A stretch of 64,000 nt of DNA from Sulfurospirillum sp. (GTDB lineage Bacteria > Campylobacterota > Campylobacteria > Campylobacterales > Sulfurospirillaceae), in NCBI GenBank assembly GCA_014859685.1, contig JACUTU010000001.1, forward strand, positions 211,416 through 275,415, written 5' to 3'. Both the position numbers and the translations under genes were made by a program. Under the pieces are notes generated by a model. The model did not search any database. It saw only the letters and a program-made list of their open reading frames with translations, and was not told where the DNA came from. Below are positions 1-64,000 of the stretch, piece by piece (the stretch's first letter is position 1; the number at the start of each line of letters is the position of its first letter).

Positions 1-224
1 CTGGATTATTTAGACCAAAAACGCTTTGGCCAAGTCCTGATAAAAAACTCAAAGAGATTGGTGAGCGATTTGAAAAGATTTTTGTGACCGAACTTAACAA
101 AGGTCAGTATTTAGAAGAGATTCAAAGAGTGATGAAAAGAGATGATTTTGCTACGCTACATAAAGCAAATGGTCGTCCTATAGCACCGATTGAGATGGTT
201 GCAAAAGTGAAGGAGATGATGTAA
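1..224 (+). CDS. oorA: 2-oxoglutarate:acceptor oxidoreductase alpha subunit, C-terminal end
   Basis: Only the last 73 codons are in the window. The open frame starts at base 3 and ends at the TAA at 222-224, with the peptide ending in PIEMVAKVKEMM. Identity rests mainly on position: the stop touches the ATG of oorB, and oorC follows, which is the usual oorDABC order in Campylobacterota. The subunit would carry the 2-oxoacid-binding and pyrimidine-binding parts of the enzyme that turns 2-oxoglutarate and CoA into succinyl-CoA with a low-potential acceptor such as ferredoxin or flavodoxin. No catalytic residue is visible in this tail. Confidence 0.85.
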   Translation, partial: GLFRPKTLWPSPDKKLKEIGERFEKIFVTELNKGQYLEEIQRVMKRDDFATLHKANGRPIAPIEMVAKVKEMM

Positions 225-1067
225 ATGGCTTTTGATTATGATAAATACTTAAGAGTAGATAAGATGCCAACACTTTGGTGTTGGGGTTGTGGTGATGGTG
301 TAATCCTCAAAGCAGTTATCCGAGCTATTGATAAAATGGGCTGGGATATGAAAGATGTTTGTGTTGTTTCTGGTATCGGTTGTAGTGGGCGTTTTAGCTC
401 TTACATCAACTGTAACACAGTGCATACAACACACGGTCGTGCGATAGCGTACGCAACAGGTATAAAACTAGCAAATCCAGATAAACATGTGATTGTGGTA
501 ACTGGAGATGGTGATGGACTTGCAATTGGTGGCAATCACACGATTCATGGATGTAGAAGAAATATAGATTTAAACCATGTTTTAATCAATAACTTTATCT
601 ATGGCTTAACAAATTCGCAAACTTCACCGACAACGCCAAAAGGCTTGTGGACAGTGACAGCACAATTTGGCAATATAGATCCATCGTTCAATGCAGCAAA
701 ACTTGCATATGCTGCTGGTGCTACTTTTGTCTCCCGTGAAACCGTGAATGATCCTGTGAAAATGGAAAAAACATTTGTAGCTGGTTTTGGTCATAAAGGG
801 TATTCTTTTATGGAAGTATTTTCAAACTGTCACATCAATCTTGGAAGAAAAAACAAGATGGGTGAAGCAGTTGATAATCTCAAGTGGATAGAAGATATGG
901 TTATGCCATCAAGAAAGTATGAAGCACTTGAAGATGAAGAGAAGAAAAAATATTTTCCAACAGGTATTTTGAAGCAGTATGATAATCCAGAGTATTGTGA
1001 AAGCTATGACAAAGTTATAGAAGCTGCACAAAACAACACTACTGTCAAATTGGTCAAGGAGTCGTAG
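225..1067 (+). CDS. oorB: 2-oxoglutarate:acceptor oxidoreductase beta subunit (TPP-binding)
   Basis: A 280-residue protein of the normal length for the thiamine-diphosphate subunit of 2-oxoacid:acceptor oxidoreductases. The N-terminal CWGCGDG (residues 19-25) is the family entry motif, and GDGDG followed by GGNH (94-104) is the TPP/Mg2+ site. It decarboxylates 2-oxoglutarate in the TCA cycle with OorA, OorC and OorD. The start follows the oorA stop directly and the stop is contiguous with the oorC ATG, so the subunits are translationally linked. A related 2-oxoacid specificity cannot be excluded from sequence, but gene order favours oor. Confidence 0.93.
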   Translation: MAFDYDKYLRVDKMPTLWCWGCGDGVILKAVIRAIDKMGWDMKDVCVVSGIGCSGRFSSYINCNTVHTTHGRAIAYATGIKLANPDKHVIVVTGDGDGLAIGGNHTIHGCRRNIDLNHVLINNFIYGLTNSQTSPTTPKGLWTVTAQFGNIDPSFNAAKLAYAAGATFVSRETVNDPVKMEKTFVAGFGHKGYSFMEVFSNCHINLGRKNKMGEAVDNLKWIEDMVMPSRKYEALEDEEKKKYFPTGILKQYDNPEYCESYDKVIEAAQNNTTVKLVKES

Positions 1068-1619
1068 ATGAGAAGACAATTAAGATTTGTAGGCGTTGGC
1101 GGTCAGGGAGTTATCCTAGCTGGTGAAATTTTAGCAGCTGCAAAAATCAGAGCCGGTGGTTATGGTGTAAAAGCTTCAACATATACTTCACAAGTTCGTG
1201 GTGGTCCTACTAAAGTTGATATTTTGCTTGATGATAGTGAAATCTTGTTTCCGTATGCAAACGAAGGCGAGATAGAATTTATGATAGCAACAGCACAAAT
1301 AAGCTTTAACCAATTTAAAAATGGCGTAAAAGATGGTGCTATCATCGTAGTTGAACCAAATCTTGTGCATCCTAGTGATGAAGATAGAAAAAGATGGAGA
1401 ATCATCGAGATACCTATCATCACTATTGCAAAAGAAGAGGTTGGTAATGTTATCACCCAATCTGTCGTAGCACTCGCTATTACTATGGAGATGACAAGAG
1501 TACTTGATTTTGATCTTGTGATCGATACAATGCTCTCGAAAGTTCCAGAAAAAGTACATGCTGCAAATAAACTCGCATTTGAACTTGGCGTAAAATATGC
1601 AAAAGAAGCATTAGCTTAA
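1068..1619 (+). CDS. oorC: 2-oxoglutarate:acceptor oxidoreductase gamma subunit
   Basis: A 183-residue protein with the gamma-subunit opening RFVGVGGQGVILAGEIL near residues 6-22, the region that closes over CoA in this enzyme class. It completes OorABC and starts immediately after the oorB stop. A hairpin built around a copy of the dispersed TTACATGTAAG palindrome follows the stop and may end the operon. The length and the N-terminal glycine-rich block fit the family well. Confidence 0.93.
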   Translation: MRRQLRFVGVGGQGVILAGEILAAAKIRAGGYGVKASTYTSQVRGGPTKVDILLDDSEILFPYANEGEIEFMIATAQISFNQFKNGVKDGAIIVVEPNLVHPSDEDRKRWRIIEIPIITIAKEEVGNVITQSVVALAITMEMTRVLDFDLVIDTMLSKVPEKVHAANKLAFELGVKYAKEALA

Positions 1620-1626
1620 AAATGCA

Positions 1627-1656
1627 AATTGAGGCTTTACATGTAAGGCCTCAATT
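1627..1656. terminator. Hairpin after oorC containing the dispersed palindrome
   Basis: AATTGAGGC at 1627-1635 pairs perfectly with GCCTCAATT at 1648-1656, and the loop between them is itself the palindrome TTTACATGTAAG, so the stem is nearly continuous. It lies just after the oorC stop and before the next start. The downstream run is A-rich rather than T-rich, so intrinsic termination on the + strand is uncertain; an mRNA-stabilising end is an alternative. Confidence 0.5.
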
Positions 1657-1672
1657 ATAAAAAAGGTTTTAT

Positions 1673-2494
1673 ATGAAGATCGCCATCAATGGTGCTAGTG
1701 GTTTTGTTGGTACGAAACTGCGAGAAATTTTTCCAGATCATGTTATCATTCACAGAGATGATAGCGTTACTCTCATACAAGATAAACTCAATGGTGTGGA
1801 TTTATTCATCAATTTAGCAGGCGCTCCAATCATTAAAAGATGGAGTAAATCGTATAAAAAAGTCCTTTTTGAAAGTCGCATACAAAGCACACAAAAAGCC
1901 GTGCTTGCACTCAAAGGCAGTAGCGTTAAGCATTTTATATCAACTTCGGCTATCGGTATCTATCCTGATGATAAAACTTGCGATGAAACATGTAAAGATT
2001 TTGATGATTCATTTTTAGCAAATCTTGCTGTACAGTGGGAAGAGGAAGCGAAGATGGCAACGATTCCAACTACTATTTTGCGTTTTGGCATAGTACTTGG
2101 ACGCGATGGCGGCGCACTTGCTCAAATGCTCACTCCTTTTAGATTTGGCGTTGGCGGGATTATTGGTGATGGTAAAATGATGATGAGTTGGATTGATATC
2201 GATGATTTACTTGGCATCATCAAATTTGTAGCAGAAAATAAACTTGTAGGAACTTTCAACGCATGTGCACCACAACCTGTAAGCAATTATGTATTTACAA
2301 AAACTTTAGGCAAAGTGCTTGAGAAACCTACTATTTTTCCACTTCCAGAATTTGTTTTGCAACTCATCTTTGGGGAAGCAGCCTCTGTTTTAACAGGTTC
2401 AAAAGAGATTTACCCAAAAGCATTACAAGATGCTGGTTTTACTTTTGCATATCAAACCATAGAACAATCATTGAAGCATCTTCTACAATCCTAA
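1673..2494 (+). CDS. TIGR01777 family NAD(P)-binding epimerase-like protein (YfcH-like)
   Basis: A 273-residue extended short-chain dehydrogenase with GASGFVG at residues 7-13 as the nucleotide-binding turn and the usual C-terminal extension of the YfcH/SulA-like family. The physiological substrate of this family is not established. An AAAAAAGG ribosome-binding site lies just before the ATG. Its 3' end overlaps the convergent marC gene by 12 bases. Confidence 0.85.
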   Translation: MKIAINGASGFVGTKLREIFPDHVIIHRDDSVTLIQDKLNGVDLFINLAGAPIIKRWSKSYKKVLFESRIQSTQKAVLALKGSSVKHFISTSAIGIYPDDKTCDETCKDFDDSFLANLAVQWEEEAKMATIPTTILRFGIVLGRDGGALAQMLTPFRFGVGGIIGDGKMMMSWIDIDDLLGIIKFVAENKLVGTFNACAPQPVSNYVFTKTLGKVLEKPTIFPLPEFVLQLIFGEAASVLTGSKEIYPKALQDAGFTFAYQTIEQSLKHLLQS

Positions 2495-3082
2495 AAAACT
2501 TTTTATTCCTGAAAAAATCAGTTGTGCTGAAAGTGCAGAGAGAATAAGTGCGGTTATCTTACTCATCACGAGCAATCCCGTACTTCCTACTATTTTTTTA
2601 ATACTACTTGAGAGATAAAGCATTACACCAACTGAGAGGATGGCACAAAGAAGAGCCAATGAACCTATGCTTATGAGTTTAAATGTATTCATTTCACCTC
2701 CCATGACCAGCAAAGCTCCAATAGTTCCCGGACCCACAGTTATCGGAATGGCAAGGGGAACTATCGCGTGTTTAGAGATATCTGTTTCACAATCTACTTT
2801 CTCATTAACATCTTTTTGCATCAAATCCACAGCAGTTAAAAATAAAATAGATCCAGCACCTATCTTGAAAGCATCGAGAGTAATGCCAAAAAGATCAAAG
2901 ATGTATTGACCAAAAAAAAGTAAAATCAAACTAGTGATGATGATGGCCAAAGTGACTTTAAGTGCAATCTTTTTTCTATGCAAATCTTGCAAGCCACTTG
3001 TCATTGATAAAAACATAGAAACTACAAAAAATGGAGTCATGATAAAGAAAAACTTGATGTAAATTGAGATAAAAAAAGACAT
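2483..3082 (-). CDS. MarC family integral membrane protein
   Basis: A 199-residue hydrophobic protein with about six membrane segments and the conserved block IPLAIPITVGPGTIGALL-like in the middle (here VPLAIPITVGPGTIGAL), typical of MarC/UPF0056. Family members sit in the inner membrane and their function is unresolved; the historical multiple-antibiotic-resistance link is not supported for most. A ribosome-binding AAGGAAT precedes the ATG and a TATAAT box lies upstream. Confidence 0.88.
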   Translation of the reverse strand: MSFFISIYIKFFFIMTPFFVVSMFLSMTSGLQDLHRKKIALKVTLAIIITSLILLFFGQYIFDLFGITLDAFKIGAGSILFLTAVDLMQKDVNEKVDCETDISKHAIVPLAIPITVGPGTIGALLVMGGEMNTFKLISIGSLALLCAILSVGVMLYLSSSIKKIVGSTGLLVMSKITALILSALSAQLIFSGIKSFLGL

Positions 3083-3104
3083 GTTATTCCTTGATTAAAG
3101 CAAA

Positions 3105-3110
3105 ATTATA
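3105..3110 (-). promoter_or_regulatory. Extended -10 promoter for marC
   Basis: Read on the minus strand this is TGT-TATAAT, an extended -10 box ending 22 bases before the marC start codon. Campylobacterota housekeeping promoters rely mainly on this element and often lack a clear -35, as here. Confidence 0.5.
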
Positions 3111-3133
3111 ACACTTTTTTGTACAATCTTGAC

Positions 3134-4363
3134 ATGAAAAAAGATCTCATTATTATTGGTGGTGGTGCGGCTGGTATGATGTGTGCCATAAGTGCTGCTA
3201 GAAGAGGTAAAAAAGTGCTTGTACTTGAAAAATTGCCCCAATTAGGCTTAAAACTAAAAGCTAGCGGCGGTGGTAGATGCAATATTTCAAATACGCTTGA
3301 AAATGAAATATTTATGGAGCATTTTGGTAAAAATGGGCGTTTTATGCAAGATGCACTGCGAGTATTTGATCACAAATCACTTATTGAGTTTTTTGCATCA
3401 TTGCAGCTTACATGTAACACCAAAGATGGATTGAGAATTTTTCCAGATTCCCACGACTCTCAAAGTGTTTTAAATGCTTTAAAAAACGAGTTGCAACGGT
3501 TACATGTGGCTGTGATTTGTGGCGCATATATCCAAAAGATACTTACAAATGATGGTGCAGTGATGGGTGTACAAGCAAGAGATGGTACATATATGGCTAC
3601 AAATGTTGTGATCGCAACTGGTGGTTTGGGCTATCCTATGCTAGGTGGTGGTGATGATGGACACAAGTTAGCGCAAGCACTTGGACACAAGATAACACAA
3701 CTCTATCCAGCCATGATGCCTCTTTTTGTCAAAGAGGAGTGGGTTGGGCATTGTAGAGCTGATACTATCGCAAAAGCAACGCTTCGAGTAGCATTACTAA
3801 AATACAAAAATCTGCATGCAACTGGGGACTTAATTTTTACGCAAAATGGTATCAGAGGCCCACTTGTGCTTGATTTTGCAAGAGAGATTACTCCATTGTT
3901 AGAAAAATATGGTGAAATTCCAATCCATGCAAATCTTATAAAAGGCTTAAATGAGGAGCAAGTTCGCGTACATTGTAGAGCATTTGCATATGAAAATCCA
4001 CAAAAAAATATCCTTGAAACTCTTAAGTTTTTTTTGCCTCAAAGTGTCATAATACAATTTTGTAAACTTTGTGGTGTGGATGAAAATGCTTCGATGGCTA
4101 AAATTGATCCACAAAAAAGAGATGCACTGTTGCGGCAGATTACTAAAACCCCCTTACATGTAAGTGCTCACGAGGGATTTAAAAAAGCGATGATAACTCG
4201 AGGTGGCGTCTCTTTAAAACAGATAAATCCAAAGAGTATGCAAAGTAAACTTGTAAAAGGGCTGTATTTTTGTGGAGAAGTGCTTGATTTAGATGGCCCA
4301 TGCGGAGGCTATAATCTGCAATGGGCATTTTCTAGTGGTTATTTGTGTGGCTTAATGAAATAA
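3134..4363 (+). CDS. HI0933/YhiN-type flavoprotein (NAD(P)/FAD-dependent oxidoreductase)
   Basis: The FAD-binding GGGAAGMM lies at residues 9-16, followed by KLKASGGGRCNISN near residues 48-61 and a C-terminal LDLDGPCGGYNLQWAFSSG, all hallmarks of the HI0933/YhiN flavoprotein family. The product is 409 residues, normal for the family. Its substrate is unknown. I use the ATG at 3134; an in-frame TTG at 3119 would add only five residues. Two copies of the dispersed palindrome (3407 and 4153) and a weaker one near 3500 lie inside the gene, read as Thr-Cys-Asn and Leu-His-Val. Confidence 0.88.
   Translation: MKKDLIIIGGGAAGMMCAISAARRGKKVLVLEKLPQLGLKLKASGGGRCNISNTLENEIFMEHFGKNGRFMQDALRVFDHKSLIEFFASLQLTCNTKDGLRIFPDSHDSQSVLNALKNELQRLHVAVICGAYIQKILTNDGAVMGVQARDGTYMATNVVIATGGLGYPMLGGGDDGHKLAQALGHKITQLYPAMMPLFVKEEWVGHCRADTIAKATLRVALLKYKNLHATGDLIFTQNGIRGPLVLDFAREITPLLEKYGEIPIHANLIKGLNEEQVRVHCRAFAYENPQKNILETLKFFLPQSVIIQFCKLCGVDENASMAKIDPQKRDALLRQITKTPLHVSAHEGFKKAMITRGGVSLKQINPKSMQSKLVKGLYFCGEVLDLDGPCGGYNLQWAFSSGYLCGLMK
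3407..3418. repeat. Dispersed palindrome copy, CTTACATGTAAC
   Basis: An 11 of 12 match to CTTACATGTAAG inside the HI0933-type gene, read in frame as Leu-Thr-Cys-Asn. Confidence 0.7.
4153..4164. repeat. Dispersed palindrome copy, perfect CTTACATGTAAG
   Basis: A perfect 12-base palindrome inside the HI0933-type gene, read as Pro-Leu-His-Val-Ser. Confidence 0.8.
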
Positions 4364-5026
4364 TGTACTGCCAATGCGAAGCATATTTGCACCACATGCA
4401 ACGGCAAGTTCAAAATCACTACTCATACCCATAGAGCAGTGTATGGCACCTTTGTCACTGAGTTTTTCAAATATTTTATAAGTTGTTTCAAAACTCTTTT
4501 GCACGATCTTTTCTTCTTGCACATGCGCGCCTATGCTCATTACGCCTTTGAGATTTATATGCTTACATGTAAGCAAAATTTGCTCATAAGTTTCAAGTGC
4601 TTTTTCGGGCAAAACACCTGCTTTTTGTTCTTCATAAGCACTATTTATTTGCAATAAAACATCCATTGACTTTTCTTTTACACTGAGGCGGTTGTCGAGT
4701 TCACAAGCCATTTGCAAAGAATCACAAGAGTGCATTAATGCCGGCTCTAGATCTATTAGTTGGTTGATCTTGTTTGTTTGTAGCCTGCCTATAAAATGCC
4801 ATTCAAGCGGTAAATCATCGAGAGTTTGTGTTTTTATCTTGAGATCTTGTACCCTATTTTCCCCAAAAGCGCGCTGTCCTATGGCATACATTTTTTTGAT
4901 GGCATCCGCATCAACACTTTTGCTTACGGCAATTATTTTGATGATTTGATGCTGATTGACACGCAAACGAACCTTTTCTATTTTTGACAAAACCACATCA
5001 AATCGTTCTTCATACAATGACATCAC
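4352..5026 (-). CDS. yggS: YggS/PLPBP family pyridoxal phosphate homeostasis protein
   Basis: A 224-residue single-domain PLP-barrel protein. IIAVSKS carries the PLP-binding lysine (K36), and GENRVQD and the late GMSSDFELAV are family signatures. It buffers free PLP and affects amino-acid and keto-acid balance rather than catalysing a known reaction. Its start overlaps the rseP stop by four bases, and it is the last gene of the long leftward operon that begins at pyrD. A perfect 14-base palindrome copy sits inside at 4561. Confidence 0.93.
   Translation of the reverse strand: MMSLYEERFDVVLSKIEKVRLRVNQHQIIKIIAVSKSVDADAIKKMYAIGQRAFGENRVQDLKIKTQTLDDLPLEWHFIGRLQTNKINQLIDLEPALMHSCDSLQMACELDNRLSVKEKSMDVLLQINSAYEEQKAGVLPEKALETYEQILLTCKHINLKGVMSIGAHVQEEKIVQKSFETTYKIFEKLSDKGAIHCSMGMSSDFELAVACGANMLRIGSTLFH
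4561..4574. repeat. Dispersed palindrome copy, perfect 14-mer GCTTACATGTAAGC
   Basis: One of three perfect 14-base copies in the window, inside yggS, read on the gene strand as Leu-Thr-Cys-Lys. Confidence 0.85.
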
Positions 5027-6081
5027 AAATCCCCCATAATTCTAAATATATCATTAAACACCGTAAAAACCATCAAAGAAAGCAAGAAAATCCAACCTGT
5101 GACTGTCATGCGATAGAGCATTTTTTCACTTGGTGATTTTTTAGCGATAATTTCATAAATATTGAACATGATATGCCCGCCATCAAGTGCTGGAATCGGT
5201 AAGAGATTTAATACGCCAAGATTAACCGATATCAAAGCGGTAAGTGCAAAAAGTGCGACAATACCCGCTTCACTTGCTTGAGAAGTTACTTGCACGATAG
5301 ATACAATGCCACCTAAATCTTTTGCAGGAATTACGCCCTCGATAAGTTTTTGTAAGCTCGTGACAATCACAGTAGTGGCCTCTAGTGTTTTGTCGTATGC
5401 AAAACCAAAAGATTTAAAAAAGCCATAGGTTTGAACAAAAGAATTTCCGCTTGCAGTTATACCAACTATTCGGTTGCTTATGTCTTCGCCAAACATACTT
5501 TTTTGTATCTTTAACTCAGGTTGCACGACCACTTGTAGATTTTTTTTTGCTCTTTGGATGATAAAAACCACAGAACCTTGTGAATTTTTGATAAAAAAAC
5601 TCACATCATCCCAGCTTTTTACCTCTTGATCGTTGATTATTAAAATCTTATCATTGGCTTGCAAACCTTTTGTAAAAGCGGGTGTATTTTCTGCGACACT
5701 GCCGATGATGGGCGAAAGAGTATTTATTCCAATTTGTGCGATGGCAAGATAGAGTAAAAAAGCGAGCAAAAAGTTTGCAAAAGGTCCAGCAAAGAGGATG
5801 ATGATGCGTTGCCACGGTTTTTTTGTATTGTAACTATCGCTATCAAGGCTTACCTTTGTAGGATCACTATCATCTTGCCCCTTCATCTGCACATAGCCAC
5901 CAAGCGGAATAGCGCTGATGCAATATTCCGTGCCTTTATAAATTTTTTTAAAAATTTTTGAACCGAAACCTATGCTAAATACTTCCACTTTGACACCAAA
6001 AAATCGAGCCGCCAAAAAGTGACCGAGTTCGTGAAAAAATATCAAAAAAGATAAAACAAAAATTGAGGTAAGTATTCCCAT
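5023..6081 (-). CDS. rseP: RseP-type site-2 intramembrane metalloprotease
   Basis: A 352-residue membrane protease with the zinc motif HELGH at residues 17-21, the following GFG segment, a central PDZ domain that includes GLQANDKILIINDQ, and the C-terminal NLLPIPALDGGH with the third zinc ligand. It cleaves membrane-embedded substrates such as anti-sigma factors or signal-peptide remnants. It abuts pgsA with a one-base overlap upstream and yggS downstream. It is shorter than the E. coli protein because only one PDZ domain is evident. Confidence 0.93.
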   Translation of the reverse strand: MGILTSIFVLSFLIFFHELGHFLAARFFGVKVEVFSIGFGSKIFKKIYKGTEYCISAIPLGGYVQMKGQDDSDPTKVSLDSDSYNTKKPWQRIIILFAGPFANFLLAFLLYLAIAQIGINTLSPIIGSVAENTPAFTKGLQANDKILIINDQEVKSWDDVSFFIKNSQGSVVFIIQRAKKNLQVVVQPELKIQKSMFGEDISNRIVGITASGNSFVQTYGFFKSFGFAYDKTLEATTVIVTSLQKLIEGVIPAKDLGGIVSIVQVTSQASEAGIVALFALTALISVNLGVLNLLPIPALDGGHIMFNIYEIIAKKSPSEKMLYRMTVTGWIFLLSLMVFTVFNDIFRIMGDL

Positions 6082-6623
6082 TATTTTATAGCCTTTTTAC
6101 TGTAGCCTAATATGTACTCAAATCCAGAATAGAGCGTAATGGCAACTGAGAACCAAAGTAGGGCGGTGCCGTAAGGCCAGTTCATAGTTAAAAAACCGAT
6201 GGCTATCATTTGCACCACGGTTTTTATCTTGCCAGCCATCGAAGCGGCAATATCTTTACCCTCGCTAACTGCCATAACACGAAGTCCTGTGATAAAAAAC
6301 TCACGAGTGAGAATGATGTAAACTGCCCAAATACTTGCTCGATCTATCATGATGAGTCCTAAAGAAGCAGCAAGTATAAGCATCTTATCAGCTAGTGGAT
6401 CTAAGATAGCACCAAGAACCGTTTTTTGATTCCAACTTCTTGCAATAAATCCATCAAAAAAATCCGTCACACTAGCGATGACAAAAACAAGTGCGGCTAA
6501 ATAATCAAGCCAGCTTACATGTAAGCCATCAAATATGGGATTAGCTCTATCGATAAGTAGCCATAACATTAAGGGTGCGAGTCCAACACGCATAAGGGCT
6601 AAGAGATTTGGAAGATTAATCAT
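6081..6623 (-). CDS. pgsA: CDP-diacylglycerol-glycerol-3-phosphate 3-phosphatidyltransferase
   Basis: A membrane protein of 180 residues that makes phosphatidylglycerol phosphate. The CDP-alcohol phosphotransferase motif is visible as DFFDGFIAR then GAILDPLADK. I start at the ATG at 6621-6623 (MINLPNLLALMRVG), not at an upstream in-frame start, because this ATG overlaps the fabL stop in the four-base pattern seen throughout this operon and begins where the family begins. A perfect 14-base palindrome copy (6513) encodes Leu-His-Val-Ser in a loop. Confidence 0.93.
   Translation of the reverse strand: MINLPNLLALMRVGLAPLMLWLLIDRANPIFDGLHVSWLDYLAALVFVIASVTDFFDGFIARSWNQKTVLGAILDPLADKMLILAASLGLIMIDRASIWAVYIILTREFFITGLRVMAVSEGKDIAASMAGKIKTVVQMIAIGFLTMNWPYGTALLWFSVAITLYSGFEYILGYSKKAIK
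6513..6526. repeat. Dispersed palindrome copy, perfect 14-mer GCTTACATGTAAGC
   Basis: Inside pgsA, read on the gene strand as Gly-Leu-His-Val-Ser. Confidence 0.85.
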
Positions 6624-7390
6624 CGAAAAGTTGTACCGCCATCTACGATCATCGTGTGGGCAGTCATCCATGAAGCATCTGGTGTGCATAAAAAATAGCA
6701 AGCATTTGCAAGATCATTTGGTTCTCCAACGCGTCCAAGTGCAGAAAGTTCAGCAGTTTTTTGTTTTACTTCTTCATAATTAGTAAATGCTTTGAGTGCA
6801 TCCGTGTCGATTGGTCCACCGCTGACGGCATTTACTCTGATCCCCATGCTTCCAAGTTCAGTGGCTGCGTAGCGAACCATAGCTTCAACTGCCGCTTTAT
6901 TTGTTCCATGCCCTGCGTAGTTTTCTATATACACTAAGTTTCCAGTTGAAGAGAGAGAGACGATACTTCCGCCTCCTATTTTTTCCATCCGCAATGCAGC
7001 TTGTTGCGCACCACAAACAAAAGCATTGACTGTTGCTGTGTAGATATTGTTCAATCCTCGTGGTTTGAGACGCATAAATTTTCCATAACCACCCACAACA
7101 GCACGACCATAGATCATCGCATTGGAGATGAAAAAATCAACCCTATCAAAATCTACATCTATTTGTGTAAAAAGATCTTTATAGGTTTCTGGCTCAAGGA
7201 TATTGAGTGCATAGCATTTACATTTGACGCCAAATTGTGTTTGTACATCATCACAAATAGCCTGTGCAATCTCTTTGTTTGCATTGTAGGTGAACGCTAC
7301 ATTGACGCCATTTTGAGCGAATTTGTACACGCATGCTTTGCCTATTCCTTTTGTTCCGCCACTAATTACCAGTGTTTTGCCTTGTATCAT
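6620..7390 (-). CDS. fabL: FabL-like enoyl-ACP reductase (short-chain dehydrogenase)
   Basis: A 256-residue short-chain dehydrogenase. The nucleotide-binding GGTKGIGKA (11-19) looks like FabG, but the catalytic pair is Y158-x6-K165 rather than Y-x3-K, and the C-terminal SGGPIDTDALKAF region matches enoyl-ACP reductase III (FabL). It would reduce enoyl-ACP at the last step of fatty-acid elongation using NAD(P)H. It is between dapA and pgsA in a lipid and cell-envelope operon. Whether it is the main enoyl reductase here or a second one cannot be told from this window. Confidence 0.75.
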   Translation of the reverse strand: MIQGKTLVISGGTKGIGKACVYKFAQNGVNVAFTYNANKEIAQAICDDVQTQFGVKCKCYALNILEPETYKDLFTQIDVDFDRVDFFISNAMIYGRAVVGGYGKFMRLKPRGLNNIYTATVNAFVCGAQQAALRMEKIGGGSIVSLSSTGNLVYIENYAGHGTNKAAVEAMVRYAATELGSMGIRVNAVSGGPIDTDALKAFTNYEEVKQKTAELSALGRVGEPNDLANACYFLCTPDASWMTAHTMIVDGGTTFR

Positions 7391-7393
7391 TTT

Positions 7394-8287
7394 TTAGTAT
7401 CCCTTGATTTCATATTGTTTGATCACATCTTCAATGCGTTTGAGATTTTCTTTGCTTGGAGGTGTGAGTGGAAGTCTATACTCAAGCGTTTCCAATAATC
7501 CAGCTAGATACATAGCTGCTTTTATAGGAATTGGATTGCTTTCACAAAAGAGTATTTTGTTGATGGTATAGAGTTTGTCATTGATCGCTTTAGCTCCATG
7601 AAAATCTCCATCAAGTGCCGCGTGTGTAAGTTCTGCTATCTTATCTGGCAGGATATTTGAAGTTACTGAGATCACTCCAGAACCACCATTTGAGAGAATA
7701 GGATAATTGATCGCATCATCACCGCTTATCACACTTAGTTTTGGCTCATGTGCTAGTAAATCCACACATCGATCGATTGAGCCTGTTGCTTCTTTGACGC
7801 CTAGAATATTGGGACAATCATTAAAAAGTCGAAAGATGGTTTCGGGCTGTAAATCACAAGCGGTTCGTCCTGGTACATTGTATAAAAATACAGGAATTTC
7901 AACCGCATTTGCGATGGCTTTATAGTGCTGATACAAGCCCTCTTGCATCGGTTTGTTGTAGTAAGGAGTAACAGAAAGAATCCCATTGGCTCCATGTTTT
8001 TGAGCAAATTGTGCGAGTCCTAAAGCTTCATGTGTTGCATTACTCCCAGCTCCTGCTATAACTTTTGCATGTGTGCCTTTACATGTATCTACGGCTATTT
8101 CGATGCAGCGTCTATGCTCTTCATGACTAAGCGTTGCACTCTCTCCCGTAGTTCCGACAGGTACGACGACATCGGTGCCGTTTTTGATCTGTCTTTGTAT
8201 CAATTTTGCGTAAGTGAGTTCATCCAATTTTCCATTTTTAAATGGAGTAATTAAAGCGGTCATCGCTCCTTTAAGTTCATTGCCCAT
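7394..8287 (-). CDS. dapA: 4-hydroxy-tetrahydrodipicolinate synthase
   Basis: A 297-residue class I aldolase-like enzyme condensing pyruvate with aspartate semialdehyde in lysine and diaminopimelate synthesis. PVGTTGES (43-50), Y136 with R141 in LYNVPGR, and the Schiff-base lysine K165 in GVKEATG are all in place. It follows the M16 peptidase gene and precedes fabL by three bases. A partial palindrome copy (TTACATGTAT near 8079) encodes Asp-Thr-Cys-Lys. Confidence 0.96.
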
Positions 8288-8304
8288 ATAAAACCTTCCT
8301 TTTT

Positions 8305-9600
8305 TTATTTTCTCAGAATTGCTGTTGTTGATTGATCTTTGATGAGATATTTATTTGCTACGGCTATGATATCTTCTTTTGTGAGTTTTTCTATGCTTTC
8401 CTCATGTGTTAAGAGGGGTGTCAAATCACCTTTTGCAAGGTAACTGCCAAAAAGATTTGTCAAATTCGACGCACTTTCTAGTGAAAAGATAAAATCAGCT
8501 TTAGTTGTTTTTTTGATTTTTACTATCTCCTCATCGCTGATTTGCCCATTTTTAATCTGCTCTATAACTTTCCATAATTCAGTTTCCACAGCTTCGGCTT
8601 TTATGCCAGCATTTGCTACTGCTAGAAAAAGAAAAATACTTGGATCTTTGTTTTCCATATTGTAGCCATAGATTTGATTAACCATCTTTTTTTCATCTAC
8701 GAGATATTTTTGCAAAATGCTACTTTTACCACTGCTCAACAGTTCACTCAAAGCCGAAAGAGCTACTTGATCTGGATGTGCAAAATCTGGAATTTTAAAC
8801 GCAATAGCTAGCATCTCAACCGCACTCTCTTTTTTGAGATATATGCGTTTTGCACCATCTTGTTGTGGCTCAACTTGATGCGCGCTTGGATAGGTAACTG
8901 GTTTACTTTTGATATGTGCAAAATATTTTTCAGCTTCTTCAAAAACACTTTCAGCTTTGATGTCGCCAGCTACTATTATAAAGGCATTTGCTGGTTGGTA
9001 AAAGTTTGCATGAAACTCTCTAATATCTTCGATGTTCCAGTTTTTGATATCTTCCATAAAACCTATCGGAGTCCAATGGTATGGATGGTATACAAATGCA
9101 TGGTTAAAAAGTCGAAAATACAAATATCCCATCGGAGAATTATCCGTTCGCCAAAGCCTCTCTTCAAGTACAACAGATCGCTCTGGTTGGAATTCTTCAT
9201 CTTTGAGGTTGAGATTTTCCATAAGTTCCGCAAATAATTCAAGCGATTTTGAGAGATTTTTAGAAGCACTTTTTATAAAATAGTGTGTTGCATCAAAACT
9301 TGTGGAAGCATTATTGACGCCTCCTAAGCCCTTGATAATCTCATCAAACTCTCCAGCTTTGAGATTTTTTGTAGATTTGAAATTGAGATGCTCAAGCATA
9401 TGCGCAATGCCACTTTTCCCCATCACCTCGTTGCCACTTCCTACTTTGTAAAAAATATCTGTAGAGATTACATTGCTTGCATTGTCCATTTCAATGACAA
9501 AAATTTGCAGGCCATTTTTGAGTGTTTTACTCTTGTATTGCGGAAGTGAACTTGCCATAATAACTCCTAAAAATAAACAGATTGTTATAAAAATTTTCAT
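8305..9600 (-). CDS. M16 family zinc peptidase, periplasmic
   Basis: A 431-residue insulinase-family protease. It opens with a signal peptide ending near MASSLPQ, carries the inverted zinc motif HMLEH (H67, E70, H71) and a downstream [13 protein letters not shown] with the third ligand. The length fits a single pitrilysin-type subunit of two homologous halves. It probably works in the periplasm; substrate unknown. It sits between pyrD and dapA, a neighbourhood I recall from other Campylobacterota. Confidence 0.88.
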
Positions 9601-9612
9601 CTTTGCTCCTCA

Positions 9613-10674
9613 TCATCTGTGATTAACGCCTATGGCTTCAGTGATATGATGAAAACCATCTGCGTCCATAAGTTTGAGAATACCTTTTGAGATTGCACTA
9701 GCGATACTTGGGCCTTTAAAGATAAAAGCGCTATAGATTTGCACCAAACTTGCTCCATCTTTGATTCGTGCATATGCCTCGTTTGCATCATCTATTCCGC
9801 CTACGCTGATAAGCGTTGTTTTGCCATAAAATTCTTGTGCCAATTCGTGAAAAAGTTTCGCACTTTTGTGTGCGAGTACTTTTCCGCTGATGCCTCCAAA
9901 ATTTTGTGCATTTGGCAAAAGTGAATAATCAATAGTTGTGTTCGTGGCAATAATACCTCTAGCACCGTATTCAAGAGCGACACTACAAATGTCAAGTGCG
10001 GCTTTAGTTTCTAAATCAGGTGCAATTTTAAGTAAAACTGATTTTTTTGTTTTGTTTTTTGCAAGGGTAAAAAGATCTTTTATAAAAGATTCATTTTGTA
10101 AATCTCGCAAACCTGGGGTGTTTGGTGAAGAGATATTGATCACCAAATAATCACAAACTTCATCAAATATCTCTATGAGAGTTTCATAATCACGCAAAGC
10201 ATCTTCACTACTCGTTGTTTTGTTTTTGCCTATATTTGCAGCTATTGGTATTGCAAAAGGATATATTTTTTGTACTCTTGCATGTATCTTTTTGGCACCA
10301 TCGTTATTGAATCCCATTGCATTTTGGATACTTTCAAATTCAGGGTAGCGAAAAAGTCTCGGTTTTGGATTGCCACTTTGTGGGTTTGGCGTGATAGTTC
10401 CAAACTCAATATGTCCAAGTCCAAAAGCGGTGAGTGGTTTGATCATTGTAGCATTTTTATCAAATCCTGCGGCCAAGCCGACCGGATTTAAAAAGTGCGT
10501 TCCAAAAAGATCTTGTTCAAGTCTAGCATCGGTAAAAAAATACTTTTCACTCAAGTTAGCAAGCATGAAAGGAGCTAGTTTTGTACTATAGCGAAGAGTA
10601 AATTCAACAATATTATGAGCATTTTCAGGAGAGAGTTGAAAAAATACCTTCTTAAGCGTCTCGTAGCTAAACAT
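9613..10674 (-). CDS. pyrD: Dihydroorotate dehydrogenase, class 2 (quinone-linked)
   Basis: A 353-residue FMN enzyme of pyrimidine synthesis that passes electrons to quinone. GLAAGFDKNA (67-76), the catalytic serine region NISSPNTPGLRDLQ (180-193), and the late VGGI...GASLVQIYSAFIF phosphate-binding region are clear. The N-terminal helical extension marks the membrane-associated class 2. It is the first gene of the leftward seven-gene operon, with a TATAAT box and GAAAGG ribosome-binding site upstream. Confidence 0.95.
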   Translation of the reverse strand: MFSYETLKKVFFQLSPENAHNIVEFTLRYSTKLAPFMLANLSEKYFFTDARLEQDLFGTHFLNPVGLAAGFDKNATMIKPLTAFGLGHIEFGTITPNPQSGNPKPRLFRYPEFESIQNAMGFNNDGAKKIHARVQKIYPFAIPIAANIGKNKTTSSEDALRDYETLIEIFDEVCDYLVINISSPNTPGLRDLQNESFIKDLFTLAKNKTKKSVLLKIAPDLETKAALDICSVALEYGARGIIATNTTIDYSLLPNAQNFGGISGKVLAHKSAKLFHELAQEFYGKTTLISVGGIDDANEAYARIKDGASLVQIYSAFIFKGPSIASAISKGILKLMDADGFHHITEAIGVNHR

Positions 10675-10705
10675 GCAGACCTTTCTTTTTTTAAATGAAT
10701 TCGCG

Positions 10706-10711
10706 ATTATA
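10706..10711 (-). promoter_or_regulatory. -10 box for the pyrD operon
   Basis: Minus-strand TATAAT located 32 bases upstream of the pyrD start, in the divergent gap with the LysE gene. Confidence 0.45.
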
Positions 10712-10743
10712 ACGAAACTTGCATAAATATTTTATTACAATGG

Positions 10744-10749
10744 TATAAT
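10744..10749 (+). promoter_or_regulatory. Extended -10 promoter for the LysE gene
   Basis: TGG-TATAAT, an extended -10 box 37 bases before the TTG start at 10786. No strong -35 is seen. Confidence 0.5.
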
Positions 10750-10785
10750 TCGCTCTTAAAACTCTATTGTAATAAGGTTAATATT

Positions 10786-11421
10786 TTGGAAACGGTGCTT
10801 AGTTATTCGCTTCTTGTTGTGTTTATTCCTACTTTTTTCTTTGTTTCACTCACTCCGGGGATGTGTATGACGCTCGCCCTTAGTTTAGGTATGAGTGTGG
10901 GGTTGAAGCGTACTTTTTTTATGATGGCAGGTGAATTAATCGGTGTTGGGATTGTTGCTTTTTGTTCAGTTGTTGGTGTTGCTGCAATTATGCTGAATCA
11001 TCCTGATATTTTTACACTTTTCAAATACGCTGGAGGATTGTATCTGGGCTATCTTGGCGTGATGATGTGGTTGAGTCGAGGTAAGATGGCAATGCTTACA
11101 TGTAAGCACGAAAATGCACAAACTATAACCAATAAAACATTGATTTTACAGGGTTTTGTAACAGCCATTGCTAATCCAAAAGGCTGGGCATTTTTTATCG
11201 CACTTTTGCCTCCTTTTATTGATCAAAACTTACCACTTATTCCACAAACGATGGTTTTGCTAGTCATCATTTTGTGTTTGGAATTTATATGTTTAATGAT
11301 CTATGCAGGTGGCGGCAATACTTTGCGAAAATTCTTGCACAAAAGTGATAATGTCAAACTTTTAAATAGATGTGCAGGCTCGCTTATGATAGGCGTTGGA
11401 ATTTGGCTTTCGTTGAGTTAA
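10786..11421 (+). CDS. LysE/RhtB family amino acid exporter
   Basis: A 211-residue inner-membrane protein with about six helices and the family opening TPGMCMTLALSLGMSVGLKR. Members export amino acids or related metabolites; the substrate here is unknown. The start is TTG at 10786, supported by a TAAGG ribosome-binding site about eight bases upstream and by the family N-terminus. A perfect 14-base palindrome copy (11094) lies in a loop-like stretch MLTCKHENAQ. Confidence 0.88.
   Translation: METVLSYSLLVVFIPTFFFVSLTPGMCMTLALSLGMSVGLKRTFFMMAGELIGVGIVAFCSVVGVAAIMLNHPDIFTLFKYAGGLYLGYLGVMMWLSRGKMAMLTCKHENAQTITNKTLILQGFVTAIANPKGWAFFIALLPPFIDQNLPLIPQTMVLLVIILCLEFICLMIYAGGGNTLRKFLHKSDNVKLLNRCAGSLMIGVGIWLSLS
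11094..11107. repeat. Dispersed palindrome copy, perfect 14-mer GCTTACATGTAAGC
   Basis: Inside the LysE gene, read as Met-Leu-Thr-Cys-Lys in a polar loop between membrane segments. Confidence 0.85.
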
Positions 11422-11432
11422 AATTTTGTGAT

Positions 11433-13148
11433 TCACGCTTGCAAGCCTTTGAGTTTTTTGTATTCGTTGCTTGAGAGACGCAATTGCTCATCGCTTCCTA
11501 TAGCGTTTATTTTTCCATGTTTGAGTACGATTATCTTGTCTGCTTTTTTGATTGTGCTGAGGCGATGTGCTATAACAAATGTAATCTTATTTTTTGTTAA
11601 ATGTTCCATGGCTTGCGTGATTTTTAATTCACTATTGCTATCAAGCGCACTGGTGGCTTCATCAAAGATGAGGATTTTTGGATCGATATAGATAGCTCTT
11701 GCTATGGCAATTCTTTGGCGTTGTCCGCCTGAGAGATTTGCTCCAAATTCGTCGAGTGTTGTATGTATGCCAAAAGGCAATTGCTCGATGAATTCATAGG
11801 CATTTGCTTTTTTAAGCGCATCGATAACTTTTGGCTCGTCGATAGCTTTGCCATATGCCACATTTGCAGCAATACTCTTATGAAATATATAAACTCTTTG
11901 CGTAACAATAGCGATAGAATTTCTGAGACTTTGCAGATCAAACTCTTTGAGATTGGTGCCATTTATAAAGATTGCTCCAGCTGTTGGATCAAAAAATCTT
12001 ACCAATAAATTTACTAAAGAAGTTTTGCCCCCGCCGCTATCTCCGACTAAAGCAATGAACTCATTTTGGCTTACATGTAGGTCTATTCCATCAAGTGCTT
12101 TCTTTTCATCATAGCTCAGTTGCACATCTTTGAAGTCGATACTTTTAACAACACTCGGCATCATTTTCTCTCCTCCATTGATCTGAGGTTTTTTATCGAG
12201 CATAAAAAATATCCGTTCACTTGCGGCAAGTGCTTCTTGGAGGTTATTGTACAATCCTGAGAGTTTTTTGATGGGCGTATAGAGCATAAAAAGTGCAGTT
12301 AAAAAAGAGAAAAAACTTCCTACACTCATCTGATCTTCGATAACTTGCATACCACCTATGATGATAACTGTTGCCACACCAATGGAGCCTAAGATCTCCA
12401 TCATAGGGCTTACAAGTTGTGAAACTTTTACAGATTTCATCGTGAGTTTAAAGTATCGCTCGTTTTCTGCTGCAAAAATATCTGCTTCGTGTTTCATGGC
12501 ATTATTTGCTTTAATTACTTCGATATTGTTAAATATCTCACTCAATTTTGCAGTGATATCAGAGATTTTTTCTTGAGATTGACGGGATATTTTTTTCATC
12601 TTTTTTGCAAGTTTACTGAGTGGTAAAATCGCAAGTGGCAAAATAATGAGTGCATAAAAAGCTAAAGAAGGGCTTTGATAGATCACGACCCCGATGAGCC
12701 CGATTATGGTAAAAATTTCTCGAAAAAATTCAGGAATGAGATTTGAAACTACTGTGCGGACTTTTTCGACATCATTTGTGTTGCGGCTGATGAGTTCACC
12801 CGTGCGGTAAGTGTGGAAAAAAGAGAGATCTTGAATGAGAAGGTTTTGTAAAATTTTATCACGAAATCTTCTGATGATGTCATGCCCTATGTAGCTTGTA
12901 AAATACGATTGCATATATCTACCAGATTCTTTTGCGACATATACAGCGATAATTGCATAAGGCAAAAGATGCAGCATATCGACATCTTTAGCGATAAAGA
13001 TCTCATCTAAAAGTGGTTTTACAAGATACGCTGAAAACGCAGTACCACTTGAAGAGAGTATCATGCCGATTATGGCTAAAACAAAATAAGCAATATACTC
13101 TTTAAAATAGGGTGAAAATCGTTGAAGAATACTTTGCAAACCCTGCAT
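11433..13148 (-). CDS. MsbA-like ABC exporter (membrane and ATPase domains fused)
   Basis: A half-transporter with an N-terminal six-helix domain and a C-terminal ATPase with GDSGGGKT (Walker A), LSGGQRQR (signature) and ILIFDEATSALD (Walker B). It most likely flips lipid A-core or another lipid, given murJ in the same operon, but drug export cannot be excluded. I choose the ATG at 13146-13148, whose A is the last base of the cysS stop (TAATG), over a GTG 18 bases upstream. A palindrome variant near 12071 encodes Asp-Leu-His-Val-Ser. Confidence 0.88.
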   Translation of the reverse strand: MQGLQSILQRFSPYFKEYIAYFVLAIIGMILSSSGTAFSAYLVKPLLDEIFIAKDVDMLHLLPYAIIAVYVAKESGRYMQSYFTSYIGHDIIRRFRDKILQNLLIQDLSFFHTYRTGELISRNTNDVEKVRTVVSNLIPEFFREIFTIIGLIGVVIYQSPSLAFYALIILPLAILPLSKLAKKMKKISRQSQEKISDITAKLSEIFNNIEVIKANNAMKHEADIFAAENERYFKLTMKSVKVSQLVSPMMEILGSIGVATVIIIGGMQVIEDQMSVGSFFSFLTALFMLYTPIKKLSGLYNNLQEALAASERIFFMLDKKPQINGGEKMMPSVVKSIDFKDVQLSYDEKKALDGIDLHVSQNEFIALVGDSGGGKTSLVNLLVRFFDPTAGAIFINGTNLKEFDLQSLRNSIAIVTQRVYIFHKSIAANVAYGKAIDEPKVIDALKKANAYEFIEQLPFGIHTTLDEFGANLSGGQRQRIAIARAIYIDPKILIFDEATSALDSNSELKITQAMEHLTKNKITFVIAHRLSTIKKADKIIVLKHGKINAIGSDEQLRLSSNEYKKLKGLQA

Positions 13149-14545
13149 TATTCGCTCTTCTCCCACTGTGTGCCTTGTGGCGTGTCCATCAATAAGATGC
13201 CCTTACATGTAAGCGTTTCTCGCAAGGAATCGGCTCGTGCAAAATCTTTTTGTGCTTTTGCTTCGCTTCGTTCTTTGATGAGTTTTTCTATCTCATTTTT
13301 TTGTGCCGTATCGACGCCTAATTGAAAGTATGCAAAAGGATCTTTGAGTCCTATGCCTAAGAGTTGCTCAAGCCAAGCTAGATTTGCTCTTATGATACTT
13401 TTAAATTCTGTATCTTTTGGATGTGCATCTAAAAATTCATTGGCTCGCATGATCATTTCATCTATGTGTGCGAGTGCTTTGGAAATGTTGAGATCATCGC
13501 TAAGCGCTTCAAGCATCGGCTTTTTAAATTGGTCATCAAGCAAACTCGGCGCTATTCCATAAACTCTTTTTTTTAAGCGATAGAGTTTATCAAGTCTTTT
13601 TTTACTTACCAAAAGATCCTCTTCACTAAAGTTAAAGTTTGCACGATAATGGCTTGAGAGTAGATAAAATCGTAAAATTTCCCCATCATATACAAATAGT
13701 GCATCTTTGAGAAAAAAACTATTGCCTAAAGATTTGCTCATCTTTTCGCCATTGATGGTTACAAAACCATTGTGCATCCAGTATTTTGCAAGTTCTTGCC
13801 CACTTTTACAACGCGTTTGTGCTGCTTCATTTTCATGGTGTGGAAAAAGTAAATCCGCACCGCCTGCGTGGATATCTATCTGAAAAGCCCCTTCACTTTT
13901 GAGGTGTTTTTCTATCATACATGAGCATTCTATATGCCATCCTGGTCGCCCAACACCAAACGCAGCATCATAACTAGGTTCATCAGCTTTTGAAAATTTC
14001 CATAAAGCAAAATCTTTAAAATCCCTTTTTTGTAGATTTTCTTGTACCCTTGCTTGTGTTAAATCTTTTTGAATTTGCATATGTGATAAGCTAAGATAAG
14101 CGGGATCTTTTGTTGTGTCAAAATAGATCCCATCATCTGTTTTATATGCTATATTTTTTTCTAATAACACTTGTATAAAATTACGCATTTCATCAATACT
14201 TTGCGTCGCTTTTGGCTCAATGTCCGCATCCTCAATACCAAGAGTGTGCATTTCATCTTTATATCTTTGAATATAAAAAGAGGTTAGCTCTTCAAGTGAT
14301 TTTTTTTCTTGTTGCATCTTGTTGATGATCTTGTCGTCGATATCCGTAAAATTTTTGACAAAAGTAACTGTAAAATCTAAAGCTTTGAGTACTCGTCTAA
14401 GCAAGTCAAAAGACAAAGCGCTTCTAGCATGTCCTAAATGTGCATCATCATACACCGTAGGTCCACAAACATATATCTTTGCTTCACCCATTTTTATGGG
14501 CTCAAATGTAACTTTTTTTCTCTGTTGCGAATCATAAATAACCAT
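13148..14545 (-). CDS. cysS: Cysteinyl-tRNA synthetase
   Basis: A class I synthetase of 465 residues with zinc ligand C27 in YVCGPTVYDDAHLGH, the HIGH-type HLGH (36-39), the WHIEC zinc motif and KMSKS in NGEKMSKSLGN. It loads cysteine on tRNA-Cys. The start is the ATG at 14543-14545, which begins with the family sequence MVIYDSQQRK; the open frame continues upstream into murJ without homology. It overlaps murJ by 14 bases and is directly coupled to the ABC exporter downstream. A perfect 12-base palindrome copy is near the 3' end. Confidence 0.95.
   Translation of the reverse strand: MVIYDSQQRKKVTFEPIKMGEAKIYVCGPTVYDDAHLGHARSALSFDLLRRVLKALDFTVTFVKNFTDIDDKIINKMQQEKKSLEELTSFYIQRYKDEMHTLGIEDADIEPKATQSIDEMRNFIQVLLEKNIAYKTDDGIYFDTTKDPAYLSLSHMQIQKDLTQARVQENLQKRDFKDFALWKFSKADEPSYDAAFGVGRPGWHIECSCMIEKHLKSEGAFQIDIHAGGADLLFPHHENEAAQTRCKSGQELAKYWMHNGFVTINGEKMSKSLGNSFFLKDALFVYDGEILRFYLLSSHYRANFNFSEEDLLVSKKRLDKLYRLKKRVYGIAPSLLDDQFKKPMLEALSDDLNISKALAHIDEMIMRANEFLDAHPKDTEFKSIIRANLAWLEQLLGIGLKDPFAYFQLGVDTAQKNEIEKLIKERSEAKAQKDFARADSLRETLTCKGILLMDTPQGTQWEKSE
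13202..13213. repeat. Dispersed palindrome copy, perfect CTTACATGTAAG
   Basis: Near the 3' end of cysS, read on the gene strand as Leu-Thr-Cys-Lys. Confidence 0.8.
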
Positions 14546-15941
14546 GAATAAATCCCTTAAACCATAAAAGTAGCGGTATATAAATAACAAAAGCCAACAT
14601 AAAGTAGCCCAATTTTTGATCAAGCATTATATCTAAAAATTTTTTGATGCCAAATGAGTGTAGTGTAAAGCCTAAAAGCACAAAACCAGCAGCCGAGCTT
14701 GCTAGTGCCAAACCCATCACGCCAAGTGATTGGATAAAAAGTGCATAAAAAATGATATTGCTTCCAAGTGCATAAAGTGAAATTTTTGCGGCTTGTTTTT
14801 GTTTGTGAGATGCGTATAACCATAGTGAAAACAGTTTTGCAAGTCCAAAAGGTAGCAAACCTATGAGGTACATTCGCAAAACACCAGCAGTATTTTGAGC
14901 ATCAAGAGCGTCAAAAGCACCTCTTTGAAAAAGTAAATATACGATCTCTTCGCTGAGGATAATGCCACCAATGCTCGCCAAGGATAAGAGACTAAAGAGA
15001 ATCCAAAATCCATCTTTGAACATCTTAGTTGATTGTATTTCATCCCCATTTTTAACATATCGAGCAATTTTTGGAAAAATACCGACAGAAAGAGCAATAG
15101 CAAAAAGAGCTAAAGGTAGTTGAAAAATTCTATTTGCATAGTATAGATAGCTAATACTTCCAGCACTCAAAAAACTAGCGATAGCGGTGTCTAAAAAAGC
15201 AGATATTTGAGGCGTAGAGTTTCCGATAATGGCTTGAGAAAAGGATCGTAAAAAATGTTTTTCTTCGATTTGTAATCGTGGTGGTTTTTTGTGCCTACAT
15301 GTAAAGCCATAAGCAAAAAGTTTGAGTAATCCTCTGCTTCTTGCGGCGATGAAATGTGTTACAAGTTGTAGCATTCCCCCGACAAGTACCGCATAGCTCA
15401 TAGCATACACGATGGTCATCTTTTCATAGTTTTTACTCAAAATCAATGCCCCAATCAATGCTATATTGAGCAAGGCGGTTGAAAATGCTGTAGTTGCGAA
15501 ATGGTTTTTGTATTGTAACAACGAAGCTAAAAAGGTTACACAAAAAATGAGTGGTAAGTAGTAAAAATTGATAGCAACCAAGGGCGCTGCGATATCGATA
15601 GTGGCTGAATCAAAGCCAAAAGCGAGTAAGCTAGTAAAAAATCGGCTAAAAAGTGTCACAATGATACTCAAAACTATGATAAAGAGGAAAAATTTTACAA
15701 ATGTTTTATATGTGAAAAGAGATTTGTTACAAGAACTTGTAAAAGAGGGAATGAAACTTTGTGTAAGCGCACCCTCGGCAAATATCCGCCTAAAGAGATT
15801 TGGAAACTTGAACGCAACAAAAAATATATCACTATATATGTTTGCTCCTAGCACAGATGCACTCAGCAAATCTCGCACAAAGCCAAATATTCTTGAAGTT
15901 AAAATACCAACACTGTTGGTGAAAAAAGATCGAATTATCAT
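14532..15941 (-). CDS. murJ: Lipid II flippase MurJ
   Basis: A 469-residue MATE/MOP-like membrane protein with about 13-14 helices. The N-terminal SRIFGFVRDLLSASVLG and FPNLFRRIFAEGALTQSFIP segments are the MurJ/MviN signature. It moves lipid II across the inner membrane for peptidoglycan synthesis. It leads the murJ-cysS-ABC exporter operon, divergent from fapA. A palindrome variant near 15295 encodes Phe-Thr-Cys-Arg. Confidence 0.95.
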   Translation of the reverse strand: MIIRSFFTNSVGILTSRIFGFVRDLLSASVLGANIYSDIFFVAFKFPNLFRRIFAEGALTQSFIPSFTSSCNKSLFTYKTFVKFFLFIIVLSIIVTLFSRFFTSLLAFGFDSATIDIAAPLVAINFYYLPLIFCVTFLASLLQYKNHFATTAFSTALLNIALIGALILSKNYEKMTIVYAMSYAVLVGGMLQLVTHFIAARSRGLLKLFAYGFTCRHKKPPRLQIEEKHFLRSFSQAIIGNSTPQISAFLDTAIASFLSAGSISYLYYANRIFQLPLALFAIALSVGIFPKIARYVKNGDEIQSTKMFKDGFWILFSLLSLASIGGIILSEEIVYLLFQRGAFDALDAQNTAGVLRMYLIGLLPFGLAKLFSLWLYASHKQKQAAKISLYALGSNIIFYALFIQSLGVMGLALASSAAGFVLLGFTLHSFGIKKFLDIMLDQKLGYFMLAFVIYIPLLLWFKGFIHGYL

Positions 15942-16006
15942 AAGTGAATTTTAACGAAAAGATTGTTAAATGGGGCTGTTTTAAAAATTTGTCAGTTAGT
16001 TTTATG

Positions 16007-16012
16007 TATAAT
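16007..16012 (+). promoter_or_regulatory. -10 box for the fapA operon
   Basis: TATAAT 29 bases before the fapA ATG in the 100-base gap with murJ; an AAGG ribosome-binding site lies between. Confidence 0.45.
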
Positions 16013-16041
16013 TAAAAATCTTCAAGATTAAGGATAGACAA

Positions 16042-17973
16042 ATGGGATTGTTCGATAAGATAGCTTTTGATGATAATTCGAATGCAGATGAGCAAAAAGA
16101 TGCAAAACCAGAATTTAAATCAGTTATTTTAGAGAGTGAAAATATACCACGAGAGATCAAAAGTATTGCCAATGTCAATGCTTTAAGCGTAGATGCACTT
16201 GATTTTAAAATACTCAAATGCAAAACACTTTACAGTGACACAAAAGAAGAGGGCTGGGTGGAAGCAGATACGGAAAAGATAAAACTTTTTGAAAGTGAAG
16301 ATTTTTTACTCAATCCAGCTTTAAAAATAAAACAATCCTTTAAGGTAGAAATTTTTAAAAAAAATGAAGAAGAGGAGTCTGTTTTACCACATATTATGCT
16401 AAGCGACAACAAGCTTTTAACCCGTGTTATTGCAAATATTAAACAAAATATCGAAGTAAAATATGTTTCAAAACTTGAAGAATTAATCGTCGACGAGATT
16501 AACAAAAAAAAGATAAAAGCGGGTGTTTTTGTTGGAATCCACGATGCAAACCTCTATAAAGAAGTAAAAAAAATAGTAGCTTCAATTCGCATTAATGGCA
16601 TTTTGGACAAAGATTACTCTTTCTTGGTATGCGAATGTATCGATCCTGTTTTTCCAATCAATGATGATTTGAAGTTGTATTATAAAAAGAAAGTAAAACA
16701 AGAAGATGATCAAGGCAGAATTGATTATTCTAAAAGAGGCTATATACTTGCTGTGGATGTGGATGAGTGCATTATCGAGTATATAAAGCCAAAAGATGGA
16801 AAGGCTGGGAGAAATTGTCAAGGCAAATACCTCGGTGTTGCGAACCCAAAAATCGAACATGAAATAATAATAAATACAACAGAAAATATCATCAAAAAAG
16901 AGGATGAATCATCAATCCGTTACATCGCTCAAAGATGTGGTTATGTTGTTGAAACGGGGTTAAATACTTTTGATATCGATGATAGAATGGAAGTCACAGA
17001 GGTCAGTTTTCGTACAACTGGCTCAATTGAAACAAGTATGAGTTCAAATGTCAAAATCAATATACAAGAAGCAGATATTTTCAAAGATGCCATTGGTCCT
17101 GGTATGAGCGTGGAGACGAGTGAACTCAATGTTCAGGGCAATGTAGGTAGTGGTGCGAGGATTAAAGCAAATAAGCTCGAAGTTGGAGGACAAACGCACA
17201 AAACCTCAGTGATAGAAGCTAAAAATGCTCACATAATGACACATAGAGGAGAACTTAGCGGAGAGACTATACTCGTTGATAGGCTTGAAGGCGGTCATAT
17301 AAATGGTGTTGAAGTACATGTAAAGCAAGCAATCGGCGGTGAAATCATCGCAAAAAATATTATCATCGATGAGCTGATTTCTAATGTCCATATGAGTGCG
17401 TCTGATAAGATTGAGATCAAAGAGCTCAAAGGCAATAGCAATAAATTTATAATAGATCCAAGTGTTACCATAGAATTTAATGAAAAAATAGCAAAAATCA
17501 ACGAAGAGATAAAAGATTTGACTATCAAAATTAAACCTTTGCCAACACAACTTGATGATCGCAAAAAACTACTAGAAAAAACGAAACCAACGATCAATAT
17601 GATCAAAGACAAGATTACAGAACTCAAGGGTGATGGCAAGAAACCACCAGCAGCTCTTTTGATGAAGATTAGAGATTTTCAAGGTATGGTTAGCGCTTAC
17701 AATGATTTGCTTGCAAACTATAAAAATCAAAAAGCAAAAATCGAAGATCTTAGGGCTGATCTTAAAGAGGTACAACTTAAGATTTTTTCAGCAAAGATAG
17801 TGAACCACTCGCCTTGGCTTGAGTTCAATGAAATCCGCTTTAAATTAATTTCACCGACTAGAGAAATCATCTACAATACTAAAAATCATGAAATCATTCG
17901 AGAAATTACGCTCAAGCAAGTAGGTGATGAAGAGTTTAAAATCAACAAATCAAGCGAGTACAGTGCATCATGA
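16042..17973 (+). CDS. FapA family (DUF342) protein
   Basis: A 643-residue protein with a divergent N-terminal third, the FapA/DUF342 core (GYILAVDVDECI, KPKDGKAGRNCQGKY near residues 250-265), a repetitive beta-helix stretch from about 330 to 480 rich in short valine/isoleucine strands, and a coiled coil of about 80 residues around 490-590. Relatives in Vibrio affect polar flagellar assembly by binding a histidine kinase, but a flagellar role here is inference. Its stop overlaps the ruvA start by four bases. Confidence 0.8.
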   Translation: MGLFDKIAFDDNSNADEQKDAKPEFKSVILESENIPREIKSIANVNALSVDALDFKILKCKTLYSDTKEEGWVEADTEKIKLFESEDFLLNPALKIKQSFKVEIFKKNEEEESVLPHIMLSDNKLLTRVIANIKQNIEVKYVSKLEELIVDEINKKKIKAGVFVGIHDANLYKEVKKIVASIRINGILDKDYSFLVCECIDPVFPINDDLKLYYKKKVKQEDDQGRIDYSKRGYILAVDVDECIIEYIKPKDGKAGRNCQGKYLGVANPKIEHEIIINTTENIIKKEDESSIRYIAQRCGYVVETGLNTFDIDDRMEVTEVSFRTTGSIETSMSSNVKINIQEADIFKDAIGPGMSVETSELNVQGNVGSGARIKANKLEVGGQTHKTSVIEAKNAHIMTHRGELSGETILVDRLEGGHINGVEVHVKQAIGGEIIAKNIIIDELISNVHMSASDKIEIKELKGNSNKFIIDPSVTIEFNEKIAKINEEIKDLTIKIKPLPTQLDDRKKLLEKTKPTINMIKDKITELKGDGKKPPAALLMKIRDFQGMVSAYNDLLANYKNQKAKIEDLRADLKEVQLKIFSAKIVNHSPWLEFNEIRFKLISPTREIIYNTKNHEIIREITLKQVGDEEFKINKSSEYSAS

Positions 17974-18530
17974 TAGTAGGCATTTATGGTAAAATCATCA
18001 AAAAAGAGCCAACACTTCTACATGTAAGGGCAGATTCAGGACTTGTTTATAGGATTCATATCTCTTTGCATACTTCTTCAAAAGTGCAATTGGGCGAAGT
18101 TTTTTTGCATACAACGCAGATTATCAGAGAAGATATGCACAGCTTGTATGGTTTTTTTGATACAGGCGAAAAGATACTATTTGATACACTTATAAAACTC
18201 AATGGTATTGGACCATCTAGCGCATTAGCAACTTGTTCGACACTCACTCCGCAAGAGTTTGCAGCAGCACTTGCTTCAAATGATATCACTGTTTTTCAAA
18301 GAGTACCAGGTATTGGGCCAAAGAGTGCCAAGCGTATTTTGGTAGAATTGAGTGATTTTACGCTAGGAAGTGATGAGACAACACAAATCAATCCATCACA
18401 CAATGATGCCTTGATGGCACTTGAAAGTTTGGGTTTCAAAAAAGAAAATATCAAGAAAATTCTTTCTACATGTAAGGCTGAAGAGACAAGTTTGCTCATC
18501 AAAGAAGCCTTGCAAAAATTAGCAAAATAA
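17970..18530 (+). CDS. ruvA: Holliday junction branch migration protein RuvA
   Basis: A 186-residue protein with the N-terminal OB fold beginning MIVGIYGKI, two helix-hairpin-helix DNA-binding motifs (LNGIGPSSALA and VPGIGPKSAKRIL, near 72-82 and 107-119) and the short C-terminal RuvB-binding domain. It binds Holliday junctions as a tetramer. It is coupled to fapA by ATGA. Two palindrome variants, near 18018 and 18466, encode Leu-His-Val-Arg and Ser-Thr-Cys-Lys. Confidence 0.95.
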   Translation: MIVGIYGKIIKKEPTLLHVRADSGLVYRIHISLHTSSKVQLGEVFLHTTQIIREDMHSLYGFFDTGEKILFDTLIKLNGIGPSSALATCSTLTPQEFAAALASNDITVFQRVPGIGPKSAKRILVELSDFTLGSDETTQINPSHNDALMALESLGFKKENIKKILSTCKAEETSLLIKEALQKLAK

Positions 18531-18543
18531 TAAAGGTTTATAG

Positions 18544-19581
18544 ATGAAGATAGCTGTACTTTTTGGTGCAAAAAGTTTTGAACACGAGATCAGTGTAGTA
18601 AGTGCGATTGCTCTTAAAAAAGTTTTGAAATCACAGATAGTTTACATTTTTTGTGATATGCAAAGAGATTTTTATCTCATCGATGCAACAAGTATCAATG
18701 CAAAAAGATTTAGTAGCGGGGCTTATAAAAAAGATCCGAAACTTGAGCTCAAAAAAGGTGGATTTTACCAAAAATCACTTATGGGTTCCAAAAAAATAGA
18801 GTGCGATTTTTTACTCAATATGATCCACGGTTGTGACGGAGAAGACGGTAAAATAGCAGCTATGCTTGAATTTTTTGACATAGATTTTGTGGGTCCGAGG
18901 CTTGAGGCAAGTGTTTTGAGCTATAACAAACTGCTTACAAAACTCTATGCAAAAGAGCAAGGCGTGCGAGTGTTAGATTATTCGCTCTTGCACAAAAATG
19001 AGTCATTTGCTCATATAGATACTTTTCCAATCATCATCAAACCAGCAAGGCTTGGCAGTTCCATAGGTATCAGCATCGTGCATAATGCAAGTGAAATTGA
19101 ATACGCATTGGATGTGGCGTTTGAATTTGATGATATGGTGCTAATCGAGCCATTTGTGCAAGGGATTAAGGAGTATAATCTTGCAGGTTGCAAGATAGAT
19201 GGTGCATTTGTTTTTTCTATTATTGAGGAACCACAAAAAGAGGAATTCTTGGATTTTGATAAAAAATATCTTGATTTTTCTCGCACAAAAAGAGTCAATG
19301 AAGCACAAGTTGATGCAAATACGATAGAAGCTTTAGAGAAAAATTTTCAAAAAATTTATGCAAATATCTTTGAAGGCGCACTCATCCGTTGCGATTTTTT
19401 TGTCCATGAAAATGTGGTGTATCTCAATGAAATCAATCCAGTGCCTGGAAGTATGGCAAACTATCTTTTTAGTGATTTTGAAAGTGTTTTATTGCAGCTT
19501 TCAAAAAATCTACCACAACCCCAAAAAATTCTTTGTGAATACCGCTATATAAACTCTATCCAACGAGCTAAAGGTAAATAA
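18544..19581 (+). CDS. ddl: D-alanine-D-alanine ligase
   Basis: A 345-residue ATP-grasp enzyme. The N-terminal FGAKSFEHEISVVSA, the HGCDGEDG segment, the substrate region KPARLGSSIGIS and the metal-binding NEINPVPGSMANYLF are all present. It joins two D-alanines for the peptidoglycan stem and stands in an operon that ends with MurF, the enzyme that uses its product. The stop shares a base with the start of the next gene. Confidence 0.95.
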   Translation: MKIAVLFGAKSFEHEISVVSAIALKKVLKSQIVYIFCDMQRDFYLIDATSINAKRFSSGAYKKDPKLELKKGGFYQKSLMGSKKIECDFLLNMIHGCDGEDGKIAAMLEFFDIDFVGPRLEASVLSYNKLLTKLYAKEQGVRVLDYSLLHKNESFAHIDTFPIIIKPARLGSSIGISIVHNASEIEYALDVAFEFDDMVLIEPFVQGIKEYNLAGCKIDGAFVFSIIEEPQKEEFLDFDKKYLDFSRTKRVNEAQVDANTIEALEKNFQKIYANIFEGALIRCDFFVHENVVYLNEINPVPGSMANYLFSDFESVLLQLSKNLPQPQKILCEYRYINSIQRAKGK

Positions 19582-19793
19582 TGGCTCAGTATACAAAAGA
19601 GGAGATTATCACCGCCACAGATGTGGTGCGAAATTTCAGTGCAGTTTTGCAAAGTATCTCCTCGAAACAAAAAGAAAAGCTTGTTATCGTTAAAAATAAT
19701 CGCTTTGAAGCAGTACTTTTAAGCGTTGATGAGTATGAAAAGATGTGTGAAGCTGTGGCAATTTTACAAAAAATTTATGATAAAAAAAGATGA
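19581..19793 (+). CDS. Phd/YefM-like antitoxin-type protein, no toxin partner
   Basis: A 70-residue protein with the Phd/YefM layout: an N-terminal VVRNFSAVLQ segment like the antitoxin DNA-binding helix, then KLVIVKNNRFEAVLLSVDEYEKM. Antitoxins of this type repress their own operon and neutralise a RelE- or Doc-like toxin. No toxin gene lies beside it: the neighbours are ddl and an alpha/beta hydrolase in a peptidoglycan operon. From memory a similar small gene occupies this place in Campylobacter, so it may have been co-opted for another role. Confidence 0.75.
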   Translation: MAQYTKEEIITATDVVRNFSAVLQSISSKQKEKLVIVKNNRFEAVLLSVDEYEKMCEAVAILQKIYDKKR

Positions 19794-19799
19794 GTTCGT

Positions 19800-20516
19800 G
19801 TGGCAATTAAAGAGATAATTTATAAAGAAAAACGCTATAGTATTGCCTATGAACTTACAGGCGCACAGCATCAAAAAACTATCGTTTTTCTACATGGCTG
19901 GGGAAGTAACAAAGAGATTATGCGTTCAGCTTTTGGCAGATATTTTAACGATTGTAAACATATATATCTTGATCTTCCTGGGTTTGGGAACTCTTCGATT
20001 GTAATGCCACTTGATACGCAAGCCTATGCACAGATTATTGCGTTATTTTTGGAAGCTCTACATGTAAGTGAATACACCGCAGTGGGACACTCTTTTGGTG
20101 GAAAAGTTGCTACACTTTTAGATCCTTGCGTGCTAGTGCTTTTGAGTTCTGCTGGAATTGTTGTTCCAAAAACACTTAAAGTTCGCTCTAAGATAAAATT
20201 TTTCAAACTTTTTAAACATATGTTGCCAAAAAATATGGCACTTTTGTTTGCTAGCAAAGATGTGAGCGGAATGTCGCAAGTGATGTATGAGACTTTTAAG
20301 CGAGTCGTTGATGAAGATTTTAGCGTATTTTTTGGCTCACGAGAAAAAAAGAGTTTTATTTTTTGGGGCAAAGATGATCGTGCAACACCACTTTTTTGTG
20401 GTAAAAAGATAGCTTCTTTGATGAAAAATAGCCATTTTTATCCGCTTGATGGTGATCACTTCTTTTTTATGAAACACGCCACCACTATAGAAAATGAAAT
20501 ACAAAAGAGGTTATGA
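19800..20516 (+). CDS. Alpha/beta hydrolase
   Basis: A 238-residue serine hydrolase with the oxyanion segment FLHGWGSN, the nucleophile elbow VGHSFGGK, and the catalytic histidine in DGDHFFF near the end. Substrate unknown. The start is GTG at 19800, six bases after the previous stop; no ATG in this frame is better. Its stop overlaps the murF ATG. A palindrome variant near 20057 encodes Ala-Leu-His-Val-Ser right before the nucleophile strand. Confidence 0.88.
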   Translation: MAIKEIIYKEKRYSIAYELTGAQHQKTIVFLHGWGSNKEIMRSAFGRYFNDCKHIYLDLPGFGNSSIVMPLDTQAYAQIIALFLEALHVSEYTAVGHSFGGKVATLLDPCVLVLLSSAGIVVPKTLKVRSKIKFFKLFKHMLPKNMALLFASKDVSGMSQVMYETFKRVVDEDFSVFFGSREKKSFIFWGKDDRATPLFCGKKIASLMKNSHFYPLDGDHFFFMKHATTIENEIQKRL

Positions 20517-21964
20517 TGGATATGGCTTTGATCGAAAATATAGCACTTTTAAGTGCACATGTAGTGTTTACTTTCGCATTAGGTTACTATAGTATAAGTG
20601 CTTTTCAGTGGTATGCTTACCGTTTTGAACGGGTTTTTTTTCATTATCATAGGTATGATTGGCATCTTTTTTTCTTTTTGCTTCCTATTTTTATGTACTA
20701 TGCGAGTGGCTTTTATTTTATCTTTTTTCTGGTGTTTGTTTATCTGCCGATGCTCTATTTTTGGCAAAAAAAACTTGATAAAAAACTTGTTTTTACCTCT
20801 CGAGTGAAGCGGTTTTTTCTCTTTTTACTGCTTGCAACATTCTTTCAAAATATACTCTGTCTTACGCTTCCCTCTTGTGTGCGTTATGGTGTTTTGCTAC
20901 CGCTTTTTGTTTCACTTTTTATCAGTAGCTTGTTTGAGAAAATTCTTTTTAGCGGCTATAAAAAAATGGCAAAGAAAAAATTGCAAGCAAAAAGCGATAT
21001 GATCATCATCGCCATCACCGCAAGCTATGGAAAAACAAGCATCAAAAATTTTCTCTATCAGATTTTAAGCCACCGCTACAAGTGCTATGCAACCCCACGC
21101 AGTGTCAATACACTTGGCGGCATTATCAAAGACATCAATGAAGATTTGCCACAAGATACGCAGATTTATATCGTTGAAGCAGGTGCTAGAGCAAGGGGAG
21201 ATATCGACGAGATCGCACAACTTATAAATCCGCACTATGTTATCATCGGGCAAATTGGAGAGCAGCATATCGAGTATTTTAAAACTTTACAAAATATCCG
21301 TGATACTAAAATGGAGCTTATAAACTCTTCAAATCTCAAAAAAGCTTTTGTACATGTAAGCGCTAAAACTACAGCCAATGAGAAGATAATACTTTTTGGA
21401 GATGCCTTGCAAAAAGTAGATGCTACGCTTGATGGAATTTCTTTTACATGTAAGCTAGATGATCAATCTATCGATTTTTTCGCCCCTGTTTTAGGGAGTT
21501 TTCACGCTGTAAATCTTTTGGCGTGCCTACATGTAAGCCTTGAATTAATGGATCTTGCTAGTATTCAAAAGGCTTTGACAGCTTTGCAAAGTACTCCACA
21601 TAGATTGCAAAAAATTCAAGCTAGAGGCAAGCTCATCATTGATGATAGTTTCAATGGAAATTTTGATGGAATGCTCGCTTCTTACGAATTAGCAAAAACT
21701 TATGAGGGTAGAAAAGTATTGATAACCCCTGGTATCATAGAAAGTACGCCACAAGCAAATGCCAATCTAGCTAAAAAGATAGATTTGATTTTTGATCTTG
21801 TGATCATAACAGGTAAAAGTAATCAAAAAATTTTAGATGCAAATATCACGCGAGCTGAGAAAATTATCCTCAAAGATAAAAGTGCCTTGCAACAAACACT
21901 TCAAGACTGTACTTTTTCAGGAGATTTAATCCTTTTTTCTAATGACACACCTGCTTTTATGTAA
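20513..21964 (+). CDS. murF: MurF-type UDP-MurNAc-tripeptide:D-Ala-D-Ala ligase with N-terminal membrane domain
   Basis: A 483-residue protein. The Mur ligase ATP site ITASYGKTSIKN lies at 168-179, followed by the central and C-terminal Mur domains (IIDDSFNGNFDGM near the middle, corresponding to the ADP-binding DDSYNANP of MurF). Unlike enterobacterial MurF, the first 150 residues are membrane segments (about 10-30, 52-82, 101-118 and 127-146) instead of a UDP-binding domain. It adds D-Ala-D-Ala made by the adjacent ddl product. The gene has three good palindrome variants within 200 bases (21350-21540). Confidence 0.9.
   Translation: MMDMALIENIALLSAHVVFTFALGYYSISAFQWYAYRFERVFFHYHRYDWHLFFFLLPIFMYYASGFYFIFFLVFVYLPMLYFWQKKLDKKLVFTSRVKRFFLFLLLATFFQNILCLTLPSCVRYGVLLPLFVSLFISSLFEKILFSGYKKMAKKKLQAKSDMIIIAITASYGKTSIKNFLYQILSHRYKCYATPRSVNTLGGIIKDINEDLPQDTQIYIVEAGARARGDIDEIAQLINPHYVIIGQIGEQHIEYFKTLQNIRDTKMELINSSNLKKAFVHVSAKTTANEKIILFGDALQKVDATLDGISFTCKLDDQSIDFFAPVLGSFHAVNLLACLHVSLELMDLASIQKALTALQSTPHRLQKIQARGKLIIDDSFNGNFDGMLASYELAKTYEGRKVLITPGIIESTPQANANLAKKIDLIFDLVIITGKSNQKILDANITRAEKIILKDKSALQQTLQDCTFSGDLILFSNDTPAFM
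21443..21454. repeat. Dispersed palindrome copy, TTTACATGTAAG
   Basis: Inside murF, read as Phe-Thr-Cys-Lys, flanked within 100 bases by two TACATGTAAGC variants at about 21351 and 21528. Confidence 0.75.
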
Positions 21965-22037
21965 AATAGTTTGTTATACTTTTTTTATATGATTGTTATA
22001 TTATTGCTCAGTCATTTTTTATGAAAAGGTAAAATTT

Positions 22038-24143
22038 ATGGAAATAAAAAGTCTTTATATCTCTTCACTTGAACCCGCAGCTGGTAGTTTGATCATAACT
22101 ATGGGTTTGATGGAGATTTTAACAAGAAGATTGGGCAAGGTGGCTTTTTTTAGGCCAGTTATTGAAGATAATGAAGATCGGGATGAAGATATCGAATTTA
22201 TGCTTGAGCGGTATGATTTGGCGATGAAATACTCTCAAACTTATGGCTACACTGTACACGAAGTCGAAGCGATGATCGCTGAAAATAGACTCAATGAACT
22301 CATAGAAAGCATTATAGATCATGTCAAAAAACTAGAAAAAGATTTTGATTTTGTATTGATGGAGGGTTTAAATCAGGCTTGCTTTACACAAAGTCTTGAT
22401 TTCGATATCAATCTCTTGATCGCAAAAAATATCGGCACATCTTATGTGAGTGTCCTTAAGGGTAAAAATAAAACCCCCAAAGAGATTAAAGATGAGATTG
22501 CTATAGAAGCAGAGACTATCAAAAATGCTGGTTGTAACCATTTTGCAACATTTGTCAATCGTATCAATCAAGAGCATATAGCTTCTTTTAACACTATTTT
22601 TCGCACAGATGACGGAAAAGATACGCCAACATATTTTCTACCAGAAGTTCCGGAGCTTGATACGCCAACTGTAAATGAAGTTATGAAGCAACTTAACTGT
22701 ATGCTTGTTTTGGGAGAACAAAAAGATCTCAAAAGAGTTGTAAAACAAAGTAAAATCGCAGCTATGAAACTAGAAAATTTTTTGGAACATGTACAAGATG
22801 GTGATCTTATCATTGTTCCTGGCGATAGATCTGATATCATTATTGGCTCCATTGCAACAATTCAATCAAGAAATTATCCAAACATAGCAGGACTTTTACT
22901 TACAGGCGGACTCACTCCAGCAAAATCAATCCGTGATTTATATAAAGGATTTAGTGAATTTCCACTTCCTATCTTGAGTGTTGAAGATGATACTTACACA
23001 ACTGCTGTGAAAGTAAACAGCGTTCCAGCAACCATTAACGCTAAAAGTGAGCGAAAAATAGCACTAGCTATGGGGCTTTTCTCTGCAAATGTTGCTACAT
23101 CAATTTTGGAAGAGAAGATGATTTCGGGCGCATCATTATCAACCATAACACCTATGATGTTTGAGTACAATCTCTTTGAAAGAGCTAGATTGAATCGTAA
23201 AAAAATTGTGCTTCCTGAAAGTGGCGATGAGCGAGTTTTAAGAGCAGTAGAAATTTTGCTAAGACGCGATGTTGTGGATATTGTATTGCTCGGTAAAAAA
23301 GAGGAGATTGAATACAAAAGCTCTTCTTTAGGGCTTGATATCAAAAAAGCAGAAATTATCGATCCAGAAGATTCTCCGCTTATGGATGAATTTGTTGATT
23401 CATTTTATGAACTTCGCAAAGCCAAGGGCTTGTCAATGGATGGTGCAAAAGATATGATGACGCATCTGAGCTACTTTGCTACTATGATGGTTTATGCAGG
23501 TTATGCAGATGGTATGGTTTCGGGAGCTATACATACAACACAAGACACGATTCGACCAGCATTACAAATTATCAAAACAAAACCAAATATTTCTATAGTT
23601 TCGAGTGTATTTTTTATGTGCTTGGATACAAAAGTGCTTGTATATGGAGATTGTGCAGTCAATCAAGATCCAAATGCAAATGAACTTGCACAAATTGCAC
23701 TCTCTTCGGCCGATACGGCAAAGATATTTGGCATTGAGCCAAAAGTTGCTATGCTTTCTTACTCTACTGGATCTTCTGGAAAAGGAGAAGAGGTTGAAAA
23801 AGTAAGAGAAGCTACAAAAATAGTTAAGCAATTGCGAGAAGATATACTTGTTGAGGGTCCTATCCAATATGACGCTGCAATTGACTCAAATGTTGCAAAA
23901 ACAAAACTACCTGATTCAAAAGTTGCAGGACAAGCAACAGTATTTATCTTCCCAGATCTCAACACAGGAAACAATACTTACAAAGCTGTACAAAGAAGCT
24001 CAGGTGCTGTTGCTATCGGCCCAGTTTTGCAAGGACTCAATAAGCCAGTCAATGATCTTAGTCGCGGTTGTCTCGTAGCAGATATCGTAAACACTGTAGC
24101 GATTACCGCTATACAAGCACAAGAAAACGATGGAGTAAAATAG
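22038..24143 (+). CDS. pta: Phosphate acetyltransferase, long form
   Basis: A 701-residue enzyme with three parts: an N-terminal BioD/CobQ-like P-loop-derived domain, a DRTGG regulatory domain around residues 210-330, and the C-terminal catalytic PTA domain from about 370. It interconverts acetyl-CoA and acetyl phosphate. I place the start at 22038 (MEIKSLYISS), which has an AAAAGG ribosome-binding site. The stop TAG overlaps the GTG of ackA. No strong palindrome copy lies in this gene. Confidence 0.94.
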   Translation: MEIKSLYISSLEPAAGSLIITMGLMEILTRRLGKVAFFRPVIEDNEDRDEDIEFMLERYDLAMKYSQTYGYTVHEVEAMIAENRLNELIESIIDHVKKLEKDFDFVLMEGLNQACFTQSLDFDINLLIAKNIGTSYVSVLKGKNKTPKEIKDEIAIEAETIKNAGCNHFATFVNRINQEHIASFNTIFRTDDGKDTPTYFLPEVPELDTPTVNEVMKQLNCMLVLGEQKDLKRVVKQSKIAAMKLENFLEHVQDGDLIIVPGDRSDIIIGSIATIQSRNYPNIAGLLLTGGLTPAKSIRDLYKGFSEFPLPILSVEDDTYTTAVKVNSVPATINAKSERKIALAMGLFSANVATSILEEKMISGASLSTITPMMFEYNLFERARLNRKKIVLPESGDERVLRAVEILLRRDVVDIVLLGKKEEIEYKSSSLGLDIKKAEIIDPEDSPLMDEFVDSFYELRKAKGLSMDGAKDMMTHLSYFATMMVYAGYADGMVSGAIHTTQDTIRPALQIIKTKPNISIVSSVFFMCLDTKVLVYGDCAVNQDPNANELAQIALSSADTAKIFGIEPKVAMLSYSTGSSGKGEEVEKVREATKIVKQLREDILVEGPIQYDAAIDSNVAKTKLPDSKVAGQATVFIFPDLNTGNNTYKAVQRSSGAVAIGPVLQGLNKPVNDLSRGCLVADIVNTVAITAIQAQENDGVK

Positions 24144-25342
24144 TGAAAATATTGGTATTAAATTCTGGAAGCTCTTCTGTAAAATTTCAAATTTTTCAGA
24201 TGCAAGAAGTAAAATCTATCGTAACTGGCCTGATAGAACAAATAGGCGAAGAAAGTTCAACCATTACTTTAAAATTGAACAGTGGAAAAGTAGTGACAAG
24301 GATTCAAAAGATAGCTGATCATATTGCTGGCTTGGATATAACAAGATCTTTGTTGATAGAAGAAAAAGTGATAGAAAGTCTTGATGAGCTTGATGGAATT
24401 GGACATAGAGTTGTGCATGGTGGCGAGCATTTTTCACAGGCTGCTTATATTAATGAAAGTGTCATGCAAAAGATAGAAAAACTTATCCCACTCGCACCTT
24501 TACATAATCCCGCAAATCTTGATGGTATAAAAGTAGCATTGAAACTCAGCCCAAATGTGCCAAATGTGGCGGTTTTTGATACAGCTTTTCATCAAAGTAT
24601 CCCAGATTATGCCTACATGTATGCACTTCCTTATCATTTGTATGAAAATCAAGGTGTCAGAAAATATGGATTTCATGGAACTTCACACCATTTTGTTTCT
24701 CTTGAAGCTGCAAAACTTTTAAATAAACCATTGTCTAGTCTCAACGCCATTACATTGCATCTAGGCAATGGCGGAAGTGCAACAGCGATTGAAAATGGAA
24801 AAAGTATCGATACCTCTATGGGTTTAACTCCTCTTGAAGGACTCATTATGGGAACTCGAAGTGGCGATATAGATCCAGCTATACTTTTTTATCTCTCAAG
24901 AACAAAAGGTTATAGTATCGATGACTTGGACAGGTTGCTTAACAAAGAAAGCGGCTTGAAGGGCATTTGTGGTGCTAATGATATGCGTCAAATTATTGAT
25001 ATGGCTGAAGATGGCGATAAAAAAGCAATTCTCGCACTCGAAATGTTTAATTATCGTATTAAAAAATACATTGGCTCTTACAGTGCTATTTTGGGTCATG
25101 TAGATTGTATCGTGTTTACCGGTGGCATCGGTGAAAATGATGATATGGCAAGAGCTAATTGTTGTAAAAATCTAGAAAATCTCGGCATCCAACTAGACCT
25201 CGAAAAAAATGCAATAAGAAGCAAGGAAGCAAGAGATATAAGCTTGCCACAAAGTAGGGTAAAAGTTTTTGTTATTCCAACCAATGAAGAGTTAGCGATA
25301 GCACAACAAACACAAAAAGTAGTACAAGATATGAGAATGTAA
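24143..25342 (+). CDS. ackA: Acetate kinase
   Basis: A 399-residue ASKHA kinase starting at GTG 24143 with the family N-terminus KILVLNSGSSSVKFQ. The GGIGENDD segment and HLGNGGS are phosphate-binding loops, and FHGTSHHFV holds active-site histidine. With Pta it makes ATP from acetyl phosphate or activates acetate. The TAGTG overlap with pta and GGAG ribosome-binding site fix the start. A bidirectional hairpin follows. Confidence 0.95.
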   Translation: MKILVLNSGSSSVKFQIFQMQEVKSIVTGLIEQIGEESSTITLKLNSGKVVTRIQKIADHIAGLDITRSLLIEEKVIESLDELDGIGHRVVHGGEHFSQAAYINESVMQKIEKLIPLAPLHNPANLDGIKVALKLSPNVPNVAVFDTAFHQSIPDYAYMYALPYHLYENQGVRKYGFHGTSHHFVSLEAAKLLNKPLSSLNAITLHLGNGGSATAIENGKSIDTSMGLTPLEGLIMGTRSGDIDPAILFYLSRTKGYSIDDLDRLLNKESGLKGICGANDMRQIIDMAEDGDKKAILALEMFNYRIKKYIGSYSAILGHVDCIVFTGGIGENDDMARANCCKNLENLGIQLDLEKNAIRSKEARDISLPQSRVKVFVIPTNEELAIAQQTQKVVQDMRM

Positions 25343-25345
25343 GAA

Positions 25346-25362
25346 GAGGGCATTTAGCCCTC
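25346..25362. terminator. Terminator between ackA and the convergent YqeY-domain gene
   Basis: GAGGGC pairs with GCCCTC across an ATTTA loop, followed by an A/T-rich tail. It is placed right after the ackA stop and right after the stop of the opposing gene, so it can serve both. Confidence 0.75.
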
Positions 25363-25367
25363 ATTAT

Positions 25368-25814
25368 TTATGCAAGCAATGTTTTTAGTGTGTTATTGAT
25401 CCGTTTTCCATCAGCTCTTCCCTCGCAAGCCGCGATACATACAGGCATTAACTTACCCATCTCTTTGAGCGAGGTGATAGTATATTCTTTGATAATGGTT
25501 TCCAAAATACTCTGTAATTGTGCATCGCTGAGTTGCTCTGGAAGATAGCTTTGTAAGATTTTTGCTTCCGCTATCTCTTTATCATAAAGATCATCTCTGC
25601 TAGCAGCTTTGAACTGAGCTGCCGCATCTTCTCTTTGCTTGAGGGATTTTTGGATAATTCTTTGGATATCTTCATCGCTTAAATCTTTTCTCTCATCAAC
25701 TTCTATTTGTTTGATAGCACTCATCAAAAACCGAATAGTATCTCGTGTAAAAGTATCTTTTGCAAGCATTGCAACTTTAAGATCAGCCTTAAGTTTTTCT
25801 TTTAGATCTGACAT
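25368..25814 (-). CDS. GatB/YqeY domain protein
   Basis: A 148-residue protein of the YqeY family, related to the tail domain of GatB in Asp/Glu-tRNA amidotransferase. SDEDIQRIIQKSLKQREDAA and the YLPEQLSD segment are typical. Its role is unsettled but thought to be tRNA-linked. It diverges from flgH, and its AGGAGTT ribosome-binding site overlaps the flgH promoter region on the other strand. Confidence 0.88.
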   Translation of the reverse strand: MSDLKEKLKADLKVAMLAKDTFTRDTIRFLMSAIKQIEVDERKDLSDEDIQRIIQKSLKQREDAAAQFKAASRDDLYDKEIAEAKILQSYLPEQLSDAQLQSILETIIKEYTITSLKEMGKLMPVCIAACEGRADGKRINNTLKTLLA

Positions 25815-25823
25815 GTAACTCCT

Positions 25824-25841
25824 TTGGAACTTTATTTGCTT
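25824..25841 (+). promoter_or_regulatory. Sigma-54 promoter for flgH
   Basis: TTGGAACTTTATTTGCTT has GG at 25826-25827 and GC at 25838-25839, the exact GG-N10-GC spacing of -24/-12 promoters, with TTGC at -12. It lies 43 bases upstream of flgH. Class II flagellar genes of Campylobacterota are commonly sigma-54 dependent and rpoN is in this window. Confidence 0.75.
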
Positions 25842-25883
25842 TGATAGTGTAATAATATCTAAATATACTAAAATGGAGTTTTG

Positions 25884-26597
25884 ATGCGAGTATTTTTATC
25901 TTTTTTGTCCTTAAGTATAATTTTTTTTAGTGGATGTTCAACGCACCCAGCCGATCCTAAAATTACTATGGCGCCTCCTGAGTATGTTGAACAAATACCG
26001 CCAAAACAAGCAAATAATGTGATTTCCAATCCGGGAAGTTTATTTGGTAAAGGTGAAAATCCACTTTTTTCTGATCTGAAAGCTATGAATCCAAACGATA
26101 TTGTTACTGTCGTGATCTCAGAAGTTACAAATCAAAGCTCAACAGGAGCTAAAACCATCTCAAATGAAAACTCTAACAAGCTTGGTGCTGGTTTAATGGC
26201 TCCAACAACAGCAAGCGGACTTGTAAATAAAGCATCTAATGAGTTTAATAACAATTTTGGCATAGAATTTAGTGCAGGTTCAAGCAATGACTACACAGGT
26301 TCAGGAAGTAACACAAGAAAAGAATCTTTTACGACAACTATATCCGCACGCATTATAAAAATACTTCGTAATGGCAACTATTTTATCGAAGGCAGTAGAG
26401 AGTTGCTTATCAATGGTGAAAAACAGATCATCCAAATAAGTGGCGTGATACGACCGTATGATATCGACCAAACAAACACAATCAATTCTAAATATATAGC
26501 TGATGCAAAGATACTTTATAAAACAGAAGGAGAGATAGATCAAGCAACAAAGAAACCATGGGGTTCAAAGTTTGTTGAGTCTATCTGGCCATTTTAA
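25884..26597 (+). CDS. flgH: Flagellar L-ring protein FlgH
   Basis: A 237-residue outer-membrane lipoprotein. The signal peptide ends at the lipobox SGC with C18 as lipid site; the mature part contains NPGSLFGKGENPLFSDLKA and NDIVTVVISE, and ends with the usual YKTEGEIDQATKKPWGSKF stretch. It forms the ring around the flagellar rod in the outer membrane. I use ATG 25884, six bases after a GGAG ribosome-binding site. Its end overlaps the convergent mshG-like gene by four bases. Confidence 0.95.
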   Translation: MRVFLSFLSLSIIFFSGCSTHPADPKITMAPPEYVEQIPPKQANNVISNPGSLFGKGENPLFSDLKAMNPNDIVTVVISEVTNQSSTGAKTISNENSNKLGAGLMAPTTASGLVNKASNEFNNNFGIEFSAGSSNDYTGSGSNTRKESFTTTISARIIKILRNGNYFIEGSRELLINGEKQIIQISGVIRPYDIDQTNTINSKYIADAKILYKTEGEIDQATKKPWGSKFVESIWPF

Positions 26598-27835
26598 TTT
26601 TTAACAGCTTGTGCCATATCCCACATCGGCATAAAAATTCCAAGTGCCATGAGTAAAACCATGGCAGCTATAAATGCTAGTAAAATAGGCTCTATATAGC
26701 TTGCAATATTGTCAATAATATCATTAAAACGAGATTTAAAATAATCAGTGACTTTTGAAAGCATCATATCAAGCGTACCACTTTGTTCGCCAGCGTGGAT
26801 CATCTGTATGAGCATGCCCTCAAATAAACCCGTATCCCTAAAGGCTTCTGTGAGGGAAATACCTCGTGAAACAGATACTTTCACAGCCGATAGTTTTCGT
26901 TTGAGTTCAACATTATCAAGTGTCAGCAAAGAAGTATCGAGCGCATCTGCTATCGGAATACCAGCACGAATTAATTCTGTAAAAACAAGAGTAAATCTGC
27001 TCAGTGTTGCATAAAAAGTGATATTGCCTATGAGATAAATTTTGAGAATGTAGGTATCATACTGGCGTTTAAACTCTTCGCTATTTTTATTGAGGTATTT
27101 TATTATTACGATAAATGCAATGAGTCCAGCCAGTAAAAACCAACCGTATTGATTTATGAGATGTTCAAGCGCTAAGAGGATTTTTGTAGGTAGCGGAAGT
27201 TCCGCTTTAAATTTTTCAAAGATCGATTTGAATTTTGGTACAACAAATACCATCAAAATAGTAAAAGCAGCACCGATTGCCACCATAACTGTAATCGGAT
27301 AGCGCAATGCTTTTTTGAATTTTTGTCTATTTGCTTCTATTTCTTCGAGAATGTCTGAGAGTTTAGCGAGAGATTCCGCCATATTTCCGGTGCTTTCTCC
27401 GAGTTCCACCATGGCTATAGTTACATCACCCAATTCATAGCGATAGCTCATCATAGCTTCAGTGAGGCTTAAACCAGAATTAAGATCATCATCCACTTGG
27501 TCAAAAATCTCTTTAAGTTTAGTATCTACAGTTGCAAGTGCAACCTCTTTGATACTGTCGTGAATTGAGATACCAGCATTGGTCATAACACTCAGTTGCC
27601 TTGTTGCGGCGATAAGATTTTTCATATTGATTTTTTTATGTGTGATAGAATCAAATATCTGATCCTTGAGTGCCATAAATTTATCTTCAAGCGGAGCGGC
27701 TGTTTCTTTAACGCTTAAAATAATGCCATTTGTTTTTGATTTTGCCAAAGCGAGCGCATCATTTTTATTTGGTGCTTTGATGATTTTTTGCTCTTTTTTC
27801 CCTTTATATAAAGAAAATACTTCATAATACTTCAT
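26594..27835 (-). CDS. mshG: Type II secretion/MSHA inner-membrane platform protein (GspF/MshG-like)
   Basis: A 413-residue protein with two GspF domains: GISIHDSIKEVA and ELGESTGNMAESLAKLSD in the first, AGIPIADALDTS and MIHAGEQSGTLDMML in the second, with three membrane helices (around 175-195, 225-245 and near the C-terminus). It is the inner-membrane platform on which a pseudopilus or pilus is assembled. It is last in the nine-gene msh-like operon and overlaps the ATPase gene by four bases. CtsF of the Campylobacter transformation system is the same type. Confidence 0.92.
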   Translation of the reverse strand: MKYYEVFSLYKGKKEQKIIKAPNKNDALALAKSKTNGIILSVKETAAPLEDKFMALKDQIFDSITHKKINMKNLIAATRQLSVMTNAGISIHDSIKEVALATVDTKLKEIFDQVDDDLNSGLSLTEAMMSYRYELGDVTIAMVELGESTGNMAESLAKLSDILEEIEANRQKFKKALRYPITVMVAIGAAFTILMVFVVPKFKSIFEKFKAELPLPTKILLALEHLINQYGWFLLAGLIAFIVIIKYLNKNSEEFKRQYDTYILKIYLIGNITFYATLSRFTLVFTELIRAGIPIADALDTSLLTLDNVELKRKLSAVKVSVSRGISLTEAFRDTGLFEGMLIQMIHAGEQSGTLDMMLSKVTDYFKSRFNDIIDNIASYIEPILLAFIAAMVLLMALGIFMPMWDMAQAVKN

Positions 27836-29580
27836 GATTTTGCCACCCTTATTATTTCATCAAGTGTCGTTATGCCTCTTGCTGCTCTGAGAATTCCATC
27901 GTGAAACATATCTGAAAATCCTTCGCTTAAAGCTATCTCATGTATCTCTTTCTTACTCGCACCTTGCGCTATAAGACTAGATATTTTTTCAGAAATTGGT
28001 AATATTTCAGAAAGCATTTCACGACCTAAATACCCAGTTTGTGCACATTTGTCACAACCAATTTGTTTGTAAAACTGATAGGATTCTGGTAAATGCTGTT
28101 CAATGCTAGTTAGCATATTTTCAGGAAGTGTGATTTTGCTTTTACAATGTGGACAAAGTTTTCGCACTAGCCTTTGCGCCTCGATAGCTACAAGCGATCC
28201 ACTTACCAAATAAGGCTCAATACCCATATCCATAACACGATTAATAGCACTGATGGAGTCGTTTGTGTGAAGTGTTGAAAAAACAAGGTGACCTGTAAGC
28301 GCAGCTTGAATAGCTATCCGTAGCGTCTCTTGATCTCTTACTTCACCTATCATTATGATATCTGGATCTTGTCTGAGAATAGATCGCAAAGCTGCCGCAA
28401 AAGTAAGATTTGCTTTTTCATTAACTTGTGTTTGCTGGGTAAGATTGAGCTGATACTCTACTGGATCTTCTACGGTAATGATCTTTGTTTGCACACTTTT
28501 TATAGCATTGAGTGCCGCATAAAGTGTTGTTGTTTTACCACTTCCAGTAGGTCCCGTAACAAATATAATTCCATAAGGTGCGTGCATTGCATGTTGGAAT
28601 TTTTCAAAATTATTTTCATGCATTCCAAGCTCTTCAAGTCGAATCATCACTTTGGATTTATCAAGTATCCTGATAACTATAGACTCACCAAATAAAATAG
28701 GTAAAGTAGATATACGAAAGTCGTACTCTCTACCTAAAATAGTTGCTGAAAATCTTCCATCTTGTGGCTTTCTTTTTTCTGCAATATCCATATTTGAAAG
28801 GAGTTTTAGTCGTGATCCAAGTGGCGGATAGATATCTTTATCAAATAAGAAACTTTCATTAAGCATCCCATCAATTCTTGTCCTCACGACACAATTGTTT
28901 TCACTTGGTTCTATATGAATGTCGCTTGCTCTTGAGAGAATTGCTGTTTTAAGAATGATCTCTATAAGCTTTAAAATACCTGATGATTCTTGTGGATTTT
29001 CAGCTGCATTCGAACTGATTTCTTTTCTAATTTCAGCTATAAGACCCTTGATGCTCTCACCAAGTTCAATTTTGTTGAGGTATTTATCAATTTGCATTGG
29101 TTCACACAGTACAACTTTAACAAGCTTTCTCGGAAATATCCGCTGAACACCCTCTTGAATATTCATATCAATTGGATCTTTAAATGCAACAAAGACATTG
29201 ATCTCATCTTCTTTAACTGGTAAGGCGTTAAATTTTTTGAGTTGATTGAAGCTTACTTTGGAAGCAATTTTATAATCAATATCAAAAGAATCAAGATCCA
29301 TAAATTCAACTTTGAGATTCTTAGCAAGCGCTTTGAGAAAAATTTCTATATCTATTGCAAAATTTTCATTGACAGCTTCAATATTTACATAGCCTTTTTT
29401 ATAAAATTCTATAACAAGAAGAAGTAAATCTTGGTTGCTAAAAAGTCCATTATGAACGAGTAGACCGCCTAGATTCATTTTAGAAGTTTTTAACTCCTGT
29501 GAAATCTGTTTGGCACTATTTTCATCAATTATGCGATTTTCTTTGAGATAAAAAAGAAGCGTATCTGTGGAATCACTCAT
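27832..29580 (-). CDS. mshE: Assembly ATPase (GspE/PilB/MshE-like)
   Basis: A 582-residue secretion ATPase. After an N-terminal GspE-N region come GPTGSGKTTTLYAAL (Walker A), the Asp box, IIMIGEVRDQET (Walker B) and a C-terminal CPHC...CDKC zinc cluster, which marks extension-type rather than PilT-type ATPases. It powers pilus or pseudopilus assembly. Start ATG follows the upstream stop without a gap. No PilT-like retraction ATPase is in this window. Confidence 0.93.
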   Translation of the reverse strand: MSDSTDTLLFYLKENRIIDENSAKQISQELKTSKMNLGGLLVHNGLFSNQDLLLLVIEFYKKGYVNIEAVNENFAIDIEIFLKALAKNLKVEFMDLDSFDIDYKIASKVSFNQLKKFNALPVKEDEINVFVAFKDPIDMNIQEGVQRIFPRKLVKVVLCEPMQIDKYLNKIELGESIKGLIAEIRKEISSNAAENPQESSGILKLIEIILKTAILSRASDIHIEPSENNCVVRTRIDGMLNESFLFDKDIYPPLGSRLKLLSNMDIAEKRKPQDGRFSATILGREYDFRISTLPILFGESIVIRILDKSKVMIRLEELGMHENNFEKFQHAMHAPYGIIFVTGPTGSGKTTTLYAALNAIKSVQTKIITVEDPVEYQLNLTQQTQVNEKANLTFAAALRSILRQDPDIIMIGEVRDQETLRIAIQAALTGHLVFSTLHTNDSISAINRVMDMGIEPYLVSGSLVAIEAQRLVRKLCPHCKSKITLPENMLTSIEQHLPESYQFYKQIGCDKCAQTGYLGREMLSEILPISEKISSLIAQGASKKEIHEIALSEGFSDMFHDGILRAARGITTLDEIIRVAKS

Positions 29581-30129
29581 TTACCAATATGTCCTTACCT
29601 TTATAATCTGACCATCTTTATAAGTTCTAATAAACATTTTTTTTACTTTTTGATGTTCTTCGGCTGAGAGTTTATAGGAGATAGAAGAATCAAGTTCATC
29701 CATAAACCAATAAGCTCCATCACTAAAATTATAATTTCCATTAACAAATTTTTGAAAAATTTTTGAAAGTATATACTCTGTCTTAGGAAGAGTGACATAT
29801 GAGATATCGACATCATCAATCAATGCGTGATACAATAATTTTTTTTCATATAAAATAGTTGCAAAATAGGATGCATTTTCTCTGCCCTCAGGCGTGTTGT
29901 AGAGTTTTATGATCGGTAGTACTAGTCTGTTTATCATATCCGCTTCAAGACATGAGTGTGCATACATACTTAAAAACTCTTCATTATCACTAAAATTATT
30001 GTAAATTTCGCCACTTTTTAAACAGGCTTTTTCATAATTATTTTGATTGTAATACTCTTTAATTTTATCAAGTTCAGTTGCTAAAAGTAAAAAAGGAAAA
30101 AAGAAAAATATAAAAATTTTATACATCAT
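29581..30129 (-). CDS. Periplasmic protein of unknown function in the msh-like cluster
   Basis: A 182-residue protein with a signal peptide (IFIFFFFPFLLLA) and an alpha-helical, TPR-like body: YYNQNNYEKACLKSGEIYN resembles one repeat. I do not recognise a family. It sits between the MshN-like TPR gene and mshE, with a four-base overlap upstream and none downstream, so it is probably a working part of the machine. In Campylobacter a small unnamed gene holds a similar place between ctsP and ctsE. Confidence 0.7.
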   Translation of the reverse strand: MMYKIFIFFFFPFLLLATELDKIKEYYNQNNYEKACLKSGEIYNNFSDNEEFLSMYAHSCLEADMINRLVLPIIKLYNTPEGRENASYFATILYEKKLLYHALIDDVDISYVTLPKTEYILSKIFQKFVNGNYNFSDGAYWFMDELDSSISYKLSAEEHQKVKKMFIRTYKDGQIIKVRTYW

Positions 30130-30983
30130 GGGGTTACTCCGTTTTTTAACTCTTTTAAAAGGTCTTTCAATCTAGAAGAGCTATTTTTATTTAAAAAAAC
30201 TTCAATTGCGATAATAGCGTCTTTTGTTTGCCCTAATTTTGCTTTATTTTTAGCAAACCAAAACCAAGTTTTATCATTTTTTGCATCAATTTCATTGGCA
30301 CGCAAAGACCATTTGAGACTTTCTTCATAATTTTTGGCATTATATAATTCTTCTGCTAACATAATAGCAAAAACAATATTTTCACTAGCATAAAATTTAT
30401 TTTCCAAATATTGAATTGTATCCAAATCACTCGATTTCATATGGATTACTACTTTGTCGTTAGTCGCTGTTGAGCTGTGTTGCACTTCTTTTGAACTTTC
30501 TTGCAGAGATTCAATTTTTTTTATGATAGCAGTTTGATAAGGTTTATGTAGTTGCAAAGTGCCATTTGAACTAAACATATTATTATTTTTATAATTTTGC
30601 AATAATTTAAGATGCCATTTTGGAGTAGTCTTGAGCAACTCTTGCTTTTTTATTGCATCATTTTTATCTATACTCTTATTTGCATCTTCTACATGTAGAG
30701 GTTGTGATGGCTGTGCAATTTGCTCAGAAATTTTAGTCTCATTATTTTCTGCACGAGTGCTTGTATGTAGCTTTGTAATATTTATTTCTTGTGGAACTAT
30801 GTTTCGTGCTTGCTTAGGTTTTTGTAGTGGAGAATTTTTTGTATTGTCTTTTATTATGAAAAAAAATACAAAAAAAAGCAATAAAGCAATACTTACTAAT
30901 ACAATGATAATTTTTGAATTTTGTTTTATCTTGTATTTGAGCCATTTTTGTTCTAGATCTATAATATCTTCAGCGCTAAGCAT
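30126..30983 (-). CDS. MshN-like membrane protein with TPR repeats
   Basis: A 285-residue protein with a basic cytoplasmic N-terminus, one membrane helix (about residues 24-46), a long charged linker and a C-terminal TPR-like helical region (YNAKNYEESLKWSLRANEID, then NKAKLGQTKDAIIAIEVFL). This layout and the place after the AAA ATPase match MshN. I choose ATG 30983 over an in-frame TTG 18 bases upstream; either overlaps the ATPase gene. A palindrome variant (30688) encodes Pro-Leu-His-Val-Glu in the linker. Confidence 0.75.
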   Translation of the reverse strand: MLSAEDIIDLEQKWLKYKIKQNSKIIIVLVSIALLLFFVFFFIIKDNTKNSPLQKPKQARNIVPQEINITKLHTSTRAENNETKISEQIAQPSQPLHVEDANKSIDKNDAIKKQELLKTTPKWHLKLLQNYKNNNMFSSNGTLQLHKPYQTAIIKKIESLQESSKEVQHSSTATNDKVVIHMKSSDLDTIQYLENKFYASENIVFAIMLAEELYNAKNYEESLKWSLRANEIDAKNDKTWFWFAKNKAKLGQTKDAIIAIEVFLNKNSSSRLKDLLKELKNGVTP

Positions 30984-31782
30984 GGATTTTTCCTGCAGCA
31001 ATAGCTGCCATTTCTAAATATTTTGCTTTTAATTTTCCACGAACTAGTGAGGGTTTATGTTGTTCATAGTACTCTAAAATTTCAAAAAGTTTAAAGAGAA
31101 ATTTATTTATAGTTCTTAGATTTCCATCGGTAAATTTTTTAATTTGCTTATAATGACTGTCATGAAAGAGTGCAAGAAAATCAAGTCTATTATGAAAAAC
31201 CATCTTTTTTTCAATGTAATTTTTAATCTCATGCAAGGAAGAATTTTGTAGCTCTATGCTTTCCCATATTCTTGTTTGAAAATAATCTTTAGCAAGAAGA
31301 TCTTCTTGTTCTGTTTTGTGGACTGTGAATAAAAATTTATATCTTCTCGAATCTGCCATGAGCCGAATTTTTTCTATGAGATCAGGCGGGTAGAGTTGCG
31401 CTTCATCTATGAGTACAGTTACCGATTCTTTAGGATTATCAAATTTTTTGTTTGTTACTGAAAGAAATTCGTCATAACCTCCAAAAATTTCATGCGTTTC
31501 GTGAAAAACTTCAAAGTATAAATTTTTAAGAAACTCTTTCTCATCAAAAAAAGGTCGTGGAAAAAAAACTATCTTTTTTTTATTTCTGAAGTCATTGTAA
31601 ATTTTTTGGAGTAAAAAAGTCTTGCCAGCACCTGGTTTTCCAAAAAAAAGGATAAGTTTCAATGGTTTATCAAGAGCCTGCACAAGTTTTTCATAAGCTT
31701 GTGCAGATTTGTCAAGATTCACATAATCAAATACTTCACCATCTACAAAAATTTTTTTAATTTCTGTAAAATTATTGTTCAT
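30976..31782 (-). CDS. mshM: ExeA/MshM-like AAA ATPase
   Basis: A 268-residue P-loop ATPase: FFGKPGAGKTFLL (Walker A) and VTVLIDEAQ (Walker B), followed by an arginine-rich sensor region. ExeA/GspA and MshM share this plan and are thought to help secretin assembly. It also corresponds in position and type to CtsP, an NTP-binding protein needed for transformation in Campylobacter. I choose ATG 31782, preceded by AAAGAGAG, over an in-frame TTG at 31803. The product has no clear membrane segment. Confidence 0.85.
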   Translation of the reverse strand: MNNNFTEIKKIFVDGEVFDYVNLDKSAQAYEKLVQALDKPLKLILFFGKPGAGKTFLLQKIYNDFRNKKKIVFFPRPFFDEKEFLKNLYFEVFHETHEIFGGYDEFLSVTNKKFDNPKESVTVLIDEAQLYPPDLIEKIRLMADSRRYKFLFTVHKTEQEDLLAKDYFQTRIWESIELQNSSLHEIKNYIEKKMVFHNRLDFLALFHDSHYKQIKKFTDGNLRTINKFLFKLFEILEYYEQHKPSLVRGKLKAKYLEMAAIAAGKIHA

Positions 31783-33307
31783 ACACTCTCTTTGAATAGC
31801 CAAGTTCTTTAAGTGTTACTTGTGTATTATCATTTGCACCAATAATCCTTGGAGTGATAACAAAAACAAGTTCTTGAGTACTTGAAATGTCTTGAGAATG
31901 CCTAAATGCTTGACCTAGAAGTGGTATATCTCCCAAAAGTGGTACTTTTGAATTCTCAACACCATTGCGGTTTGTGATGAGACCTCCCAAAATAATAGTG
32001 TTGCCATTTTTTACTTTTACAACAGTAGAGAGTTTTTTCTCAGAAGTATCAGGCGCTATAGTTCTTGTAACTGTTTGTTTTTGATTATCTTCTGCATATT
32101 TTAATGAACTCACTGATGGATTGATGCGTAAAACGATTTCACCATTATCAGTGATTTGAGGGGTTATGTTGAGAAGTACACCTACGAAAATTGACTTTAC
32201 TTCTTCATCTTGTGCCACCTGAGCCCCAGTATCAGAACCATTTGTAGTTGTAATAAGTTTATAGTTTATAGTATCACCGATTGTGATAAGGGCTTGTTGG
32301 TTATTGAGTGTGAGAACTTTTGGATTTGAAACAACCCTTGTATCTCCGTTTGTATTGAGGAAATCAATCATGCCAGCCATGCTAAAAACGGCATCATTTA
32401 CAATAGCTATTTGGTTGTAATCTGTAAAAGCATTCACTAAACCTGAGTTGATTACAGACCTGTCATTGCTATCTGTTATAGAATGTGTTGATCCATCAGC
32501 AGCATACTCACTTTTATTGTTAAATTTGGCTGTTGAGTTAAGATATAAATTAAATTTTGACCAATTTATGCCCGTGGATTTGCTTTTAGTTAAATCAACA
32601 GAAAGTATGCTAACATCGATAAGCACTTGTTTGTGGAGCCTCTCTTTAAGAGAAGTGAGATATTCCTCAACTCTATCTAGCTGTTTTTTTGTGCCTGTTA
32701 TAGTTATGAGTCCAGCATTTGGATTAATGATTGGAGCGAGTGCTGTATAGCTTTCAGAGCCTGTGTTGAGCATTGATGTGAGTTCAGTACTCATTGTTGT
32801 CCAAAAATCAAATGAGTCATTTGAGGTCACTGTATTTGTCGAACTTGATGCGGAAGTAGTATCTCCTGTAGTTGTTCCTTCAAGTGAAGCATTAAGTACC
32901 GCCGTTCCTTGTCTAATCGAAGTTATATAATCAACTCTAAAAGTTTTAGTTTTAATGGCGGTAATTTTTAATATATTTTTATTGTATTCATAAAAAAGAT
33001 CATTATCGCTGAGTAGAATTTCAAATATATCATCAAGTGATAGATCTTTTATATTTATGCCTTGTAATTCTTTATTTAGAATAGGCCCAGCAACACCATC
33101 TTTGATAACGATACTAAAATCACAGCTATCACCAAGTTGTGTGAGTAACTCATTTGATGTTACTTTTTGTGTAGTTTTAATGTTAAATACCTTATATTCA
33201 CAACTTGTAAGATCAGCCGCTTTTGCATTGGGTGTAAAAAAGAGTATGACACAAAGTGTGGCAAATACTTTTGTACTATTTTGCAGAAAATTTAAAATTA
33301 TTCGCAT
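31772..33307 (-). CDS. mshL: Secretin (MshL/GspD/PilQ-like outer-membrane channel)
   Basis: A 511-residue secretin with a signal peptide cleaved after NAKA, an N0/STN-like domain (about 45-130), a Thr/Ser-rich linker near 145-165, an N1-type domain and the C-terminal secretin pore with VPLLGDIPLLGQAFR and the closing TQELVFVITPRII. It forms the gated outer-membrane pore for a pilus or for DNA. Its start overlaps the preceding small gene by 32 bases and its stop overlaps the start of mshM. Confidence 0.93.
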   Translation of the reverse strand: MRIILNFLQNSTKVFATLCVILFFTPNAKAADLTSCEYKVFNIKTTQKVTSNELLTQLGDSCDFSIVIKDGVAGPILNKELQGINIKDLSLDDIFEILLSDNDLFYEYNKNILKITAIKTKTFRVDYITSIRQGTAVLNASLEGTTTGDTTSASSSTNTVTSNDSFDFWTTMSTELTSMLNTGSESYTALAPIINPNAGLITITGTKKQLDRVEEYLTSLKERLHKQVLIDVSILSVDLTKSKSTGINWSKFNLYLNSTAKFNNKSEYAADGSTHSITDSNDRSVINSGLVNAFTDYNQIAIVNDAVFSMAGMIDFLNTNGDTRVVSNPKVLTLNNQQALITIGDTINYKLITTTNGSDTGAQVAQDEEVKSIFVGVLLNITPQITDNGEIVLRINPSVSSLKYAEDNQKQTVTRTIAPDTSEKKLSTVVKVKNGNTIILGGLITNRNGVENSKVPLLGDIPLLGQAFRHSQDISSTQELVFVITPRIIGANDNTQVTLKELGYSKRVYEQ

Positions 33308-33704
33308 CGTTTTTCCTTATGAAGAGTTCTTTATCGCCGCTTGTGCCTGCAAGCAAAACACTAGAAGTTCTTATTTTTTTTATTTTGAATTCATGTATTG
33401 CATCACCAAGTTTATACCACGCATCATTTATCTTTGCTTTTTTATCTACGATTGCATAAAGATTATAAATGATTTCAGGAACAATAACAGTGCTTGATCC
33501 ACCATCTTCATTGATGCTTTGGACTACCATCACAAATGGATTGCCAACTTTTCTGATTTGATTTTCTTCAATTCCTACTCTTTTATCACTTATTTTTGAA
33601 AAGAGCATATCGTATTTGCTTACATCAAATTGAATCTTTTCAGCAGCAAATAAGCTTACATGTAAACTAAAAGCTACAATAAGAAAATATATAAATGTTT
33701 TCAA
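33276..33704 (-). CDS. Small periplasmic protein, MshK/PilP-like by position
   Basis: A protein of 142 residues with a signal peptide (TFIYFLIVAFSLHVSLFAAEK) and a short beta-rich body ending in FKIKKIRTSSVLLAG-like strands, reminiscent of PilP/GspC cores. I prefer the TTG at 33704, which overlaps the upstream stop as TTGA and has a GGGGA ribosome-binding site, over ATG 33719, which has none. The gene between the MshJ-like and secretin genes is MshK in the msh order. A palindrome copy lies within the signal-peptide codons. Confidence 0.7.
   Translation of the reverse strand: MKTFIYFLIVAFSLHVSLFAAEKIQFDVSKYDMLFSKISDKRVGIEENQIRKVGNPFVMVVQSINEDGGSSTVIVPEIIYNLYAIVDKKAKINDAWYKLGDAIHEFKIKKIRTSSVLLAGTSGDKELFIRKNDANNFKFSAK
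33655..33666. repeat. Dispersed palindrome copy, CTTACATGTAAA
   Basis: Eleven of twelve bases match. It lies in the signal-peptide region of the MshK-like gene and reads Ser-Leu-His-Val-Ser on the gene strand. Confidence 0.7.
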
Positions 33705-34336
33705 TATTTCATCCCCCATACTGCTATGTTGATATTTGCTTGTATATTATGCGAACTTTGTAGGTTTATATCATTGATATCGACTACTAGCTGACTCTCT
33801 TCTAGCGTATTGATAAATTGCATAATGTCTTGAAAATCGCCAGAAAAAACGACATTTACATTAAGAACTTGCTCAATTTTTTGTAAGTTTGGTTTTGTAA
33901 AAGTATTTGCAATGGAGCTTATTTTTATATCATTATTTTTTGCTATGATTGTGATTGAATTTAAGAAGCCAGCCCAATTTTTATCATTGAAAAGTAAATA
34001 AGACAGTTCTTTGAGTTTATTGTCCACATAGCCATTTGCAAAAGTTGTCTCTTCAAGCTTTAGCTTTTCATCAATTATCTCTTTTTGAAGTTTCTTTACA
34101 TAAAATTGCTTGTCCCCGTTCACGCTTATAGAGCGCAGATATGCTTCTTCTTGGTTAACTTTTTTATTTATATCTAGGACAAGTCTTTTTGTATTTTTTA
34201 GATTTTTTTCTGTGATAGGAAAGGCATACATGTAAACAACAAGTGCTATAAAGGCGAAAATCATAAAGAAAACCAAAGATACCTCACTGCTCTTTTTTGT
34301 GCTTAAGTAGGCATCTATTTTGTCAATTGAGCTCAT
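33701..34336 (-). CDS. MshJ/PilO-like inner-membrane protein
   Basis: A 211-residue protein with one N-terminal membrane helix (about 20-40), a coiled coil (45-100) and a ferredoxin-like periplasmic domain (FSGDFQDIMQFINTLEESQLVVDI), the PilO plan. It would link the cytoplasmic platform and the secretin. It overlaps the MshI-like gene by four bases. A third-frame palindrome relative at 34227 reads Val-Tyr-Met-Tyr, with the final base changed so that no stop arises. Confidence 0.8.
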   Translation of the reverse strand: MSSIDKIDAYLSTKKSSEVSLVFFMIFAFIALVVYMYAFPITEKNLKNTKRLVLDINKKVNQEEAYLRSISVNGDKQFYVKKLQKEIIDEKLKLEETTFANGYVDNKLKELSYLLFNDKNWAGFLNSITIIAKNNDIKISSIANTFTKPNLQKIEQVLNVNVVFSGDFQDIMQFINTLEESQLVVDINDINLQSSHNIQANINIAVWGMKY

Positions 34337-35856
34337 GATTGTAATCCTATTGTTATTTGACTGAGATATACTTTTTTCTCATCATTTTTTTCAATTTTGT
34401 CTGTTGTAATTTTGTAAAGACCTAGCTGTGTGAGATCTTGTATAAACTCTGTGATCTTTTTTTCATCTTTATTTTGTACGAAAAGAACTAAGTCGTTGTT
34501 TTTAAAAGTGATTTGTGATACTTTTGCATCATGCTTGTTTAAAATTTCAATCAAAGAGACTATTAATGAGCCTTTCATGGCATATTCTGTTTTTTTCTTG
34601 TGAATTTCTGTAATTAATTTATTACGAAATTCGAGCTTTTCAGCTTCTTGATTTAAAATTTTTGTTACTTTATCTTTATCTGCTTTAAGGCTAGCAAGTT
34701 GGGTTTTTATTGCATTGTTGCTTTTAGAGAGCTCTTGAAATTTTTGTGTTTGATTGTTTAATTGTAATTGCAAAAATTGCGTATAACCAAATTGATAAGC
34801 TGGATATGCAAAAGAGATGATAAAACTAGCAGCAATGACACCTAAAAGCTTTCCAATAGGTCTTTGCGTCAATGGTAGCGGTCTTTTGAAGAGTGAAAAA
34901 TTGAGTTTATCATCTTTTTCTTCAAGATAAATTTGAGCACTGAGTGCCATGAGGATATGCATCTGATCTACATACCACTCTTTTGAATTGATCGCTATGC
35001 TAAAATTGAATTCATGAGATTCAAGCCCTAAATAACTTTTTGCATACTCGTTAATGCCTATAAAGATCCCAATTTCAGACCCTATATAGATTCTATCAAT
35101 TTGTCCAATATTGTAAGATCTTTTCGCAAAAATAAGAACATCATTGATGTGTAAAAAAAGTTCACCAAAAAGTTGCATAAGATATGATTGGTATTTTGCG
35201 TTAGTACTTTTTAAGCCTTCGGTAATCAGTAGATTGTAAAATGTATTTTCATCTATGCGTTCACCAATAAGTTCACAAAATTTTTCTGTAATTTGTGTGA
35301 GCGAATAATTGAGTGACTTTGAATAAAGATATTCGCCATTTCCGTAAATTGCTAAAAAAGCATCATTTTTTTGAAAATAGATAAAACAATCTACGCTTTC
35401 ATTGCTTATGATAGCCTTTTTATATAAGGATGCAAGTGAAAACGGTGCTGTTGTGACAAAATCAATATATCGAGTATTTTTTGTGATGTTGCTGAATTGA
35501 TTCTCAAGTAGTGCTACATCAATAACAAAAATATTAAAACTTTGATTTTTTGTATCATTTGTTTCAATTGGATTAAAAGTGATTTTATAATTTATTGAAG
35601 AGTCAAGTCCTAATTCCTCGTAAACTTTTATCTCAATAGCGTCTTGAAGATCACTCTCAGGAATATTGCGACTTATTTCAATTATTGTGCTTATAATATC
35701 TTTTGTTAAAATATAAGAGATAAAAAAAGATGATTGAGAACTTTTACCTAGAGCATGAGGTAAAATCTCATTTTTTGTGTATTTGTAAGATGCAAGCGAG
35801 AGGGGATCAACGCTTATAATATCGGAAAAACTTGTTTTTTTAACTTGTGCTGCCAT
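34333..35856 (-). CDS. MshI-like protein (PilM actin-like plus PilN-like region)
   Basis: A 507-residue protein in which the first 300 residues resemble a PilM/actin-like domain and the rest a PilN: one membrane helix near 335-350 (GVIAASFIISFAYPAYQFGY), a coiled coil (360-400), and a periplasmic domain. This fused layout is that of MshI/GspL. It is the first gene of the nine-gene leftward cluster, preceded by an AGGTG ribosome-binding site. The likely promoter overlaps the end of era. Confidence 0.78.
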   Translation of the reverse strand: MAAQVKKTSFSDIISVDPLSLASYKYTKNEILPHALGKSSQSSFFISYILTKDIISTIIEISRNIPESDLQDAIEIKVYEELGLDSSINYKITFNPIETNDTKNQSFNIFVIDVALLENQFSNITKNTRYIDFVTTAPFSLASLYKKAIISNESVDCFIYFQKNDAFLAIYGNGEYLYSKSLNYSLTQITEKFCELIGERIDENTFYNLLITEGLKSTNAKYQSYLMQLFGELFLHINDVLIFAKRSYNIGQIDRIYIGSEIGIFIGINEYAKSYLGLESHEFNFSIAINSKEWYVDQMHILMALSAQIYLEEKDDKLNFSLFKRPLPLTQRPIGKLLGVIAASFIISFAYPAYQFGYTQFLQLQLNNQTQKFQELSKSNNAIKTQLASLKADKDKVTKILNQEAEKLEFRNKLITEIHKKKTEYAMKGSLIVSLIEILNKHDAKVSQITFKNNDLVLFVQNKDEKKITEFIQDLTQLGLYKITTDKIEKNDEKKVYLSQITIGLQS

Positions 35857-35914
35857 AGTATCACCTAATTTTTACTCAATATCCGAATAAATTCTTGGTT
35901 ATTTTAACATATTA

Positions 35915-35920
35915 ATTATA
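35915..35920 (-). promoter_or_regulatory. Possible -10 box for the msh-like operon
   Basis: Minus-strand TATAAT, 59 bases before the first msh-like gene and overlapping the era stop codon. Read-through from era is an alternative. Confidence 0.35.
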
Positions 35921-36827
35921 AGTTATAACCAATTTTATTCAAAAAATCTTTATCTTGACTCCAGCCTTGTTTTACAATCACAAAAAGTTTTAGAAAAATT
36001 TTCTTATCAAGTAATTTTTCTATAGCTTTTCGAGCTTGAAAACCTATCCTTTGTAAGCTAGCGCCACCATTGCCGATAATTATACCTTTTTGACTCTTTT
36101 TGTCAACTACGATAGTAGCATAAATCTTGTCCAAATTCATACTTTCTTCTACTTTGTCTATAATAACATCGGCAAAATAAGGAATTTCTTCACTTGTATT
36201 GTCAAAAATTGACTCTCTGATAAACTCTTTGTAAATATCTCGTAGAGTGTCTGTAGTGAGGATATCTGTTTCAAAAAGATGCGGATGATATGGAAGTTCT
36301 TTAGCAATTTGCTCTAAAAGGTATGCTCGCGAAAGCCCTTTCTTGATAGATACTGGAATGATAGCTTGAAATTTATCTTGGTATACGCTAAATTCTTCTA
36401 ATTTTTTAAAGAGTTCTTTTTGGCTTACATTGTCTGTTTTAGTAAGTAGCACGATATGAGGAGTATTTTTTACATTTTTTACTAAAAAATCCTCATAATA
36501 CTTTAGCTTATCACTGCTAGGTGAGAGAAATAAGATGAGATCACTATCTCCCATTGCTTTCATCGCCTCATCAAGCATAAATTGGTTCAGCAGTCTTTCT
36601 TGCTCATGAATGCCAGGAGTGTCAATGAAAATGATTTGTGTATTTTCATGCATAGCTATGAGTTGTGATCTTTTTCGTGTTGCATTTGCTTTATGTGAAA
36701 CGAGTGCTATCTTCTCATCAATTATCCAATTGAGTAGTGAGCTTTTGCCTGCATTTGGGCGTCCTATGACAGAAACAAAACCAGCTTTTGTCTTGCAATT
36801 GTCTTTATTAAATTGGTAATCTTGCAT
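35916..36827 (-). CDS. era: GTPase Era
   Basis: A 303-residue protein with GRPNAGKSSLLN (G1), DTPGIHE (G3), TKTD (G4) and a C-terminal KH domain with IIGNGGASLQRIG. It binds the 3' end of 16S rRNA during small-subunit maturation. It follows hslU by eight bases and ends the argG-to-era operon, with the msh-like genes 59 bases downstream on the same strand. Confidence 0.96.
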   Translation of the reverse strand: MQDYQFNKDNCKTKAGFVSVIGRPNAGKSSLLNWIIDEKIALVSHKANATRKRSQLIAMHENTQIIFIDTPGIHEQERLLNQFMLDEAMKAMGDSDLILFLSPSSDKLKYYEDFLVKNVKNTPHIVLLTKTDNVSQKELFKKLEEFSVYQDKFQAIIPVSIKKGLSRAYLLEQIAKELPYHPHLFETDILTTDTLRDIYKEFIRESIFDNTSEEIPYFADVIIDKVEESMNLDKIYATIVVDKKSQKGIIIGNGGASLQRIGFQARKAIEKLLDKKIFLKLFVIVKQGWSQDKDFLNKIGYNL

Positions 36828-36835
36828 ATCTTTCC

Positions 36836-38158
36836 TTAGAGTATATAGCGACTGCTATCTTCACTTTCTACGATTGCATCGAGCTTCTCATGTACCAAAT
36901 CTTTGCTTACATGTAACTCTTGTGAAGCAAATTCATCTGCACTGTAACTTATGTCTTCCAATACTTTTTCGATCACAGTATGTAATCTTCTAGCACCTAT
37001 ATCTTCTGTTTTTTCATTAGTTTGTTGTGCAATTTTTGCTATGGATTGAATTGCATCATCATCAAAAATAAGCTTTACGCCTTCTACGCTCATAAGCGCT
37101 TCATACTGTTTTAAAAGAGAGTTTTTAGGCTGAGTTAATATCTTATAAAGTATCTCTTCACTCAAAGAACTGAGTTCTACTCGAAGCGGAAATCTGCCTT
37201 GAAGTTCAGGAATAAGATCACTTGGTTTGCTTAGATGAAACGCACCCGCTGCGATAAAAAGGATGTGATCTGTTTTAACAATACCATATTTTGTGTTTAC
37301 ATCACTGCCCTCAACGATCGGCAAAAGATCTCTTTGAACACCTTCTTTGCTAGGGTCACTGTGTCCTCTATTGGTTGCACTTACGGCTATTTTATCTATC
37401 TCATCTATAAAAATAATGCCACCATTTTGTGCTCTATCGAGTGCTTCTGCTTTGATGCTTTCAAAATCCAAAAGTTTTTCACTCACCTCGTTTCTAAGTG
37501 CTTCTTTTGCATCTTTGATCTTGAGTTCTTTTTTAATATTTTGCTTGTTAGAACCTAAAATTTTTATAAATGATTCTTGCACTTTGATCATCTCTGGAGG
37601 CAAATTTGAATCTTGGATTTCTGAAGTGCTGCTGAGTTCTATTTCGATGCTGAGCTCATTGAGTTCACCATCTGTGAGTTTTTGTTTCATGCGTTCAAAA
37701 CTTCTCGCATAATCCTCTTTTTTTTCTTCACTTGCTCCTTTTGGCAATGGCGGCAAGAGTTTTTCAATAATAGTTTTTTCTATCTGATCATCGATTATGC
37801 TTGCATTTTTCTCTTTGTGTTCATGTTTTACAAGATTTACAGAAGCCATAACAAGATCTCGAACCATTGATTCTACATCCCTGCCTACAAAGCCTACTTC
37901 TGTGTATTTGCTCGCTTCTACTTTAATGAGCGGTAATCCCATCATTTTGGCGAGTCTTCTGGCAATCTCTGTTTTTCCAACACCGGTTGAGCCAATCATG
38001 AGGATATTTTTTGGCATAATCTCTTCTTGCATTTCGCCATCTAGTTGCAATCGTCTGTATCTATTTCGCAAAGCTATAGCGATCGCTTTTTTTGCTTCAA
38101 ATTGCCCGATGATGTACTCATCAAGATAGCTAACTATTTTTTTTGGAGTTAAATTCAT
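36836..38158 (-). CDS. hslU: HslU, ATPase subunit of the HslUV protease
   Basis: A 440-residue AAA+ unfoldase with GSTGVGKTEIARRLA (Walker A), GIIFIDEIDKIA (Walker B), an inserted I-domain of about 120 residues, and the C-terminal EDSSRYIL tail that docks into HslV. It unfolds substrates for HslV. It begins seven bases after the hslV stop. A palindrome copy at 36906 lies in the C-terminal domain. Confidence 0.96.
   Translation of the reverse strand: MNLTPKKIVSYLDEYIIGQFEAKKAIAIALRNRYRRLQLDGEMQEEIMPKNILMIGSTGVGKTEIARRLAKMMGLPLIKVEASKYTEVGFVGRDVESMVRDLVMASVNLVKHEHKEKNASIIDDQIEKTIIEKLLPPLPKGASEEKKEDYARSFERMKQKLTDGELNELSIEIELSSTSEIQDSNLPPEMIKVQESFIKILGSNKQNIKKELKIKDAKEALRNEVSEKLLDFESIKAEALDRAQNGGIIFIDEIDKIAVSATNRGHSDPSKEGVQRDLLPIVEGSDVNTKYGIVKTDHILFIAAGAFHLSKPSDLIPELQGRFPLRVELSSLSEEILYKILTQPKNSLLKQYEALMSVEGVKLIFDDDAIQSIAKIAQQTNEKTEDIGARRLHTVIEKVLEDISYSADEFASQELHVSKDLVHEKLDAIVESEDSSRYIL
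36906..36917. repeat. Dispersed palindrome copy, CTTACATGTAAC
   Basis: Eleven of twelve bases match, inside hslU, reading Glu-Leu-His-Val-Ser on the gene strand. Confidence 0.7.
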
Positions 38159-38165
38159 ATTCGTA

Positions 38166-38702
38166 TCAATCCTCTAAGACAAAAGTTTTAATATTTGCAT
38201 TGGTATATATGCAAAGTTCAGATGCGATAAGAAGTGATTCTTTAACGAGCGTTTCTTCTTCTAAATTCGCGTGTCTAAAAAGCGCTCTAGCGGCTGATAA
38301 TGCAAAGTTTCCACCACTTCCGATAGCTGCTATTTTTCCATCTTCTGGCTCAACCACATCACCTGTTCCACTAAGGATAAAAAGATGTTCTTGGTTTAAA
38401 ACAAGCATCATAGCCTCTAAGCGTCTGAGCATTTTATCTTTTCGCCACTCTTTTGAAAATTCTATGACTGATTTGAAAAGATCACCTTTTTTTTGTTCAA
38501 GTATTCCCTCAAACATATCAAATAGATTAAATGCATCAGCAGTGCTTCCGGCAAATCCTGCTAAAATCTTTCCGTGGTAGAGTTTGCGGATTTTTGTAGC
38601 ATTGCCCTTGAGGATAGAAGTGCCAAAAGTTACTTGCCCATCTCCGCCGATAACCGCTTTGTTTGCACCTTTGTAAGCAAGTATGGTTGTGGCTTCAAAC
38701 AT
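38166..38702 (-). CDS. hslV: HslV, proteolytic subunit of the HslUV protease
   Basis: A 178-residue N-terminal nucleophile protease. The start [12 protein letters not shown] shows the catalytic threonine after a four-residue leader, longer than the single Met removed in E. coli, so it needs a short propeptide cleavage; I recall the same in Campylobacter. GGDGQVTFG and [11 protein letters not shown] are the other active-site blocks. It is followed by hslU. Confidence 0.96.
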
Positions 38703-38704
38703 AT

Positions 38705-39151
38705 CTACTCTCCGATGATTTCAAGTTTGAGTGGCGCGTGGATACCATGACCTAATTTGAGTGTGATTTCAAATAATCCTGTAGTTTTGATAACATTATC
38801 AATCTCAACAGTCCTCTTATCTATTTCAATATTTTTTTGCTCAAGCAGTTCATGTGCGATCTCATCTTTAGTCACAGCACCAAAAAGGCTTCCATTTGCT
38901 CCTAATTTTCGCTTGATAACAAGGGTGATTGTAGCAAGTTGTGCCTCGATAGACTTGAGGTTTTCTATGAGTGCGATCTCATCAGCAGCTTTTTTTCGCT
39001 CACCAGATTCGTGTTTTTTGATCACTTCATGCGTTGCAAGAAGTGCAAAACCTTTGCCTATGAGAAAATTTTGTCCATAGCCATCCTTAACCTCGTGAAT
39101 TTCACCTTTTTTTCCTAAATTTTTTACATCTTTGAGTAATAAAACTTTCAT
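38705..39151 (-). CDS. rplI: 50S ribosomal protein L9
   Basis: A 148-residue protein starting [18 protein letters not shown] with the invariant GYGQNFLI segment, a long connecting helix and the C-terminal RNA-binding domain. It precedes hslV by two bases. Its usual partners rpsF and rpsR are not here; the link to hslVU is a lineage arrangement. Confidence 0.96.
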
Positions 39152-39163
39152 TTTTTTCCTTTT

Positions 39164-39544
39164 TTAGTTATTTGGTAATGGGGCATTTTGCACTATTTTG
39201 CCGCTATATCCTACGATACCTTGGCTAAGATGCCCGATCTTTTTAAAGCCCATTTTTTTAAGAAGTTCCAATACATAAGAAGTTCTGCTACCTGTGCGAC
39301 AATAGATCAAGACGCATTTATCTTTATACTCTTCAAGCTTTTGCATGTATTTGCCAAAATTACTAGTAGGCATCAGTAGGTCCGCACCAACTATACTCGC
39401 TTGTGTATATTCAAAAATTTCACGAATATCTATGAGTACAAAATCAAGCAGTCCTTTGCTTCTACATGTAAGGAATTTTTGTAACGCCTCATCACTCACT
39501 TGCATATTGTGAGAGCATTGTTCTAACAGTTTTTCGCATGGCAT
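39164..39544 (-). CDS. Rhodanese-like domain protein
   Basis: A 126-residue single rhodanese domain with DIREIFEY and the active loop CRTGSR, whose cysteine would carry a persulfide. It likely moves sulfane sulfur, fitting a sulfur-active organism, but the partner is unknown. It lies between argG and rplI with gaps of a few bases. A palindrome variant (39461) encodes Phe-Leu-Thr-Cys-Arg; this cysteine is not the catalytic one. Confidence 0.9.
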   Translation of the reverse strand: MPCEKLLEQCSHNMQVSDEALQKFLTCRSKGLLDFVLIDIREIFEYTQASIVGADLLMPTSNFGKYMQKLEEYKDKCVLIYCRTGSRTSYVLELLKKMGFKKIGHLSQGIVGYSGKIVQNAPLPNN

Positions 39545-39546
39545 GA

Positions 39547-40773
39547 CTATCTGCCTTGTGCTTTTTTATTTTTGCCGCTAATGATGAAGCGAAGTGCATT
39601 GAGTTTGATAAAACCCTCAGCATCTTTTTGGTTATATACTTCATCTTCTTCAAATGTACAAAACGCTTCATTAAAAAGATTATTTGTTTTTGAATCTCTT
39701 CCAACAACTGTGATATTGCCTTTGTAGAGTTTAAGTTTTACAGTTCCATTGACGCTTTCTTGAGATTTATCGATAGCTGCTTGCATCATTTCGCGTTCTG
39801 GTGCAAACCAAAAACCATTATAGATTGTTGATGCATATCTTGGGATGAGGCTATCTTTAAAATGTGCCGCTTCTCTGTCAAGTGTGATGCTCTCAATTGC
39901 ACGGTGTGCTTTGAGCATAATACTGCCGCCTGGTGTTTCATAGCATCCTCGACTTTTCATGCCCACAAAACGATTTTCTACAATATCGATGCGACCGATG
40001 CCGTGTTTGCAGCCAAGTTCATTGAGTCTTGTAAGCATAGAAGCTGGGGAAAGAGTCTCACCGTTGAGTGCTATCGGATCGCCATTTTTGTACTCTAACT
40101 CTATATATTCAGGTATATCAGGTGCATTTTGCGGACTAGTTGTCCATCGCCACATATCTTCATCAGGTTCAGCATTTGGATCTTCAAGCACTAAACCCTC
40201 ATAAGAGATATGCAATAAGTTTGCATCCATAGAATATGGGGATTTGCCGGGTTTTTTTTCTATGTTGATGCCATTTTTTACAGCGTATGCGAGTAGTTTT
40301 TCTCTTGAATTGAGATCCCACTCTCTCCATGGAGCGATGATAGTCAAATCGGCATTTATAGCAAGGTAGCCTATCTCAAATCTTACTTGGTCATTTCCTT
40401 TTCCAGTAGCCCCATGACTTACTGCGTCTGCGCCTGTGAGTGCTGCGATTTGGGCTTGTCTTTTTGCGATAAGTGGACGAGCGATAGAGGTTCCTAAGAG
40501 GTATTCGCCCTCATAAATTGCATTGGCTCTAAACATGGGAAAAACGAAATCTTTCACAAATTCCTCTTTGAGATCTTCGATAAAAATATTTTCAGGTTTG
40601 ATACCAAGTTCTATCGCTTTTTTGCGAGCTGGTTCTAATTCTTCGCCTTGACCAATATCGGCTGTAAAAGTTACTACTTCGCAATGGTACTCATCTTGTA
40701 ACCATTTTAAAATGATGCTTGTATCTAAGCCACCAGAATATGCTAAAACAACTTTTTTTACATTTTTTTTCAT
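39547..40773 (-). CDS. argG: Argininosuccinate synthase
   Basis: A 408-residue enzyme with the ATP-binding [15 protein letters not shown] near residue 10 and the conserved [13 protein letters not shown]. It joins citrulline and aspartate in arginine synthesis. It is the first gene of the leftward operon ending at era. An AGAGGA ribosome-binding site precedes the ATG, and the upstream gap carries two repeat families. Confidence 0.96.
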
Positions 40774-40841
40774 TAACGCATCCTCTAAATTTTATAAAAT
40801 TTGTTGATTTTATCCAAAATAAGTGTAAATTTTGCTTACAT

Positions 40842-40909
40842 CTGATGTTACCCACTAAAACGAACTCGTCTGTTTTAGTTGTAGGGACAAATGTCCCTAC
40901 AGTCCCCTA
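40842..40909. repeat. 68-bp intergenic repeat, copy 1
   Basis: This stretch matches 45639-45706 without gaps, with about nine to ten differences in 68 bases. It contains two dyads: a CACTAAAACG/TGTTTTAGT-like arm pair and a perfect TGTAGGGACA/TGTCCCTACA hairpin (40880-40889 with 40892-40901). No coding frame is evident. It fills part of the 325-base gap between argG and the S4 gene, which otherwise holds the inverted-repeat element at 40915-41033. Confidence 0.7.
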
Positions 40910-40914
40910 TTTAC

Positions 40915-41033
40915 AAAAGTGCGTAAGGTCAGTTACATGTAGGGATACGGCAAAAAGTGTTCCATAAAAAGCATCCTTTAAATATCTTTTGATAAAATTA
41001 CCCACAAGTTATAAATTGACCTTACGCACTTTT
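40915..41033. repeat. 119-bp stretch bounded by perfect 17-bp inverted repeats (MITE-like)
   Basis: AAAAGTGCGTAAGGTCA at 40915-40931 is the exact reverse complement of TGACCTTACGCACTTTT at 41017-41033. A third copy of this end is at 56821. Between them is noncoding AT-rich sequence with a palindrome variant GTTACATGTAGGG and a possible TAAAAT box (40993) for the S4 gene. The arrangement suggests a small non-autonomous mobile element or a large hairpin; no target duplication is clear. Confidence 0.5.
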
Positions 41034-41098
41034 ATCCTTGCCGCCTAAATAGACGCGTGGTTTTAGATGTGTAACATTAGTTATAAAGGAAAATATGT

Positions 41099-41344
41099 AT
41101 GCGAGTTGATAAATTTTTAAATACAGTCAATATTACAAAACGAAGAGCAGTTTCTGAAGATATGTGTAAAAATGGTGTTGTGAGCATCAATGGCAAAGTT
41201 GCTAAAGGTGCAAAAGATGTAAAAGTCGGTGATGTAATTGAGATTTGCTACTTGCAAAAAACAGTGCAGTATACTGTCTTGCAAATTCCACAAACAAAAA
41301 GTATCTCAAAATCTTTGCAAAATGAATATATAAAGGAGTTATAG
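41099..41344 (+). CDS. Small S4-domain RNA-binding protein
   Basis: An 81-residue protein consisting almost wholly of an S4 domain: MRVDKFLNTVNITKRRAVSE, then GVVSINGKVAKGAKDVKVGD. Similar small S4 proteins (RlbA/Hsp15-like) act on rRNA or stalled ribosomes. I use ATG 41099 with AAAGGA nine bases upstream; the earlier ATG at 41095 is out of frame and stops at once. It precedes trpD by two bases. Confidence 0.88.
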   Translation: MRVDKFLNTVNITKRRAVSEDMCKNGVVSINGKVAKGAKDVKVGDVIEICYLQKTVQYTVLQIPQTKSISKSLQNEYIKEL

Positions 41345-41346
41345 GT

Positions 41347-42333
41347 ATGAGTTATGAAGCAACAAAAAAAACATTTGAAGCGCTTTTTAATCAAGAGATG
41401 AGTGACGCAGCGATGCGTGAATTTTTGGTTTCCATGCCACTTGATGAGAGTACGCAAGTTACAGATCTAGCTGCAGCTGCTGATGTGATGCGTTCACATG
41501 CTTTGCCCTTACATGTACGCGATGGTTTGCGTGAAAAATTACTCGATGTTGTGGGAACTGGTGGCGATAAAATAGGCAGTTTCAATATCTCTTCAACTGT
41601 TGCGATGCTTTGCTGTGCGGCTGGAAGTTTTGTGGCAAAACACGGAAGTCGTTCTGTAACTTCAAAATCTGGTAGTGCTGATATGTTTGAAGCACTTGGC
41701 GTGCGACTTGATTTGAGTATTGAAAATTCTATAAAGCTTTTAGAGGAAACGGGATTTACTTTTATGTTTGCAGCCAACCACCATCTAGCAATGCGTTTCA
41801 TTATGCCTGTGCGAAAATCTATCCCAAATAAAACTATCTTCAATATATTAGGGCCACTTACAAATCCAGCGGGTGTGCAAAAAACTATGCTTGGAGTTTT
41901 TCACAAATCATTTGTTCCAAAAATTGCAGCAGCATTGCGGATAAATGGAGCTACTAGTGCGATGATTGTAAGTTCCAAAGAAAATATGGATGAGATTAGT
42001 ATCAGTGATATCACGCATGCTGCAAGATTGCATGGCGGTGTAGTGGAAGAATTTGAGATCGATCCGCAAGTTTTTGGAATCAAAAAAGCACCGCTTGAAG
42101 CTATCATTGGAGGAGATGGTGTGCGTAACGCCGCACTTGTGAGTGATATATTTCATGCAAAAGCTAGCGATGCACAAAGAGATATTGTGCTTATCAATGC
42201 AGCGGGGGCGTTGATAGTTGATGGACTAGCACGAGATTTTCAAGATGGATTAGAAATCGCAAGAGATACCATCAAAAGTGGTAAGGCGTGGAAAAAAGTA
42301 CAAGAGATTATCAAGGTCTCAAGCACATTATGA
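41347..42333 (+). CDS. trpD: Anthranilate phosphoribosyltransferase
   Basis: A 328-residue enzyme of tryptophan synthesis with VVGTGGDKIGSFNISS, KHGSRSVTSKSGSAD and LGPLTNPAG, the phosphoribosyl-pyrophosphate and anthranilate sites. It stands apart from other trp genes, between an S4 protein and tsaE, so it is separate from a classical trp operon. Its stop overlaps the tsaE start as ATGA. A palindrome variant near 41509 encodes Leu-Pro-Leu-His-Val-Arg. Confidence 0.94.
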   Translation: MSYEATKKTFEALFNQEMSDAAMREFLVSMPLDESTQVTDLAAAADVMRSHALPLHVRDGLREKLLDVVGTGGDKIGSFNISSTVAMLCCAAGSFVAKHGSRSVTSKSGSADMFEALGVRLDLSIENSIKLLEETGFTFMFAANHHLAMRFIMPVRKSIPNKTIFNILGPLTNPAGVQKTMLGVFHKSFVPKIAAALRINGATSAMIVSSKENMDEISISDITHAARLHGGVVEEFEIDPQVFGIKKAPLEAIIGGDGVRNAALVSDIFHAKASDAQRDIVLINAAGALIVDGLARDFQDGLEIARDTIKSGKAWKKVQEIIKVSSTL

Positions 42334-42746
42334 AAAAAATACTCTCCCTCGAAGAATTACCACCGTTTTGCAAAGAGATTCATTCTATGCTCGGAGGTAG
42401 TGGTATCGTGTTATTGCAAGGAACACTTGCTAGTGGCAAGACATCTTTTGTACAAGCATTTACGAAATCTATTGGTTTACATGTAAGGCCAAATTCTCCT
42501 ACATTTTCACTGATGTGTGAATATGCAGATACGCTCAAACATTACGATATTTATCAAAAAGGTTTGCAAGGTTTTATCCAAAGTGGTTTGCTTGAGGTTT
42601 TGGCGGAGCCAAAATACCATTTTATCGAGTGGGCAGAAGTTGATTTTGAGAAGATGTTGCAACAATTAGGGTTTGATTTTCTTGTTATAAAGATAACAAC
42701 ATGTGGTGAAAAAAGATCTTATGAGGTTAAAAAATGCACAAATTAA
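42330..42746 (+). CDS. tsaE: tRNA threonylcarbamoyladenosine biosynthesis ATPase TsaE
   Basis: A 138-residue P-loop protein with [15 protein letters not shown] (Walker A) and [11 protein letters not shown], typical of TsaE/YjeE, which works with TsaB and TsaD in t6A modification of tRNA. I start at ATG 42330 overlapping the trpD stop; the frame is open further upstream but without family sequence. The 3' end overlaps lptB by 13 bases. A palindrome copy at 42476 encodes Gly-Leu-His-Val-Arg just before the conserved NSPTF. Confidence 0.93.
42476..42487. repeat. Dispersed palindrome copy, TTTACATGTAAG
   Basis: Eleven of twelve bases match, inside tsaE, reading Gly-Leu-His-Val-Arg. Confidence 0.7.
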
Positions 42747-43456
42747 AAGTTGATAAATTACAAAAAAATATCAAAAAAACAAAAATTATTGATGAAATTT
42801 CACTGGAGCTTAAGAGTGCTGAAATAGTTGGTTTGCTAGGTCCAAATGGGGCTGGAAAAACAACAACTTTTTATATGATTTGCGGTCTTATTCCTCCAAG
42901 CAGTGGCGAGATTTATTTGGATAATCAAAACATAACAAAGATGCCCTTGCATGAACGATCAAAGCTTGGTATTGGGTATTTGCCACAAGAATCAAGTATT
43001 TTTAAAGATTTGAGTGTAGAGGAAAATCTCATGCTTGCAGCTGAGATTATCTACAGCAAGCAAGAGGAGCGGGAGAAAAGAGTTGAAGAACTTTTAAATC
43101 TACTCAATATCGAACCAATTCGCCATAGAAGGGGTTTGAGTCTGAGCGGTGGTGAGCGACGAAGGTGTGAGATAGCAAGGTCTTTGGTGACTAAACCAAA
43201 ATTTTTATTGCTCGATGAACCTTTTGCTGGAGTTGATCCAATTGCTGTGGCAGATATCCAAAATATCATCCGTAATCTTGTGGAGCTTGGCATTGGAATT
43301 TTGATTACAGATCATAATGTGCGAGAAACTTTGGATATTTGTGATCGGGCGTATGTCATCAAAGATGGCGCACTTTTAGCAAGCGGAGATAGCCAAAGCG
43401 TGGCAAGAGATAAACTTGTTCGTACCTATTATTTAGGCGAAGATTTTAAACTCTAA
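42734..43456 (+). CDS. lptB: Lipopolysaccharide export ATPase LptB
   Basis: A 240-residue ABC ATPase: [14 protein letters not shown] (Walker A), [13 protein letters not shown] (signature) and [13 protein letters not shown] (Walker B). The [17 protein letters not shown] stretch is specific to LptB. It drives LPS extraction with LptFG, which are elsewhere. Placement directly before rpoN is a widely conserved arrangement in proteobacteria. Confidence 0.95.
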
Positions 43457-43459
43457 ATC

Positions 43460-44728
43460 ATGAAATTACGCACACGCCAAACACAAACACAAAAACTCTC
43501 TTCAGTACTGCGAGGATGGTTGCCTATATTGCAGTCGCAACTTGATTCTTTAACTGAAGCACTTGAGCCTTTTGTGCAGGCAAACCCTTTTATAGAAGTT
43601 CGAAAAGGGCATGAGCGGAACGATTATGCACTACAAAAGAAAAATTTCTTTACAGAACTTTCTAAAAACTCCATTTCAAGTATAATTGAAGCATTAAGTA
43701 TTCAAAAAAAATCATTATATGAAACACTTTTTGAGCAAATAGGTTCGCCACTTTTTCCTACGAAAAAATCTCAAGATATAGCCTATGAAATTATAGAAAA
43801 TATCAACGATGAGGGGTATTTTGATGATGAAGCACTCCTACATGTAGCTCAAAAATTGCAAATAGACGCCCAAAGCGTGGATAAAATTCGTGCTCGTTTT
43901 GCATATATTGATCCAATTGGAGTTGGTGCACGCGATTTTAAGGAAGCATTTTTATTCCAACTTCATGATATGGATATAGAAGATTCTTTGCATTGTTTTG
44001 TGCAAGTGTTGATTAAAGATTTTGAAAATATAGAAAACTACAGTGAAAATCCGCTTTTTCAAGATGCTCTTTGTGTTATCAAAAAATTTAAAAATCCACC
44101 CGCCTTGGAGTATTTTGCTGATGAGGTGCAAGTTATTCCTGATTTGTTTGTGTATGAGCATGCTGGAAATATTGAAGTTGCCATCAATGATGCTTTTTAT
44201 CCAGATATAATCATCGATACAGAGGGGCTTGATGAAAAATCAGAGTATATAAGTGAGAAAATAAAAGATGCAAAAGATCTTATAGACGCCCTTGAAATGC
44301 GAAAAGCTACACTTTATAAGATAGGTTTAATGATCGTTGAATACCAGTATGATTTCTTTTTGGGAAGAGCGATAAAGCCTATGAAACTCAAAGATTTAGC
44401 AGATGAGTTAAAACGCAATCCCTCCACCATCTCGCGAGCAATTAGCGGTAAATATCTCTCGTGTTCTAGGGGTGTTATAGCACTCAAAGTGTTCTTTGCA
44501 ACTGCTGTTGATGAGGATATTTCAAATAGTGCCATCAAAGATTTTATGTGTGAATTGATAAAACATGAGGATCCAAAAAAACCTTTGAGTGATGTGCAGA
44601 TACTTGAGCTTATCGAGGAAAAATTTCACATCAAGATGGTAAGACGAACGATTACAAAGTACAGAAAACAGTTCAATATAGCAGGATCAAGTGAGAGAAA
44701 AAAACTCTATTTTCTCAAAAGTATTTAG
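43460..44728 (+). CDS. rpoN: RNA polymerase sigma-54 factor
   Basis: A 422-residue sigma-54. The N-terminal glutamine-rich region (LRTRQTQTQKLSSVL) binds activators, the centre has the core-binding domain with a helix-turn-helix LKDLADELKRNPSTISRAI, and the C-terminal RpoN box reads VRRTITKYRK (consensus starts with Ala). It should serve the -24/-12 promoters seen in front of flgH and arrC and needs AAA+ activators such as the regulator at 48926. A palindrome variant near 43848 encodes Leu-Leu-His-Val-Ala. Confidence 0.96.
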   Translation: MKLRTRQTQTQKLSSVLRGWLPILQSQLDSLTEALEPFVQANPFIEVRKGHERNDYALQKKNFFTELSKNSISSIIEALSIQKKSLYETLFEQIGSPLFPTKKSQDIAYEIIENINDEGYFDDEALLHVAQKLQIDAQSVDKIRARFAYIDPIGVGARDFKEAFLFQLHDMDIEDSLHCFVQVLIKDFENIENYSENPLFQDALCVIKKFKNPPALEYFADEVQVIPDLFVYEHAGNIEVAINDAFYPDIIIDTEGLDEKSEYISEKIKDAKDLIDALEMRKATLYKIGLMIVEYQYDFFLGRAIKPMKLKDLADELKRNPSTISRAISGKYLSCSRGVIALKVFFATAVDEDISNSAIKDFMCELIKHEDPKKPLSDVQILELIEEKFHIKMVRRTITKYRKQFNIAGSSERKKLYFLKSI

Positions 44729-44734
44729 CAATCT

Positions 44735-45565
44735 TTATGCACTTTTTTGGTGTTCAAAGTGGATTTTGATCATCTCATAAGCGTTTTGAATGAGTTCAAA
44801 TTTTTCTCTATATTGATTTGCCATCACACCATCTTGGAAATTATTGGTATCTGGATGGTACTGTTTGGCGAGTTTGAGGTATTGTTTGCGAATGGTGGTA
44901 AAACTCTCATCAATTCGACAACCCAAAACTTCATAATATTCTTGTAAAAGCCCCAAAATCCCACCAAACGGCTTTGACCTTCTTATCTTTTGCGTTAAAA
45001 CTTCTTTAAAAATTATTATTTGTTGTGCATCGTATATGAAAGTAACAAAGCAGCCAAGTAGTTCAGATTGGCTCAAAAGTTGCTCAAGAAGTTGCGCTGT
45101 TTTAAGTGAATTTGGATAGATACTTACTGTGTGATCTCGCAATTTGTATTTGATGAGGTGATCTTTAAAATAATTTTTGAGATATGCTACCATGAGGGAA
45201 TTTTTTGATCCAATATCTAGAATAATGGCGTAATTATCTTCTATAATTACGCGGATATTAAGTTGCTGCAAAATTTGATTTGATTGCAAAAGCGATATCT
45301 TGATGGTTTTATCTATAGAATTTCTGATCTCTTTACACATTTTCTTAAAATTGCGTGGATGTTTTTTTGCATATATTTTAGAGACAAGATTGAGAAAATA
45401 TCGTCTTTGCACGCTTTCATCTTCTTGTTTAAAAACTATTGTTTTGTTCTTTCTGCCGATCTTTTTTGTAAAATTTTTTTCGGTGAGATTTTGCAAATAG
45501 TAGTATGTTTTGGTGTCTTCACTGATACTAATGGAGATCATATCATGAGAAAATGAAACTTGCAT
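44735..45565 (-). CDS. Protein with C-terminal DnaJ domain
   Basis: A 276-residue protein whose last 65 residues are a J domain (EVLGCRIDESFTTIRKQYLK, then the HPD tripeptide in QYHPDTN). The N-terminal 200 residues are basic and unrecognised, with an SVSIYPNSLKTAQLLEQLL stretch. The J domain should stimulate a DnaK-type chaperone, while the N-terminal part would select the client. It converges on rpoN with a six-base gap. Confidence 0.85.
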   Translation of the reverse strand: MQVSFSHDMISISISEDTKTYYYLQNLTEKNFTKKIGRKNKTIVFKQEDESVQRRYFLNLVSKIYAKKHPRNFKKMCKEIRNSIDKTIKISLLQSNQILQQLNIRVIIEDNYAIILDIGSKNSLMVAYLKNYFKDHLIKYKLRDHTVSIYPNSLKTAQLLEQLLSQSELLGCFVTFIYDAQQIIIFKEVLTQKIRRSKPFGGILGLLQEYYEVLGCRIDESFTTIRKQYLKLAKQYHPDTNNFQDGVMANQYREKFELIQNAYEMIKIHFEHQKSA

Positions 45566-45613
45566 CTTTTTGCCTCCAAAATTTTAACTTTTAAAGCAAT
45601 TTTTATTCCAAAG

Positions 45614-45625
45614 TTTACATGTAAG
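45614..45625. repeat. Dispersed palindrome copy, TTTACATGTAAG, intergenic
   Basis: One of few noncoding copies, in the 228-base gap upstream of the arsR-like gene and 14 bases before the 68-bp repeat. Confidence 0.7.
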
Positions 45626-45638
45626 AATAAATTTTTCA

Positions 45639-45706
45639 CTGATGTTACGCACTAAAACGAACTTGTGCGTTTTAGTGGCAGTGACAAATGTCCCTACAAC
45701 CCCCTA
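45639..45706. repeat. 68-bp intergenic repeat, copy 2
   Basis: Gap-free match to 40842-40909 at about 86% identity. Here the first dyad is perfect (CACTAAAACG at 45650-45659 with CGTTTTAGTG at 45668-45677) and the second is degraded, the reverse of copy 1. Together the copies show two hairpins kept in different states. Confidence 0.7.
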
Positions 45707-45755
45707 AAGCTATGAAAAGGGTACTTTTCGAGAAGCTGTATTATTGTCTATCTGC

Positions 45756-45761
45756 TATAAT
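45756..45761 (+). promoter_or_regulatory. Extended -10 promoter for the arsR-like gene
   Basis: TGC-TATAAT, 33 bases before the GTG start, with an AAAGG ribosome-binding site in between. Confidence 0.5.
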
Positions 45762-45793
45762 TCACAAAATAAATCATAAAAAAGGTTTTAATT

Positions 45794-46102
45794 GTGGATA
45801 TTTTCTTAAAAACAGTTGGAGCAATCAATGATGAAACAAGGGTGAAGATTCTTCGTTTTATATCTGAGAAAGAAAAAGTGTGCGTTTGTGATGTAGAGAG
45901 TGCTTTTGATATGATCCAATCACGCATCTCAAGACACCTCAAGATCCTCAAAGATGGTGGTTTTCTGAGAGTTGAACGAGAGGGAAAGTGGGCGTATTAT
46001 AGCATTAAAACGCCACTTGATGTTTTTCGTTTAGAAGTTTTACAAGAGATCAAAACACTTGATATTCAAATTCCAAAATTTACACATCGATGTATCGTGT
46101 GA
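45794..46102 (+). CDS. ArsR/SmtB family transcriptional repressor with arsenic-type CVCD motif
   Basis: A 102-residue winged-helix protein. KVCVCDVESAF places C30 and C32 in the recognition-helix position of the classical ELCVCDL arsenite-binding motif, and QSRISRHLKILKDGGFLRVEREGKWAYYSI is the DNA-binding wing. A third cysteine near the C-terminus (HRCIV) may help. It would release DNA on arsenite or antimonite. No arsB/arsC is adjacent; the next gene is a SulP transporter with its own promoter. Start is GTG 45794. Confidence 0.85.
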   Translation: MDIFLKTVGAINDETRVKILRFISEKEKVCVCDVESAFDMIQSRISRHLKILKDGGFLRVEREGKWAYYSIKTPLDVFRLEVLQEIKTLDIQIPKFTHRCIV

Positions 46103-46116
46103 GCAAAAATATGCTC
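46101..46116. terminator. Weak hairpin after the arsR-like gene
   Basis: GAGCA and TGCTC pair across AAAAAT right at the stop codon. There is no clear T-run, so termination is doubtful. Confidence 0.3.
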
Positions 46117-46185
46117 AAGTTGCGTATTGAGCGTCGATGATGTGAATGCTTTTTTACAAAAAACTGTCTTTCAGCTTTTTTTCGA

Positions 46186-46191
46186 TATAAT
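46186..46191 (+). promoter_or_regulatory. -10 box for the SulP operon
   Basis: TATAAT 41 bases before the SulP start codon in the 129-base gap after the arsR-like gene. Confidence 0.45.
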
Positions 46192-46231
46192 CCAGCCTTT
46201 TTAAAAAATGATATAAAGATGTTGGAGAAAA

Positions 46232-47728
46232 ATGGTTAAGAGATATTTTAAAAAAGATGAATGGTTTGGTAGTATAAAAAATGACGCACTAGCTGGTGTT
46301 GTGGTAGCATTAGCACTCATTCCTGAGGCTATTGCATTTTCTATTATCGTAGGAGTTGATCCAAAAGTTGGGCTGTATGCCTCTTTTTGTATCTCCGTAG
46401 TAATCGCTTTTGTCGGCGGAAGAGTTGCTATGGTAAGTGCTGCCACAGGTGCTATGGCTCTTTTGATGGTTACTTTAGTAAAAGATTATGGGCTTGAATA
46501 TCTCTTTGCTACAACGATTTTAACGGGTATTTTGCAAATGATTGCAGGATATTTTAAGCTGGGTAGATTTATGAGTTTTGTACCCCGTGCGGTTGTTGTT
46601 GGTTTTGTCAATGCTTTGGCGATTCTCATCTTTAGTGCACAATTACCTGAACTTACAAATGTAACTTGGCATGTGTATGCACTGACTCTCGGCGGACTCG
46701 GCATCATCTATCTTTTTCCTTATGTTCCAAAGATAGGTAAGCTTTTGCCATCGCCTCTCATCACTATCATTGTTATAACGCTTATTGTTTTTTTGCTAGA
46801 TATAGATGTAAGAACTGTCGGTGATATGGGAAAACTTCCTGATACACTGCCTATATTTTTGCTTCCCAATATTCCTTTAAACTTTGAAACTTTGATGATT
46901 ATATTGCCTTATGCGGTTTCGTTAGCGATGGTAGGACTTTTGGAATCCTTGATGACCGCTACAATTATTGATGATTTAACCGATACCTCAAGTGACAAAA
47001 ATATAGAATGCAAAGGGCAGGGTATTGCAAATATTGCTTCTGGTTTTATGGGCGGGATGGCTGGCTGTGCGATGATAGGACAATCTGTAATCAACATCAA
47101 ATCAGGCGGTCGAACAAGGCTTTCAACACTTTTTGCGGGCATTTTTCTTTTGCTTATGGTTGTTTTTCTCTCAGATGCGCTTGTGGCTATTCCGATGGCA
47201 GCACTTGTTTCTGTGATGATTATGGTTTCTATCGGTACTTTTGATTGGGGCAGTATCAAGAAGCTTAAAACTTTGCCACTCTCTACAAATCTCGTTATGC
47301 TCACCACTGTGATAGTTACAGTCTACACCCACAATTTAGCACATGGTGTTTTTTCAGGTGTCCTTTTGGCTTCACTCTTTTTTGCAAACAAGATTTCACA
47401 CTTTATGTACTGCGAAATGCAATACGATAATAATGCCACGGTAAAAACATACAAATTTATAGGACAAGTTTTCTTTAATAGTGCAGATAAGTTTTACGCA
47501 CAGTTTGATTTTAAAGAAGTTTTAGATAAAGTGATTATCGATTTGACGAGGGCGCATTTTTGGGATATATCTGCTGTTTATGCCCTTGATAAAGCGGTTA
47601 TAAAACTCAGAAGAGTTGGCTGTGAAGTTGAAATTATTGGTCGAAATGAAGCAAGCACAACTATCATAGATAGATTTGGGGTTCATGATAAACCTGAACT
47701 CATTGAAAAAGTCATGGGAGGACATTAG
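46232..47728 (+). CDS. SulP family anion transporter with STAS domain
   Basis: A 498-residue transporter with about 11-14 membrane segments, the SulP signature VVALALIPEAIAFSIIVGVDP near the N-terminus, and a C-terminal STAS domain (about 410-498). SulP proteins carry sulfate, bicarbonate, chloride or dicarboxylates; the substrate here is not evident. It heads an operon with a universal stress protein and a zinc-finger protein and follows the arsR-like gene. Confidence 0.9.
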   Translation: MVKRYFKKDEWFGSIKNDALAGVVVALALIPEAIAFSIIVGVDPKVGLYASFCISVVIAFVGGRVAMVSAATGAMALLMVTLVKDYGLEYLFATTILTGILQMIAGYFKLGRFMSFVPRAVVVGFVNALAILIFSAQLPELTNVTWHVYALTLGGLGIIYLFPYVPKIGKLLPSPLITIIVITLIVFLLDIDVRTVGDMGKLPDTLPIFLLPNIPLNFETLMIILPYAVSLAMVGLLESLMTATIIDDLTDTSSDKNIECKGQGIANIASGFMGGMAGCAMIGQSVINIKSGGRTRLSTLFAGIFLLLMVVFLSDALVAIPMAALVSVMIMVSIGTFDWGSIKKLKTLPLSTNLVMLTTVIVTVYTHNLAHGVFSGVLLASLFFANKISHFMYCEMQYDNNATVKTYKFIGQVFFNSADKFYAQFDFKEVLDKVIIDLTRAHFWDISAVYALDKAVIKLRRVGCEVEIIGRNEASTTIIDRFGVHDKPELIEKVMGGH

Positions 47729-47729
47729 A

Positions 47730-48575
47730 ATGGATCAAAAAATATTAGTATGTTTGGATGGATCAAAGCTTTCAAAAGCAGTTTGTGATTATGGTATCTT
47801 TATCTCAAAAACTCTGGATTTGCCACTTGTTCTCTTACATGTAGTAGAACATTCGCACATACCATCAAAGCTAAATCTTTCAGGAAATCTCAGCCTTGGC
47901 ATTCGTGATGATTTACTTGAAGAGTTTGTGAGCGAAGAGATGAGCGAGAGTAAAAAACTTATCCAAAAAGGAAAAGCTATTTTACAAGAATTTGCTGTAT
48001 ATGCAAAAGAAAATGGCGTACAAAAATGTGAAATTCTTCAGCGACACGGTGCTTTAGAAGATACGCTAGATGCATTAGCAGATACTATCAAGTTGGGCAT
48101 TATTGGACTGAGGGGTGAAGAACAAAATGAGATTGGAAGTAATGTCGAAGAGCTTATTAGAAATCTAGGCATTCCTATGTTGCTTGTTAATAATGATTTT
48201 ATACCTATAAAATCCATTCTCATTGCCTATGATGGGAGTGAATTTGCCATAAAAGCGCTCAATGCAATCGCTAAAAATCCTCTTTTTCCAGAAAATGTAA
48301 AACGCTTTGTGGTCAATGCAAATGCTGATGCACATGCATCTGCAAAATTACTCTTTGAGGCGAAAAAACTTTTTGATCAGAAAAACTTAGAACTCACTAC
48401 GCAAGTACTTAGCGGTGATCCTGTACAGAGTATTTTAGATTTTAGTGAAAAAAATAATATAGATATCATTGCTATGGGAGCATACAGTCACAACCGACTA
48501 AAAACGAAATTTTTTGGTAGTTTTACTACAAAAATATTTTTAAAATCCCCTAAGCCTTTGTTACTTTTTAGATAG
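47730..48575 (+). CDS. Universal stress protein, two UspA domains in tandem
   Basis: A 281-residue protein with two Usp domains: ILVCLDGSKLSKAVCDYG at the N-terminus and ILIAYDGSEFAIKALNAI from about residue 155. The second ends with MGAYSHNRLKTKFFGS, which resembles the nucleotide-binding G-x2-G-x9-G(S/T) end. I start at ATG 47730 after a GGGAGGA ribosome-binding site. It follows the SulP gene by one base, a pairing seen often and suggesting transporter control. A palindrome variant (47832) encodes Leu-Leu-His-Val-Val. Confidence 0.9.
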   Translation: MDQKILVCLDGSKLSKAVCDYGIFISKTLDLPLVLLHVVEHSHIPSKLNLSGNLSLGIRDDLLEEFVSEEMSESKKLIQKGKAILQEFAVYAKENGVQKCEILQRHGALEDTLDALADTIKLGIIGLRGEEQNEIGSNVEELIRNLGIPMLLVNNDFIPIKSILIAYDGSEFAIKALNAIAKNPLFPENVKRFVVNANADAHASAKLLFEAKKLFDQKNLELTTQVLSGDPVQSILDFSEKNNIDIIAMGAYSHNRLKTKFFGSFTTKIFLKSPKPLLLFR

Positions 48576-48582
48576 GTTTGTG

Positions 48583-48921
48583 ATGGATCAATCAATCAAA
48601 GATGAGATCAGCGCCATCATAGAAACAGAGATTATAAATCTACAAAGAAACATCACTGTATTAGAAGAAAAATCTCAGCCTGTTGTACCTGATATTTCAC
48701 TAGGAAGACTTACAAGACAAGAGGCAAGACAAGAGCAAGAACTCAGTAAAAAATTGCTTGAAGATGCAAGATCAAGACTCAAAAGACTCAACTTTGCAAA
48801 AAGTAAAGTTGCAAGTGCGGGGTATGGTTATTGTGAACTTTGCGATGAGGCTATTGATATAGAAAGACTCAAAATTATGCCGGAAAGTACTTTTTGCTTA
48901 GAGTGCTTAAATCAAAAATAA
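48583..48921 (+). CDS. DksA/TraR-type zinc finger protein
   Basis: A 112-residue protein with a long N-terminal coiled coil and a C-terminal C4 zinc finger (CELC then CLEC, 17 residues apart). DksA proteins bind the RNA polymerase secondary channel and modulate transcription. Whether this one does so or is a YbiI-like relative is open. I prefer ATG 48583 to the GTG directly before it. A terminator follows. Confidence 0.82.
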   Translation: MDQSIKDEISAIIETEIINLQRNITVLEEKSQPVVPDISLGRLTRQEARQEQELSKKLLEDARSRLKRLNFAKSKVASAGYGYCELCDEAIDIERLKIMPESTFCLECLNQK

Positions 48922-48926
48922 GCACT
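48902..48926. terminator. Terminator after the DksA-like gene
   Basis: AGTGCTTA at 48902-48909 pairs with TAAGCACT at 48919-48926, followed by TATTTTATCTT. It overlaps the ends of both convergent genes and may serve both strands. Confidence 0.6.
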
Positions 48927-50299
48927 TATTTTATCTTAAAATGAGTTAGCTGTTTTTTGAGTGTATTTCTAGCGATTTGCAAGGCAGCTGCGAGTTGACT
49001 TATATTTGGGCATAACTTAAAACAAGTTGATAAAAAGATGGCATCAAATTTAGCTTTCATCTCTCCCGCTTGCATTATGTCATTTTGGAGGAGCAAAGTT
49101 TTTATGATTTTCTGAAGTTTCTCATCTGTATTATTTGTGTTATCTAAAGAGTTTAAACGCATATCTTCTTTTGTTAAAATAGTATCTCTTGCATTGAGAC
49201 ATGCACTATAGATAACATTGCGAAGTTCTCTTATATTTCCCTCCCATGGTTGCTTTTTTATAGCATTGCATGCCTCTCTAGAAATGCCTGTGATTTTTGT
49301 CTGTAACTCTTTGTTTGCTTTGTTTATAAAATATTCACACAAAATTGGAATATCTTGTATGCGTTGTGCGAGTGTGGGCATGGTGATGGAGAGTATGGAA
49401 AGTCTAAAATACAAATCCTCTCTAAAAGCCCCTGATCTACTTTTTTCTTTGAGATCTACATTTGTAGCTGAGATGATTCGACCTTCAAATCCAATCTCTT
49501 TGTTACCACCAACTCTGCGAAACTGTTTTGTTTCTAAAAAACGCAATAATTTACTTTGGAGTTGACTATCAAGCTCACCTATCTCGTCTAAAAAGAGTGT
49601 GCCACCTTTTGCTTGTTCAGCGTAGCCTATGTGCTGTTTTTCTGCACTTGTAAAAGATCCTTTTTCATGTCCAAAAAGCTGGCTTTCAAAAAGTTCTTTT
49701 GGTATGGAAGCACAGTTGATCGCTATAAAAGGCTCATTGGGCCTATCAGAATTTTTATGGATAAGACTTGCTATGAGCTCCTTGCCTGTACCTGTTTGTC
49801 CATAAATTAAGACAGCTAGGTTATTATTTGCAGCAATGCCAATCTTGTGGTAAATCTCTTTCATTGTTTCAAACGAACCTACAAACTCATTTTTTTGTTC
49901 TACATGTAAGCCAACACTAAGAACTTCTTTTTGGCTTGGAACAGTGACAAATTTATTTACTATCTCCATCAACTGTGATTCATCAAACGGTTTTTGCAAG
50001 ATATCTTTGATGCCAATTTTTGAGGCTTCTATCATATTTTCAGGCGTTGTATAAGCTGTCATGAGAATGATAGGCAGATTTAAACCCTTTTTTTTAAATG
50101 ACTTGATGAGATCTATGCCCGTGAGTGTATCGGTAAGCATCACATCTACAATAAGTAAGTCTATGTTTTGTTCCTCGATAGAGTTTGTTATATCAAATTC
50201 TAAGCCAGTAAATTGTACTGTTTTGTGATTATGGCGTTGAAGAATTTTTGACAGTGAGTAACGGATGTCTTGTTGATCGTCTATGATCGCTATTTTCAT
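48926..50299 (-). CDS. NtrC-type sigma-54 response regulator of the arsenate respiration operon
   Basis: A 457-residue regulator with a receiver domain (phospho-acceptor D52), an AAA+ domain with GQTGTGKE (167-174) and GGTLFLDEIGELD, and a C-terminal Fis-type helix-turn-helix (AAALQIARNTLKKQL). The sigma-54 contact loop, usually GAFTGA, reads GSFTSA (214-219). The central threonine is kept. It overlaps the kinase gene by four bases, and both lie beside a PhnD-like sensor, divergent from arrCAB. By analogy with AioXSR and ArxXSR it should activate arr in response to arsenic. A palindrome variant (49908) encodes Gly-Leu-His-Val-Glu in the linker. Confidence 0.88.
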   Translation of the reverse strand: MKIAIIDDQQDIRYSLSKILQRHNHKTVQFTGLEFDITNSIEEQNIDLLIVDVMLTDTLTGIDLIKSFKKKGLNLPIILMTAYTTPENMIEASKIGIKDILQKPFDESQLMEIVNKFVTVPSQKEVLSVGLHVEQKNEFVGSFETMKEIYHKIGIAANNNLAVLIYGQTGTGKELIASLIHKNSDRPNEPFIAINCASIPKELFESQLFGHEKGSFTSAEKQHIGYAEQAKGGTLFLDEIGELDSQLQSKLLRFLETKQFRRVGGNKEIGFEGRIISATNVDLKEKSRSGAFREDLYFRLSILSITMPTLAQRIQDIPILCEYFINKANKELQTKITGISREACNAIKKQPWEGNIRELRNVIYSACLNARDTILTKEDMRLNSLDNTNNTDEKLQKIIKTLLLQNDIMQAGEMKAKFDAIFLSTCFKLCPNISQLAAALQIARNTLKKQLTHFKIK

Positions 50300-51663
50300 T
50301 TTTTTTCTCTCAAAGGTATGTAAAGATAAAATGTTGTTATCTCATTTTCACTGATGAATTCAATATATCCACCACCAAGATAAATAATTTTGTATATACT
50401 AAAAAGCCCCAGATCTGAACCATCTTTTTTGGTTGTAAAAAATGGTTTAAAAAGATTTTCTTTTGTTCTAGTATCCATGTTCATACCATGATTTTGAACA
50501 CTTAAAAGAGACAGATTTTGATCATATTGTCCCCATCGCAACTCTATGATGCTGTGTTTATATGATGCATCTATGGCATTGTTTAAAAGATTGATGAGGA
50601 TAAGTTCTATCGCTTTTGGGTTGAGTTTCGCCATAAAATTATCTTGTATAAAGGTTTTGATTTGGAGTTTTTTTTCAGTGCATTTCGGACGCAAAAGCGC
50701 AACACTTTCTTTTACAAAAATGCTTACATGTAAGGGTTCATCTTTTATTATATCGATAGGTCTGGCGAGTGCTAAAAAGTCCATGACTTGATGGTCGATA
50801 CGCATAAGAGCGTTATGAATAAGAGACATATCTTCTTTGTCTGGTGGTGTATCTTTTGGAATGAGTAGTTTAAGTGGCTGCATCAAGTTTTTTATCTCAT
50901 GAGCAAAAGAAGCACTGATGTTACTTAAAATAGTAAGTGATTGTAAAATATTTGTATTTTTTTCTTCTTTTTCTATAGCTGTACGCATATCTTGCATAAA
51001 TTTAGTTGTAGAATGAATAAGATCCGTAATCTCATCATTTTCCCAGCCATTGTAGTACATTACATGTGACCATTTTTTCTCAATAATCGCTTGAGCATTA
51101 TTTGTGAGCAGATCAAGTCTTGCTAAAAGTTTTCCCATAAAGATATTTGCTATCAAAAATGATAGAAGTGCTACGATGATAAATAGTGCCATCTGTATCA
51201 AAAAACTCTCTTTGATGAGATCAAAAAAACTTTGTTGCTCTACTTCAAGCACAAAAGAGCCAAATTCAACATCATCTTGTTTAAAAGGAACTACAAAAAG
51301 ATTTTTAAAATTCGCCATCGTATCATTGATGCGAAACTTTTTTGTATCTGTATGGGCTAGCACTCTGTTTAAATTATCAACAAATCCAGCGCTTTTTATC
51401 ATCTCACTCGCACTGAGAGTTTTTAAGAATTTGTAGAGTTCCCAATTATCTCTTGCAAGTACAAATTGACCTATAAACGCTTTATTAGAGTTGATATTGG
51501 TGCGAATGAGCTCATCGATAAGGATAGCAGAGTTGTTTTTGTGCATATCTATATTTATAAGAATAGAAACTGAAGAGATAGAAAGTACGACAAAAAAGAT
51601 CAAAACAGCAAGTTTTATGCGAACTGAAAGTGAAAAAATAAAGTATAAAAGCTTGTTGATCAT
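50296..51663 (-). CDS. Sensor histidine kinase partner of the arr regulator
   Basis: A 455-residue kinase with two membrane helices (about 17-38 and 155-178) around a periplasmic domain of some 115 residues, then a signalling helix, the phospho-acceptor H255 in ASFAHEIKNLMQPL, and an ATPase domain with NLLNNAIDAS and DLGLFSIYKI. The G1 position that normally reads DxG appears as NHG, a mild deviation. It should receive a signal from the periplasmic PhnD-like protein whose gene overlaps its start by four bases. Palindrome copies lie at 50723 and, degraded, near 51060. Confidence 0.88.
   Translation of the reverse strand: MINKLLYFIFSLSVRIKLAVLIFFVVLSISSVSILINIDMHKNNSAILIDELIRTNINSNKAFIGQFVLARDNWELYKFLKTLSASEMIKSAGFVDNLNRVLAHTDTKKFRINDTMANFKNLFVVPFKQDDVEFGSFVLEVEQQSFFDLIKESFLIQMALFIIVALLSFLIANIFMGKLLARLDLLTNNAQAIIEKKWSHVMYYNGWENDEITDLIHSTTKFMQDMRTAIEKEEKNTNILQSLTILSNISASFAHEIKNLMQPLKLLIPKDTPPDKEDMSLIHNALMRIDHQVMDFLALARPIDIIKDEPLHVSIFVKESVALLRPKCTEKKLQIKTFIQDNFMAKLNPKAIELILINLLNNAIDASYKHSIIELRWGQYDQNLSLLSVQNHGMNMDTRTKENLFKPFFTTKKDGSDLGLFSIYKIIYLGGGYIEFISENEITTFYLYIPLREKK
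50723..50734. repeat. Dispersed palindrome copy, perfect CTTACATGTAAG
   Basis: Inside the histidine kinase gene, reading Glu-Pro-Leu-His-Val-Ser on the gene strand. Confidence 0.8.
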
Positions 51664-52532
51664 TCAGCATCTTCTATGGTTTTAAGCATATCAGCTACAT
51701 TGCTATAATCTTGCGTGCTTGGAGTGTCAAATCTATCAAGAGAGAGTTTATTGAGAATTGTTTTGCCATAAGCATCTTCGTGCATATTTAAAAAAGCTTT
51801 TTGCAAAGTTTGAAATGTTTTTGATGCGATAGTGCTTCTTGCAACAATAGGAGAGTTTGCATAAGGTCCTAATACTTGTATGACTTTAATCTCTTGAATC
51901 GCTTTTGGATATTTTTCTGTAAAACGAGTATAAACAATACTATCCACACTCGCTCCATCAACAAAACCCTCGATTACTGCTTTGATCGATTCGCCATGTT
52001 CATAAGTGTATAGAAAAGAGCGAAAAAAGGCTGACATATTTATATCGTTACTCAAGAGAAAATATCTAGGAGCTATTGAACCTGAATTGCTTTGTGGGTC
52101 TGTAAATGCAAAAATTGCATCTTTGAAATCAAGTAAAGAGTTATATGGATTAGTTTTTTTTGTGATGATAAAAGAGTAGTATTGATCACTCCCATCTACT
52201 ATGGGAATAGCTAAAAGTTTTCCTGCGCCTTCTTGTTTTAGTTTTGTATAGCTTGAGTTGCATACATAAGCGATATCAACTCTCTTGTCTTTGATGAAAG
52301 TATTCATCTCTTCATAGTTTTTTGAAAAAAGTATTTCTACATCAAAGTCACTTTGTTGCTCAAGGTATTTTTCCCAATCCATAAAATTTTTTAAATCATC
52401 CTTAAAAACAGTTCCTGTTAAACCTAAGATAATCTTTTCTTTTGCGCTTGCATTTAAAGAAAGGAAGCACAGCATCAATGTGATGGTCAAAAATTTTACT
52501 TTACTGGTCAAATTTTGCATATCAAAAAACAT
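51660..52532 (-). CDS. PhnD-like periplasmic binding protein, probable arsenic/oxyanion sensor
   Basis: A 290-residue substrate-binding protein with a signal peptide ending near NASA-KEK and the PhnD/phosphonate-binding fold (LGLTGTVFKDDLKNF, VDIAYVCNSSYTKL, DPQSNSGSIAPRYFL). C91 is the only cysteine after the signal peptide and lies at the ligand-binding strand, as the essential cysteine of the arsenite sensor AioX does. There is no ABC permease nearby; instead a kinase and regulator follow, so it should be a sensor. Start ATG 52532 has an AAGG ribosome-binding site. Confidence 0.85.
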   Translation of the reverse strand: MFFDMQNLTSKVKFLTITLMLCFLSLNASAKEKIILGLTGTVFKDDLKNFMDWEKYLEQQSDFDVEILFSKNYEEMNTFIKDKRVDIAYVCNSSYTKLKQEGAGKLLAIPIVDGSDQYYSFIITKKTNPYNSLLDFKDAIFAFTDPQSNSGSIAPRYFLLSNDINMSAFFRSFLYTYEHGESIKAVIEGFVDGASVDSIVYTRFTEKYPKAIQEIKVIQVLGPYANSPIVARSTIASKTFQTLQKAFLNMHEDAYGKTILNKLSLDRFDTPSTQDYSNVADMLKTIEDAE

Positions 52533-52555
52533 TTTAAACCTTAGATATATGATGA

Positions 52556-52577
52556 AAAGCCCTTAAATAGGTGCTTT
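52556..52577. promoter_or_regulatory. 22-bp imperfect dyad upstream of the arrC promoter
   Basis: AAAGC at 52556-52560 mirrors GCTTT at 52573-52577, with partial symmetry inside (CCTTAAATAGG). It is six bases upstream of the -24 element and is a candidate activator site. Activator sites of this class are usually farther away, so this is tentative. Confidence 0.3.
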
Positions 52578-52583
52578 AAAAAG

Positions 52584-52601
52584 TTGGAACACATATTGTT
52601 T
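52584..52601 (+). promoter_or_regulatory. Probable sigma-54 promoter for arrCAB
   Basis: TTGGAACACATATTGTTT has GG at 52586-52587 and GT at 52598-52599, the -24/-12 spacing with GC replaced by GT. The -24 half TTGGAAC is identical to that of the flgH promoter. It lies 51 bases before the arrC start codon in the 119-base gap with the divergent regulator operon. Confidence 0.6.
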
Positions 52602-52651
52602 AGTTGAAGTATACTTGAAAACAAGTAAAAAAATCATAAAAGGAGTCCGCG

Positions 52652-53488
52652 ATGCATTTATTGTGGGACATAAGGGTCTCTTTAGATCTTTTTTTAGGTG
52701 GTTTGGGTGTAGGCGCTTTTTTGGTGGGGGCAGTACTATTTTTCATTGATGCTAGGTTGTACGAAAGTATAATCAAAAAAGCATTTATTATAGCTCCCAT
52801 CATGGTGATGACGGGATTATTGATGCTTTTAAGTGAACTTGGAAGACCAATGAATGTTATCAAGACAATATATGCAGTTAATCCAACTTCATTTATGTCT
52901 ATTGGCATCTTTGTACAAAGTGTATTTGTGGCAGTTGCGCTACTTGTTGCATTTTCAACTCTTTCTAAAAAAATCAAAGATATAAACAAAGTGTTAGTTT
53001 ATATAACAGTATCACTTGCAGGTCTAGTTGGTTTGTATCATGGTTTTTTGCTTACAGGGATATCAATAGAGCCTTGGAATAATGCTCTTCCTGTCATGTT
53101 TTTAACTTCTTCTGTCATCGCTGGAAGTTCTTTAGTTTTTTTATTGTCTGTAGATAAAATGGATGAGTTGTTTACTAATTTAAAACTCCCAGTTGTTATC
53201 AACCTTGTACTTACTCTTCAATTTGCAGCGGTATTTATATGGGTTTATAACCTTGCACTCACTTCAGCTTCTTCAAGACATATTTATGAAGTGCTTATGA
53301 GTGGTTTCGGTATGGAATTTTGGGTGCTGAGCGTTCTTGTTGGTATCGTAATTCCAGCTGGATTATTGACATTTGTTTTGCTTAAACAAGTTTCTTTTAA
53401 AGTAGTCGCATTACCGGTATTCGTCATGATGATCGCAGGAAGTTTTTTCTTTAAAAATTTAGTGGTCTATCTTGGCCAAGCTATATAA
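52652..53488 (+). CDS. arrC: Respiratory arsenate reductase membrane subunit (NrfD/PsrC-like)
   Basis: A 278-residue NrfD-type membrane protein with about eight helices (LFLGGLGVGAFLVGAVLFF near the start). It should oxidise menaquinol and pass electrons to ArrB. An AAGGAGTC ribosome-binding site precedes the ATG. As the first gene of arrCAB, it is followed by arrA after ten bases. On its own it could equally be a polysulfide reductase subunit; the call depends on arrA. Confidence 0.8.
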   Translation: MHLLWDIRVSLDLFLGGLGVGAFLVGAVLFFIDARLYESIIKKAFIIAPIMVMTGLLMLLSELGRPMNVIKTIYAVNPTSFMSIGIFVQSVFVAVALLVAFSTLSKKIKDINKVLVYITVSLAGLVGLYHGFLLTGISIEPWNNALPVMFLTSSVIAGSSLVFLLSVDKMDELFTNLKLPVVINLVLTLQFAAVFIWVYNLALTSASSRHIYEVLMSGFGMEFWVLSVLVGIVIPAGLLTFVLLKQVSFKVVALPVFVMMIAGSFFFKNLVVYLGQAI

Positions 53489-53498
53489 GGAGTCAAAA

Positions 53499-56051
53499 AT
53501 GAGTTTAAATAGAAGAGATTTTATAAAAACAACAGCAGCAACAGCTGCAGTAGCTTCAAGTATGTCTTTTTTTTCTACAGAAGCAGAAGCAAAAATAGGT
53601 GAGCTAGCATACGAAGGTGAAGTTGGTAAGTGGATAAGCTCTACTTGTCAGGGTTGTACAAGCTGGTGTCCTATTCAAGGACTTGTTGTTGATGGAAAAG
53701 TGATAAAAGTAAGAGGCAATCCAAACTCTCCAGCACAAAGAATTTGTCCACGACCACATCTTGCATTGCAACAAGTATATGATCCAGATCGTGTAAAAAC
53801 TCCGCTCAAGCGAATTAATCCTGAAAAAGGAAGAGGCATTGATCCTCAATTTGTTCCTATTACTTGGGATGAAGCTATCAATACAATAGCTGAGAAAATT
53901 ATGAATCTTATAGACACGGGCGAAACACACAAATTTTTATTGATGCGTGGTCGTTATACCTACATGAGAGAGATTATTTATGGAACTTTTCCAAAACTTA
54001 TCGGTAGCCCGAACAGTATCTCTCACTCAGCTCTTTGTGCAGAAGCAGAAAACTTTGGTCGTTACTATACTGAGGGTCTTTGGGGTTATTCGGATGTAGA
54101 CTTTGATAATACAAAATACCTTCTCGCTTGGGGTTGGGATGGAATTGCATCAAATCGCCAAACTCCATGGTTTATAAAACAAATGGGCGGTCTTATGGAT
54201 AGAGCTCGTATTACATGTATCGATCCTAGATTTTCAGCTACAGCAGCTAAAGCAGATAAATGGTTGCCTGTAATTCCTGGCATGGATGGTGCTCTTGCAG
54301 TTGCTTTTGCACATATTATCTTGGCTGAGGGCAGATGGAATAAAACATTTGTTGGCAATTTTGAAGATGGCAAAAATTATTTTGTTGCTGGAAGTGAAGT
54401 TCCGGCTGAAGTGATGGTTGAAGACAAGCTAGTTCCTGTAGTGTTCAATGAAATTCATACAAATGGTGTTGTAGCATGGTGGAATTTAGAGCTTAAAGAT
54501 AGAACTCCAGAATGGGCAGAAAAACTTTGTGGCATTAGTGCTGAAGATATCAAAACGGTTGCAAGAGATTTTGCAGCGGCCGGAAGTAGAGCTATATCTT
54601 GGGTTAGTCCAGGGGCTGCTATGCAAATCCGTGGAGGTTTTTCATCTATGGCAGGTCATGCGCTTAATGGTCTTGTCGGTTCAGTTGATGCTGAGGGCGG
54701 TATCTTGGAGTATTCTTCGGTGCCACATGCACATACTCCTGATGTCAAACCTTACATTGATTCACGATTTAAAAATAGCTTGAAGCAACATAAAATTGAT
54801 CAAAGAGGAACAAAAGATCTTCCAGCACTCAAAGAAAAAAGTGGTGGTGGCGTTGTGACAAGTCGTGTTGCTAAAGGTGTTCTTGAAGAAAATCCTTATG
54901 ATATCAAAGTAGCTCTTTCTTATTGGAATAACTTTGTATTCTCATCTATGGGTACAAAAGATTGGGAAAAAGCAATGGCAAAGATTCCATTTTACGCACA
55001 TATAACCACAAACTTGACCGAGATGAGTATGTTCGCAGATATCGTACTTCCAGCTAAGATGCATATGTTTGAACGGTATGGATATCTTTATACAAAACAA
55101 AATTTACAAAGTTATATGTCTATTCATCAACCTATGATCAAACCATACGCAGATGCAAAAACAGATGAGACAGAAGTGCCATTTATGATAGCACAAGCTT
55201 TGGCAAAAAAGGGCTTTGATTTGCCTTTGAAATACTACCAAGAAAATTTCAAAGATCCTGAAACTGGCAAAACACCACAAACTCCAGAAGAGTTTGATCT
55301 TTACGCTGTGAAGTTTTATACGAAACCTGTTTGGGATGGAAGTAGCAATCAAAAAGGTGATACTATCAATAGCTGGAATGAATTACTAGAAAAAGGTGTT
55401 TGGAAAACAAAAAAATTTGTACCAGGCCACAAAATAGACAAGTTTAAAACTGCAACTAAAAAGTTTGAATTTTTTAGTGAAACACTCAAAAAAGCTATGA
55501 GTGGACATGCTGAAAAACACAGTATGAGTCTTGATGAGGCATTTGAAGCAGCCAACTATACATGTAGGGGTGAAGTGAGTTTTGTACCACATTATGAGCC
55601 ACCAGTAAGACATGGCGATGAGGGAACTTATCCGTTTATCGTATTTGATCACAGATCACGACTCAATCGTGAGGGAAGAAGCCAAAATACACCATGGTAT
55701 TATGATATGCTCGATGTTGATCCAGGCGGTGAATGTAATAAAGATGTTATGAAAATTAACCCACTTGACGGTAAAAAATATGGCTTAAACAATGGCGATA
55801 AAATCCGCATAACAACTATGTTTGGTTCTGTTGAGAGTGAAGTAAAACTTTGGGAAGGTGTACGACCAGGAACTTGCGTGAAATGTTATGGTCAAGGTCA
55901 CTGGGCATATGGACGCGTTGGTAGTGAAAATTTTGGATCAAAACCAAGAGGCTATAATAACAATGAGATCTACTGTTATGACTGGGAACGCCTTAGTGGT
56001 TCTAGTCCTCGACACGGTGGTCACACTCGCGCAAAAATCGAAAAGATATAG
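53499..56051 (+). CDS. arrA: Respiratory arsenate reductase catalytic subunit
   Basis: An 850-residue Tat-exported molybdopterin oxidoreductase. The signal has NRRDFIK (4-10) and a cut near AEA-KIG; C50, C53, C57 and C83 bind a [4Fe-4S] cluster and C180 (SHSALC) is the likely Mo ligand. RGRY at 150-153 is the motif said to separate ArrA from ArxA. GRYYTEGLWGY (187-197) and NLELKDRTPEW are, from memory, the blocks used for arrA-specific primers. The length fits ArrA (about 850) better than PsrA or PhsA (about 760). It reduces arsenate to arsenite in the periplasm. I start at ATG 53499, with AAGGAG upstream. Confidence 0.87.
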   Translation: MSLNRRDFIKTTAATAAVASSMSFFSTEAEAKIGELAYEGEVGKWISSTCQGCTSWCPIQGLVVDGKVIKVRGNPNSPAQRICPRPHLALQQVYDPDRVKTPLKRINPEKGRGIDPQFVPITWDEAINTIAEKIMNLIDTGETHKFLLMRGRYTYMREIIYGTFPKLIGSPNSISHSALCAEAENFGRYYTEGLWGYSDVDFDNTKYLLAWGWDGIASNRQTPWFIKQMGGLMDRARITCIDPRFSATAAKADKWLPVIPGMDGALAVAFAHIILAEGRWNKTFVGNFEDGKNYFVAGSEVPAEVMVEDKLVPVVFNEIHTNGVVAWWNLELKDRTPEWAEKLCGISAEDIKTVARDFAAAGSRAISWVSPGAAMQIRGGFSSMAGHALNGLVGSVDAEGGILEYSSVPHAHTPDVKPYIDSRFKNSLKQHKIDQRGTKDLPALKEKSGGGVVTSRVAKGVLEENPYDIKVALSYWNNFVFSSMGTKDWEKAMAKIPFYAHITTNLTEMSMFADIVLPAKMHMFERYGYLYTKQNLQSYMSIHQPMIKPYADAKTDETEVPFMIAQALAKKGFDLPLKYYQENFKDPETGKTPQTPEEFDLYAVKFYTKPVWDGSSNQKGDTINSWNELLEKGVWKTKKFVPGHKIDKFKTATKKFEFFSETLKKAMSGHAEKHSMSLDEAFEAANYTCRGEVSFVPHYEPPVRHGDEGTYPFIVFDHRSRLNREGRSQNTPWYYDMLDVDPGGECNKDVMKINPLDGKKYGLNNGDKIRITTMFGSVESEVKLWEGVRPGTCVKCYGQGHWAYGRVGSENFGSKPRGYNNNEIYCYDWERLSGSSPRHGGHTRAKIEKI

Positions 56052-56065
56052 AGAAAGGATAGATT

Positions 56066-56764
56066 ATGGCAAAAAAATATGGAATGATAATTGACCTACA
56101 TAAGTGTGTCGGCTGTGGTGCGTGTGATCTTGCTTGCAAGAGTGAAAACAATACACCTATTGGAATAAACTGGGCAAGTCATACAACTGAAACTCATGGC
56201 GTGTTTCCAAAAGTTAGTTATGAGCACATCCCAACGCTTTGCAACCATTGTGAAGATGCACCTTGTGTAAGAGTATGTCCAACACTTGCGATGCATTATA
56301 ATGATGATGGGCTTGTGGTGCATGATCCTAGTATCTGTATCGGATGTAAGAGTTGTATGCTGGCTGATCCTTATGGAGTTATCCATTTTAACATTGTAGA
56401 TGCGTTTATGGTAGATATCCATGATGATAGTAGTATCGTCAAGGGCGGAACATTTTCTAAAAAAGAATTGAGTGATAAATCAAATGCTCCTTTCCCTAAC
56501 TTTAATGCAGCTCGTGGGGCTGAGGGTTATGAAGCTATAAGAGGTAAAGGTACTGTTGAAAAATGTACCTTCTGTGATCATCGAGTAAAAGAGGGCTTGG
56601 CTCCAGCTTGTGTAGTTGCATGTCCTGCTGATGCAAGAATTTTTGGTGATCTTAATGACGAGAATAGTGAAATCTCAAAAACATTGCTATTATATAAATC
56701 AAAAACATTGCTTCCTGAGCGAGGCACCAAGCCAAAAGTGTTTTATGTAAGAAATTACAACTAA
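56066..56764 (+). CDS. arrB: Respiratory arsenate reductase iron-sulfur subunit
   Basis: A 232-residue ferredoxin-like electron carrier with four cysteine groups: C14, C17, C20, C24; C59, C62, C67, C71; C91, C94, C97; and the C-terminal CTFC...CVVACP group. In the third group the fourth ligand is D101 (CIGCKSCMLAD) instead of the usual cysteine, so this cluster may be [3Fe-4S] or Asp-ligated. It shuttles electrons from ArrC to ArrA. It starts 14 bases after the arrA stop and is followed by a strong terminator. Confidence 0.87.
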   Translation: MAKKYGMIIDLHKCVGCGACDLACKSENNTPIGINWASHTTETHGVFPKVSYEHIPTLCNHCEDAPCVRVCPTLAMHYNDDGLVVHDPSICIGCKSCMLADPYGVIHFNIVDAFMVDIHDDSSIVKGGTFSKKELSDKSNAPFPNFNAARGAEGYEAIRGKGTVEKCTFCDHRVKEGLAPACVVACPADARIFGDLNDENSEISKTLLLYKSKTLLPERGTKPKVFYVRNYN

Positions 56765-56798
56765 TATTTTACCCCTCTAACTAGAGGGGTAAAATATT
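56763..56798. terminator. Strong terminator after arrB
   Basis: A perfect 17-base-pair inverted repeat: AATATTTTACCCCTCTA (56763-56779) pairs with 56782-56798 across a two-base loop. The stem runs from the arrB stop codon and works in both directions. Confidence 0.8.
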
Positions 56799-56820
56799 TA
56801 ACCTTTTTTATAAAGAACAC

Positions 56821-56844
56821 CTGACCTTGCGCACTTTTACAAAA
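56821..56844. repeat. Solo copy of the TTACGCACT-type end repeat
   Basis: CTGACCTTGCGCACTTTTAC matches the ends of the 40915-41033 element with one change in the shared part. It lies alone in the 156-base gap between arrB and bpt, in which I see no gene. Confidence 0.55.
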
Positions 56845-56920
56845 AAGATAAAGTCTGATAAAGATGAAACGAAACAAGCATTTGTAAAATCGAAAGTTGC
56901 TAATTTTGAGAACTCTTTTT

Positions 56921-57661
56921 TTAAAGAGAGTTTTCCGCCCAAATAGATGTTTGATCTAAATGCGGGTCGCCTTGGAGTATTTCAAATGGTTTATAATTGG
57001 CTTTATAGTTCAAACTCTCGCAATCCTCTACAAAATACCCCAAATAGATATATGGTAGCTTATTTATTTGTGCGATGAGGATCTGCTGGTAGATCGAAAA
57101 TCTTCCAAGTGAAAGGTGTGCATAATCTGGATCATAAAAAAAATAGATAGAAGAGATTCCATCTTCGAAAAAATCTATAAGATCGACGCCCACAAGTTTG
57201 TTATCTACAAAATACAAAACCTCTTTGCCAAATTCCATAGCACCCGCAACATAAAGCTCATAGTAGCTATTTGCACTGAGATGATAGTGTTTCCACCCTT
57301 TTTTAGCTTCCATATGTTTGTGGTATTTTTCATATAGTGCAAGGTGACTTTTGGTAAGTGTTGGTTTTTGGATCAAAAATCTTGTGTTACTATTTTTTCG
57401 TATTGTCCTTTTGGCACTTTTTGAAAAACGGTATGCGTACGCTTGTATTCGCAGGCTTAAACATAGGTTGCAAGATGCACAATTTGGTCTTGAATAGTAC
57501 TCACCAAATCGTCTCCAACCCCTTTCAACTAGGCTTTGGCTTAGATTTGTTGGACAATCTTCAATGAACTTATACTCCATACGCATCTGCCGATCTTTAA
57601 GATAAGCACAAGTTGCAGGAAGGGTAGAAAATTCTATGATTCGAGACGGTTTTACAGACAT
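56921..57661 (-). CDS. bpt: Aspartate/glutamate leucyltransferase (arginyltransferase family)
   Basis: A 246-residue aminoacyl-tRNA-protein transferase. The N-terminal CxxC-rich NCASCNLCLSLRIQ and the central VGVDLIDFFEDGISSIYFFYDP block are typical of Bpt/Ate1. It adds leucine to N-terminal Asp or Glu and marks proteins for ClpS-ClpAP decay. The start is one base after the stop of the small upstream gene. I have not distinguished leucyl from arginyl specificity. Confidence 0.88.
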   Translation of the reverse strand: MSVKPSRIIEFSTLPATCAYLKDRQMRMEYKFIEDCPTNLSQSLVERGWRRFGEYYSRPNCASCNLCLSLRIQAYAYRFSKSAKRTIRKNSNTRFLIQKPTLTKSHLALYEKYHKHMEAKKGWKHYHLSANSYYELYVAGAMEFGKEVLYFVDNKLVGVDLIDFFEDGISSIYFFYDPDYAHLSLGRFSIYQQILIAQINKLPYIYLGYFVEDCESLNYKANYKPFEILQGDPHLDQTSIWAENSL

Positions 57662-57662
57662 A

Positions 57663-57833
57663 TTAGCTTAGTTTTTTAATCCCAGAAGATTGCATAAACG
57701 CCTCAAAATCTACTTTGAGTTTTGCTTCTTTTTTTTGTATATGCTGTGTTTGTTTGACTTCATTGGCTTTTTTTTCATTGAGTGCTAAATCTTTTTTTAA
57801 ATTTTTTAAATCATCAAAGAGTGCATTTTGCAT
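57663..57833 (-). CDS. Small highly charged protein upstream of bpt
   Basis: A 56-residue frame starting MQNALFDDLKNLKKDLALNE and ending SSGIKKLS. It is mostly helical and lysine-rich, with no membrane segment and no cysteine. GAGGTAA at a proper distance before the ATG, a TATAAT box farther upstream and immediate coupling to bpt support it as a gene. I do not recognise a family. Confidence 0.7.
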   Translation of the reverse strand: MQNALFDDLKNLKKDLALNEKKANEVKQTQHIQKKEAKLKVDFEAFMQSSGIKKLS

Positions 57834-57857
57834 AAAATTACCTCGCTTTTTTTCACC

Positions 57858-57863
57858 ATTATA
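57858..57863 (-). promoter_or_regulatory. -10 box for the small gene and bpt
   Basis: Minus-strand TATAAT, 25 bases upstream of the small gene start. Confidence 0.45.
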
Positions 57864-57888
57864 CCCAAGTAAAATTATTTTTATTTGA

Positions 57889-57894
57889 TATAAT
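57889..57894 (+). promoter_or_regulatory. -10 box for trmA
   Basis: TATAAT 23 bases before the trmA ATG, with an AGGAAAG ribosome-binding site following. Confidence 0.5.
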
Positions 57895-57917
57895 GGCTAA
57901 AAAAATTTAGGAAAGCG

Positions 57918-59018
57918 ATGAATTGTATTTATTTTGGAATATGTGGGAGTTGTACGCTTTATGATAAAAGTTATGAGGAACAATTAGCATATAAAAAAGA
58001 GTCAATAAAAGAGCTTTTTAAAGCTTTGCATGTAAACGATTTTCCAATTTTTCCCTCACCATCAACACATTATAGAAGTAGGGCAGAATTTCGCATCTGG
58101 CATGATGGCAGAAAAATTAGTTATGCGATGAGTGTTATGGATAAAAAAAGTGTTGTTTGTATAGAAAACTGCCCAAAAGTTGTCAAATCGATATACAACC
58201 TGATGCCAAAACTTAAAACAGCATTGGAGAATAATGAGATTTTAAGTCATAAACTTTTTGCCGTTGAATTTTTAAATGGCACCTCGGGCATTCTTGTATC
58301 CTTACTTTATCATAAACAACTTGATGATAATTGGCAAGTAGAAGCGAGTAAATTGTGCCAGACTTTGAGCATAAATATCATAGGTCGTGCCAAAAAACAA
58401 AAGAGGGTTATCGGTAGTGATAGCCTTACGCAAAGCTTACATGTAGAAGATAAAGAGTTTGTTTATACCATCACAGAGGGTGGATTTTCTCAACCAAATA
58501 ATAATGTCAATACACAAATGATTCAGTGGGTTTGTTCACATGTAGGGCATGGTAAAGATTTGTTAGAGCTTTATTGTGGGCATGGTAATTTTACGCTTCC
58601 AATGGCTGGAAAATTTAGCAAAGTCCTAGCTACAGAGATCGCCAAATCTTCCATCACTTCTGCACAAAAAAGTGCAAAGCAAGTTGGTATAAACAATATA
58701 AATTTTTTGCGAATGAGCGTTGAAGATCTCACAAGTGCGCTCAATGGTGAGCGAGAATTTAATCGCTTGAGAGAAATTGATCTTGATAGTTTTCATTTCT
58801 CACATGTACTCGTGGATCCGCCAAGAGCTGGTATTGATGAAAAAAGTCTTACATTTTTAAAACGATTCGATAAGATCATTTATATCTCTTGCAATCCCCA
58901 AACACTTAAGCGAGATATCGAGTTTTTAAACTACAAGATAGAAGATTTTGCTCTGTTTGATCAGTTTCCTCATACCTTACATGTAGAAGCCGGTGCGATA
59001 CTTGCAAAGAAGTTTTAA
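57918..59018 (+). CDS. trmA: tRNA (uracil-5-)-methyltransferase
   Basis: A 366-residue SAM-dependent enzyme that makes m5U54 in tRNA. LELYCGHGNFTLPM is the TrmA form of the SAM site, and VDPPRAGID with ISCNPQTLKRD (catalytic cysteine) complete the active site. There is no N-terminal TRAM domain, which also separates it from RlmC/D. Three palindrome variants (near 58437, 58538 and 58977) encode Leu-His-Val or Ser-His-Val. Confidence 0.93.
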   Translation: MNCIYFGICGSCTLYDKSYEEQLAYKKESIKELFKALHVNDFPIFPSPSTHYRSRAEFRIWHDGRKISYAMSVMDKKSVVCIENCPKVVKSIYNLMPKLKTALENNEILSHKLFAVEFLNGTSGILVSLLYHKQLDDNWQVEASKLCQTLSINIIGRAKKQKRVIGSDSLTQSLHVEDKEFVYTITEGGFSQPNNNVNTQMIQWVCSHVGHGKDLLELYCGHGNFTLPMAGKFSKVLATEIAKSSITSAQKSAKQVGINNINFLRMSVEDLTSALNGEREFNRLREIDLDSFHFSHVLVDPPRAGIDEKSLTFLKRFDKIIYISCNPQTLKRDIEFLNYKIEDFALFDQFPHTLHVEAGAILAKKF

Positions 59019-59030
59019 ACTCTGCTGTGC

Positions 59031-59036
59031 TATAAT
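59031..59036 (+). promoter_or_regulatory. Extended -10 promoter for the CoA-binding gene and ilvA
   Basis: TGC-TATAAT, 24 bases before the ATG at 59060, with AAAGGAG as ribosome-binding site. Confidence 0.5.
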
Positions 59037-59059
59037 CGTCGCTTTCAAAGGAGTGAGTC

Positions 59060-59494
59060 ATGCAATGCCCTATGCCTACAATCAACACAAATGATGATAA
59101 AAAACTTAAAGAGATATTTGAAAATACACAAAATATTGCCATCGTTGGACTTTCGCCAGATCCAACAAAAGCAAGCCATATCGTAGCGAAGTATCTACAA
59201 GAAAAGGGATTTGTTATCTTTCCTGTTTATCCAAAAGAAGAGTTTATTCTTGGGCAAAAAGTGTATCGATCTTTGAGTGAGATACCAAAACGCATCGATA
59301 TGGTTGATATGTTTCGAAAACCAGCTTTTGGTGATGAGCTTGTATTGGAAGCACAAAAAAGAGGCGACATTAAGTATTTTTGGTTACAACTTGGCATTGT
59401 AAATAACGAAGCGTGCCATAAAGCAGAAGAATTTGGAATGGTTGCAGTGCAAAATAAATGTACAAAAATAGAATATCAAAGGTTATTTAGATGA
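59060..59494 (+). CDS. CoA-binding domain protein (YccU-like)
   Basis: A 144-residue Rossmann protein with NIAIVGLSPDPTKASHIVAKYL and FPVYPKEEFILGQKVYRSL, the CoA-binding domain also found in succinyl-CoA synthetase alpha. YccU-type proteins have no settled function. Its stop overlaps the ilvA start by four bases. Confidence 0.88.
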   Translation: MQCPMPTINTNDDKKLKEIFENTQNIAIVGLSPDPTKASHIVAKYLQEKGFVIFPVYPKEEFILGQKVYRSLSEIPKRIDMVDMFRKPAFGDELVLEAQKRGDIKYFWLQLGIVNNEACHKAEEFGMVAVQNKCTKIEYQRLFR

Positions 59495-60702
59495 TACAAC
59501 TCAGTGAAATAGTGCAAGCAAAAAGAAGAATTTCAAAGGTAGTAACGCAAACGCCTTTTGCCATAGCGCCAAGTTTAAGCCAAGAAGTAGGTGCAAATAT
59601 TTATCTTAAAAAAGAAAATCTTCAAATCACAGGTGCTTATAAAATCCGAGGCGCTTACAACAAGATAGCCTCACTAGATGATGCGGCAAGACAGCAAGGT
59701 GTCATCGCAGCAAGTGCGGGAAATCATGCACAAGGCGTTGCATATAGTGCCAAAGAATTTGGCATAAAAGCAGTTATCATTATGCCAGAAGCAACGCCAC
59801 TGCTTAAAGTTACAGGTACTAAAGCTTTGGGTGCAGAAGTGATTTTGCATGGCAATAATTATGATGAAGCCTATGCGTACGCAACCACTTACGCAAAAGA
59901 ACACAGCCTTACTTTTATCCATCCTTTTGATGATGAAAAAGTGATAGCAGGGCAGGGAACGATCGCTCTTGAGATGCTCGATGAAATCAATGATCTTGAT
60001 ATCGTTATCGTGCCAATTGGTGGTGGTGGACTTATCAGTGGTGTTTCTAGTGCTATAAAACAACTCGATCCAAAGATCAAAGTTATCGGAGTAACTGCAA
60101 AAGGTGCTCCTGCGATGTATAACTCTTTTCAAAAAAAAGAAGTTGTAAATTCCAAAAGTGTCCGCACCATAGCTGATGGTATAGCCGTTCGTGATGCAAA
60201 TCCAAACAATCTTGCTCATATACTTGAATGCGTTGATGAGATAGTGCAAGTTGATGATGAAGAGATAGCTGCTGCTATTTTATTTTTGCTTGAGAGACAA
60301 AAAATTCTCGTAGAAGGTGCTGGTGCTGCTGGTGTTGCTGCACTCATGCATGAAAAGTTTGCTTTTAAGAAAAACAGTAAGATTGGCATCATACTTTGCG
60401 GTGGCAATATCGATGTGCAAATGCTTTCAATCATTATTGAAAAAGGTTTAATCAAATCACACCGCAAGATGAAGTTACTCATCACACTTATAGATAAACC
60501 AGGTGCTTTGATGAAACTTACAGATATTTTAAGAATTGCTAATGCAAATATCATCCAAATAGATTATGATAGAACTTCTACAAAACTTGCCTATGGGGAT
60601 GCTAAAATTACAATAGTTTTAGAAACAAAAGGGATTAAGCACCAAGAAGAGATCAAAAAACTTTTACAAGAAAATGGCTACGAAATGCAGATAGAGGTTT
60701 AA
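59491..60702 (+). CDS. ilvA: Threonine ammonia-lyase
   Basis: A 403-residue PLP enzyme. K51 in ITGAYKIRGA binds PLP, SAGNHAQG binds the substrate carboxylate, and GGGGLISG binds the cofactor phosphate. A C-terminal ACT domain (about 325-403) gives regulation. It turns threonine into 2-oxobutyrate. The short single-ACT form may be catabolic (TdcB-like) or biosynthetic; no isoleucine genes are nearby to decide. Confidence 0.92.
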   Translation: MIQLSEIVQAKRRISKVVTQTPFAIAPSLSQEVGANIYLKKENLQITGAYKIRGAYNKIASLDDAARQQGVIAASAGNHAQGVAYSAKEFGIKAVIIMPEATPLLKVTGTKALGAEVILHGNNYDEAYAYATTYAKEHSLTFIHPFDDEKVIAGQGTIALEMLDEINDLDIVIVPIGGGGLISGVSSAIKQLDPKIKVIGVTAKGAPAMYNSFQKKEVVNSKSVRTIADGIAVRDANPNNLAHILECVDEIVQVDDEEIAAAILFLLERQKILVEGAGAAGVAALMHEKFAFKKNSKIGIILCGGNIDVQMLSIIIEKGLIKSHRKMKLLITLIDKPGALMKLTDILRIANANIIQIDYDRTSTKLAYGDAKITIVLETKGIKHQEEIKKLLQENGYEMQIEV

Positions 60703-60714
60703 TCCCTTTATCTG

Positions 60715-61161
60715 CTAGGCTTTTTGAAAATCATCAAACAAAAGATCTTTGAGTTCATCTGCTAGTTTTTCACCATCTTGGCATCTTTCTCGTACAAATG
60801 TATCAAGGTCGGCAAGAATTGCAAAAAGTTCTGCTTCTATCTCTTTAGCGCTTTTATTTTTTGCTAAGAGCGTTTCGAAAAAGACAAGTTTTCTTAAGAA
60901 ATCAGCAAGTTCCTCAAGAGATTCTTTTTCATCAAGTGGTTCTAACAAAATGAAGCGAGGATTTTCACTTTCTTTTGCAGAGTCGATATCGTTCTTGATG
61001 GTTCGCACCATATTTTGTACTGCGACTGAAAAATTTGCATATTTTTGAAAATCACCCTTTTGAGTGTCTGCTGGAAGCCTATCGGTAAAGTGTTTGATCT
61101 GCTTCATAAGGATAAAAGCTATAAAAAGACCCACAAATATAACAAGAATAAATTGATCCAT
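60715..61161 (-). CDS. Membrane-anchored coiled-coil protein, unknown
   Basis: A 148-residue protein with one N-terminal membrane helix (about residues 3-20) and an acidic helical body (VRTIKNDIDSAKESEN, then SKEIEAELFAILADLD). I do not recognise a family. It converges on ilvA and has its own promoter upstream. Confidence 0.75.
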   Translation of the reverse strand: MDQFILVIFVGLFIAFILMKQIKHFTDRLPADTQKGDFQKYANFSVAVQNMVRTIKNDIDSAKESENPRFILLEPLDEKESLEELADFLRKLVFFETLLAKNKSAKEIEAELFAILADLDTFVRERCQDGEKLADELKDLLFDDFQKA

Positions 61162-61186
61162 AAAAGCACCTTTTTGTTTTTGAAAA

Positions 61187-61192
61187 ATTATA
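61187..61192 (-). promoter_or_regulatory. Extended -10 promoter for the coiled-coil protein
   Basis: Minus-strand TGC-TATAAT, 25 bases upstream of the start codon and abutting the terminator of the ABC operon. Confidence 0.5.
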
Positions 61193-61194
61193 GC

Positions 61195-61217
61195 AAAAGA
61201 GCCTTAAAGGCTCTTTT
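61195..61217. terminator. Terminator of the amino acid ABC operon
   Basis: AAAAGAGCC at 61195-61203 pairs with GGCTCTTTT at 61209-61217. On the minus strand it follows the stop of the ATPase gene and ends in a short T-run. Confidence 0.65.
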
Positions 61218-61957
61218 TAATGGGAGAGAATCTGTTCTAAGAAAAGTTTAAGTCGATCTGATTCTGGATTTGAGAAAAATTCTTGTGGAGTATTTTCTTC
61301 AACGATTTGTCCAGCATCCATAAAGATAATCCTATCAGCTACTTTTTTTGCAAAACCCATTTCATGTGTTACACAAATCATCGTTCTGCCCTCTTGTGCA
61401 AGTTCGATCATAACATCCAAAACTTCTGAAACCATCTCTGGATCAAGAGCTGAAGTTGGTTCATCAAAGAGCATAACATTGGGATTTTTGCAAAGACTTC
61501 TCGCGATAGCAACTCGTTGCTGTTGTCCGCCTGAGAGTTGATTTGGGTATTTATCGGCTTGATCTGCGATACCGACACGCTCTAAAAATTTCATAGCCGT
61601 AGCTACCGCTTCTTTTTTTGGTTTTTTCTTCACCCAAATAGGAGCAAGTGTAAGATTGTCAAGTATGCTTAGATGCGGAAAAAGATTGAAATGCTGAAAT
61701 ACCATCGCAACATCTTCACGGATAGCTTTGATCTTTTTGATATCATCACTCAACTGTACGCCATCAACCACGATAGAGCCTTCTTGAAACTTTTCAAGAT
61801 AGTTGATACATCGAATAAGCGTAGATTTTCCAGATCCAGAAGGGCCACATACAACTATAATTTCACCCTTTTTTACGCTGAGATTGATATCTTTGAGAAC
61901 ATGAAATTCACCATACCATTTATTTAAATTTTTGATTTCTACTATATTTTCACTCAT
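61217..61957 (-). CDS. Polar amino acid ABC transporter ATPase (GlnQ/AapP-like)
   Basis: A 246-residue importer ATPase with [13 protein letters not shown] (38-50), [15 protein letters not shown] and [16 protein letters not shown]. The sequence [18 protein letters not shown] is typical of the glutamine/general amino acid group. It is last of at least three genes; it starts nine bases after the second permease gene. Confidence 0.93.
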
Positions 61958-61965
61958 CTGTTTTC

Positions 61966-63051
61966 CTATCGTAAATTTGTGTCAAATTGTCTTTCTAGCT
62001 TTTGTGAATACCGACTCATGGTAAAACAAAAAGCCCAGAAAATAAAAGTTACAAAAACATAACCCTCGGTTTCCATCCCAAGCCATGTAGAATCTGCTGC
62101 TGTTATGCGAACCATAGCAAGCAGATCAAAAAGCCCTATGATAAGCACAAGCGTAGTATCTTGAAAAAGCGATATAAATGCTCCAACAAGATTTGGAATA
62201 GCAACTTTTAACGCTTGAGGAAGTATGACAAGTAACATTTTTTGCCAGTAAGAAAGTCCAACGGCATCTGCCGCTTCATACTGCCCTTTTGAGATAGATT
62301 GTAAACCACCTCTGATTATTTCAGCTACATATGCTGCTTGAAAAAGCGTAATTCCTATCAAGGCACGGAGTAATTTATCAAAAGTCATACCTTCTGGAAA
62401 AAAGAGTGGCAGAATGATAGAAGACATAAACAAAATCGTGATAAGTGGTACGCCTCTGATGAATTCAACATAAGTAATACAGATGCTTCGTATGATGGGC
62501 AAATCAGAAGCTCTACCAAATGCGACGATAATGCCTATAGGGAATGAACATATGATACCAACCGCTGCCACAACAACAGTTAGCATCAATCCACCCCATT
62601 TGTCTGTTGGAATATGCTCAAGTCCAAAAAAACCACCATTTACCAATATAAAAGCAACTAAAAAATAAATATTGAGCAACAAAAACGAGATTTTATAATT
62701 TCGTATAAACTTAAATGCAACCAATAAAACTATAAAAAGTCCCAATGCGGTTTTGAGTCTCCAGATTTCATTTTGTGGATAAAAACCATACATAAACATA
62801 TCCATCTTCATCTTTACAAAAACCCAACAAGCACCACCACTTGTACAAGCTTCCCTTGTAGTGCCACTAAAATTTGCATCTATATAAGCCCACTGTACAA
62901 ACGGAGGAATTATCCAATACAAAAACACAATTCCTAAAAAAGTCATGATGGAATTAAGTGGCGATGAAAAGAGATTTTCCCTTATCCACGGGATAATTCC
63001 TTGTGTGTTTGAAGGAGCAGTTCGTGTCTTTTTTTGTTCAAAAATTGCCAT
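61966..63051 (-). CDS. Polar amino acid ABC permease, AapM-like
   Basis: A 361-residue permease with about eight helices and the EAA loop region [23 protein letters not shown] facing the ATPase. The long N-terminal part, with a cysteine-bearing periplasmic loop ([12 protein letters not shown]), marks the AapM type rather than short GlnP proteins. It starts one base before the stop of the other permease gene. Confidence 0.9.
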
Positions 63052-63052
63052 C

Positions 63053-64000
63053 TTATCTATCCTTAATTCGCATTTTATGATTGAACCAGTTAAGAATCGC
63101 CGAGACTACTAAACTGATTGTAAGATATACAAGCATAGTGATCGCTATGATTTCTATGGCTTGACCAACTTGGTTTAGCGAAGTTCCTGCAAAAACAGTT
63201 ACAAGCTCAGGATAACCTATCGCTGTTGCTAGTGAAGAGTTTTTAATAAGGTTGAGGTATTGATTAATTGTAGGTGGAATCGCGATACGAATTGCTTGTG
63301 GCAATATAACAAGTTTGAGGGATTGATATTCACTTAATGAAAGTGCAGATGCCGCTTCTTTTTGTCCCTTGTTTACAGCTTCAATACCACTTCTAACCGC
63401 TTCTGCTATAAAAGTTGCTGTGTAAATCACCAAAGCAAAAGTAAGGGCTAAAAATTCTGGGGATATAGATTTTCCACCTTGAAAATTAAAACCTTTGAGC
63501 GCTGGATAATCAAAGTCAAAATTTGCACCGCTGATGAAATATGTCAAACTTGGAACCACAAACAAAAGTATGAGACCTGCTATAAGAACAGAAAAATCTT
63601 GTCCTGTTTCTTCTTGTCTTTTGTTTGCCCATTTATTGATAAAAAAAACTATAATGAAAACAACAAAAAAGCTACATGTGACCATAATAAAAGTAGTATT
63701 TACATGTGGTTGTGGAATGATAAAACCACGATTATTGATAAAAATAGTATCAAAGAGATTTATACTTTCTCTAGGGCCTGGCAGTGATTTTAAGACAACA
63801 TTGTACCAAAAAAATATCTGCAATAAAACCGGAATATTGCGAAATATATCGATATAAGCGGCTGCCAATTTTCGTACGAGCCAGTTTTTAGAAAGTCTCA
63901 AGATCCCGATAATAAGACCTAAAATAGTTGCAAAAACAATGCCTATCACGCTAATGATAAGCGTGTTAAGTAGCCCAACTAAAAAAACTCTCGCATGTGT
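63053..64000 (-). CDS. Polar amino acid ABC permease, AapQ-like, 5' end outside the window
   Basis: At least 315 codons; the frame stays open to the window edge through LVGLLNTLIISVIG, so the true start is beyond 64000 and a GTG at 63949 is internal. The EAA loop AEAVRSGIEAVNKGQKEAASAL is clear. It pairs with the next permease in an AapQM-type importer; the binding protein gene is expected just upstream, outside the window. Two degraded palindrome relatives (63672 and 63699) encode Val-Thr-Cys and Pro-His-Val. Confidence 0.88.
   Translation of the reverse strand, partial: THARVFLVGLLNTLIISVIGIVFATILGLIIGILRLSKNWLVRKLAAAYIDIFRNIPVLLQIFFWYNVVLKSLPGPRESINLFDTIFINNRGFIIPQPHVNTTFIMVTCSFFVVFIIVFFINKWANKRQEETGQDFSVLIAGLILLFVVPSLTYFISGANFDFDYPALKGFNFQGGKSISPEFLALTFALVIYTATFIAEAVRSGIEAVNKGQKEAASALSLSEYQSLKLVILPQAIRIAIPPTINQYLNLIKNSSLATAIGYPELVTVFAGTSLNQVGQAIEIIAITMLVYLTISLVVSAILNWFNHKMRIKDR

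Follow-up and report, generated by a model that had tools for sequence, protein, structure and literature searches.

Aspartate at a cluster-ligand position of the respiratory arsenate reductase subunit ArrB as a lineage trait of Campylobacterota and a Bacillota group

Does the iron-sulfur subunit of respiratory arsenate reductase, ArrB, always hold its clusters through cysteine alone? The question is raised by a locus of Sulfurospirillum sp. that lies within a 64,000-nucleotide stretch of DNA (the window, to whose numbering our positions refer) and encodes an ArrB with aspartate at one ligand position. ArrB is stated to carry four [4Fe-4S] or four cubane clusters in three papers (PMC8076601, PMC5908839, PMC2500031) and three to four clusters in another (PMC5593903); no Asp ligand is mentioned in the passages of these four that we consulted. 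We recognized no report of ArrB Asp101 in the literature searched, outside which most subscription papers fall, and the sole ArrB structure found (6CZ7 and its sister entries) shows an all-Cys subunit.

Sequence comparison identifies the 56066–56764 open reading frame as the Fe-S subunit of a respiratory arsenate reductase, ArrAB (Table 1). Its gene belongs to an arrCAB operon, in which we set the arrA start at 53499 (mechanical ORF start, 53472), and a divergent arrXSR module occupies 48926–52532. An arsenate-sensing XSR module stands beside a subset of arr loci, and the window locus possesses one, as looked for in a respiratory arsenate reductase. The XSR arrangement of arsenic operons has been described (PMC5908839). 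Window ArrA contains TAT_signal, Molybdop_Fe4S4, and Molybdopterin domains scoring above the Pfam cut-offs, and its best solved relative by phmmer is 6cz7_A (E 4e-281, residues 42–850), with the second match, 2vpw_A, reaching only 7.9e-42. In an ArrA tree, it clusters with the Mesobacillus selenatarsenatis and Shewanella loci. The best solved relative of window ArrB in a sequence search is 6cz7_B (E 1.9e-79), which is also the closest PDB fold to its predicted model (pLDDT 91.6; TM 0.91). The NCBIfam models for ArrA and ArrB look narrow: each is its protein's best match by far, at scores under the cut-off (1076.9 bits against 1600 for ArrA, and 300.6 bits against 450 for ArrB). Since both subunits score well below these thresholds, Campylobacterota arsenate reductases may escape automatic annotation.

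Table 1. Coordinates of the arr locus and of the ArrB motifs discussed in the text (window numbering)
Feature	Position	Strand	Description
arrR	48926..50299	-	sigma-54 type response regulator
arrS	50296..51663	-	sensor histidine kinase
arrX	51660..52532	-	PhnD-like periplasmic oxyanion-binding protein
arrC	52652..53488	+	NrfD-like membrane subunit, predicted quinol site; Pfam NrfD, E 7.2e-21
arrA	53499..56051	+	molybdopterin catalytic subunit, TAT signal
arrB	56066..56764	+	232-aa tetracubane Fe-S subunit, Asp101 type
Second motif, C59, C62, C67, C71	56240..56278	+	C59/C62/C67, predicted FS3 partners of D101
Third motif, C91-x2-C94-x2-C97-x3-D101	56336..56368	+	

An earlier note, made from the letters of this DNA, had reported that the third ArrB motif ends in an Asp encoded by GAT and that the other motifs retain every cysteine. 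Translation of the arrB frame bears out both points. Residue 101 is Asp (GAT at 56366–56368, + strand; codon context CIGCKSCMLADPYGV), and motifs I (C14/17/20/24), II (C59/62/67/71), and IV (C167/170/182/186) are complete. With 15 Cys at its 16 ligand positions, window ArrB falls short of four all-Cys [4Fe-4S] clusters.

The note had further implied that the Asp belongs to the cluster bound by the first three cysteines of motif III itself. Window ArrB residues 47–109 align to residues 172–235 of the E. coli NarH chain, a mapping that assumes one inserted residue between motifs II and III. In this alignment, C59, C62, C67, and C71 fall on NarH 184, 187, 192, and 196, and C91, C94, C97, and D101 fall on 217, 220, 223, and 227. 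NarH FS3 is ligated by Cys184, 187, 192, and 227, and FS4 by Cys196, 217, and 223 (PMC5338063, table). Because D101 aligns to Cys227, an FS3 ligand, it would take a place in FS3 together with C59, C62, and C67, and C91, C94, and C97 would combine with C71 to form FS4, which corrects the assignment implied before. A distant ArrB-like protein (L124, locus 1498–2172) has Thr at the second Cys of motif III, the place of Trp in NarH.

We gathered 110 distinct ArrB-like sequences, 77 of them with an ArrA match spanning >600 residues; removal of L072 and L075 (24% ArrA identity) left 75 ArrB proteins with a linked ArrA. Of the 110, 87 have Cys at residue 101 and 23 have Asp. Among the 75, it is Cys in 52, Asp in 23, and never another residue, and the remaining 15 ligand positions are Cys in every protein. 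The possibility entertained in the earlier note that most ArrB proteins have Asp here is thus at odds with the counts. Cys is probably the ancestral state, because all 35 left-out rows, which are more distant or lack ArrA, carry it at this position. Alignment also answered whether D101 is common to Campylobacterota ArrB: 16 of the 17 distinct proteins have it, as do all seven members of a second, Bacillota group. The named rows of the latter (L020 and L023) are Bacillota, and its five further rows came from class and phylum searches around these two.

Within Campylobacterota, Asp101 is kept down to 59–60% identity. Relatives 77–81% identical to window ArrB share it, so re-reading the base is unnecessary. 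An error in sequencing or assembly is close to inconceivable, as is a broken gene: the reading frame and operon are both intact, and the 22 other distinct Asp proteins, from independent genomes, rule out a sequencing error. With error and chance excluded by its conservation, Asp101 is a genuine lineage trait and no private mutation.

The codons at this position are exclusively GAY (GAT 19 and GAC 4 in the 23 Asp rows) or TGY (TGC 32 and TGT 20 in the 52 Cys rows), so that a switch between the two residues needs two base changes. We sought a compensating Cys elsewhere in the Asp-type proteins and found none in 22 of the 23, which contain exactly 15 Cys; one contains 16. In these 22, Asp therefore stands at a conserved ligand place with no replacement Cys. 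The strict choice of Cys or Asp, the lack of a spare Cys, and the presence of Asp in two lineages speak for a role of the side chain at 101; a position without a ligand role would be expected to drift. We weighed whether Asp101 might nonetheless represent neutral or slightly harmful drift, with an Asp-ligated or defective FS3 being adequate and inherited by descent. This would fit with the close relationship of many Asp rows and with the lack of any residue covarying with 101, as well as with the working wires of EbDH and NarGHI, which tolerate an FS2 of very low potential (PMC8840923). We nevertheless regard drift as improbable, as it sits poorly with Asp in 16 of 17 Campylobacterota and 7 of 7 members of the Bacillota group despite the two-base switch, and with the finding of no Ser, Gly, Asn, Tyr, or Ala at residue 101 in any of the 75 proteins.

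No other ArrB residue among the 75 tracks the switch. The best candidate, P142, is common to 7 of the 52 Cys rows, an association that is not clearly meaningful. We also looked for a link between Asp and arrC and claim none: an ArrC match occurs at 18 of 23 Asp and 18 of 52 Cys loci, but some loci are truncated and the contrast tracks phylogeny.

Across 397 Campylobacterota genomes, ArrB is found in 13 (E ≤ 1e-45). The 39-base pattern for C-x2-C-x2-C-x3-D-P-Y occurs in 12 genomes, once in each and always within ArrB; no non-ArrB protein in the 397 genomes carries this Asp motif. As a control, the pattern read backwards gave 3 matches in 2 of the 397. The thirteenth genome (G222) is the exception: its ArrB, that of Arcobacter cryaerophilus, has Cys at 101. 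One surveyed ArrB (L098) comes from genome G034, which shares a GTDB family with the genome of the window, and is identical to the ArrB of a metagenome-assembled genome of Sulfurospirillaceae (L010), so that the window's host probably belongs to Sulfurospirillaceae. Another (L100/L139, genome G361) is 78% identical to that of the window although its genome belongs to a different family of the order, so transfer of the arr operon is possible in this case. In-frame stops are present in the ArrA frames of L144 (genome of L117) and L055, and plasmids yielded two ArrB-like places at 49.8% identity.

To ask how often Asp arose, we used a tree of the 75 linked ArrA proteins, a sequence that does not contain the ArrB residue under study. 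Asp rows fall in two places on this tree, namely the 7-row group and a Campylobacterota clade of 16 Asp rows, which includes the distant Sulfuricurvum-labelled L012 and also encloses the Cys-type Arcobacter row. The tree needs three changes between Cys and Asp, starred branches force three, and these are probably two gains and one reversal. AU tests on a 30-row ArrA subset, hand-chosen to span the clades and containing 13 Asp rows, rejected a single clade of those 13 (p-AU 9.95e-36) and also a single clade with the Arcobacter Cys row nested within (p-AU 0.0155). The tree of ArrB, a much shorter protein, has two changes, of which starred branches force only one; it rejects an Asp-only clade (p-AU 0.0068) and does not reject one origin with the nested Cys row (p-AU 0.094). 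Two origins of Asp are therefore likely on the strength of the ArrA tree, with weaker support from ArrB, and the data still accommodate one origin with ArrB later transferred on its own.

What might the Asp do? We lean, with some reserve, toward a reading in which the D101 carboxylate replaces the Cys thiolate as the fourth ligand of FS3. The cluster would then be a 3Cys/1Asp [4Fe-4S] center held by C59, C62, C67, and D101, with a shifted and probably lower potential and with its unique iron more labile. From homology, and taking the clusters to be ordered as in NarGHI, we infer this ligation and an electron path of MKH2 -> ArrC -> FS4 -> FS3 -> FS2 -> FS1 -> FS0 -> Mo, in which FS3 would be the next-to-last cluster, before the quinol-side FS4. 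In related enzymes, FS4 adjoins the haem subunit (PMC8840923, PMC8387239). Gain and retention of Asp in at least two lineages would point to tuning of the wire; as a counterpoint, the lack of a covarying ArrB residue gives no sign of wider re-tuning.

An Asp-ligated [4Fe-4S] cluster with a probably lower potential is favored by several precedents. In the same enzyme superfamily, FS0 of NXR is 3Cys/1Asp in a crystal structure (PMC8387239), and Asp319 is a ligand of the Aux II cluster of PqqE (PMC5715301). Among ligand swaps in a [NiFe] hydrogenase, Cys-to-Asp was tolerated best (PMC4070099). In the dark-operative reductase for chlorophyll synthesis, Asp has been proposed to help keep the potential low (PMC5715301), and a lowered potential and labile iron are described for a PsaC variant and the Pyrococcus case, respectively (PMC4070099). 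The FS3 potentials of related enzymes span −200 to +66 mV (PMC8840923, table).

The main rival, to which we give tentative credence, is a [3Fe-4S] FS3 with C59, C62, and C67 as its sole ligands and a potential exceeding that of the usual cluster, D101 being adjacent, non-ligating, and perhaps involved in proton handling. In some ferredoxins, an Asp near a [3Fe-4S] cluster handles a proton, and Asp would be specifically kept if it moved protons or took iron back. D. africanus ferredoxin III, a 7Fe protein, contains a reactive [3Fe-4S] cluster (PMC13111528), its Asp being named as a [4Fe-4S] ligand (PMC5715301), and related enzymes have [3Fe-4S] at the neighboring FS4 (PMC8840923). At the known [3Fe-4S] sites of the superfamily, however, it is the second Cys of motif III that is missing. 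Its place is taken by various residues, as would fit a non-ligand position: the alignments show Ala in 4ydd_B and His in 2ivf_B, and NarH has Trp (Trp220, at a known [3Fe-4S] site, corresponding to ArrB residue 94). Residue 94 is Cys in all 75 ArrB proteins with a linked ArrA. Moreover, the Asp of NXR FS0 is a true [4Fe-4S] ligand (PMC8387239). We see little likelihood in a further variant, a switchable FS3 invented at least twice, whose Asp-bound iron would leave and return ([3Fe-4S] <-> [4Fe-4S]) depending on the redox state or on how much iron is supplied. Such a cluster would change the potential of the next-to-last step of the wire, and the enzyme could be gated or biased toward arsenate reduction.

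In the favored Asp-ligated [4Fe-4S] reading, the cluster type, potential, and function are inferences. Were FS3 to be Asp-ligated throughout Campylobacterota and in one Bacillota group, a sizeable share of arsenate respiration in nature would use a differently tuned wire. The two forms of ArrB, with the Cys-type Arcobacter protein among Asp relatives, constitute a natural test of the effect of one ligand on a multi-cluster chain.

An Asp-type FS3 would depart from the four-[4Fe-4S] description of ArrB, although Asp ligation itself is known elsewhere, the nearest cases being NXR FS0 and the ferredoxins. The ArrAB of Shewanella sp. ANA-3 (6CZ7) is the best sequence match to both window subunits and the best fold match to ArrB, and it has the same four Fe-S motifs; unlike window ArrB, 6cz7_B keeps Cys where D101 aligns (CIGCKKCMNACPYGVI). 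The retrieved loci of other Shewanella (L022, L036, and L053) have no arrC match. In the Asp-ligated ferredoxins, Asp replaces the second Cys of CxxCxxC, unlike in ArrB, where it is the fourth residue of motif III and takes the place of a ligand of the partner cluster. One Asp stands for one Cys in Pyrococcus furiosus ferredoxin, D. africanus ferredoxin III, DPOR, and PqqE Aux II (PMC5715301), and these Asp-ligated [4Fe-4S] proteins have labile iron or a shifted potential. The FS0 of anammox NXR resembles an Asp-type FS3 in being a 3Cys/1Asp wire cluster of the DMSO-reductase superfamily that varies by lineage; it differs in that its Asp lies in the catalytic subunit, the cluster is next to Mo, and the other clusters of NXR are all-Cys (PMC8387239).

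The genome of the window itself (G000) encodes a TtrB/NrfC-like Fe-S protein (contig 17, 15193–16002, − strand, L151; L150, 5191–6003) in which Asp is fourth in motif I (C-x2-C-x2-C-x3-D), beside an NrfD-like protein and a multihaem c cytochrome. The Asp is kept by its two closest relatives found (3/3: L151, L152, and L153), and the weaker matches L154 and L155 have Cys. The NarH pairing would make this Asp a ligand of FS2, and the superfamily may therefore have seen Asp swaps repeatedly.

NarH, EbdB, and PcrB share with ArrB the same fold and ligand pairing, and in each of the three a single cluster, FS4, departs from four-Cys ligation. All three lack the second Cys of motif III and have a [3Fe-4S] FS4, whereas in window ArrB the predicted FS4 ligands are complete and FS3 would be the altered cluster.
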